From positions 1-32,712 of IMG/VR virus record IMGVR_UViG_3300036827_000040: a DNA stretch of 32,712 nucleotides. One strand, 5' to 3'. Positions 1-32,712 of the stretch are shown here, in pieces. Position 1 is the stretch's first letter. Every line of letters starts with the position of its first letter. The position numbers and the translations under genes were made by a program. Under the pieces are notes generated by a model. The model was not told the DNA's origin. It searched no databases and saw nothing but the letters and a program-made list of their open reading frames with translations. This DNA comes from a virus.

Positions 1-37
1 AGGGGGATGAGGACGGTTATGACTGCGAATAGCGGTA

Positions 38-154
38 TTACATTTTCCCTGAGTCCAGCACCATGTGCATGAGCGCATCCTCAATGGTCGGATGTTCGCA
101 CCCGCAACCGTAAACCCCATCCTCAGCAATCCAACAGATTTCGTAATGTCGCAT
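38..154 (-). CDS. small hypothetical phage protein (38 aa)
   Basis: This short minus-strand reading frame encodes a 38-residue peptide beginning MRHYEICWIAEDGVYGCGCE. It has a Cys-Gly-Cys-x2-His cluster at residues 17-21, which could bind a metal. A TATAAT hexamer on the minus strand (162-167) lies 7 nt before the start, so a transcript would be leaderless or nearly so. A GGAG is only 1 nt from the ATG, too close for normal use. Small phage proteins of this kind (short, E-D-G then C-G-C/H) are familiar, but no function is known. It is transcribed away from the main operon, and the start choice is moderately secure. Confidence 0.45.
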   Translation of the reverse strand: MRHYEICWIAEDGVYGCGCEHPTIEDALMHMVLDSGKM

Positions 155-161
155 GCTCCGA

Positions 162-169
162 ATTATAAT
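162..169. promoter_or_regulatory. bidirectional TATAAT -10-like element
   Basis: TATAAT occurs on both strands here: minus strand 162-167 and plus strand 164-169. On the minus strand a TGCACA hexamer (185-190) sits 17 bp upstream as a possible -35. The minus-strand copy would serve the small gene at 38-154. Use of the plus-strand copy is speculative. Confidence 0.35.
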
Positions 170-259
170 AATCCACACAGGGAGTGTGCAAGACAGTGAG
201 CATGCAAGACAAGCAGTGTGTAGCCAGTGACCGCGTCCAGAGGCTAAAACAATCAGTTC

Positions 260-340
260 ATGAAGGCGGAGCAGCGCCGACTGTTCGGGGCACGGCTGCG
301 GGAGCTACGGCTCCAGCATGCAGGACTGTCCCAAGAAAAG
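260..340 (+). pseudogene. truncated XRE-family helix-turn-helix repressor N-terminus
   Basis: The first ~27 codons from ATG 260 translate to a sequence containing RRLFGARLRELRLQ and GLSQEK. This matches the start of the helix-turn-helix of XRE/Cro-CI-type regulators (typically FGxRLRELRxxxGLSQEEL). The match then stops: the open frame runs on to 541 with a Pro/Ser/Arg-rich sequence of no helix-turn-helix character, and the other two forward frames do not resume the domain. The DNA-recognition helix is missing, so the product could not be a normal repressor. It is best read as a remnant left by recombination next to the operon start. The strong match at the N-terminus makes chance unlikely. 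Confidence 0.5.
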
Positions 341-428
341 CAACCGTCCAAAAAATTGACCCCCATTTTTCGAGTAAACAGCTCCCGACCCCACGTTTTG
401 GGCTCCTCGCAGCCGGGATGCAGCCCGA

Positions 429-450
429 ACTCCCGTTCGCGTGCGGGAGT
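429..450. repeat. perfect 7-bp GC-rich inverted repeat
   Basis: ACTCCCG (429-435) and CGGGAGT (444-450) are perfect inverted repeats around an 8-nt loop. No T-run follows on either strand, so it is not an evident terminator. It lies in the gene-poor region and its role is unknown. Confidence 0.5.
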
Positions 451-487
451 GAAACGGTATAACCCCTTTGTTTTCATACATGAACGC

Positions 488-502
488 CAGACTTATAGTC
501 TG
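488..502. repeat. inverted repeat CAGACT-TAT-AGTCTG, operator-like
   Basis: A perfect 6-bp inverted repeat with a 3-bp centre, overlapping TATAGT (494-499). A weak -35-like TTTTCA (471-476) lies 17 bp upstream of that hexamer. The geometry suits a repressor-binding site over a promoter, but nothing else supports this. Confidence 0.3.
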
Positions 503-588
503 AGTGTCCTCCCTATGCTAATGTTTGCGCCATCCTATTGATTCCACAGCACTTGTGCGCGTCATCTGGGGTTTGGGTTTGACGTACT

Positions 589-610
589 CCCCCAGCGGTC
601 AGACCGGGGG
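589..610. repeat. GC-rich hairpin with CAG loop
   Basis: CGGT (596-599) pairs with ACCG (603-606) around a CAG loop, extended by CCCCC (589-593) against GGGG (607-610) with a two-base bulge. There is no downstream T-run. The surrounding 541-715 segment is unusually rich in G/C runs and reads poorly as protein, which suggests a structured or regulatory DNA/RNA element. Confidence 0.4.
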
Positions 611-737
611 TGCCTCGTAAGTTGTTGAAAAGGAGTCTCTTACTGCGGGAGGTACGGGGGTAGGGGCGGTTCACCCCCGGCGGGTGGTGGTCGGCGGACG
701 CTGCCTAGCCACGCTAGTAACTAACTCATCATCTAGC

Positions 738-767
738 TTGACAACTAAAAAGTTTTGTGCTTATCGA
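738..767 (+). promoter_or_regulatory. sigma70-like promoter candidate for the 888-8410 operon
   Basis: A consensus TTGACA (738-743) is followed after 18 bp by TATCGA (762-767), a weak -10. It is the best promoter-like site upstream of the first gene of the long overlapping gene chain, leaving a ~115-nt leader. The weak -10 suggests either an activator or a wrong call. Confidence 0.35.
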
Positions 768-887
768 GTATTAAGTAGAAGCACACCGCAGAGATTCTGC
801 CAAATGCTCCCGTGGCTCCCTAGAACAAGTTTCAGGTCGAGCAGACTTAAGCGGAGCCGAAGTGTGCCCAAGAGGTTATTCAACCCT

Positions 888-1046
888 ATGCACCATGACG
901 TGACGCAGCCAACCGCCAACGATCTTATCTCGCAAGAGACCGCCTACCGTTTTGCTTCCGCTCTACACGAGAAGCTCACCCACCTGCCCCAAGAGTCTAA
1001 AGATGTTCTGCTGACCCACCTTCAGTCCGTTCTGGCGGTGTACTAA
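888..1046 (+). CDS. small hypothetical protein (52 aa), first gene of the overlapping chain
   Basis: The ATG at 888 gives a 52-residue acidic/polar protein (MHHDVTQPTANDLIS...). The frame is open further upstream to 684, but that part is Ser/Arg-rich and unlike protein, so 888 is preferred; an AGAGG lies 13 nt before it. The body (residues 15-50) is probably helical. Its stop codon overlaps the next start as TAATG, which indicates translational coupling. The family is not recognised. Confidence 0.5.
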   Translation: MHHDVTQPTANDLISQETAYRFASALHEKLTHLPQESKDVLLTHLQSVLAVY

Positions 1047-1942
1047 TGCCTAACCCACTGCAACACATAGTTCCTACCATCGGCTGTGAATGCACTACCT
1101 GCACGGAGTGGTTCAGGAAAGAGTACCTAGACCTACTCCCAATCCCAGTATCCTCCGAGCTGCTGAACGAAGTTCGCAAGGGGCAAGAATTAAGAGAACA
1201 ATTTAACGCTCTCGAATCCAAACTAGGTTACAAAGGCACTCTCGCACTGATTACGATCCTCGAAGGAATTTATGAGCGCCTCACCAAGCTGGAGCAAGGT
1301 CACAAATGGCGAGAGTTCGGTCTGCTTGGAAAGATTAGCATGCGCTATAAAGCATTGGAAGACCGCCTGCAAGCAGTTATGGACGACATCACCACAAAGA
1401 TTCGCATATCTGAGCATCCCGTACACAAGTTCAATGCTCCCGTGGTAGGTGGGGGTCTCGGTCGGGGTCTCGGTCGGGGTCTCGGGAGCCTCGGTGATTT
1501 CACTAAATGCACCCGCTGCGGAAAGTATGAGCTTGACCCTGTGCATGCTGAGTCTCAGGTGAGGGATGGAGTAGAGAGTTTTTTTGAGCATGCTCGCATC
1601 ACAGCGCGTAAGCTTGATCTTCGTTTCGTTGAAACTGAAAACACACTAGCAGAAGCTAGATGGAATGAGTTCGCTCGTGTTGCTACACCCTTGAAGTTTA
1701 AACCTATTGATGCGGAGCCAGTAGACGCGCAACCGACTACGTCGCAGCGCGTCACCCCCACGGTCACCATTACCGCTAAGCTCCTTCGCTCATGGTCGGA
1801 GGGTGGAACTCTACTTGGTATAGAGCGTGCTAACACATGCTCATTCCAATTAGGTGAACTGGCAGACCGCCTCAACGAAGTAATCGCAAGCGAGATCGAG
1901 CGTCAGATGGTCGCTAAAGCGCAGAGCAAAGGGGTGGAGTAA
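1046..1942 (+). CDS. hypothetical protein with two Cys clusters and a Gly-Leu-Gly-Arg repeat (298 aa)
   Basis: A 298-residue protein of unknown function. An N-terminal cysteine cluster (C14, C16, C19) and a CxxC (C155, C158, within KCTRCGKYE) suggest metal binding. Between them lies a helical segment rich in charged residues (about 35-125). A glycine linker, GLGRGLGRGLG, just before the CxxC is encoded by a 12-bp tandem repeat (1452-1486). The C-terminal third contains a hydrophilic helix. The last nine residues, AKAQSKGVE, recur almost identically at the end of the next protein because of a 33-bp DNA repeat. The start overlaps the previous stop (TAATG). No enzyme motif is visible. Confidence 0.7.
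   Translation: MPNPLQHIVPTIGCECTTCTEWFRKEYLDLLPIPVSSELLNEVRKGQELREQFNALESKLGYKGTLALITILEGIYERLTKLEQGHKWREFGLLGKISMRYKALEDRLQAVMDDITTKIRISEHPVHKFNAPVVGGGLGRGLGRGLGSLGDFTKCTRCGKYELDPVHAESQVRDGVESFFEHARITARKLDLRFVETENTLAEARWNEFARVATPLKFKPIDAEPVDAQPTTSQRVTPTVTITAKLLRSWSEGGTLLGIERANTCSFQLGELADRLNEVIASEIERQMVAKAQSKGVE
1452..1486 (+). repeat. 12-bp tandem repeat, 2.9 copies
   Basis: The unit ggggtctcggtc occurs at 1452-1463 and 1464-1475 and nearly fully at 1476-1486. It is in frame (12 bp = 4 codons) and encodes repeated Gly-Leu-Gly-Arg. Copy-number change would keep the frame and alter linker length. Confidence 0.85.
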
Positions 1943-1944
1943 TG
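1912..1944 (+). repeat. 33-bp direct repeat, copy A (gene end and next start)
   Basis: The sequence from cgctaaagcgcag to gtggagtaatg spans the last codons of one gene and the ATG of the next. It recurs at 2139-2171 with a single base change (g to a). It carries the GGGGTGGAG/GGGGTGAAG purine stretch that acts as ribosome-binding site for the overlapping start. Confidence 0.85.
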
Positions 1945-2169
1945 CCCTTCGCTAAAAAAAAGGCGGGGAAGTGGATTCAGCCTGTCATGTCTCCCAGCAG
2001 TTATAAGTTTGAATGCTGCGACTGTGGTCTGGTGCATAGCATCCACTACCGGGTAGTTTTCACCAAAGCGGGTAAACCCAAGGTTCAATTCAAGGTTTAT
2101 AGGGATGAGCTCCTCACCAGACAGCAACGCAATAAACGCGCTAAAGCGCAGAGCAAAGGGGTGAAGTAA
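1942..2169 (+). CDS. small zinc-ribbon-like phage protein (75 aa)
   Basis: A 75-residue basic protein with FECCDCGLVHSIHYRV at about residues 23-38, resembling a recurrent small phage protein type in which a CCDCGLVH motif is followed by a beta-strand pair and a C-terminal RxxR helix. The function of that type is unknown. C25, C26, C28 and H32 could bind a metal. The C-terminal nine residues copy those of the previous gene. Both ends overlap neighbouring genes by TAATG, with a strong purine-rich ribosome-binding site before the start. Confidence 0.7.
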   Translation: MPFAKKKAGKWIQPVMSPSSYKFECCDCGLVHSIHYRVVFTKAGKPKVQFKVYRDELLTRQQRNKRAKAQSKGVK

Positions 2170-2171
2170 TG
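2139..2171 (+). repeat. 33-bp direct repeat, copy B
   Basis: Second copy of the repeat at 1912-1944, with one mismatch in 33 bp, again covering a gene end, the ribosome-binding purine run and the next ATG. The 227-bp period equals the length of the gene between the copies, so recombination between them would delete that gene cleanly and restore an intact junction. Confidence 0.85.
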
Positions 2172-2402
2172 ATCACCTATACAGTTACTAATGGGGTGCC
2201 AACGGAAGTAGTCGAGGTGTGTGCCAACTGTCTCCGCGCTCCGCAGGCTCCGTCATGGGATCAATGCTACGGCTGTGGTCTGGTGGGAACCCGTCGCATC
2301 CACGTTCCTGCTGATGAGTGTGTCGAAACTGGTACTACGTCTTCATCGGGCTACCGTCCCTTTTGGATATGCGCCGAGTGCTACGACGAGGTTCAGCAAT
2401 GA
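2169..2402 (+). CDS. small zinc-finger-like protein with three CxxC pairs (77 aa)
   Basis: The protein carries CANC at 18-21, CYGC at 33-36 and CAEC at about 69-72, a spacing compatible with one or two small zinc ribbons. The GLVGTRRIHVP segment between them would form beta-strands. No catalytic motif is present. The start overlaps the previous stop (TAATG) and the end overlaps the next start (ATGA). A DNA- or protein-binding accessory role is plausible but not shown. Confidence 0.65.
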   Translation: MITYTVTNGVPTEVVEVCANCLRAPQAPSWDQCYGCGLVGTRRIHVPADECVETGTTSSSGYRPFWICAECYDEVQQ

Positions 2403-2626
2403 CATACAAGTTTGTGAACAAGCATGATGAGGAATCGTCTGTTCCCAAGTTCGGGTACCGCAAGATTGACGAGCAAGGACGCTGGGCGAACAGTTATCAC
2501 CGACGCAAAAGGATTATGCGAGATTTTCGTGTTCTCTTTTCAAAACGGACATTTTTTCGCCTCGCTAAAGTGCTGGGTTACGAGATTCTCGATCAGAAGG
2601 ACGCTGCGCCCAAGGACGGCAAGTGA
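2399..2626 (+). CDS. small basic hypothetical protein (75 aa)
   Basis: The ATG at 2399 overlaps the upstream TGA as ATGA, which makes it a better start than the upstream in-frame codon at 2318 lying inside the previous gene. The 75-residue product is strongly basic in the middle (YHRRKRIMRDFRVLFSKR), predicted helical, and ends in a Lys/Asp-rich tail. No family recognised. The basic helix could bind nucleic acid, but that is inference from composition only. Confidence 0.6.
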   Translation: MTYKFVNKHDEESSVPKFGYRKIDEQGRWANSYHRRKRIMRDFRVLFSKRTFFRLAKVLGYEILDQKDAAPKDGK

Positions 2627-2838
2627 TGAGCGACATCACCCCAAGTTTAATTGGTATCGTGCTGGCCCTGGGCACCATCTGGCTTTACGAAAAGTTTAGC
2701 GAGTACTACCACATGTGGTATTTCAGCGAAGCCGGAAGTAAAACACGCACCGCTGCTATGTACAAGACCTTGAGTGCTCACTCTATAGCTGAGTACATGC
2801 GGATGGAAAACTATTCCAAATTCTGGGAGCCAAAATGA
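2626..2838 (+). CDS. small single-pass membrane protein (70 aa)
   Basis: The ATG at 2626 overlaps the previous TGA by one base; a GTG one codon earlier is the alternative. Residues ~6-20 (PSLIGIVLALGTIWLY) form a short hydrophobic helix with an uncharged N-terminus, followed by an aromatic-rich, charged tail (YYHMWYF, then a basic region). This suggests an inner-membrane peptide with its C-terminus in the cytoplasm. It overlaps the next gene by ATGA. Function unknown. Confidence 0.6.
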   Translation: MSDITPSLIGIVLALGTIWLYEKFSEYYHMWYFSEAGSKTRTAAMYKTLSAHSIAEYMRMENYSKFWEPK

Positions 2839-3056
2839 AAACCGATTTACTGATTTCCAAAATGTGCCGTACCTGCGCAGACAAGCTGCGGATTCAAATT
2901 TCCGAGTTGAGAGACGAATCTTCGAACGCCCCAAGTATTGAAATGAGTTTGGATTTGTGCAAACCCTGCATGCAAGTGTGGGAAGAATATATGCCTTCCA
3001 CAAAGCGAATTATGAAGTACGAGTACATCAGGCTTGAGCCGAATGGGAGTGAATAA
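2835..3056 (+). CDS. small protein with two CxxC pairs (73 aa)
   Basis: CRTC at residues 11-14 and CKPC at about 42-45 are separated by ~27 residues, the arrangement of a four-cysteine zinc ribbon or small rubredoxin-like knuckle. The start ATG overlaps the upstream TGA (ATGA) and the stop overlaps the next start (TAATG). It is one of several small four-Cys proteins in this gene chain. No specific family recognised. Confidence 0.65.
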   Translation: MKTDLLISKMCRTCADKLRIQISELRDESSNAPSIEMSLDLCKPCMQVWEEYMPSTKRIMKYEYIRLEPNGSE

Positions 3057-3403
3057 TGTCGCGTCACCGTAATAGTATTCCCGTTTACTCCTGTGTCCAT
3101 CCCGAGAAGGTCATCCGCAGAGTGTCGCCCCGCGAGGCTGGTCTCATGCTGCAAGGTGGCACCGTGTACTGGATTTCGCGTCATAGCGCTTTGCGCCTGT
3201 GTGAACCGGAACGCGAGTCTAAAGGCAGTCAGTCCAGTCTGAGCGTTACTGACATGCGGGTTGCTGCTGGTGAGTTCGGACGCAGCCGGACTGCACACCT
3301 CAGGGAGCCTGCACGCAAAGAGCGTGAGGGCAGAGGTCTAGACCAAGAAGATTTTGTAGAAAGAAGTCAGATGAAGTTAAAACTCTGGCAGGAGATTCAC
3401 TAA
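3056..3403 (+). CDS. hypothetical protein (115 aa)
   Basis: A 115-residue basic protein. The N-terminal half (residues 8-50: PVYSCVHPEKVIRRVSP...GGTVYWISR) has alternating hydrophobics suggestive of a small beta domain. The C-terminal half is Arg/Glu-rich and probably helical or disordered. There are two cysteines and no CxxC. It lies directly upstream of the GroES-like gene with a TAATG overlap, so the two are co-translated. Function not recognised. Confidence 0.6.
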   Translation: MSRHRNSIPVYSCVHPEKVIRRVSPREAGLMLQGGTVYWISRHSALRLCEPERESKGSQSSLSVTDMRVAAGEFGRSRTAHLREPARKEREGRGLDQEDFVERSQMKLKLWQEIH

Positions 3404-3687
3404 TGCCCAAGAAAGAAAAGAAACTCACGTACCAAGCCGCTAAGAATTGGCTGCTGGTAGAACGCAAGGAAGAAGTTGACACCACCCCCGGCGGCTTGTT
3501 TATTCCGCAGACCGCGAAGGAAAAACCGCAGGAAGGTATTGTCATCGCTTCCCACCCCGGCAACGAATACAAAAAGGGCGACCGCGTTCTTTTTGGCAGG
3601 TACGCGGGAGTGGAAATCAAGATTGATTACGCCATGCGCCTGCTGATCGAGGAAAACGAAATTCTGGGAACGCTGGTGGAACAGTAA
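3403..3687 (+). CDS. groES: GroES-like co-chaperonin (Cpn10)
   Basis: A 94-residue protein of the GroES family, the lid that closes the GroEL folding chamber. The family's landmarks are in order: an N-terminal strand (NWLLVERKE, 15-23), a mobile loop region ending in GGLFIP (30-35), KPQEGIVIA (41-49, the usual KPxxGxVxA pattern), KKGDRVLFGRYAGVEI (57-72) and the C-terminal IEENEILGTL (82-91). Its length matches bacterial GroES (~95-100 aa). Phage-encoded co-chaperonins (T4 gp31 is the classic case) replace or modify the host lid to fold the phage capsid protein; the same role is inferred here. Start and stop both overlap neighbouring genes by TAATG. Confidence 0.93.
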   Translation: MPKKEKKLTYQAAKNWLLVERKEEVDTTPGGLFIPQTAKEKPQEGIVIASHPGNEYKKGDRVLFGRYAGVEIKIDYAMRLLIEENEILGTLVEQ

Positions 3688-3947
3688 TGGCTCAGAAACA
3701 TCACATCGAGTTTATCTGCGACAACCAAGAATGCAGCAAGAAAGACATGATTGACATCGCAGGAGACACAAAGGACGCCCTGCCTATCGTCAGCAAATGG
3801 CGTGCGGTCATGAGCGGTGACGCTCCGAACGATGGTAAAGACCATCACCGCTGGTATTGCTGCTTGAACTGTGTGGTCACTGGTGAGCAGCAGCACTCGA
3901 TTAAAAAGATTGAAGCGGCAACCAAACGTCTCAGCGGTCACCTGTGA
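3687..3947 (+). CDS. small Cys-rich zinc-binding-like protein (86 aa)
   Basis: The N-terminus has FICDNQEC (CxxxxC at about 11-16). After ~40 residues comes WYCCLNC (CxxC at about 58-62), giving a split four-cysteine site of the zinc-ribbon type, with His residues nearby (HHRW). The tail is a charged helix. It lies between the GroES-like gene (TAATG overlap) and the glycosyltransferase (GTGA overlap). Function unknown. Confidence 0.6.
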   Translation: MAQKHHIEFICDNQECSKKDMIDIAGDTKDALPIVSKWRAVMSGDAPNDGKDHHRWYCCLNCVVTGEQQHSIKKIEAATKRLSGHL

Positions 3948-4558
3948 TTTTTATCGCCTCCCCGATTTATCAGGGCGCATCACCTGTTTTTCTAGACACA
4001 CTGATCCGCCTGACACAAGTTATGGTCAGTCAGAAGATACCCCACGTTTTTCACTTCGAGGTCGGTGACTCGAACATCGACCATGCACGGAACACCTGTG
4101 CTAAGCGTTTTACCGATGCAATCGCGCCAGACGTGCTGCTGTTCATTGATTCTGATATGGGTGCGAATCCCCACGACCTGTTGAAGATCGTCGAGCTTGC
4201 ACGCAAGAAGCAATGCGTGGTTGGTCTCCCGTGCCCGGTGCGTAATCGCCCCGGCGTGCTGTGCCTTGAATCGTCTCTCGGGTTGGGCGTGCTGCCTAAC
4301 TCCGGTGATGAACTCATCGAGGTATTGGCGACGGGCACGGGCATCATGGCTATACCGTTCACCGTGCTGAACCTCCCGGTTCCAACATACGCCGATGATG
4401 ACGGACGCATGGTGTGGCAGTACTTTGCCTGTGAGGTGAAGGACGGCAAGTTCCGTGGTGAGGACTGGACGTTCTGTCAGCGAGTGCGGGAAAGCGGCAA
4501 GAGAGTTTATGTGCTCAACCCCAACCGCATGCGGGAAAAAATAAAGCATGAGAATTGA
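3944..4558 (+). CDS. GT-A fold glycosyltransferase, family 2-like (204 aa)
   Basis: The GTG at 3944 overlaps the previous stop as GTGA. The protein has the layout of short phage GT-A glycosyltransferases: FIASPIYQG at the N-terminus, HARNTCAKRF (47-56), the metal/nucleotide-sugar DxD motif as FIDSDMGANP (D69, D71), TGTGIMAIP (130-138) and GEDWTFCQR (172-180). It should transfer a sugar from a nucleotide-sugar; the acceptor cannot be read from sequence. It is a shorter relative of the glycosyltransferase at 8469. Location with GroES and upstream of virion genes is compatible with glycosylation of a capsid or decoration protein, or with host-surface modification. Confidence 0.82.
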   Translation: MIFIASPIYQGASPVFLDTLIRLTQVMVSQKIPHVFHFEVGDSNIDHARNTCAKRFTDAIAPDVLLFIDSDMGANPHDLLKIVELARKKQCVVGLPCPVRNRPGVLCLESSLGLGVLPNSGDELIEVLATGTGIMAIPFTVLNLPVPTYADDDGRMVWQYFACEVKDGKFRGEDWTFCQRVRESGKRVYVLNPNRMREKIKHEN

Positions 4559-4757
4559 AGACATCAAGATCAGCCTTGCTGAGGCTCAGGGTTTCGCCAA
4601 AGTGTGGACGTGTAATGGCGTGGCTGTGCTCATGGACAAACACGCCTGTCAGTTTGCCGCAGATTTTGCCACCATCGCAGTGCGCAGTTTTGTGCAGCAG
4701 TACCTTCAACGCGAAGCGGAGAAAGCCGCACCAAAAATTCAAGTGGTGAAGGATTGA
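4548..4757 (+). CDS. small hypothetical protein (69 aa)
   Basis: The gene starts at ATG 4548 and overlaps the glycosyltransferase end by 11 nt. The product is helical and slightly amphipathic, with single Cys residues at about 22 and 34. An alternating pattern (VWTCNGVAVLMDKHACQF) suggests a beta-hairpin before a C-terminal helix. No family recognised. Its stop overlaps the next gene's TTG start. Confidence 0.55.
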   Translation: MRIEDIKISLAEAQGFAKVWTCNGVAVLMDKHACQFAADFATIAVRSFVQQYLQREAEKAAPKIQVVKD

Positions 4758-4945
4758 AAGAGCAGTACAGACATTATGTCGTGCGTAAGTATGTTCGCGC
4801 ACGCAACGCAGAGGAAGCTATCAAGCTTTCACGCAAGCTCCCAGTGGTTGAAGTGAACGAGATGCAGGACAAGCCGGATGTTCAGAATGCCGGCCCTGGT
4901 GCCCCCTGTGTCGGGTTCACGATACCCATGGATGATGAGGAATAA
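4754..4945 (+). CDS. small hypothetical protein with a TTG start (63 aa)
   Basis: The frame begins with TTG (TTGA overlap with the previous stop); no ATG is available before the conserved-looking part. Residues 6-30 (RHYVVRKYVRARNAEEAIKLSRK) have a strand followed by an Ala/Glu-rich helix, a pattern frequent in small phage proteins of unknown function (Y-V-x-A-x-N-A-E-E-A-I). The C-terminal half is acidic and Pro/Gly-rich. Moderate confidence because of the start codon. Confidence 0.55.
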   Translation: MKEQYRHYVVRKYVRARNAEEAIKLSRKLPVVEVNEMQDKPDVQNAGPGAPCVGFTIPMDDEE

Positions 4946-4947
4946 AA

Positions 4948-5151
4948 ATGGCTAAAAAATCAGCAGCACCAAAATGTGGAGGCGGGGGCGACGTTCTCGC
5001 TCGTGGTAGTGCGGGTGCGTCCGCAACTTTCCCTTCCTGCTCCCACGTGGAACCCAAAAGGTTCGATTTCGGTCTCATGACCAAAGAAGAATTTATCGCT
5101 AAGCACGGCAAGCGTGCGTATGACTACGCAGCACAGGGCAAATTTGAGTAA
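4948..5151 (+). CDS. small hypothetical protein (67 aa)
   Basis: ATG 4948 is preceded by GAGGAATAAAA, a good ribosome-binding site. The N-terminal half is Gly/Ala/Ser-rich with two isolated cysteines (10 and 31). The C-terminal half (FGLMTKEEFIAKHGKRAYDYAAQGKFE) looks like a small helical unit. No known domain. The stop overlaps the next ATG as TAATG. Confidence 0.55.
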   Translation: MAKKSAAPKCGGGGDVLARGSAGASATFPSCSHVEPKRFDFGLMTKEEFIAKHGKRAYDYAAQGKFE

Positions 5152-5480
5152 TGGCACCACGAGTATCTAACCCAGTAGGAACAAATCGGTACACCAGCAA
5201 GAAAGCGAAGCGGCTGGATAAGATACGCGAGGTGTTGTTAGCCGCACTGGATGACTTCCAAACCCATTATCAGAGGACAAATTCGTATAGGCAGCTCACC
5301 AATTTCGAGATGGCGGCTGTGCGGTACCTGTTAGCCATAGAAAGGGTTCCGATTTATCTCCATGCGACTCCAAGAGCAAAAGATGTGGCACTGGAGAAGG
5401 CACTGGAAGATCGTGTTATGGCTGAAATAGGGATACCTAAAGAGCTTCTCGACAATGACAACAAGGAAGAACAACAGTAA
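5151..5480 (+). CDS. hypothetical helical protein (109 aa)
   Basis: A 109-residue, mainly alpha-helical, charged protein (RLDKIREVLLAALDDFQTHYQ at about 21-41; a second helix at 48-63; a third near the acidic C-terminus). Size and helix content would fit a small terminase or a head-associated protein, but it is far from terL and has no recognisable helix-turn-helix, so that is only a possibility. It overlaps both neighbours by TAATG. Confidence 0.6.
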   Translation: MAPRVSNPVGTNRYTSKKAKRLDKIREVLLAALDDFQTHYQRTNSYRQLTNFEMAAVRYLLAIERVPIYLHATPRAKDVALEKALEDRVMAEIGIPKELLDNDNKEEQQ

Positions 5481-5845
5481 TGGCTAATAACACAAATATT
5501 TATCAACCCGCTGTGGTCGGTGAGACTCTCACCAGTCCCGGTGGGCAGTTCACATTCACAACTAACGCTGCGGCAATTGGTGCAGCAGCAGTTGTCATTA
5601 AAGCGGCTCCGGGTCGTCTGTGCAAGGTTCTTATAACCACTGCTACCACGGCATCCCAGCCAATCACATTTTTCGATAACGCCACGACGGGAAGCGGAAC
5701 CATCATTGGCATCATTCCGGGCATTGCGTCCACAGGTGCAATCGCTGGAAACGTATACGTGTTCGATATGCCTGCAACCAACGGCATCACTATTGGCGTG
5801 AACGCCTCACTCCTCGCGGGTGCGATCACCATCAGCTTTTTGTAA
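5480..5845 (+). CDS. beta-rich virion decoration/head-fibre-like protein (121 aa)
   Basis: A Thr/Ala/Ile-rich protein of alternating strands with the pattern G-R-L-x-K-V-L-I-T-T-A, then ITFFDNATTGSGTIIGII and ITIGVNASLLAGAITISFL. This resembles a common type of small phage structural protein in which a GxLxxVxV strand is followed by xxxYDNA. No signal peptide or membrane segment is present. It ends the chain of overlapping genes. A decoration or fibre role is inferred from composition and from similar-looking neighbours at 6228 and 6795. Confidence 0.6.
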   Translation: MANNTNIYQPAVVGETLTSPGGQFTFTTNAAAIGAAAVVIKAAPGRLCKVLITTATTASQPITFFDNATTGSGTIIGIIPGIASTGAIAGNVYVFDMPATNGITIGVNASLLAGAITISFL

Positions 5846-5887
5846 GAGCAAATAAGTTGACTACGCAATGTTTTCTACGAGGGACGA

Positions 5888-6184
5888 ATGCTGAGGTTTA
5901 ACGCTTCCAACGTCCCGCAGCTATCCCCGTTTTCGTACAAGCAGTTCGACATTCTGGGGGATGGCACTGAAACCGAGCTGGTGGTTGACCTGACGAAGGC
6001 ACCGCTTGGTATGGAATTTATCGGGGACAAGTTCCCCCACACCGTCTTCGTGAACAGGGCGGACGGAATCGAAGGGCTGGTGGTTGAAGCCACGACTTCG
6101 GAAGGCAAGTTGAATTTTAGATTCAGCAAGCCGCTACCAAAAAACAAGATCGCTTCGGTGCAGATCAGTTTTTGGTACGAGTAA
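5888..6184 (+). CDS. hypothetical beta-rich protein, probable structural (98 aa)
   Basis: ATG 5888 follows an ACGAGGGACGA ribosome-binding region. The 98-residue product has short alternating strands (ETELVVDLTKAPLGMEFIG; LVVEATTSEGKLNFRF; IASVQISFWYE) and no Cys. It is set between three Ser/Thr-rich virion-like genes and shares their beta character but no clear sequence similarity. Function unknown; a small head or tail accessory protein is likely. Confidence 0.6.
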   Translation: MLRFNASNVPQLSPFSYKQFDILGDGTETELVVDLTKAPLGMEFIGDKFPHTVFVNRADGIEGLVVEATTSEGKLNFRFSKPLPKNKIASVQISFWYE

Positions 6185-6227
6185 AAGATTTCTTTGTTTG
6201 GAAAGACTCTATTAGGAGCAAATAAAA

Positions 6228-6749
6228 ATGGGAATTGATCAAGTATTTTCGATGCCCCCTGCAAGTATGTCGCCTGCCCCAGCAGCACCGGGTTCCGCGA
6301 TTGCGCCTGAACTTGGCGTCGATACATCGACAGGCGTGGGCTATATCTCTAGCGGTAACGGTTGGGTGCCTCAGGTTCCCGGCACGGTTACGAACCTCAG
6401 TGTAAAAGGTAAGGCTGCAAACATTGCAAACGCAACCTTGTATGCGGTTCCAGCAAACATGGGTGGTGCGTACAGTATTGCGACTTACGTAAAAGTCACG
6501 ACTGCTGCAACGTCCAACTCAACGCTACCGTCTCTAACTATTTTCTGGACTGATGCTGCTGACAACACGGTTCAAAATCTTGTGGCTTCTGCGACGAACA
6601 CAACCAACACAACTGGTTTGATTTTGCAGAACACTCTCACGATTTATGCGTCAGGTGGTACGAACATCATCTACAACGCTAACGGTTACCTGTCCAACGG
6701 TACGCCACTGGCGTACGAAGTGCAGATGCGCTGCACCTATTTGGGCTAA
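6228..6749 (+). CDS. decoration/fibre-like structural protein (173 aa)
   Basis: AGGAGC before AAATAAAAATG marks the start. Residues ~8-35 are Pro/Ala-rich and flexible. The remainder is a Thr/Asn/Ala-rich all-beta domain (YSIATYVKVTTAATS, LTIFWTDAADNT, LILQNTLTIYASGG) resembling small trimeric phage surface proteins. No enzyme motif. The upstream gap shares an ATTTCTTTGxTTG string with the gap before the next gene, suggesting the two gene units arose by duplication or have a shared signal. Confidence 0.65.
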   Translation: MGIDQVFSMPPASMSPAPAAPGSAIAPELGVDTSTGVGYISSGNGWVPQVPGTVTNLSVKGKAANIANATLYAVPANMGGAYSIATYVKVTTAATSNSTLPSLTIFWTDAADNTVQNLVASATNTTNTTGLILQNTLTIYASGGTNIIYNANGYLSNGTPLAYEVQMRCTYLG

Positions 6750-6794
6750 ACAAATTTCTTTGATTGAGAACTAATCCTTAAGGGGATAAAAAAT

Positions 6795-7391
6795 ATGAGT
6801 CAAATTATTGCAGTAGGTGTAGGACCGAGCAACGCTCCATTCCAGTTCACCACGGCTTCTGGTACTTCCGCACAGGTAATTCTGCCTGCAAGCGGTGTTG
6901 GTCTTCCGATCATCACTCTTGGTGGTGCGTTCCTTAACGGCAAGCCTTTCCGTATTCATCTGGGTGGCTTTGTAAAGTCACACGGAGCTTCACAGACCAT
7001 GCAGGTCGGTGTGCAGGCGCAGGTTTACTCCTCGTCCAGCTTCTCCGGCACTTCACTTGGTCTCAACACAGCCTCAGGCACCATGACCGCTGGTACGAAC
7101 TACCCGTTCTATCACCGTCTTGACCTGATTGCTGATAGCACTTCTGGCATCATGACGGGCACTTTCGGTGGTGCAGACGGTGTTACACCAACCCGTACCG
7201 CAGTCACAGTTGTAGCCAACCTGATTACAGGCGTGTCATGGGGCACTTCCATTGTCTCTTCGGGTAACGCAGCTAACCCGCTCGCGTCCGCTGCGGCTCC
7301 TGCGTTGCAGTTCGCACCACAGATCGTCAACGGTGTCACCGACACTGCGACCGTCTTCAACATCACGAACTTCTTCGCTGAGACTGACTAA
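6795..7391 (+). CDS. decoration/fibre-like structural protein (198 aa)
   Basis: AGGGGA precedes the ATG at 6795. The protein is Ser/Thr/Gly/Ala-rich and all-beta, with strands such as FRIHLGGFVKSHG, QTMQVGVQAQVYSS and YHRLDLIADSTSG. No Cys, signal peptide or membrane helix. Overall character matches virion decoration proteins and its left neighbour at 6228. The precise position in the virion cannot be told. Confidence 0.65.
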   Translation: MSQIIAVGVGPSNAPFQFTTASGTSAQVILPASGVGLPIITLGGAFLNGKPFRIHLGGFVKSHGASQTMQVGVQAQVYSSSSFSGTSLGLNTASGTMTAGTNYPFYHRLDLIADSTSGIMTGTFGGADGVTPTRTAVTVVANLITGVSWGTSIVSSGNAANPLASAAAPALQFAPQIVNGVTDTATVFNITNFFAETD

Positions 7392-7394
7392 TCA

Positions 7395-7661
7395 ATGTCT
7401 ATCAAATCTTGGTTACGTTGCTGGTTGGGTCTGGATGACGCGGATTTCCGCGTTACTGAACTCAATCAGCGCGTAGCTGATCTTGAGACAAAGAACGGTT
7501 TGCTTTTTCAGCAGATGCAGGAACAAGACGCCAGAGTTCTTGCTGCGGCACTCGACGCTGCTAAGCGAATGGTTCAGTCAAGTCACTATGGCGACTTGGC
7601 ACTGGCGTCCTACATCAACGAAATTGTCGAGATTGTGAAGACGCATCCAAATGCCGTTTAA
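7395..7661 (+). CDS. small coiled-coil protein (88 aa)
   Basis: After a Trp-rich N-terminus (SWLRCWLGL) the protein forms a long heptad-type helix (residues ~18-60: VTELNQRVADLETKNGLLFQ... then RVLAAALDAAKRMVQ). This suggests an oligomerising coiled coil. It starts 3 nt after the previous stop. Function is unknown; such proteins accompany fibres or assembly factors. Confidence 0.6.
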   Translation: MSIKSWLRCWLGLDDADFRVTELNQRVADLETKNGLLFQQMQEQDARVLAAALDAAKRMVQSSHYGDLALASYINEIVEIVKTHPNAV

Positions 7662-7677
7662 ATCTGGTGGAGAAGCC

Positions 7678-7935
7678 ATGAAACATTTAGTTCAACATTC
7701 TTTAGGTCAGAAGGTTCCAAAACCGAAGCACCTCAAGACATTCCATGCTGAAGAACAGCATGACGGTAAGTTCCACGTGGTACGCCACGGCGGAAACCCG
7801 AAAGAAGCCCCCATGAAGCACACAGCAAACGACCTCTCTGAGGTTCATGCTGCGCTTGAAGATCATATGGGAATGCCAAATCAGGGCGAAGAAGCCCCAG
7901 TTCCTCCCGCTGAAGGCGAGCCTGACGAAGAGTAA
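7678..7935 (+). CDS. small hypothetical protein (85 aa)
   Basis: The ATG at 7678 has GGTGGAG five bases upstream and is preferred over the in-frame ATG at 7651, which overlaps the previous gene and lacks a good ribosome-binding site. The sequence is His/Lys-rich at the N-terminus (LVQHSLGQKVPKPKHLKTFHAEEQHDGKFHVVRHGG), then a short helix (DLSEVHAALEDHMG) and an acidic Pro/Glu tail. The F-x-V-x-R-H-G strand pair resembles small phage proteins of unknown function. Confidence 0.6.
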   Translation: MKHLVQHSLGQKVPKPKHLKTFHAEEQHDGKFHVVRHGGNPKEAPMKHTANDLSEVHAALEDHMGMPNQGEEAPVPPAEGEPDEE

Positions 7936-8205
7936 ATGATCAACAAAAGTTCTAACACCACCTGGCCCGAGAAGCAGGCTGTCAGCATTGCAGAAGGTTC
8001 TGGCGAAGGCAAACTTCCCCAGTATCCTCGTGATCACCAAGTGGGAATGAAAGTACCTAAGGGTGGCAGTGAGTGCGCGAAGTGCGAATACCTGAAAGAC
8101 AACAGGAAGCACTGCGGCAATGATAAATGGGTGAAATGGTTCGGCAGTTCCCTGATCCCTGCACCAATTGATGAATACTGCTGCGATTTTTTTGAGGCGA
8201 AATAA
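7936..8205 (+). CDS. small Cys-rich protein, HiPIP-like cysteine pattern (89 aa)
   Basis: A 89-residue protein with CAKC (47-50), a further Cys in HCGND, and YCCDFFE near the C-terminus. The order GGSxCxxCxYL...C...W..W.GS..IP.P.DEYCCDFF resembles small phage proteins with a high-potential iron-sulfur-like cysteine spacing. Whether a cluster or zinc is bound cannot be told from sequence. It begins immediately after the previous stop. Moderately confident in the pattern, low confidence in function. Confidence 0.6.
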   Translation: MINKSSNTTWPEKQAVSIAEGSGEGKLPQYPRDHQVGMKVPKGGSECAKCEYLKDNRKHCGNDKWVKWFGSSLIPAPIDEYCCDFFEAK

Positions 8206-8206
8206 C

Positions 8207-8410
8207 GTGTCCCATTATTCACCAGAAGAGAAGCGTCACTTCCAGCGTGCAATGCACAAGCTGCACTCTGGTGGTCTGCACCGGGCACTTGGTGTTCCTG
8301 AGGATCAGGACATTCCACTCGAAAAAAAGGTTGAAGCGTCACACAGTGACAATCCACACACCGCTGCCATGGGTCGTCTTGCCGTCGCCATGCACGGATG
8401 GAAACACTAA
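8207..8410 (+). CDS. small conserved phage protein (67 aa)
   Basis: The GTG at 8207 is chosen over an upstream ATG (8168) that lies inside the previous gene; the upstream GAGGCG serves as ribosome-binding site. The motif GGLHRALGVPEDQDIPLEKK followed by A...S.NPHTAAMGRLAVAMHG matches a recurrent small phage protein pattern (LHxxLGxPxxxxIPxxK then a helix). Its role is unknown, though it is usually near head genes. It is the last gene before a strong terminator. Confidence 0.65.
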   Translation: MSHYSPEEKRHFQRAMHKLHSGGLHRALGVPEDQDIPLEKKVEASHSDNPHTAAMGRLAVAMHGWKH

Positions 8411-8432
8411 ACAAATTTTTGTAACTACATCG

Positions 8433-8460
8433 AGCCGCCTTTTCAGGCGGCTTTTGTTTT
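8433..8460 (+). terminator. rho-independent terminator
   Basis: AGCCGCCT (8433-8440) and AGGCGGCT (8445-8452) form a perfect 8-bp stem with a TTTC loop, followed by TTTGTTTT. It separates the small-gene/decoration operon from the glycosyltransferase-terminase-portal block. Confidence 0.9.
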
Positions 8461-8468
8461 GGAGAAAA

Positions 8469-9284
8469 ATGGGAATTGATTTTAAAAAAGTGAAACTCTA
8501 CATAGGCATACCCTGCTACGGCGGAAACATGAAAGTTCCGTTCGTGACCAGTCTTTTCATGCTCAGCCAACGACTAGCGAGTCTTGGTGTCAATCATGAA
8601 ATCAAAATTATGGGTGACAGCCTGATTCCACGGCTGCGCAACGCTTTTGCTGTGGGGTTCCTTGATTCTGATTGCACTCATCAGCTTTGTCTCGATTGTG
8701 ACATTGAGTTCCCGCCTGACGCAGTCATACACATGCTGGATTTGGACAAAGAGCTGATTGGTTCCGCATACACACGGAAAAACATCAACTGGGAGAACGT
8801 CGAGGAAGCGGTGAAGAAGGGTCTGCCTGCCAAGTACCTGCAAGAGGTCACAGGCAATCTCGTAGCGACTCTTGAGCAAGACATTGTCGCTGCATGGGAC
8901 GCTCCTGTCCCGGTCGCCAACATCGGCACCGGACTGATGGTCATCAAGCGCAGCGTGTACGAAAAGATTCGTGCAGCTCACCCAGAGCTTGAATATGACC
9001 TTGCTGCCAATGATCCGCAGTACACCCCCGGTAAAAAAGCTTGGGACTTCTTCGGCTGTTTCATCAGTGAGGGTGAGGACGGGATGAAGAACCTCCTGTC
9101 TGAGGACTATGCCTTCTGTGAGCGTGCTCACGAAGTTGATGTCCAGACTTGGCTGCTCACATGCCATCGCACTGCGCACTATGGCGATTATGGCTACGTT
9201 TTCAACATGCCGCAGCTCACGCAACTGACCATGCAGCCGAAACTGCAACTCCCAGCGTTCGAGGATTCAGTTGCCACAAGTTAG
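8469..9284 (+). CDS. GT-A fold glycosyltransferase (271 aa)
   Basis: The ATG at 8469 has GGAGAA just upstream and directly follows the terminator; the open frame extending upstream across the hairpin is not part of the gene. The protein shows YIGIPCYGGN (11-20), DSLIPRLRN (50-58), the DxD site in LDCDIEFPPD (D76, D78), GTGLMVIKR (153-161) and LLSEDYAFCER (209-219), then a His/Tyr-rich end. These are the marks of phage and bacterial GT2-like transferases using nucleotide sugars with a divalent metal. It is related to the shorter enzyme at 3944 and overlaps terL by 14 nt, which suggests a virion- or capsid-related acceptor. Confidence 0.85.
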   Translation: MGIDFKKVKLYIGIPCYGGNMKVPFVTSLFMLSQRLASLGVNHEIKIMGDSLIPRLRNAFAVGFLDSDCTHQLCLDCDIEFPPDAVIHMLDLDKELIGSAYTRKNINWENVEEAVKKGLPAKYLQEVTGNLVATLEQDIVAAWDAPVPVANIGTGLMVIKRSVYEKIRAAHPELEYDLAANDPQYTPGKKAWDFFGCFISEGEDGMKNLLSEDYAFCERAHEVDVQTWLLTCHRTAHYGDYGYVFNMPQLTQLTMQPKLQLPAFEDSVATS

Positions 9285-11076
9285 TCCAGAAACCCTGAAG
9301 TACTGGAAAGACCACAAACTTTCCGAGAAAAAAATGATGGAAGTCCGGCTCAAGTGCCAGACAGATTTGCTCTATCTCGGACGCTGCCTTGGCTACGCCG
9401 ATTTTCAGCCGGGTGGTGATGTTGATACCGACAAGGGTGTTCATCGTGAACTCGCGAATTTCATGGTGCAGAAAAATCCTGACGTGCCTTTCCGTGATTT
9501 CTGCAAACAGGACACAACGTCACATGAGCGTTTAGTGATGCTCAGCCGTGGTGGATTAAAGTCCACTATCTGCACCGTGATTGATTCTGTGCAGTGGATC
9601 ATCTGTTACCCCGATATAGCTATCCTGCTGATCACTGGTACTGACCTGCTGGGAGGGCAGTTGACCAGTGAGGTTAAGGCTCATTTCGAGAGAGAGGACG
9701 ACGGTACGCCTCGCAGGTTTGGTGGTGAGGCTAGTATTTTTCAGCTTGCGTTCCCTGAGTTCTGCACTGACGGTGAGATTGCTAAGTCAACTTATTTATG
9801 CCCTGCACGTACAGGTTTGAACATTAAAGAGCCCACGTTCAGTTTTGGTACGGTGGAATCGAACCTGTCCGGCCCCCACTACGACATCGTCAAAGGTGAT
9901 GACTGCGTCACCAACGCGAACACAAAAACACCGGAACGCCTCACTGGAATTAAAAACCAGATGTCATTGCACCACAAGATGCGTCAACCGTGGGGCTATT
10001 TCGACAACATAGGCACATGGTACGACCTGTCGGACTACTACGGTGCCATGGTGACCGCCGAAGACAAGAACAAAACACTGGTGTGGAACCGTGGATCAGC
10101 CGACACACATGCTGCGGGTGACAGGGAAGTTATCACGCACATCATGATTCGTCCCTGCATGAGCCGCAAGGATGGCAGTGAGCCATTGGTTGACGGTGTC
10201 CTGCATGAAGAAGACTGGGATTTGTGGTGGGGCAAGCGTCTCAACTGGAAATATCTCATGGGCGAACGTGTGAACCTCCAGACTTTCGCCACGCAGTACA
10301 TGCAGAACCCGGCACTCGGTCGCAATGTGAAGTTCACGCGGGAACGTTTGAACAAAGCAATCAAGCCATTCGTTGAGATGCCTAGTTTGAGCAATGGTCA
10401 GGGAATCATTGTCCAAAACTGGGACACAGCGTACAAGGTCGGCAACTGGTGGAACAACTACAGCGTTGGTTCCTGTGCCCTGATCCTTGGTGGTTCTTTT
10501 TATTTTCTCGACATCGTTCGTGGTCAGTGGAATGAGACCGACCTTCCTCGCGTTATGGCTGAGTTCGCTGCCAAGTGGCGTCCTCGTCGGGTAGCGATTG
10601 AAGACGCGAACGGTGTTCGCTTTTTGATTCGCAGCGTTATGCAGGAGTTCGATTCACGAGGCATTAAAAACCTTTTCTTCGAGTTCCGTCCGGTGGACAA
10701 CAGCAAAGGCTCTAAGGAAAACAACGTTAAACCGTTTTCCAAGGCTTTGTTGGAAAACCGTGTGGTCTTCTCTAATGGAATCCCTTCCATGGACTACGTG
10801 ATTGAAGAGTTCGAGAAATTTCCCAACGGTGATTTTGACGATGTCGTTGATTCTGTCGCCACTCTCGTCGCTTTTTATGGTGAGATTCCCGAAGCGCTGG
10901 TCAAGATGAATACCACTGAGCTTAAAGAACACCAGCGGCTCCAGCAGGATCGTCTGCACTATGAGCGGGTGTTCGGGACTGGGAGGTTTGCCGCAAGTCC
11001 TGCGACTTCCGAGAACTTAAGTGTAGAGCAAGTACCGGGATTCGTGTCTTACGACCCCTTAAACGAGTTTAAATAA
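9271..11076 (+). CDS. terL: terminase large subunit
   Basis: A 601-residue DNA-packaging motor of normal length. The ATPase has a variant Walker A, LSRGGLKST (91-99, K97), and an acidic strand DIVKGDD (205-211) as Walker B candidate. The RNase H-like nuclease has its three acidic centres at NWDTAY (D385), IEDANG (E444/D445) and GDFDDVVDS (D521, D523/D524, D527). It packages the genome through the portal and cuts concatemers. The start is a TTG at 9271 with CGAGGA upstream, inside the end of the glycosyltransferase gene; the next in-frame ATG would remove ~20 residues. Portal follows with no gap. Confidence 0.93.
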   Translation: MPQVSPETLKYWKDHKLSEKKMMEVRLKCQTDLLYLGRCLGYADFQPGGDVDTDKGVHRELANFMVQKNPDVPFRDFCKQDTTSHERLVMLSRGGLKSTICTVIDSVQWIICYPDIAILLITGTDLLGGQLTSEVKAHFEREDDGTPRRFGGEASIFQLAFPEFCTDGEIAKSTYLCPARTGLNIKEPTFSFGTVESNLSGPHYDIVKGDDCVTNANTKTPERLTGIKNQMSLHHKMRQPWGYFDNIGTWYDLSDYYGAMVTAEDKNKTLVWNRGSADTHAAGDREVITHIMIRPCMSRKDGSEPLVDGVLHEEDWDLWWGKRLNWKYLMGERVNLQTFATQYMQNPALGRNVKFTRERLNKAIKPFVEMPSLSNGQGIIVQNWDTAYKVGNWWNNYSVGSCALILGGSFYFLDIVRGQWNETDLPRVMAEFAAKWRPRRVAIEDANGVRFLIRSVMQEFDSRGIKNLFFEFRPVDNSKGSKENNVKPFSKALLENRVVFSNGIPSMDYVIEEFEKFPNGDFDDVVDSVATLVAFYGEIPEALVKMNTTELKEHQRLQQDRLHYERVFGTGRFAASPATSENLSVEQVPGFVSYDPLNEFK

Positions 11077-13119
11077 ATGCCAGAAAGTTTACAGGAAGCT
11101 CACCTTAAAGGTAGCCTCAACGCAACTGATTTCACGCCCCAAGGTGCGCCTTCAGGTGATGATTCTATCTGCACGATGGTTGTCGAAACCAAGCGGGCGT
11201 CAGAAGCGTACCTAGTCAAAGAGAAGTGGAAAGCGATGTGGGGGGACAACAACGTCCTCTATAACTCCCCTCGTGCCCTGACTATGTACAACGGTATGCC
11301 CGTGATGGAGCCGGATGTACAGCGCTTCACCATGGCACAGGACGAGAACGCCATCACCCCGCAGTTTATCAAAGGGTTGTTTTATTCAGACCCGCCTTTT
11401 GAACTCCGACCAGGCCCCGGCGTAAGTCAGCGCGTCACTGATGCGAAGCGTGCGCTAATGCAGCACTGCCTCGTCAGCATGCAGTTTCAGCGTGAGTGTG
11501 AATGGGCTCTTGAAGGAATGACCCACCAAGGTACGTGCATCATCGAGTGGGGCGTCACCTTTCGGAAGGAAAAAAAGTACAAGCGTAAGTCCTCAGTCAA
11601 CGCCATCCCTAGCGGCATGGGGCAAACAGAAAAGCAGTACAGCGGTAAGCAGCCGGAAATCGAAGAAGAAGAGATCACGGTTGTTGATTACGTTTTTGAA
11701 AACGTTCCCCTGACTGAAGTATTTCCTGATCCAAAGTTAAACGTGCCGGACGTTCGTGAGTCTGGTGCTGTGGTGCGTGAACGCACAATTGATTTTTACG
11801 GTTTGCAGCAGCTTCGTCTTGACCCGTCTTACAACGTCCCCGAAGACGAAGAATTAAAAACATGGTTCATGCCTGCGGTACTCAACTCCGCTACGCAGAC
11901 GCAGATCGCACAGCTAACAGTCAAGAACCAAGTGGTAAATGCGGGTCAGGTACCAAGTATCAATGACCCAAACCCATTGCGAAAAAAGATCCAAATGCTG
12001 ACTTATGTGGATGTAAACAACACTTATACGGTGATTGCTGAGCGTCATCTGATTCGTAACGCAAAGAATCCGTACGGCAAAGTGAATTACTTGTCCGCCA
12101 ATTACTGGAACGCACCGAATGCTCTCTACGGTATTGGAGTGGGCAGACTCGCCTCAAGCGATCAACGTCTTGAGACGGGAAGCGTCAACACCGCGCTCAA
12201 AATTTTAGCAATGAAAGCGAATGCTCCGTACCTGCGTCAGGGTGATGCCAACATGCCATCACAGATGATGCTGACCGGGCTTGGTCGCGTCCTCACCGTT
12301 TCTGATCTTGCAAAAGCGTACGAGATCATGCCTACGCCTGATGTACCACGGGATTTATTCACGGTTCTTGCCGATGCCCGTGCAGCACGTCAAGCCGCTA
12401 CTGGTGCGGATTCGATGCTTATCGCTGGTTCATCCAGCAGCAACGGCAAGATGAGCACGAAGGCAACTGGTGCAGTGAACGCTGTCGCTGGAGCCGCAGC
12501 AACACGCCTTGACGGGCCACTTGATCGTTTTATCAATCAGATTTTTGTTCCATTCCTTCGCATTCTGGATGACCTGATTTACCGCTACATGCCAGACCAG
12601 CAAATCCTTAACATCCTTGGCAAGAAACTTGGTCAGGATTTCCTCAAAGAATTTGACATTGACGAATACCACGACGCTTCGTGTGATTTCGATGTTCTTG
12701 CAGGTGCTAAGCTCGCTGCCCGTGCAGGTATGGCGCAGGCTCTCGTGATTCTGTTCCAGTTCTTCGAGAATCCGCAGCTCATACAGAACCTAGCAGAGCT
12801 GAGTGACATTCAGGTCGATTTGATGCCGCTGTTACGCATAGCGTTCCACGCTTATCAGTTTGGTGCAGGCATCGAGAACGACATTTTCAAACCGCTGCCT
12901 AAAGAGAAGAAACAACAGCTTCAGGCGCAAAACAGCGGACAGAACAAGCTGCGTGATCAGCTCACGCTGTCACAGGAGAAGTTCAGCCAGAAGCAGCAGT
13001 TGGAAGATCAAGCGAACAGCGGTCGCATTACTCGTGACATCGTTCGTGACGCTTTCAAGAAAGCTGGTCTGGGCGAAGCAGAAACAGGTGTGCCAGAAGG
13101 CAACTTTGAAGAGGAATAA
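11077..13119 (+). CDS. portal protein
   Basis: A 680-residue protein immediately after terL, the usual place and size for a podovirus-type portal. The N-terminal half is mixed alpha/beta with a conserved-looking YNSPRALTMYNG region. The centre contains long helices and a LGVGRLASSDQR-like helix entry. The C-terminal ~70 residues (from about 608) are Gln/Lys-rich and helical (KKQQLQAQNSGQNKLRDQLT), as expected for a barrel or C-terminal coil. It forms the ring through which DNA enters and leaves the capsid. Assignment rests on position, size and helix pattern. Confidence 0.85.
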   Translation: MPESLQEAHLKGSLNATDFTPQGAPSGDDSICTMVVETKRASEAYLVKEKWKAMWGDNNVLYNSPRALTMYNGMPVMEPDVQRFTMAQDENAITPQFIKGLFYSDPPFELRPGPGVSQRVTDAKRALMQHCLVSMQFQRECEWALEGMTHQGTCIIEWGVTFRKEKKYKRKSSVNAIPSGMGQTEKQYSGKQPEIEEEEITVVDYVFENVPLTEVFPDPKLNVPDVRESGAVVRERTIDFYGLQQLRLDPSYNVPEDEELKTWFMPAVLNSATQTQIAQLTVKNQVVNAGQVPSINDPNPLRKKIQMLTYVDVNNTYTVIAERHLIRNAKNPYGKVNYLSANYWNAPNALYGIGVGRLASSDQRLETGSVNTALKILAMKANAPYLRQGDANMPSQMMLTGLGRVLTVSDLAKAYEIMPTPDVPRDLFTVLADARAARQAATGADSMLIAGSSSSNGKMSTKATGAVNAVAGAAATRLDGPLDRFINQIFVPFLRILDDLIYRYMPDQQILNILGKKLGQDFLKEFDIDEYHDASCDFDVLAGAKLAARAGMAQALVILFQFFENPQLIQNLAELSDIQVDLMPLLRIAFHAYQFGAGIENDIFKPLPKEKKQQLQAQNSGQNKLRDQLTLSQEKFSQKQQLEDQANSGRITRDIVRDAFKKAGLGEAETGVPEGNFEEE

Positions 13120-13425
13120 ATGAGGCAGTTCAACGATACGGAGCGACTCCACCTCGCGAACTTAATTACGTCCGAAGGTTGGAAATTGGCTTCGGAATTG
13201 ATGGAAGAAGCATTGGAGGACGTTAAGCAGGCGGCATTGAATGCCCCGGCTGATGCCACTGATGCGGTGATAGCGAATCGCGTACGAGGGTTCAATTTCG
13301 CACATGTTTTCTATCAGACATACATACAGCGTATGCAAAGGGAAATCCAGCAGTACGCGCAAATTAGCGGCATAGCACCAGACACCACAGAAGAGTTTAT
13401 GGGTCTAGGCAAGGAGAGGAAGTAA
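13120..13425 (+). CDS. hypothetical protein between portal and scaffold (101 aa)
   Basis: ATG 13120 abuts the portal stop with a GAGGAATAA ribosome-binding site. The 101-residue product is helical and charged (LHLANLITSEGWKLASELMEEALEDVKQAALN at about 9-40; a second helix around FYQTYIQRMQREIQQYAQ). Small helical proteins at this position are common in phage head modules. It overlaps the next ATG as TAATG. No specific function recognised. Confidence 0.7.
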   Translation: MRQFNDTERLHLANLITSEGWKLASELMEEALEDVKQAALNAPADATDAVIANRVRGFNFAHVFYQTYIQRMQREIQQYAQISGIAPDTTEEFMGLGKERK

Positions 13426-14276
13426 TGGGTATCACACAGATTGAAAAGAACGGAAAACTAATTTTTCGCAATGAGTTCCAGCCAACGCTGGAAGACGGAA
13501 CCCCTATCGGGGGCACTCAGGTAGTAGAAGCGGACACGCTTGAGGCGTTAATTGACGCCCAAAATAACAACTACCGGAACCTATATTTGAAGAACCGTGA
13601 TTTGCTTGCGGCCCAGAAGTTGGCGGACAAAAACGCCCCTGATGGAGCTGAAGTAGCCACGCCGACTGCTAAGTTGAAGCCCCGTCCATTCACCGTGGAA
13701 GAAAAAATACGGCTCAGTCATGCAGGTATTGATCCTGAGAGAGCCGACGAAATCGGTGAATTGATTGTAGAGGCGAAGCTGGGTGGAAAACCCGCAACGG
13801 TCGCTAACAAGATTGATGACGCGGAAGGCAACAACGAAGCCGTACGCGCACGCGAAGAAGCAATTGCCTTCACTGCTGCACACCCGGAAATTTACTGGAC
13901 GCAGCGTAACAAGGAATTGTTCACGAACTGGATTCAGAACAAAGGGCTCAAGTACAGATTTGAGAACTTTGAAAAAGCTTTAGCTGATCTTGCCGCATTG
14001 CTAGATCAAGCCCCCGTGGGAACGGGGAATCAGGCTGAAAGTCAGCCGAATACGTCGCAGTCATCCGCATTGATGACTCCGAAACCGGAAGTTCCCAACG
14101 CTGCACCGATTCCGACAACGCCGACACGTCGCCAGACTTCACCGTCTGAGGGAGTGCCAACGTCAAGTCTGAGCCGGAAGCAAATTTACGACATGCCGGA
14201 CGCAGAGTATAAGCGTCGGCTCAAAGACCCCGCCTTCATGGCGAGAGTCAATGAGTTGTTCAGCAGCGCTCGCTAA
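13425..14276 (+). CDS. scaffold-like protein (283 aa)
   Basis: A strong AAGGAGAGGAAG precedes ATG 13425. The protein has a small N-terminal beta region (residues 3-40), a helical middle with many Glu/Lys/Ala (50-190), a Pro/Ser/Thr-rich disordered stretch (~200-245) and a short C-terminal helical unit (LSRKQIYDMPDAEYKRRLKDP, ~248-268). This layout, with its location just before the major capsid gene, fits an internal scaffolding protein that binds the coat protein through its C-terminal helix. There is no protease signature. Confidence 0.7.
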   Translation: MGITQIEKNGKLIFRNEFQPTLEDGTPIGGTQVVEADTLEALIDAQNNNYRNLYLKNRDLLAAQKLADKNAPDGAEVATPTAKLKPRPFTVEEKIRLSHAGIDPERADEIGELIVEAKLGGKPATVANKIDDAEGNNEAVRAREEAIAFTAAHPEIYWTQRNKELFTNWIQNKGLKYRFENFEKALADLAALLDQAPVGTGNQAESQPNTSQSSALMTPKPEVPNAAPIPTTPTRRQTSPSEGVPTSSLSRKQIYDMPDAEYKRRLKDPAFMARVNELFSSAR

Positions 14277-14304
14277 CCCGGATGTCCAATAAGGAAAACT
14301 AGCA

Positions 14305-15339
14305 ATGCCTTGGACTCCCGCTGGAAATAACAGCCAGAATTTACCCCAAGCTCTCGTCATTCACTATGACAAGAACTTCCGTCGCAACCTTAAGGCTCAG
14401 ACCCCATTCGTAGCATGCTGCGAAGGACTTGAGCTTCCGATGCACAGTGGCAACCAGTACAGAATTTATCAGTACGACCCACTTGCAGCCGATACCAACC
14501 AAGTACAGGAAGGCGCACCCGGCTCGTCAGAAACAATTGGCGTAGTCTCGACAACCTTCACCATTGGTGAGTTCGGTGATTACCTGAACTTCTCGTCTCT
14601 CGTAGCCGCGACTGCGATTGACAACACTATTGAAAATTGCGGTATAGAACTGTCTTACCAACTTGGTGAAACACTGAGTTCAATCGTTCGCACCGTCGCT
14701 GATGGCGCACACACGACTGACTCCAGCGTGCAAGTCCAGTTGGCAGCGTCCAGTACTTCTGCATTCACGACTCTGAGCTTGTCTGCGATTCGTAACCAAG
14801 TACAGTCCCTCGCTGGTCGTTCCGTGAAGCCTTTCAACGAGGCAAAGAAACTGTTCCGTGGTGTCATCCACCCGTTCGCCCTTGGCGACGTGGCTGCTGA
14901 CAACTCCAACAACAGCCCACTTGACCTGCTGAAACACAGCGGTTCTTCGGGTCTTGATTGGGCAGACGAACTCGTCTCGACCGATCTTGAAGAGTGGGTT
15001 GAAATCCCAACTTCTGGTGTTGAGTTCGCTCAGTCGAACCTCGTCACCCAGACCTCGAACTACAAATCAGTTACAGGCTTGACCTCTTTGAGAACTTACA
15101 TTTTCGGTCAGGACGCAATCTTCCGTGTGAAGCTGGATGCTCCAAACACTGAGGCAATTGATGACGGTATGTATCAGAACCTCATGTGTGGAACTTATCA
15201 GAACGTCGCGCCTTCCGTCGCTGACGCAGTCGGTTTAATCCCCGGCTGGACTAAGTATCACGTCTTTTTCACCGCCGGACAGTCACCTGACCCTATTCAG
15301 CGTCTCCGCACCATCGACGCTGGTACAGCAGTCAGCTAA
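14305..15339 (+). CDS. major capsid protein, N4-gp56-like
   Basis: A 344-residue protein following the scaffold, with AAGGAAAAC before the ATG. The N-terminal region (HYDKNFRRNLKAQTPFVACC, GNQYRIYQYDPLAADT, VQEGAPGSSET) follows the N4-gp56-type major capsid pattern (an arm, a conserved strand ending in L..., then an L-x-E-G loop). The remainder shows HK97-fold-like alternation, including LSAIRNQVQSLAGRSVKPFNEAK, a long spine-helix candidate at about 160-185. A terminator lies 22 nt after the stop. It would assemble the icosahedral shell, possibly folded with the phage's own GroES-like protein. Confidence 0.82.
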   Translation: MPWTPAGNNSQNLPQALVIHYDKNFRRNLKAQTPFVACCEGLELPMHSGNQYRIYQYDPLAADTNQVQEGAPGSSETIGVVSTTFTIGEFGDYLNFSSLVAATAIDNTIENCGIELSYQLGETLSSIVRTVADGAHTTDSSVQVQLAASSTSAFTTLSLSAIRNQVQSLAGRSVKPFNEAKKLFRGVIHPFALGDVAADNSNNSPLDLLKHSGSSGLDWADELVSTDLEEWVEIPTSGVEFAQSNLVTQTSNYKSVTGLTSLRTYIFGQDAIFRVKLDAPNTEAIDDGMYQNLMCGTYQNVAPSVADAVGLIPGWTKYHVFFTAGQSPDPIQRLRTIDAGTAVS

Positions 15340-15360
15340 TCAAAACAAACTCTCAGAGAG

Positions 15361-15385
15361 GGGAGCCTTCGGGCTCCCTTTTTTG
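15361..15385 (+). terminator. rho-independent terminator with UUCG tetraloop
   Basis: GGGAGCC (15361-15367) and GGCTCCC (15372-15378) enclose TTCG, giving a stable cUUCGg hairpin, followed by TTTTTTGTTA. Placed directly after the major capsid gene, it would lower transcription of the tail genes relative to the capsid gene or end the capsid transcript. Confidence 0.93.
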
Positions 15386-15408
15386 TTAGCTACAGGAACC
15401 ATTAACAG

Positions 15409-16098
15409 ATGAAGAAACGACCGCAAAGCAAAGATGTTTGTGAAGTTGATATGCCCATGAATCGCCAAAAAGGCGTGACAGGCAGCAAAGACGAGTGGGA
15501 CAAGGAAATCGAAGGTTCCGACGTTAGTGCAGCAATGCAGGAACAGATTAACGAATTTCGGAAACGTGCAGAAGACCTGAAGCCCTCAGCACAAACATTG
15601 GAGCAGTTGCAAGAGCAGCACGAAATAAACGTGGAATCGACTAAGGATGCCCGCTTCGAGGATCAAAACATTCTCGAAGATGAAGCACCTCGTATCGGTC
15701 GCAAGATGCACCACGAAAAGTTCATCAGCGTTTTACGCCGGGGCGGTGTGAGGTGCTGGTACAACCAAAACCCTTTCAAAGGGATTATTGGTTTGCGTGC
15801 TGTACGTGAAGGTTATGAGCAGTTGGGTGCGCAGTACATCTGCGGAGTCAAGCTGGGTTGGACGACAGAGTACGACACCCTTCACTACGACGACAAAGGT
15901 CTTCCGTTGAACAAGAAAACCATCGGTTGGCGCAGCGTCCTTCTGATGCTCATCTCGAAGGGGATTCTCACAGAGAACCAAGCCCACCAGTTATTCGGTC
16001 ATCCGAGCCTGAATAGAGGGTCTGTGATTTATCGGGAAAAACTCTGGCAGATGCGGAACGCACGAGCACAGGGACAAGAAATGAAATTAGAGGAATAA
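15409..16098 (+). CDS. hypothetical protein of the head-tail region (229 aa)
   Basis: A 229-residue protein starting at ATG 15409 (AGGAACC upstream). The N-terminal third is charged and probably disordered or coiled (AAMQEQINEFRKRAEDL...). The C-terminal part (about 90-220) is compact: HHEKFISVLRRGGVRCWYNQNP, a G-W-T-T-E-Y-D-T-L strand and a helix VLLMLISKGILTENQAHQLFG. It lies directly downstream of the capsid terminator. It could be a head-completion or assembly protein, but no family is recognised. Confidence 0.65.
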   Translation: MKKRPQSKDVCEVDMPMNRQKGVTGSKDEWDKEIEGSDVSAAMQEQINEFRKRAEDLKPSAQTLEQLQEQHEINVESTKDARFEDQNILEDEAPRIGRKMHHEKFISVLRRGGVRCWYNQNPFKGIIGLRAVREGYEQLGAQYICGVKLGWTTEYDTLHYDDKGLPLNKKTIGWRSVLLMLISKGILTENQAHQLFGHPSLNRGSVIYREKLWQMRNARAQGQEMKLEE

Positions 16099-16102
16099 AA
16101 AC

Positions 16103-16759
16103 ATGCCACAACAAGATAAATCAGCTCAAGAGCGTCTCGCAGAAGTAGAGATTGCCCTCAAAGAAAAAGAACTTGCGCTCAGAGAAGCGCAGTTACAACG
16201 TGAACTCCGTGCTCTGGAAATGACCGAGCATGAAATGAATGAGTTCGATAACAAGAAAACAAATCGTCAGGCTGATATGCGTCAGCGTGATCATGACCTT
16301 AGCGACCAGACAAAAGGTCGTAGGGCATTACAAGCTCGTTGTCATCACAAAATGGGTGGTCGTGGTCGGGAAGAAATGTACTCGGCAACCGGGGCGATGT
16401 ATTGCGTGGCTAAATACGCATTGCCTACGAGTGAGCTTGTCATTAAATGCACGCGCTGCAAAAAAGAATGGTTTCCACCTCTTCCACTCGATTACTTGAA
16501 GGCAGGCGTAAACCTGTCCCGCAATCAGTTCAAGTCTGAGCAGGATTTTCAGACCGCAATCGCTGACAACGTCGATAAGGGACGCTGGGAAGCAGCGAAC
16601 AAAGAATATCAAGAAGCAGCGAACTTCGACAACGGCGGGATGAACGTTGGCTCCTCGTGGCAAACGACATTCACTTATCACGATAAGAAAACTGGTCGTG
16701 ATCTGCGTCGTGAGAAGACTCATGAATACGTCAAGGGTGCGAAAGACAGCGCCCTCTAA
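16103..16759 (+). CDS. coiled-coil plus zinc-ribbon-like protein (218 aa)
   Basis: Residues ~6-75 form a highly charged heptad helix (RLAEVEIALKEKELALREAQ...), probably a coiled coil. It is followed by a Cys/His segment (CHHKMGGRGRE, then YCVAKYALPT) and KCTRCKKEW (C116, C119), a four-ligand zinc-ribbon candidate. The C-terminal region is mixed alpha/beta (SSWQTTFTYHDKKTGRDLRREK). It may be an assembly factor. The gap after it (16760-16873) has no supported gene. Confidence 0.65.
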   Translation: MPQQDKSAQERLAEVEIALKEKELALREAQLQRELRALEMTEHEMNEFDNKKTNRQADMRQRDHDLSDQTKGRRALQARCHHKMGGRGREEMYSATGAMYCVAKYALPTSELVIKCTRCKKEWFPPLPLDYLKAGVNLSRNQFKSEQDFQTAIADNVDKGRWEAANKEYQEAANFDNGGMNVGSSWQTTFTYHDKKTGRDLRREKTHEYVKGAKDSAL

Positions 16760-16873
16760 ATTCCCCTAGCGGGAAAACCAGCGTCTGGAAACCACTCATG
16801 GCACTTGGGGCATGGAAACCGCTGACCGCCGCTGGTAGTCCAGAAACCCAGCGGCTCAGGATTAAATAAAAAA

Positions 16874-17956
16874 ATGGCTAACGCAACAGTCAAATTGGAA
16901 CAGATCGTGATGGAGGCAGCAGCCAATGGTGACATTGCGCCAGTCCTAGCGACGGGTGGTGCAGAACTTATGCCCGCTCTCCCTATCGCCAACCGCGTAC
17001 AAAGAGAAATCTTACAGGGCGGTCCGGTCGTGCAGACCATGGGTTGGAAATGGAACCGTGTATACGGCACTCCGTTCAATACCAATAGTCTCCAGCAGGA
17101 TTACGCACAGAACAATCTCACGATTGGTTGGCTCGAACGCAGTCAGGCGATTGATGTTAACAACACGTCACAGCCGAAGCCCTGTTTCGACGTTCTCGCT
17201 CGCCGTGATCTTGTTCCCACGTATCGGCAGTTTATGGGGCCTGTGGTCATCTGTTGGCTCTACAACAACCAGCTCATGTACGGCACTTGGGGTGCTGCTT
17301 CCCAGAATCAGCAATTTGGTTTGAACAATCCAGGCCCGGGCGTTGTCTACACCAACCCGATTGGTGCGAACCTCTCACCCAACAACCCTATTACACAGAT
17401 CAAAGACCCGAACGGCAACTACTGGGTACTGACCACCTACGGCACGTGTGGAAACACACAGCCTTCGTGGACTAACCCGCCGACATTTCCGACCATTGCA
17501 ACCCCTGACGCAGTTGCGTCCACGGTCAGTGATGGCACCTGTGTGTGGAGTGCAATCAACCCGCTCGGTCAGGGATTCCGCCTTGCTCCGCTGCCCCCGC
17601 AGACCGGACGTGTTTGGGAAATTTATCCGATCTGGCAAGCAAAACCTGTGCAGTACAAATCGCTAGAAGATTTCATCAGCCCGATCCCTGACGAGTTATA
17701 TACCCATTTTTCCACGGGCTTCGAGGCGATCTGCTACACGAAATGTGTTGATGCCAAGATGCGTGCGAAAGGTCAGGACATGTATGCGAAGTGGATCGCT
17801 TCGCTTGATAACGCGGTACGTTCGGGAAACCTCGAACCTGATGATTTCCGTTTCGTTGCCCCGTGTCCAATCATGGCACCTACAGGTGACGGGTACGGTG
17901 GGCTGCGTCCTGATTTTCCTCTGAGCGATAACGGACTAGCAGGCGGGTGGATGTAA
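16874..17956 (+). CDS. head-tail connector/tail-adaptor-like protein with inserted surface module (360 aa)
   Basis: A 360-residue protein paralogous to its downstream neighbour: both begin with a similar strand-helix region (IANRVQREILQGG... and IANAVAGTMLS...), share IDVNN followed by a hydrophobic strand, and end with SPIPDELYTHFSTGF-type helices. Between residues ~172 and 227 lies an inserted module (DPNGNYWVLTTYGTCGNTQPSW ... VSDGTCVWSAIN) also found in the next two proteins. Position before the large tail protein fits a connector or adaptor like T7 gp11 or P22 gp4, though direct similarity cannot be claimed. Confidence 0.65.
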   Translation: MANATVKLEQIVMEAAANGDIAPVLATGGAELMPALPIANRVQREILQGGPVVQTMGWKWNRVYGTPFNTNSLQQDYAQNNLTIGWLERSQAIDVNNTSQPKPCFDVLARRDLVPTYRQFMGPVVICWLYNNQLMYGTWGAASQNQQFGLNNPGPGVVYTNPIGANLSPNNPITQIKDPNGNYWVLTTYGTCGNTQPSWTNPPTFPTIATPDAVASTVSDGTCVWSAINPLGQGFRLAPLPPQTGRVWEIYPIWQAKPVQYKSLEDFISPIPDELYTHFSTGFEAICYTKCVDAKMRAKGQDMYAKWIASLDNAVRSGNLEPDDFRFVAPCPIMAPTGDGYGGLRPDFPLSDNGLAGGWM

Positions 17957-18868
17957 ATGGCAACAACACTGAAATTAGTAGACACAATTGAATTCTGTCA
18001 GCCGTACATCGGCAACATGCCGCTTGCTGTTGGCGCAACGATGCAACCTTTCCTTGGTATTGCTAACGCTGTCGCAGGCACGATGCTTTCTCCGCCTTTC
18101 AAATGGAGCTTTAACCGCAGCAGCATTGACTTCCTGAGTGTTGCGAGTACGCAGAATTACCGCAATGCCGGGTCATGGGCTAGTAACACGGTCTACGCTG
18201 TTGGGACGGTCATCATTGACCCGAACGGTAATGGTCAGAAGGTTACACAGGGTGGTACCTCTGGAGGCAGCACGCCTTCGTGGTCAACAGGCATGTTTAC
18301 CTCCACCACAGACAATGGTGTGACGTGGATGAATGTCGGTGCTCTTGCTTCCATTCCAAAGATCACAAACTTTGGCTTCGTCGATAAGGCGCAGATTCAG
18401 GATGTCAACAATAACAGCGAATGGAAAGAACTACAGGTCAAGCTTGACCTGAGCCGGGCGGCTCAGATTAGCTGCCCTAAGTTCATCGCTGCGCAGAGTG
18501 ACGACAATCTCGGTGACATTACGTTCCGGCTCATGCCAGTGCCGGGTTCTGCATATCCTGTCAGCGTCAATTACCAGCAGGCACAAAAACCTTTCACGCA
18601 GTTGAGCAACTTATGGTCACCTTTCCCTGATCGTCTTTTCTACGTTTACTCGTTCGGATGTTTGGCGCTTGCGTACTTGTACGCCGAAGACCCTCGCTTC
18701 CAGATGGCACAGCAGCAGTTTATTTCTCGCCTCGTTGCTCAAGCAGAAGGACTGACAGAAACAGAAATCAATATCTTCCTGAGTAACTGGAACGCTCTCA
18801 CAGGAACTACAGCGGGATACAACATGAGACTGAGTCAGGGGATTCAGGCGAGGCAAGTTGGTGGTTAA
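17957..18868 (+). CDS. tail adaptor-like paralogue with inserted surface module (303 aa)
   Basis: Starts immediately after its paralogue's stop. The core (residues 1-70 and 130-303) follows the same order of elements: a helix with AVAGTML, KITNFGFVDKAQIQDVNN, a hydrophobic strand, then SPFPDRLFYVYSFGCLALAYLYAED and a long C-terminal helix. A module occupies ~74-128: SWASNTVYAVGTVIIDPNGN, QGGTSGGSTPSW, TTDNGVTWMNVG. The final stop overlaps the next start as TAATG. Probably a ring component between portal and nozzle. Confidence 0.65.
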   Translation: MATTLKLVDTIEFCQPYIGNMPLAVGATMQPFLGIANAVAGTMLSPPFKWSFNRSSIDFLSVASTQNYRNAGSWASNTVYAVGTVIIDPNGNGQKVTQGGTSGGSTPSWSTGMFTSTTDNGVTWMNVGALASIPKITNFGFVDKAQIQDVNNNSEWKELQVKLDLSRAAQISCPKFIAAQSDDNLGDITFRLMPVPGSAYPVSVNYQQAQKPFTQLSNLWSPFPDRLFYVYSFGCLALAYLYAEDPRFQMAQQQFISRLVAQAEGLTETEINIFLSNWNALTGTTAGYNMRLSQGIQARQVGG

Positions 18869-21800
18869 TGAATAATTTAGCTGCATCAGGTGCTGTGTCG
18901 GAGAATCCGACAAAGTACGCACCTCTAGTTGTCAATCAAATCTTTACAGGGTACTGGCCCAACGGCAACCCGTTGCGTGACCGTGCTGTTCCATTTCTTT
19001 ACCAGAAGTTTTATCAGGCTTCACGCAATGAAGGCTTGCTGGATGGAAACAACACCGAAGTCACCACACGTATGACGCTGGGTCGTCGTTTCGGCAACCC
19101 GGTATTCAATTCTGTGAGCTTTCCGCAGACGTTTGGCTTCTACGCTTTTAAGCCGTTCGTTGCTGGAACAGGTGAGGAAGTCATTGTCATTTCTGATTCG
19201 ACTTTTTCAGTATTTAATGCCACGCCAAACTCTCAGGTACGGCTCTGGTCTAAATCAACAGGATCAGGTCGCACTCGCTTCCGTGGTGTGGAGAACACGC
19301 TGTTCTCCGGTAATGGTGTGGACACTCTCAAATGGTCGTGGTTCCCAGCGCGTCAGAACACTACTGTTTACGCACCGGGTGCCTGCATACTTGACTCGAA
19401 CAACAACATTCAACAAACGCTGGGCTACGGTGTTTCAATCACGTCCACGTCAGTGACGAGCAACATCGCCACGATCACCTATGGTGGTTCCGGCACCGTT
19501 GCCGTGGGTGACATCGTAACGTTCTATGGACTGACGACCGCAACAGGTTTGAACAATGCGACGGTGACCGTTCTCACGATTTCCTCAGGTGTGTTCACCT
19601 GTGCGTTCAACACATCTAATTACAGCACCACGTCTGACACTGGCGTGGTTGTTGATAACACGAAAAGCAGTGGTGGTACCAGCGGCAGCGGCTCTCCGTC
19701 TTTCTCTGGAGTGTGGGGCAGCGTACTGCTTGACGGCACTGTGGTGTGGATTAGCTGGGGCAATTCTGTACAGAACATGGGCATAGTTGCTCCGACTGCT
19801 GCACCGACCGTGCAGACGGTTTCTGTTCCTTCCTCAGCGGTATGGGCAGCTTCGACCTATTATTTTCCAACTCCGCTTATTTTTGATTCCGGAACAACGA
19901 GCATTCAACAGCTCACGACCTCCGGCACCACGGCAAGCAGCGTTCCCACATTTTCTGGTACCGCTGGAACGACAACCACGGACGGCACTGCTGTATGGAC
20001 ATCAAAGGGCACCGCTACCCGTGGCACCAACACCACATACACGGTGGGTGCGTTCATTTTGGTGTCATGGACTTTTACTTATTTCACTTATGAAGTGGTT
20101 TGCTTCGGTGGCAACACTGAAGTCCGCACTCCTGCTGGGTACGTACCCTTTGCGGAACTTCCGGAAAAGTTTTGGATCATCAACGAGACAGGGAAGCATC
20201 TCGCAGAATTAGAGGTCAATAAAAACTATGACGGGGAGATGATTGAATACGCCCCCGGCAAGCTGGTCACTCCGCAGCATTGCATGTTGCGTAAGGGTGA
20301 ATGGGTTCCTGCATCTGAGTTCTATTCCGACAAGCCTCGTGTCTCGCACAAAGGCACGGTCTACAACCTGCACGTTATCACTGAAAAAGAAGAAGACCGT
20401 CATTACGTCATTGAGACGGGCGACATCGCTCACAACTTTATTGCACCTCCTGAAGGGGATGGTGGTTGCACCAGAGTTATCAGCACTCCGCACAACCTGA
20501 CGTACGCAAGCTTTTTCCAATGCACGACCGGGGGTGTTTCAAGCAGCACTGCGACCAGCGCTCTTGCATGGAACGCAGCGTTAGACGGCACGACTACGGA
20601 CGGCACTGTTACATGGACGAACGTTGGTCGTGAAGTGACTCGCTCTACTGGTACCGCCTCACCTACGGGTGGAGGTTCCACAAACATGGTTTCCGGAACC
20701 GTGGGCAACTCTTTACTGGTGAGCAAAAACACAATCATTCAAGACTCAAACCTTGCTGGTGAATCTCCGATACTTGCGGGTGAGTCTGGTGGTTCGCATC
20801 CAACGTGGGCAACCACGCTCAATGCTCAGACTATTGATAACAGCGGTTTGACTTGGTCAAACCAAGGCCCCCTCGGGTCAGCTAACACGGGCAACTGGTT
20901 CTACGCATTCTCGTACGGCAATTCTGCCACAGGTGACGAGTCAACGGCATCTCCGCTTTCCTCGCCTATTCTGCTTCCAGCAGGCGATGGCGTTACGGTG
21001 ACCGGGCCTGGTTCCCCTGACTTGCAGGTTACACAGATCAATATTTATCGCAGCATGCAGACTGCATCAGCGTCTGTCACTGTGCCAAGCGTAATGGGAC
21101 TTTTAACGAGCATCATTGCTCCGTTCGGCGGACAATCTTGGAGCTTCACGGACACAACACCTGACCCGCCTAACCCCGGTGCAGTCCTGAACGTGTTAAT
21201 CACACCTTCGGGATACGCAACAAATGCTGCGGGTATCATCGACAACTTTAATGATCCGCCTCCCGCTGGTCTGACGAACATGGAACTCCATATCGGTCGT
21301 CTGTGGGGTTCGGTCGGCAACATTTTGTATTTTTCTACGGGGCCGGATGTGACCGTGGGTAACGGAACAACGGCATGGGACGTTGAAAACTTCTTTGAAG
21401 TGAGCGGAACGATTTTCCGTCTCTGGCCCACCACCGTAGGACTCTACATCTTCACCAATGACGGCACGTGGATCATCACGGGTCTTGGTACCAGCTCGTC
21501 TCCGTTCAGCGAAGCGCAGCTTGTGGACGGTGGTACGAGCATCAACAACTACGATGCTTTCAGCTTCAACGCCAACCAAGCATTGGCATACCTCACAGAC
21601 AGCGTGTTCTGTGCGATTGATGCCACGAACGGCTCATCTGATCTTGGTCAGCCAATCGGCAACATTTTAGCTGCGAGCTACTCACCATCCGAGGCATACG
21701 TGACGTTCCATCGTCATGGTTATGACCAGCGCGGGTTCATCACGAACGGGTCTAACACATGGCTCAATTTCATGGCAGCTCCGTCACCGGAAACAGGTTT

Positions 21801-22482
21801 CATCTGGTCACCTCCAGCAAACCTCGTTAACGCTGGTGGTGTGCAGGCAGTTCAGTCGATTGAGACTGAGCCCGGAGTATTTAGTCTGCTTATTGGGCCG
21901 GGAGCAGCCGACACCAGCAGTTTTCCAACATGGAACATCAGCACTGCTTACGTGATAGGGAATGGGGTCATCCACAGTGGCATTGCATGGATTGCAGTCT
22001 TGGATTCGACAGGAGTTGTTCCGAGTACAAATTCAGATGCTTGGTCGCAGGAAATAGCTGTGGGGCCAATCCTTCAGCGTGACAGTAATGGAACGACATT
22101 CAGCGATGGAGGTACCGCGTACGAATCATTTGCGGTGTTCGGCAACCTAGTCCTTGCTCACCCCGGTCAGATGGCTCTCGTTGCTTTCATGACAATTAAA
22201 GCGGTGAAAGTTGGCAGTGAGCCAAAAATCAGCGTTCTGCTGGATGAGTTGTACGGACAGGCTAATACACCAGTCTTCGCTGTGTTACAGAACCCTGTCT
22301 TAGAGCCCCCGCGTCTCGCGGAATCAACAACACTCTACTCTCTGCGCTACTGGTTCATTTCGACGCAGGAGCCATGCTGGTGTCAGCACATGGTCTGGAA
22401 GATTGATTTCGGTACTGACACAGTAGCCAATGAGCTGCTGGAGTTTGGCGTCTTTGGAAAATGGGTCAGTGAGAAGGCATGA
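18868..22482 (+). CDS. large tail (nozzle-like) protein with embedded Hint/intein-like domain (1204 aa)
   Basis: The largest gene. Residues 1-150 begin like tail tubular/nozzle proteins (KYAPLVVNQIFTGYWPNG...). Four modules of the type Y.xG...T.GTSG..P.W...TTDGTVTW.N.G follow: about 156-295, 325-383, 388-585 and 606-668. The third is split by a 112-residue Hint domain: C412-FGGNTEVRTP, VTPQH (block-B-like T-x-x-H), VYNLHV and HYVIETGDIAHN523, followed by F524. Residues ~670-1020 are repeated beta-strands like a beta-propeller (LWGSVGNILYFSTG, GLYIFTNDGTWIITG). A CBM5/12-like WNISTAYVIGNGVIHSGIAW unit is at ~1022-1060. Whether the Hint domain splices or cleaves cannot be told. The end overlaps the HNH gene (ATGA). 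Confidence 0.75.
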   Translation: MNNLAASGAVSENPTKYAPLVVNQIFTGYWPNGNPLRDRAVPFLYQKFYQASRNEGLLDGNNTEVTTRMTLGRRFGNPVFNSVSFPQTFGFYAFKPFVAGTGEEVIVISDSTFSVFNATPNSQVRLWSKSTGSGRTRFRGVENTLFSGNGVDTLKWSWFPARQNTTVYAPGACILDSNNNIQQTLGYGVSITSTSVTSNIATITYGGSGTVAVGDIVTFYGLTTATGLNNATVTVLTISSGVFTCAFNTSNYSTTSDTGVVVDNTKSSGGTSGSGSPSFSGVWGSVLLDGTVVWISWGNSVQNMGIVAPTAAPTVQTVSVPSSAVWAASTYYFPTPLIFDSGTTSIQQLTTSGTTASSVPTFSGTAGTTTTDGTAVWTSKGTATRGTNTTYTVGAFILVSWTFTYFTYEVVCFGGNTEVRTPAGYVPFAELPEKFWIINETGKHLAELEVNKNYDGEMIEYAPGKLVTPQHCMLRKGEWVPASEFYSDKPRVSHKGTVYNLHVITEKEEDRHYVIETGDIAHNFIAPPEGDGGCTRVISTPHNLTYASFFQCTTGGVSSSTATSALAWNAALDGTTTDGTVTWTNVGREVTRSTGTASPTGGGSTNMVSGTVGNSLLVSKNTIIQDSNLAGESPILAGESGGSHPTWATTLNAQTIDNSGLTWSNQGPLGSANTGNWFYAFSYGNSATGDESTASPLSSPILLPAGDGVTVTGPGSPDLQVTQINIYRSMQTASASVTVPSVMGLLTSIIAPFGGQSWSFTDTTPDPPNPGAVLNVLITPSGYATNAAGIIDNFNDPPPAGLTNMELHIGRLWGSVGNILYFSTGPDVTVGNGTTAWDVENFFEVSGTIFRLWPTTVGLYIFTNDGTWIITGLGTSSSPFSEAQLVDGGTSINNYDAFSFNANQALAYLTDSVFCAIDATNGSSDLGQPIGNILAASYSPSEAYVTFHRHGYDQRGFITNGSNTWLNFMAAPSPETGFIWSPPANLVNAGGVQAVQSIETEPGVFSLLIGPGAADTSSFPTWNISTAYVIGNGVIHSGIAWIAVLDSTGVVPSTNSDAWSQEIAVGPILQRDSNGTTFSDGGTAYESFAVFGNLVLAHPGQMALVAFMTIKAVKVGSEPKISVLLDELYGQANTPVFAVLQNPVLEPPRLAESTTLYSLRYWFISTQEPCWCQHMVWKIDFGTDTVANELLEFGVFGKWVSEKA
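20101..20436 (+). other. Hint (intein-like) domain coding segment, 112 codons
   Basis: Visible blocks: first residue C412 in CFGGNTEVRTPAGYVPF (block A-like), KLVTPQHCMLRKGEWVPASE (block B-like TxxH plus W), VYNLHV and HYVIETGDI (block F-like), AHN (H522, N523; block G-like). The residue after Asn is Phe, not Cys/Ser/Thr as in standard splicing inteins. The segment has no LAGLIDADG or HNH insertion. These features suit a bacterial intein-like (A-type BIL) or a mini-intein; C534, eleven residues after N523, is the nearest downstream cysteine. Confidence 0.8.
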
Positions 22483-22943
22483 GAACAGGTAGACCAAAAC
22501 AAACTCATTGCCAACGAGGGCACGCATTTTCTCCAGATAACACTTATGTGAATCCGATAGGGAAAAGACATTGCCGGACTTGTCACAAAGCGAGAGTTTC
22601 CGTATGGCTTCAGAATCCAGTCAACAAAGAGAAACACAGATTGTCTGGTTTGAAATCTTATACACACGCTCGTGAATATCACCTGCGGTCAACCTACCGT
22701 ATGAGGTTGGAAGACTACGACGCACTTTTTCATAGGCAGAACGGTGCCTGTGCGATCTGCGGGGAGAAGTCAGACGAGTCACTACACATTGACCACGATC
22801 ACAACTGCTGCCCCGGAAGGATCAGTTGCGGTAAGTGCATTCGCGGGTTGCTCTGCAAAACATGCAACAGAGGAATTGGACATTTTGAGGACAAGCCAGA
22901 GTTACTGCTGAAAGCAGCGAACTATTTGAGGACAACGAAGTGA
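22479..22943 (+). CDS. HNH endonuclease, recombination endonuclease VII-type
   Basis: A 154-residue nuclease overlapping the tail gene (ATGA). It has a C-terminal HNH/treble-clef fold: CAIC (91-94), LHIDHDHNCC (102-111), GLLCKTCNRGIGHFED (123-138), the pattern of T4 endonuclease VII-type proteins (PF02945). An N-terminal C11...C32-x-x-C35 knuckle (KRHCRTCHKAR) is extra. T4 endonuclease VII resolves branched DNA during packaging, but free-standing homologues inserted next to structural genes are often mobile homing endonucleases; both are possible here. Confidence 0.88.
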   Translation: MRTGRPKQTHCQRGHAFSPDNTYVNPIGKRHCRTCHKARVSVWLQNPVNKEKHRLSGLKSYTHAREYHLRSTYRMRLEDYDALFHRQNGACAICGEKSDESLHIDHDHNCCPGRISCGKCIRGLLCKTCNRGIGHFEDKPELLLKAANYLRTTK

Positions 22944-23071
22944 TCACTAAAACAGCAATTGATAAAGCAGTTGAGAACGCAAAAAAGCAAACGAAGAAAC
23001 CGCAACCGAAAAAACCTCGTCCGGGCTACGGCACCATTGAGCGGGAGTTAGGACTGTGCCCGAATGAATGA
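22940..23071 (+). CDS. small Lys/Pro-rich protein (43 aa)
   Basis: The GTG at 22940 overlaps the HNH stop (GTGA). The 43-residue product MITKTAIDKAVENAKKQTKK... is strongly basic, with a KPQPKKPRPG stretch and a short C-terminal helix (TIERELGLC). Its end overlaps the next ATG (23064) by 8 nt. It is too short for family recognition; tight overlap at both ends is the main support for its being a gene. Confidence 0.5.
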   Translation: MITKTAIDKAVENAKKQTKKPQPKKPRPGYGTIERELGLCPNE

Positions 23072-23294
23072 CAATCTGACCAAACACATCGCTAACCCCG
23101 ATGACTACGTGCCAATCACGCAGCCGCAGCCTGTAGCTGATCCGCATCCGGTGCCAACGCCTCCGATAGAGGGATACGCGCCAAACCCGAGCCTTCGCCT
23201 TAACTGGCCCGGCTTGTCCCTGCCTGATTCATTGCGGCAAGCGTATGGCAACGGAGTGAAGGTGCGGAGATTTTTTCCGCTGAGTAACAGCTAA
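23064..23294 (+). CDS. small Pro-rich hypothetical protein (76 aa)
   Basis: Residues ~14-50 are Pro-rich and probably disordered (VPITQPQPVADPHPVPTPP). A short ordered end follows (LNWPGLSLPDSLRQAYGNGVKVRRFF). It overlaps the gene before it and ends directly before the next ATG. No cysteine or motif. Function unknown. Confidence 0.55.
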   Translation: MNDNLTKHIANPDDYVPITQPQPVADPHPVPTPPIEGYAPNPSLRLNWPGLSLPDSLRQAYGNGVKVRRFFPLSNS

Positions 23295-23720
23295 ATGGTT
23301 AATTTCCGCAGACTCGTAGAAAACGACAGAGCATTGATTGATCAGTGGATTGAGAACGACCCTGATCATAGGGCAAAAGGCGTGACTTCCGCTCTCTTCT
23401 TTAGAGAATTTTTTAGCTTTGCGGCTGAAGACGAGGAAGGCGCTGTCATGTTCCTTGCTCTCGAAGCGAGACCGCCTGAGATGGTCGTACACATCCAGTT
23501 TGGCTCATTGCCCGGTACCGTGAACGGTGTCAGCGAGCGACGCACGGGGAAGACTTTTCTTGAGGGATTTCCAACCGTGAAAAACCAATGCAAGAAGTGC
23601 GGAGCGAAAGCAATGATTTTCGAGACGGTAAACCCGAAGCTTGCTAAGTTCTGCGCTCGTGCATGGGGATTTAAACCGATAGCAGGTACGAACGACTGGA
23701 GATTAAGCCTTGAGGAATAG
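23295..23720 (+). CDS. GNAT-like acyltransferase-fold protein (141 aa)
   Basis: The sequence has the order of a small GNAT domain: FRRLVENDRALIDQWIENDPDH (first helix), a strand around GAVMFLALEARPPEMVVHIQFG, then KNQCKKCGAKAMIFETVNPKLAKFCARAWGFKPIAG, which matches the usual final N-P-x-L-A-x-F-x-x-R-x-G-F element. The canonical acetyl-CoA loop R/QxxGxG/A is not seen clearly, so activity is uncertain. GNAT-like proteins occur in many phage structural regions, with roles mostly unknown. Confidence 0.6.
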   Translation: MVNFRRLVENDRALIDQWIENDPDHRAKGVTSALFFREFFSFAAEDEEGAVMFLALEARPPEMVVHIQFGSLPGTVNGVSERRTGKTFLEGFPTVKNQCKKCGAKAMIFETVNPKLAKFCARAWGFKPIAGTNDWRLSLEE

Positions 23721-23724
23721 TGAC

Positions 23725-24135
23725 GTGATCAAAGGTCACCTCGTGACCATCGCTTATAACGCCACGGTTGCGCAGTACGGCGGCTCGACAGCAGGCACGA
23801 TGGTTATGTGGGCAATCGCGAACCGTGTACGTAAAGCGGGAATGGACTGGTCTTCGGCAATCAACACCATCAGTGATTACATGCAGAATGGTGAAGGGAT
23901 ACCGAACATTATGCCGAATATCTGGGACGCGAGCTTTCTTGCTCTGTCACAGATCGTGGATGACGTGTATGACGGACGTGGAAAAGATTTGTCATGCGGG
24001 GGACTGTACTGGGCTGATACAGCGAAACCGATTAGCGACGATTTCATGAACGATATTGTTCGTAATCCCGGTTTGAGCCGCACAGCACAGATGAACAGTT
24101 TGCAGTTCTGGGGTGAAAAAGAGAAAGTATGGTAA
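23725..24135 (+). CDS. cell-wall hydrolase (SleB-like) candidate (136 aa)
   Basis: The GTG at 23725 has GAGGA eight bases upstream; a TTG at 23710 is an alternative in the same frame, overlapping the previous gene. The pattern TMVMWAIANRVRKAG, then NIWDASFLALSQIVDDVYDGRGKDLSCGGLYWAD and a C-terminal SLQFWGEKE, resembles SleB-type peptidoglycan hydrolases (AIANRV..., W..A...A..V..G...D.T.GALYWAD, ...FW). It would be a lysin, either virion-associated for DNA entry or used at lysis. Support is by pattern; the catalytic Glu is not identified with certainty. Confidence 0.55.
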   Translation: MIKGHLVTIAYNATVAQYGGSTAGTMVMWAIANRVRKAGMDWSSAINTISDYMQNGEGIPNIMPNIWDASFLALSQIVDDVYDGRGKDLSCGGLYWADTAKPISDDFMNDIVRNPGLSRTAQMNSLQFWGEKEKVW

Positions 24136-25061
24136 ATCGAATCAAAACAAAGATAGTTTACGCGCTGGATAGAAACGACAAACATGTCGAAGCTTACAGC
24201 GTGAGCTATCTTTATGAAGGAGACATAGCACTCCTCTGCGGTGCCCCCGGAGGGCAACAGCAGCTCGCAAACGCTCAGACCGCGTACTACACGACATTGA
24301 CGCAGCAGGCACAGGCGGAATATGCCGATGCCAAAGGCGTATTCGATGAGCTTACCTCTGAATACACGCCAATTTTCAATGCCGGTCCGAACCAGTACGG
24401 TTTCTCACAGGCGGAAACAAACGCACTGAACACCGAAGCCGCAACTGGTACCCAGCAGGACTACAACATGGTCAACCAAGCGGTTAAAGAGAACCTCGCC
24501 GCACAGGGCGGTAATTCTCCAATGATGCCGTCTGGAGTCGCTGAAAAAGCAGCACGAGCAACAGCAACCGCTGGAGCTAGTCAGCTTGCGCAGGAACAAG
24601 GGCAGATCGTTCAGTCCGGTTACCAGCAGGGTTACAACGAGTGGCTTGCTGCTGCAAGCGGTTTGGGTCAGGCAGAAAACGTATTCAGTACTGCCAACGG
24701 CGCAGGCAGTGTTGCTAACCAAGGTGGTGAAGCAGCGGGTCAGACATGGTCTGCAATCGCAGCAGAAAACGAATCGCCCTTTAATGCAGTCATGGGCGCA
24801 CTGGGTGGCGTAGGTAGTGCAGTTGCCGGACAGGTCACTAAAAACGCGGGGTGGGGCTGCTGGGTAGCGGCTGCATGCTTCGACGAAGATTTCCACACAG
24901 GCGTTAAAACAAACCTCGTACGCGAATGGATGTGGACACACGCACCTAAGTCTGTGCTGCGACTCTACAGCCGTTACGGTCAGTGGATTGCGAAACAGAA
25001 AATATTAGTCAGCATGCTGACGCCAGTTTTCAACTGGATGCTCAAAAAGGCAGAAGAATAA
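24129..25061 (+). CDS. internal-virion/ejection-like protein with C-terminal CWVAAACF box (310 aa)
   Basis: Overlaps the hydrolase-like gene by 7 nt. Residues ~40-210 are Ala/Gln/Asn-rich helical sequence (QQLANAQTAYYTTLTQQAQAEY..., GGVGSAVAGQV) typical of ejectosome or internal proteins. The end has CWVAAACFDEDF (C244), then LVREWMWTHAPKSVLRLYSRYGQWIAKQ, a recognised C-terminal box (CWIA/CFIATA then LYxxxGxxxA) found in phage and bacterial proteins of unknown role. Residues 1-37 look different and could precede the true start, but no better start codon is seen. Confidence 0.65.
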   Translation: MVNRIKTKIVYALDRNDKHVEAYSVSYLYEGDIALLCGAPGGQQQLANAQTAYYTTLTQQAQAEYADAKGVFDELTSEYTPIFNAGPNQYGFSQAETNALNTEAATGTQQDYNMVNQAVKENLAAQGGNSPMMPSGVAEKAARATATAGASQLAQEQGQIVQSGYQQGYNEWLAAASGLGQAENVFSTANGAGSVANQGGEAAGQTWSAIAAENESPFNAVMGALGGVGSAVAGQVTKNAGWGCWVAAACFDEDFHTGVKTNLVREWMWTHAPKSVLRLYSRYGQWIAKQKILVSMLTPVFNWMLKKAEE

Positions 25062-26876
25062 ATGGAACCACAGAACACAACACAAGCACCGCCTCCAGTA
25101 GACAGCAGCATGGCTGGTTCTCCTCAATTTCAGGAGCAGGGACAAACCCCACAGCAGGCAGCGATGGACGCTCTTGGTGGTGGACAAGCATCAGCCCCAC
25201 AGGCAGCTCCCCCAGTTGATAGCAGTATGGAGGGCTCTCCTGAGTTTAGGTCAGGAGAGACACCAACGGGGCCGGCATCGACTCCGGGCGCACCGTCACC
25301 TGTCGCAGTAACACAACAAGCAGCCGTGCATCACATGAACAAAGGGGACATCGCTAAGAGCGTTGTTTTCGCTGCTCTCGCTGGTGCGTTGAAAGGGTTG
25401 GGCGTTGCTCCGGGGCCTGGTTCCATGGGGCGTGCAGCCTCAGCAGGTTTCCAAGGTGTGCAGGACATGCAGCAGCAGGCTCGTGAAAACGAGCAGCAGC
25501 GTCAGAACCAAGCCTACATGCAGAAAGCTCGTGGTCTGGATTTGAACCTCAAACAGCTTCAACTGCAAAAGCAGATCGCTGATATGGACGAAGAAACTCA
25601 CGCAAAAAATGTTGATCTTTACGCTAAGCAGTTGTCTGATGCCATCGAGGACAACCCCGGTGCGGTGAAAGGTACTCATGTGTCTGAACGTGATGCCGCT
25701 GACATCGACAAATATGGTAGTCACCCGCTTCGCATCCCTGATGGTTACGTACCCAAACCGGGTGGGGGATTTGAACAAACATTCACCATCATGGATGGTG
25801 ACACGCAAGTGCCTGTCAGTGAGTGGGCAGACGCAGCAAAAGAATGGCACATCCCCGGAGCTGACAAACTCCAAGAGGGAAATGTGTCCATGCTTACGTC
25901 TGGTCATTACACACATGCAGTTGCTTCTCTTGAAGCCACTCAATCGGAGTTGAATCAGGAAGCGCAGATGTTTGGTACCAAACCCTCAGACCTGAAAGCT
26001 GAGATGGAAAAGAACCCCGGACTGCTTGCCGCAATTCTTCAGTTCCAAAAATCTTCATGGGCATCAACTCATCCAGACGAACAGATCAGCGCAATGAAGC
26101 AGGACAAAAACGCTGCTCCATACGCGCCTTACATCGAGCAGTTATTCGGTGGCAAGCAGAACTTAAACAACATGGCGACTCTGCGCAACATGGATGACAA
26201 ACAGGCGCAGCAGATTAGCGATGCCCCGGCTGGTCAATATCCGAAACCTCTGGTGGATGCCGCGAACACTCGTGTGAAGAAGCAGCAGGATCGCGTCACG
26301 CAGCAGAAGCAGCAGGACAGTGACATCGCTCTTGAGCGTGAGAAAAACATTGCTGATTACAAGAAAAAGCATGGGGGTGAAGGGCCAACCGATGCTGACA
26401 TCCGTGCAGCTAACGGTGAGGTCGGAAAGCATTTCAAAACCTACAGCGACACCCGCACACAGGCGAATCACATCCTGTCTGCGCTGGACATGTCGAGAGA
26501 TGGAAACCAAGTGGCGTCAGCATTGGCACCACTGGAGTCCACCCTGTTCATTACCAGCAGCGCGGGTGTACGTCGTGTCAACGAACTTGAGCTGAACATG
26601 AACGCACCGGGCGCAGGAAGCGCAGTACGTCGCGTCAACGCTTGGTACGAGAAGAACAAGAGCGGTGCATTGCCCACGGATTACATCAAGGATTTGAAGG
26701 CAATCGTCACAGCTTACAGTGCGGAGAACGAACAGAACTACCGTGACAACGTCGATTCTGTGAACCAGCGTTACAACACAAAAATAAATTACGGTGCATT
26801 GCCAAATCGTCAGCAGGGCAACACTTCAGGAGGCGGCAATGGATTCTTCGGCGCAGGCACAATCCCAGCAAAATAA
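25062..26876 (+). CDS. internal-virion/ejection-like protein (604 aa)
   Basis: A 604-residue Gln/Ala/Pro-rich protein. The N-terminus carries a duplicated unit PPVDSSMAGSPQF / PPVDSSMEGSPEF (about 11 and 50). A hydrophobic helix follows (VVFAALAGALKGLGV, ~105-120), then a Gln-rich coiled coil (~130-190). The central part is soluble alpha/beta. The rest is helical with charged repeats. This fits the large internal proteins ejected by podoviruses (compare T7 gp15/gp16 only in general character). No lytic transglycosylase motif (E..SG..) is seen. A direct abutment on both sides makes it part of a three-gene unit with 24129 and 26839. Confidence 0.65.
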   Translation: MEPQNTTQAPPPVDSSMAGSPQFQEQGQTPQQAAMDALGGGQASAPQAAPPVDSSMEGSPEFRSGETPTGPASTPGAPSPVAVTQQAAVHHMNKGDIAKSVVFAALAGALKGLGVAPGPGSMGRAASAGFQGVQDMQQQARENEQQRQNQAYMQKARGLDLNLKQLQLQKQIADMDEETHAKNVDLYAKQLSDAIEDNPGAVKGTHVSERDAADIDKYGSHPLRIPDGYVPKPGGGFEQTFTIMDGDTQVPVSEWADAAKEWHIPGADKLQEGNVSMLTSGHYTHAVASLEATQSELNQEAQMFGTKPSDLKAEMEKNPGLLAAILQFQKSSWASTHPDEQISAMKQDKNAAPYAPYIEQLFGGKQNLNNMATLRNMDDKQAQQISDAPAGQYPKPLVDAANTRVKKQQDRVTQQKQQDSDIALEREKNIADYKKKHGGEGPTDADIRAANGEVGKHFKTYSDTRTQANHILSALDMSRDGNQVASALAPLESTLFITSSAGVRRVNELELNMNAPGAGSAVRRVNAWYEKNKSGALPTDYIKDLKAIVTAYSAENEQNYRDNVDSVNQRYNTKINYGALPNRQQGNTSGGGNGFFGAGTIPAK

Positions 26877-28656
26877 TTCGCAGGCTCAGCCGCAGCAACA
26901 ACAACAGGCTCCGCAAGGGCAGCAACCGCAGGGCGTTCTAATGATCGCACCGGGAGGGCAGGAGTCTGCCTATGTGCCACAAGATCAAGTGCAGAAGTAC
27001 ATGGATCAGGGTGCAGAACCCGGCATCCGCATGACTGCGCCTGATGGCAAATCAAAAGCTATTGTTCCTTACTCGCAGCAAGACTCGTACCAAAAAAAGG
27101 GCGCAACGTGGGATAACCATCCGGACAATCAGTCCTTCAAGGATCAGTTCGACATCGACTCTGATGGCAACCCCGTTAAGAGAACTTTCCTTGGTCATCT
27201 CGGTCGAGGTATTAAAAATTTTTTCACGTCAGACGGTGGTACGGAATCCGGTGAATACAAAGTCACGAGTGGTGGACAGACCCGCACGGTGATCGTGCCG
27301 AAACCCGGTGAATCTTTTGAGGACACGCTGAAACGTGCTGCTGCTCGTTCCGCTACCCCTGAGGGTCAGGCGGACGTACAGAAATCAGAACAAGCAGAAA
27401 AAGACATGGGCATGGGAGCAGCCAAATCTGCTGGACAAACAGGCGTGGCAATTTTGCGCTTGCCGGGGAAAATTCTGCCTTTCACGAAGAACGCACAGTC
27501 CGAAGCTCAACTCGATGACTGGGATAAAAAATTAGAACCATCGAATGAAGATCAGGCAGCAGGACAGAATGTTGAAAACGTTCTGGAGTATGTCGCTGGT
27601 GATGAAGCAATCAAAGGATTGAGCGTCACGGAAAAACTTGCGAAGTTCGGAAAACTCGCGTCGGTTCTGGAAGAGTATCCACGTCTCACCAACATTATTA
27701 GTGGTGCATTGCGTGGGGCTACTGTGGGTGGCACCGTGGGTGGCATCCATCACGGTACTGAAGGCGCTATTCATGGCGCAGAAATGGGCGGAGCTTTAGG
27801 TGGTGGGGGAGCAGCAGCGGAAGAGTTGTCCGATGTGGTTGGCGGTGCTGTCAATGACTTCAAAGCCTCACGTGCTGCTCGTGCGTCAGCCCCGGATGTT
27901 GATACAGAGCCGGGTGTGATCAAACAGGCAGTGCAGGGTGAGAAGGTCGCCCAACCCGCAGCACAGGGTGCAGTCAAAAAATCTATGTCCAACGTCGCAC
28001 AGGACGAAGGCGTTGTGTCCGGCACCAAGTCATCCATTCGTGACAGCGTTGAGGACGTAGGTGATCAGGTGTACGCGAAATCCAAGGACATGTACAAGCA
28101 GCTTGACGATGCGTCTGGTGGTACGTGGCAGCGCTTCGATAACAAAATCCGTGCGATCAATCAGCGCATGCGGTCTCTTGATCCTGATCTTGATAATGAC
28201 CAGTGGGAGAATCTCGAAACAGCAAAGAATGAAGCAATGGTCACCCAGCAAAACACAATTGACCAGCTTGTGAAGGACGGCAAAATCACACCGGAAGCGG
28301 GTCAGCAGGCTTCACAGACTTACAAACGCAGTCAGGCTCTCTACGATTTGGACAAAGCCGTAAAGATCAGCAGTAAAGGTATTCGCCCTGAAATTGCGGG
28401 TAAGGGTGCGTCACCAGAGGAGATTGACCCGAAGATGCTGTCCAACCGACTGAACAAAATGTATGACTCAGGACGCTTGCAAGAAGCTCTTGGTGAAAAA
28501 GGCGCGAAAGAAATCATCAACGAGATGGACGCAGCGTCACGTCTGAAAATGTCAGCCATCAACAAAAACGCAATGCTCAAGCGTATTGCTATGTGGGCGG
28601 GAGCGGGGTTAGTTGGTGGTAGCGTTGCCCGCAAAGTTGCGCACCTCATGGAATAA
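26839..28656 (+). CDS. large Gln-rich internal-virion-like protein with glycine-zipper segment (605 aa)
   Basis: The start at ATG 26839 has AGGAGG four bases upstream and lies inside the end of the previous gene (38-nt overlap); a frame-open ATG at 26794 has no such site. Low-complexity Gln stretch at 6-30. Residues ~288-324 (GALRGATVGGTVGGIHHGTEGAIHGAEMGG) form glycine-zipper-like sequence of a membrane-inserting kind, and the C-terminus (MWAGAGLVGGSVARKVAHL) is another such helix. These suggest a protein that enters or spans the host envelope during DNA injection. Charged helices fill 380-560. Confidence 0.65.
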   Translation: MDSSAQAQSQQNNSQAQPQQQQQAPQGQQPQGVLMIAPGGQESAYVPQDQVQKYMDQGAEPGIRMTAPDGKSKAIVPYSQQDSYQKKGATWDNHPDNQSFKDQFDIDSDGNPVKRTFLGHLGRGIKNFFTSDGGTESGEYKVTSGGQTRTVIVPKPGESFEDTLKRAAARSATPEGQADVQKSEQAEKDMGMGAAKSAGQTGVAILRLPGKILPFTKNAQSEAQLDDWDKKLEPSNEDQAAGQNVENVLEYVAGDEAIKGLSVTEKLAKFGKLASVLEEYPRLTNIISGALRGATVGGTVGGIHHGTEGAIHGAEMGGALGGGGAAAEELSDVVGGAVNDFKASRAARASAPDVDTEPGVIKQAVQGEKVAQPAAQGAVKKSMSNVAQDEGVVSGTKSSIRDSVEDVGDQVYAKSKDMYKQLDDASGGTWQRFDNKIRAINQRMRSLDPDLDNDQWENLETAKNEAMVTQQNTIDQLVKDGKITPEAGQQASQTYKRSQALYDLDKAVKISSKGIRPEIAGKGASPEEIDPKMLSNRLNKMYDSGRLQEALGEKGAKEIINEMDAASRLKMSAINKNAMLKRIAMWAGAGLVGGSVARKVAHLME

Positions 28657-28689
28657 CCAACTTTTAGGGTCTTTTGTAGGGGAAAACAA

Positions 28690-28968
28690 ATGTTAGACGT
28701 ATCACCAGATTTTGTAAAAGAACACGCTTCACTGATCGCGTGGGTGCTTGGCGTGTGCGTAGCTTCGGCTTTGGCTTTGCTTGGGTACTCATTCAGAAAA
28801 TGTATTGAACTCTACAACCAAGCGCAACATGCTTTCACGAACTGCCTTCCGACCACTCAGAAAAACACCGAGATCATTGGCAACAAGCAGGAAGAAACTA
28901 ACAGGCTGCTGGGACTTCAGAACGCAAAACTGGATGTGCTCATCAGCGTCATCGAGAAAAAACTCTAA
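28690..28968 (+). CDS. single-pass membrane protein with coiled coil, holin/spanin-like candidate (92 aa)
   Basis: AGGGGA before the ATG gives a good start. One transmembrane helix (ASLIAWVLGVCVASALALLGYSF, residues ~13-35) is followed by a basic RKC and a helical, charged tail (NTEIIGNKQEETNRLLGLQNAKLDVLISVIEKK). Single-helix proteins with a coiled tail next to lysin-like genes are often holins or inner-membrane spanins. A structural role in the envelope is equally possible. Confidence 0.6.
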   Translation: MLDVSPDFVKEHASLIAWVLGVCVASALALLGYSFRKCIELYNQAQHAFTNCLPTTQKNTEIIGNKQEETNRLLGLQNAKLDVLISVIEKKL

Positions 28969-28979
28969 AAGGAAATATC

Positions 28980-29390
28980 ATGGCATCAACCGCAGCAGTA
29001 ACAGATCAGGCAAAACAGGATTGGCTCAATGGAGTGAATCAGCCGGGTGACACCTACATGGTGGCGCTCTATAACCCCGGCACATTGAGCAAAAGCACAA
29101 CCGCATATACGTCAAGTGGAGAAATCTCCGGCACTGGATACACAGCGGGTGGCGTTGCTTTGTCCGGTTTCACCGTATCACTTTCCGGTGACACCGCGTA
29201 CATCGACTGGACGACCGACCCAAGCTGGACAAATTCAACGATCACGGCAAGCACCGCTCTGATCTATAACGCAACCCGCAGCAACAAAGCTCTTGCGGTT
29301 TTGACGTTCACGTCCACCAGCTCAACAGCAGGAACATGGACGCTTCAACTTCCTGCACCGGGCGTGACTGCGACAATCACGTTAGCTTAA
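28980..29390 (+). CDS. small beta-rich phage structural protein (136 aa)
   Basis: AAGGAAATATC before ATG 28980. The sequence (DTYMVALYNPGTLSKSTTAYTSSGEISGTGYTAGGVAL... AYIDWTTDPSWTNSTITASTALIYN) follows a well-recurring phage structural pattern in which GEIxGTGYxAGG is followed by WxxSTIxAxxALIYN and a NKALAVLTFTS strand. That family is found near tail or head genes without a known function. The stop overlaps the next ATG (TAATG). Confidence 0.75.
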   Translation: MASTAAVTDQAKQDWLNGVNQPGDTYMVALYNPGTLSKSTTAYTSSGEISGTGYTAGGVALSGFTVSLSGDTAYIDWTTDPSWTNSTITASTALIYNATRSNKALAVLTFTSTSSTAGTWTLQLPAPGVTATITLA

Positions 29391-29764
29391 TGGCTGATCC
29401 ATTACCAATTCTTTATCAAAAAATTGCGGACATGACAGGCTCGTCATGCGCAAATGGTAAAGATGAATGTGAGAAGTTTGCCGGGAACAAATACCGATGC
29501 TGTGAACGGCAGTACTGTGAGATGGCTCGTACTTTCGCCAAAGAAAAATACGGTATTGACCTGCAAGACACTGGCAATCCTGACCTCCCTTTCATGGGAG
29601 AGAACGGCTGCACAGTAGCACCGCACCTGCGTCCCATTTGTGCGCTGCACGTTTGCACATGGTCATGGGCTGCACAGTCCCACATTCAACATGACGAGCA
29701 GAAAAAAACGGAGTATATGGAACTCCGCAGACAGATAGAGGAGACAGAACGTAATGGCAATTAG
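29390..29764 (+). CDS. Cys-rich metal-binding-like protein (124 aa)
   Basis: ATG 29390 overlaps the previous TAA (TAATG); the further-upstream ATG in this frame lies inside that gene. The protein has at least eleven Cys, many in the order SC...EC...RCC...YC...GC...RPIC..HVC. The centre GENGCTVAPHLRPICALHVC resembles cysteine clusters that bind iron or zinc in YkgJ-like proteins. No signal peptide is present, so metal binding in the cytoplasm is more likely than disulfides. Its stop lies 11 nt inside the following gene. Confidence 0.6.
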   Translation: MADPLPILYQKIADMTGSSCANGKDECEKFAGNKYRCCERQYCEMARTFAKEKYGIDLQDTGNPDLPFMGENGCTVAPHLRPICALHVCTWSWAAQSHIQHDEQKKTEYMELRRQIEETERNGN

Positions 29765-30668
29765 CATTATTCAACACAATTCGTCTAACCCTGCTTCTGT
29801 CAGTCCCAGCCTCGCTTTCAGCAGCAATGTGACGCAGGGCAGTCTGCTGCTTGTTGCGGTGACCTACAGCATTACGAATGATGTGACTCTGGTGGACACT
29901 CAAGGCAACGTGTATGTCCCTCTGACGGAGGGAAACGCTGGAAACACTAATACGTTCTTTGGTCGTGTCTTCATGGCTGTGGCGACTGCCTCAGGCGCGA
30001 ACACCATTAACACCACCAGCACCTCAACCGTGCAAGATATTTTTCTTAATGAAATCGGAGGCGGTGTTACAGGACTAGACCAGTTTGCGAATGGGGCTGG
30101 AATAGGAACAGCCGTAGCCTCTGGTTCGGTCACGACCACCACTGCAAACGAATTTCTTTTCGGGTTTTATTTTGCGGGGTCAGGTACGACACAAACTCCC
30201 GGCACAGGCTGGACAGCACTAGATCATCAGGGGGCGACTCTAAACGGATTCACCCAGTATCAAATCGCTTCCAGCACGGGCAGCTTTAACTCCACGGCAA
30301 CACTAAGTGCAGGTAAAGGCGGGTCACCAAACTGGGCAAGCCAGATTGTGACGTTCAGTAACAATGCTGTCGCATTCCCCACTGGTGTTTCTGCAACCGC
30401 AGCAGAGGGAACACCGGGAGTGGGCATAAGCGTCACTCCAAATGGAGTGGGTGCTGTTTCTGGTGTGGGCACCCCTACGGTGTCAGCCGGGGCTACCGTG
30501 TTTCCCGCTGGAGTCGGAGTCGTTTCCGCCGTGGGCACTGCTACCGCAGTGGGCAACTGGTTCCTCTCATTCGCTGGGATTTCTGTGACTTCTTCAACCT
30601 TAAGTGTAGCCAGTTGCTCTGCTGTGAATGGTATGGCAATCACGGGGTTTGTAGTCAAGCAAGGATAA
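29754..30668 (+). CDS. fibre-like structural protein with Gly/Val repeats (304 aa)
   Basis: GAGGAGA upstream marks the ATG at 29754. Residues 1-200 are Ser/Thr/Asn-rich beta sequence like a fibre or receptor-binding domain. Residues ~205-270 contain repeats of about 20 residues (FPTGVSATAAEGTP, VTPNGVGAVSGVGTP, FPAGVGVVSAVGTA). The C-terminus is a hydrophobic strand pair. The upstream genes are structural, so a distal tail or surface protein is likely. No catalytic motif. Confidence 0.65.
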   Translation: MAISIIQHNSSNPASVSPSLAFSSNVTQGSLLLVAVTYSITNDVTLVDTQGNVYVPLTEGNAGNTNTFFGRVFMAVATASGANTINTTSTSTVQDIFLNEIGGGVTGLDQFANGAGIGTAVASGSVTTTTANEFLFGFYFAGSGTTQTPGTGWTALDHQGATLNGFTQYQIASSTGSFNSTATLSAGKGGSPNWASQIVTFSNNAVAFPTGVSATAAEGTPGVGISVTPNGVGAVSGVGTPTVSAGATVFPAGVGVVSAVGTATAVGNWFLSFAGISVTSSTLSVASCSAVNGMAITGFVVKQG

Positions 30669-30670
30669 CA

Positions 30671-30979
30671 ATGACATTTTCACCAATCTATACAGGATGT
30701 GACGGAACGATCAGCATCACGGGTTTGACCCTCAACCCCGCAGGTTCAATTGTGACCGGGGCGACCGTGACAGGTACGCTTTTCGATTCGCAGGGTAACA
30801 GCGTTAGCAACTGGGTGAACCTCAGTTTCACGGATGAGGGAAGCGGAACGTATCAAGTAGGTTTCACTGCTGCCAATATTCCTGTAACTGGCACGTACAC
30901 ATTCACAGTAACCGCCGTCAAAAGCGGCTTACATTTGACCGCCAATCATTTTATGGTCGTTCAAGACCTCGAAGTATAA
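30671..30979 (+). CDS. Ig-like beta-sandwich protein (102 aa)
   Basis: ATG 30671 follows AAGGATAAC. The sequence is a clear beta-sandwich: GTISITGLTLNPAGS, VTGATVTGTLFDSQGN, FTDEGSGTYQVGFTAANIPVTGTYTFTVTAVKSG, HFMVV. This resembles Big/Ig-like phage surface domains, which decorate capsids or fibres. It is the last + strand gene of the structural operon, ending just before a terminator hairpin shared with the opposing gene. Confidence 0.7.
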   Translation: MTFSPIYTGCDGTISITGLTLNPAGSIVTGATVTGTLFDSQGNSVSNWVNLSFTDEGSGTYQVGFTAANIPVTGTYTFTVTAVKSGLHLTANHFMVVQDLEV

Positions 30980-30990
30980 CCCTCCCAAAA

Positions 30991-31018
30991 TAAAAAACCC
31001 CGCTGGTTCTCAGCGGGG
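30991..31018 (-). terminator. terminator for the minus-strand secreted-protein gene
   Basis: CCCCGCTG (30998-31005) and CAGCGGGG (31011-31018) form a perfect 8-bp stem. On the minus strand it is followed by TTTTTTA (the AAAAAA at 30992-30997 on +). On the + strand no T-run follows, so it mainly ends minus-strand transcription and may also slow + strand read-through. Confidence 0.85.
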
Positions 31019-31037
31019 CTCAGACCGTAAAACTGGT

Positions 31038-31496
31038 CTAGTGAATTGAGACAGTGCCACCAAGGAACGCGGGATTACCAAAACCCCGCTGACCATGCAG
31101 CACCAGCTCAAGAGTGCTAGGTACTGACAGGTCTTCTGTCATCACCCCGGTCTGAGGCTGCGTAATCAACTGCTCATTCTGGACAACTGGACTGCCCAGA
31201 ATCAACTCGTAACTGTTACCACAGAACTCGCCTTTCATCTCATAAATGTCCGGCTGGTTCTGGTTCTGTGCAGCGGTGGACGGCTGAGTAAACGCCACGG
31301 ACGAATTAAGCGTTACGGTGCTGCTGGAAATACCGTCTTGGTAAGACCACAGGAAATGGTAGGCGACACATTGGTCGGCTGTGATTGCCGGAAGTGTGCA
31401 AACACTGGCTGCTCCCGGCTGAAGGGTGCAGACGGTCTGTGCTGATGCTGTCAGGCTCAGCGTTAAGGCGAGAATCACGACTAGAGTTGTTTTCAT
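31038..31496 (-). CDS. secreted protein with signal peptide (152 aa), moron-like
   Basis: The start at 31496 (MKTTLVVILALTLSLTASAQ) is preferred over the upstream M at 31529, because it gives a textbook signal peptide: basic N-terminus, Leu/Val core, ASA-QT cleavage site near residue 19/20. The mature protein (~130 aa) is Ser/Thr/Gln-rich with five Cys (VCTLQ, VCTLP, QCVAYH, FCGNSY and one more), suited to disulfides in the periplasm. A promoter with a palindromic element lies upstream and a terminator downstream, so it is a separate single-gene unit. Function unknown; superinfection exclusion or host-surface modification is possible. Confidence 0.7.
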   Translation of the reverse strand: MKTTLVVILALTLSLTASAQTVCTLQPGAASVCTLPAITADQCVAYHFLWSYQDGISSSTVTLNSSVAFTQPSTAAQNQNQPDIYEMKGEFCGNSYELILGSPVVQNEQLITQPQTGVMTEDLSVPSTLELVLHGQRGFGNPAFLGGTVSIH

Positions 31497-31527
31497 TTTT
31501 GGACTACCTTTCTTAACTGCTGAAATC

Positions 31528-31556
31528 ACTATAACCTATAGCGCTATAGGAATCAA
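31528..31556 (-). promoter_or_regulatory. minus-strand promoter for the secreted protein
   Basis: On the minus strand TTGATT (complement of 31551-31556) is followed after exactly 17 bp by TATAGT (complement of 31528-31533). The spacer is almost entirely the 16-bp palindrome at 31535-31550. A good sigma70-type core. Confidence 0.65.
31535..31550. promoter_or_regulatory. 16-bp palindromic operator candidate CCTATAGCGCTATAGG
   Basis: A perfect palindrome located in the spacer of the minus-strand promoter. Its outer half CCTATAGG recurs in the spacer of the divergent + strand promoter (31583-31590) and in part as CCTATGG at 31605-31611. Two promoters sharing a spacer element suggest one regulator binding both. 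Confidence 0.65.
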
Positions 31557-31568
31557 GTAAAAAAGGCT

Positions 31569-31598
31569 TTGACTCACAAAAACCTATAGGGCTAGTAT
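31569..31598 (+). promoter_or_regulatory. plus-strand promoter for the tandem small-protein genes
   Basis: TTGACT (31569-31574) and TAGTAT (31593-31598) with an 18-bp spacer containing CCTATAGG (31583-31590). The -10 ends 9 nt before ATG 31608, so the transcript would be nearly leaderless. Confidence 0.65.
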
Positions 31599-31607
31599 TA
31601 GAAACCT

Positions 31608-31784
31608 ATGGCGAAAAAGAAAAACCCGAATGCAGTCGCTCTGGGAAGACTTGGGGGACTGGCTGGAAAGGGTGTTGCTAAGCCTCAATCAGCAGAGAAC
31701 GGTAAACAGGGTGGGAGACCCAAAGGGTCAGGAGATTCCAAACCCCGCGAACGCAGATGGAAAGTTAAACCGGAAGAAAAATGA
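31608..31784 (+). CDS. small basic AT-hook-like protein, copy 1 (58 aa)
   Basis: ATG 31608 gives MAKKKNPNAVALGRLGGLAG..., ending GKQGGRPKGSGDSKPRERRW plus KVKPEEK. The N-terminal NPNAVALGRLGGLAGKG is typical of small basic bacterial/phage proteins. The GGRPKGS core resembles an AT-hook (basic, GRP), which binds the DNA minor groove. The last ~25 residues are nearly the same as those of the next gene, so the two are paralogues. It is expressed from a promoter within 40 bp and has almost no leader. It overlaps its partner by ATGA. Regulator function is inferred only. Confidence 0.7.
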   Translation: MAKKKNPNAVALGRLGGLAGKGVAKPQSAENGKQGGRPKGSGDSKPRERRWKVKPEEK

Positions 31785-31999
31785 AACTTGATTTTGAAGA
31801 AACAGACAATTTACCAGATGAATCAAAACAGATTAACGATTTGATCAAAATAATTGAAGGAGCACGTATACTCGGCTCCAGAACGAGCACGCGCAAAAAG
31901 CGCACCAGCAAAGCGAATGGTAAAAAGGGCGGACGCCCAAAGGGAAGCACAGACGCGAAGCCACGCGAAAGACGCTGGAAAATTAAGCCAGAGGATTAG
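31781..31999 (+). CDS. small basic AT-hook-like protein, copy 2 (72 aa)
   Basis: Starts within the first copy's stop (ATGA). The N-terminal half is different and acidic (MKLDFEETDNLPDESKQINDLIKIIEGARILGS), probably a dimerising helix. The C-terminal half carries SKANGKKGGRPKGSTDAKPR and ERRWKIKPED, matching copy 1. An acidic helix plus a basic hook suggests a DNA-associated protein. Its last 17 nt overlap the convergent gene at 31983. Confidence 0.7.
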   Translation: MKLDFEETDNLPDESKQINDLIKIIEGARILGSRTSTRKKRTSKANGKKGGRPKGSTDAKPRERRWKIKPED

Positions 32000-32138
32000 A
32001 TTTTGTGGTGATGGTTTCCGCCACATTCACCAGTACGATAGCCCCGAAGATTCCCACCCACATCGGCAAACCTAGAACCGCTGCAACCAAGCCAAAAATT
32101 GCTCCAACGATCAGACATTTAATGATGAGTTCCCACAT
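31983..32138 (-). CDS. small two-helix membrane protein (51 aa)
   Basis: A 51-residue peptide starting MWELIIKCLIVGAIFGLVAA, then VLGLPMWVGIFGAIVLVNV and a polar tail (AETITTKSNPLA). Two hydrophobic stretches (about 4-22 and 25-39) with a Pro-containing turn indicate a hairpin in the membrane. The start is 5 nt after the stop of the upstream minus-strand gene, so they are probably co-transcribed. It could be a small holin or toxin-like peptide; nothing identifies which. Confidence 0.6.
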   Translation of the reverse strand: MWELIIKCLIVGAIFGLVAAVLGLPMWVGIFGAIVLVNVAETITTKSNPLA

Positions 32139-32142
32139 ATTT

Positions 32143-32523
32143 TTACTCAGTTACTTCATGAAGTTCGAGTCCAAATTCCTCGAAAGCAGCACGAAGTCGG
32201 ATTTCATCAAATTTAAACCACTCTCCCCTACCACGTAGGTCAGACAATACGTTATGCAAACGAGATTCATTTAAGCGGCTGAATTTATACCCCGGTGACC
32301 AGTAAAGGACATTGACTGCCACAGGGCACCCGATTTGAATTTCTTTAATTCTTTTAAACGGGTTTTCGGAAACACCAATTTTAATCCAGCCAAATTCCTT
32401 GCTGCCGATAACATAAATATGCTGTGTTGGTTTGTAATCAAGTCTCTTTTTATACCATGGGTCTGCGTCAGCTTGGGTCTGGTCTATACTTTTCTGGAAC
32501 ACCAGAATTTCATTTTTTGTCAC
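32143..32523 (-). CDS. T5orf172/GIY-YIG superfamily-like protein (126 aa)
   Basis: A 126-residue protein with QHIYVIGSKEFGWIKIGVSE and NPFKRIKEIQIG (35-65), then NESRLHNVLSDLRGRGEWFKF (85-105). This is the pattern of the T5orf172/MUG113 family of the GIY-YIG nuclease superfamily: YVI, the IKIGVSxxPxxR core, a conserved E...LH and the GEWF ending. AAGAAGGTG upstream is a good ribosome-binding site. Members occur in phages and mobile elements; many are assumed to be nucleases with unknown targets. It precedes the two-helix membrane gene on the same strand. Confidence 0.82.
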   Translation of the reverse strand: MTKNEILVFQKSIDQTQADADPWYKKRLDYKPTQHIYVIGSKEFGWIKIGVSENPFKRIKEIQIGCPVAVNVLYWSPGYKFSRLNESRLHNVLSDLRGRGEWFKFDEIRLRAAFEEFGLELHEVTE

Positions 32524-32548
32524 CTTCTTTAACTCCCGTAAACTCCCG

Positions 32549-32569
32549 CACGAATTTTTAAAATCCGTG
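32549..32569. repeat. 10-bp inverted repeat (one mismatch) upstream of the T5orf172 gene
   Basis: CACGAATTTT and AAAATCCGTG are inverted copies with one mismatch around a single T. AT-rich arms argue against a terminator; the position ~26 bp upstream of the ATG suits an operator. A short direct repeat aactcccg (x2, 32531-32549) lies between it and the start. Confidence 0.45.
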
Positions 32570-32641
32570 TATCTATATGTATTCAGGCGTATGCTGGTGA
32601 TTCCGTTTAGCCTGTTAAGTGCTTGATTGTATTGGAAGTTT

Positions 32642-32684
32642 ACAGAGCCACAGTCTGGCGTTCTGCCACTGAACTATACCCACC
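32642..32684 (-). tRNA. 5' half of a tRNA-His(GTG)-like sequence (truncated)
   Basis: Read on the minus strand: G-1 (32684), acceptor strand GTGGGTA, TA, D-stem GTTC/GAAC with AGTGGCA loop, G, anticodon stem CCAGA / TCTGT (last pair mismatched) around CTGTGGC, anticodon GTG (His) at 32649-32651. The matching variable loop, T-arm and 3' acceptor do not follow: the next bases show no TTC loop and no TACCCAC complement within ~150 nt. It is therefore a fragment ending in the anticodon stem. Confidence 0.55.
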
Positions 32685-32712
32685 GCATGGCTAGAAATTC
32701 ATTTTACACGAT

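Follow-up and report, generated by a model that had tools for sequence, protein, structure and literature searches.

An intein-like Hint domain without a +1 nucleophile in a predicted podovirus tail nozzle protein

Within a 1204-residue protein encoded by a 32.7-kb virus record of an uncultivated phage (hereafter the window, meaning the whole stretch of DNA analysed), we identify residues 412-523 as an intein-like Hint domain on the grounds of their sequence blocks and profile matches. The host protein is well supported, by its predicted fold, as a podovirus tail nozzle of the class of the SU10 nozzle, P22 gp10 and T7 gp12. On balance we favour a putative mode of action like that of an A-type bacterial intein-like domain (BIL), whereby this compact Hint, probably at a hairpin tip, would mainly cleave its host chain, at one or both ends, and perhaps to some extent ligate it.

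Results

Sequence and profile evidence for a Hint domain

The Hint-bearing gene occupies 18868..22482 of the window (this gene, the Hint features and the flanking strands described below all lie on the plus strand), and the 112-residue Hint, C412-N523, occupies 20101..20436. The segment starts with CFGGNTEV and ends with IAHN, followed by Phe524, and all of the Hint sequence blocks can be located in it, as they can in the second Hint described below (L115). Block A begins with Cys412 (20101..20103), residue 1 of the domain and the expected thioester nucleophile; block B is represented by TPQH at residues 468-471, or 57-60 of the domain (20269..20280); a block-F-like VYNLHV at residues 498-503 (20359..20376) has Asn in place of Asp, the usual residue in this block of inteins (PMC7765530); and the domain closes with His522-Asn523 (20431..20436), where Asn cyclisation is expected. 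The +1 residue, Phe524 (20437..20439), is not a nucleophile.

A preliminary description of this DNA had proposed the domain from its C412, TPQH and HN motifs and had pointed out the Phe after the terminal Asn; the latter is plain from the sequence, and the former is confirmed by its coordinates, by an independent HMM and by L115. Motif spotting by itself would be weak support, because a loose C..G.T.h / TxxH / HN signature arises in 22 of 20,000 shuffles of the 1204-residue protein (~0.1%). When 11 Hints from other phages, and not the window's own, were made into an HMM, it gave C412-N523 a score of 25.6 bits, with no more than 6.6 for any of 200 shuffles; run over every ORF of the window and of the first 66 loci, it picked out this protein only. 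The profile search for which the preliminary description had called thus returned a Hint match, and library profiles pointed the same way at scores below their cut-offs: Pfam Vint (PF14623) reached 19.6 bits (E 8.6e-4; cut-off 27) over residues 1-103 of the segment, and NCBIfam intein_Nterm 17.4 bits (cut-off 24.5) starting from residue 1. No Pfam family was matched by six shuffles of the domain or by its reversed sequence. The segment also stands out in composition, with K, E, R, H and D making up 32% of its residues versus 10.5% in the remainder of the protein, while its GC content hardly differs from that of the rest of the gene. The horseshoe-shaped, all-β Hint fold was looked for with AlphaFold2, which gave the domain by itself a pLDDT of 36, and that model was not used; within the whole-protein model the Hint stays below 50.

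The curated cut-offs unmet by library matches, the frequency of the loose signature in shuffles and the lack of a confident model are what would be expected if the segment were not a Hint and its motif pattern had arisen by chance. We consider this extremely unlikely in view of the independent HMM, the distinct composition, the Hint of L115 at the same site and the best PDB profile match of the two Hints, which, though weak and non-significant (E 0.21), is to an intein chain, NEQ068.

A second Hint in a distant nozzle

A scan seeded with the closest relatives identified L115 (IMGVR_UViG_3300030114_000029), a distant nozzle with a 110-residue Hint in the same hairpin. Its motifs read C...TPDH...IAHN, with VRTLTV for block F and Lys at +1. 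The two Hints are 31% identical and score 28.4 bits, where 1000 shuffles reached 7.4 at most; Cys1, TPxH and HN are kept in both, and neither has a nucleophile at +1. The preliminary description had named the absence of the Cys/HN pair from homologues as grounds for giving up the proposal, and in L115 the pair is present. Its suggestion that C534, 11 residues past N523, could act as an alternative nucleophile fared less well, this residue having no counterpart in L115 (flank KSIDGGYYQNQQQ...).

The Hint is carried by two of 59 non-redundant nozzle homologues and is absent from the other 57. In a quick tree, starred splits put the window and L115 nozzles on separate branches, a distribution that may reflect independent gains, transfer or repeated loss, the window branch being long. 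At first, no close relative of the Hint was found in phages, plasmids, IMG/VR or GTDB genomes; for some of these searches the patterns were widened by hand-made Hint-like sequences. Two candidates, L002 and L003, were rejected: their peptide matches were fortuitous and lay in a different virion gene. A third, L067, was set aside as a UvsW-like helicase; in this locus (L067:4313-8048) split inteins divide the helicase into parts that are separated by endonuclease-like genes.

The host protein is a predicted podovirus tail nozzle

The host gene comes after those for TerL, the portal, the major head protein and an SU10-adaptor-like protein, the last being the gene directly upstream (SU10_adaptor, 29.2 bits; cut-off 27). 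The nearest isolate homologue, at ~33% identity and without a Hint, is gp19 of Tunturiibacter phage Tunturi 3, a podovirus (PMC11924767). An AlphaFold2 model of residues 5-1204, computed with 32 homologues (mean pLDDT 73), was matched by Foldseek to cyanophage A4 (E 7.6e-12), SU10 (5.2e-11) and the P22 gp10 complex (2.8e-9), and also to the T7 gp12 and crAss001 nozzle/muzzle chains. These matches lend good support to the earlier proposal that the protein is a virion ring component and specify it as a tail nozzle, which has both its fold and its place after the adaptor gene in common with the nozzles of SU10, T7 (gp12) and P22 (gp10) and the crAss001 muzzle. None of these four proteins is known to carry a Hint.

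Other features of the nozzle and its surroundings were observed. Module 1 of the window's nozzle has a small insert of its own, FCCH-like, at 19504-19653 (residues 213-262; PF16190, 13.4 bits, below the cut-off), and one homologue is encoded in two ORFs (L039:1690-7953, with ORFs at 1690-5685 and 6328-7953). The end of the nozzle gene is overlapped by an endonuclease VII gene (window 22479-22943; PF02945, 74.8 bits), and similar genes follow or lie near the nozzle gene in many relatives, whether the Hint is present or absent. We considered whether this endonuclease might be the Hint's homing partner and dropped the idea because the same gene adjoins Hint-less nozzle genes in six loci (L014, L020, L025, L044, L050 and L062).

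Insertion in a variable module, probably at a hairpin tip

In the whole-protein model, DSSP assigns two long strands on either side of the Hint, residues 396-410 (20053..20097; E392-406 in the model, the numbering differing by 4) and residues 537-554 (20476..20529; E533-550), both of which are aligned in Hint-less homologues. Since these strands flank it, the Hint probably lies at the tip of a β-hairpin, a placement drawn from the secondary structure. In six Hint-less homologues (L016, L090, L091, L104, L108 and L118) a short tip joins the same two strands, and the Hint domain is therefore an insertion. The comparison with homologues lacking the insert, proposed in the preliminary description, thus gave clean empty sites, most homologues being without the whole domain, and it bore out the view that the Hint lies inside a hypervariable surface module of the tail protein.

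Other relatives have at this site either nothing or, in the aligned stretch, a different, PA14-like insert. The latter is found opposite the Hint in L006:3343-7026 and similar nozzles (PF07691, 16.4 bits, below the cut-off) and is possibly a receptor-binding module. One alignment placed these inserts against the Hint itself; we rejected them as its counterparts, the two being different domains. From these alignments we take the region of the Hint site to be a variable point of domain exchange.

Proposed chemistry

For Hints that end in His-Asn and have no +1 nucleophile, N-terminal thioester formation together with C-terminal Asn cleavage has been proposed, leading chiefly to cleavage and to some ligation when the freed amine attacks the thioester (PMC4031507; PMC7765530; PMC5874633; PMC7664689). 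Action of this A-type-BIL-like kind is the most likely for the nozzle Hint because the residues for the terminal reactions are kept and the +1 nucleophile is absent. At V411-C412, Cys1 and TxxH would promote an N-S acyl shift; at N523-F524, His-Asn would promote Asn cyclisation. Lacking a +1 nucleophile, the domain would not undergo the transesterification that joins the flanks, so that its two ends would react largely independently and mainly cleave, with some ligation expected where Phe524, its amino group set free, attacks the Val411 thioester. By computed mass, the 127.4-kDa precursor would yield parts of 43.4, 12.8 and 71.3 kDa and/or a ligated chain of 114.6 kDa; the nozzle parts of 43 and 71 kDa, or the ligated chain, would be held together by the paired hairpin strands and the remaining fold. 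From the residues and their position we infer that the domain reacts, which products it would give and what the virion might gain. The activity could also be lowered or lost, since both Hints have another residue where inteins have the block-F Asp (Asn in the window and Thr in L115).

An efficient mini-intein that splices despite the missing +1 nucleophile would instead leave only a spliced 115-kDa nozzle in the virion, with the domain a neutral passenger. Type A BILs are capable of ligation (PMC4031507), removal of the Hint leaves a hairpin tip of a length that also occurs in Hint-less homologues, and related phages have ordinary inteins in other genes. Even so, we regard this outcome as unlikely: the +1 position holds Phe in the window's Hint and Lys in that of L115, cleavage predominates in published BILs of this kind (PMC4031507; PMC7664689), the insertion is in a variable loop and at no conserved functional site, and the Hint contains no endonuclease domain.

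The replaced block-F residues would also fit a catalytically silent Hint, kept as surface decoration or as a tolerated relic on a full-length nozzle. The site does accept decoration, given that in other relatives a PA14-like domain lies close to it, and most homologues do without the Hint. For a relic, however, the retention of Cys1, TPxH and the C-terminal HN at 31% identity would be unexpected, and we judge a silent domain improbable.

Given that the thioester-forming residues are present, the +1 acceptor is absent and the hairpin tip is exposed in the predicted nozzle, the thioester might also serve to cross-link the nozzle with an adjacent subunit or with another molecule. This we hold to be very unlikely, as no acceptor was identified, C534 is not conserved in L115 and a literature search found no precedent.

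Hints and inteins in other phage genes

In a set of 50,697 phage records, 655 contained a match to a generic Hint consensus. Among the matches listed, most were in ribonucleotide reductases, TerL, helicases and methyltransferases, and the virion-gene cases were MuF-type or head morphogenesis proteins. Inteins in virion proteins of this MuF-type head class are already known, and one in a phage minor head protein has been reported (PMC7468147). The cases in Thing3, Affeca, REQ3, BPS11T2, ES2, BR161a and Vibrio phage 1.265.O resemble the nozzle Hint in lying inside a head or connector gene, whereas all seven are larger, have Cys at +1 and occupy a different protein and site.

Several further Hint-like sequences came to light. 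Four phages that share the nozzle family (L068, L070, L071 and L086) have inteins in RNA ligase, ribonucleotide reductase, DNA methyltransferase and TerL. An apparent 103-residue Hint in the DNA polymerase of phage Pubbukkers was discarded, being merely the N-part of a longer intein. The product of L090:8630-9835, a homologue of the window gene at 24129-25061, has at its C-terminus a segment that resembles a Hint but lacks HN (Hom_end_hint, 26.7 bits; cut-off 32.1); the window gene aligns to it over the N-terminal part only and has no Pfam match. Lactobacillus phage P1 gp14 (L085:2989-3420, 143 residues) resembles a free-standing Hint that ends in VVHD.

Discussion

Among known Hint classes, the nozzle domain most resembles A-type BILs, with which it shares Cys1, TxxH, a C-terminal His-Asn, the lack of a +1 nucleophile, and a setting in the hypervariable region of a non-conserved protein (PMC4031507; PMC7765530; PMC5874633). 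The likeness is one of features, namely HN followed by a non-nucleophile and insertion in a variable region. The nozzle Hint differs from A-type BILs in its phage tail nozzle host, its length of 110-112 residues and its replaced block-F Asp. The remark in the preliminary description that it would be one of the smallest Hints is plausible. B-type BILs lack an intein-like C-terminal HN, which is present in both the window and L115. With class 1 mini-inteins, such as the Nanoarchaeum split polymerase intein (NEQ068) that was the best PDB match, it has the Hint motifs in common; unlike them, it has Phe524 (Lys in L115) and no Cys, Ser or Thr at +1, and it is inserted at a variable hairpin tip and not at a conserved functional site of its host protein. 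The PT-HINT domains of polymorphic toxins self-cleave without splicing (PMC3482391). The nozzle Hint, in contrast, is followed by 681 nozzle residues and no C-terminal toxin, and the pretoxin HINT family (PF07591) gave no match.

The Hint might go further and be a working device of virion maturation, which nicks the exposed nozzle hairpin or uses its thioester to cross-link subunits or a group on the host surface, and which recurs as an exchangeable part and not as a passenger. We think this rather doubtful; were it true, tail assembly or genome release would depend on Hint chemistry.

The virion-protein Hints of isolates that we examined all have Cys at +1, as ordinary splicing inteins do, and the nozzle Hints do not. 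That a compact Hint without this residue occupies the same exposed nozzle hairpin in two divergent phages suggests that Hint chemistry may be put to use by phages on a virion ring, in a virion part that would process itself. For work on how Hints cleave and ligate when the +1 nucleophile is missing, the nozzle Hint provides a compact natural example, and with it the role that BIL-like domains play for their host proteins becomes testable in a virion.
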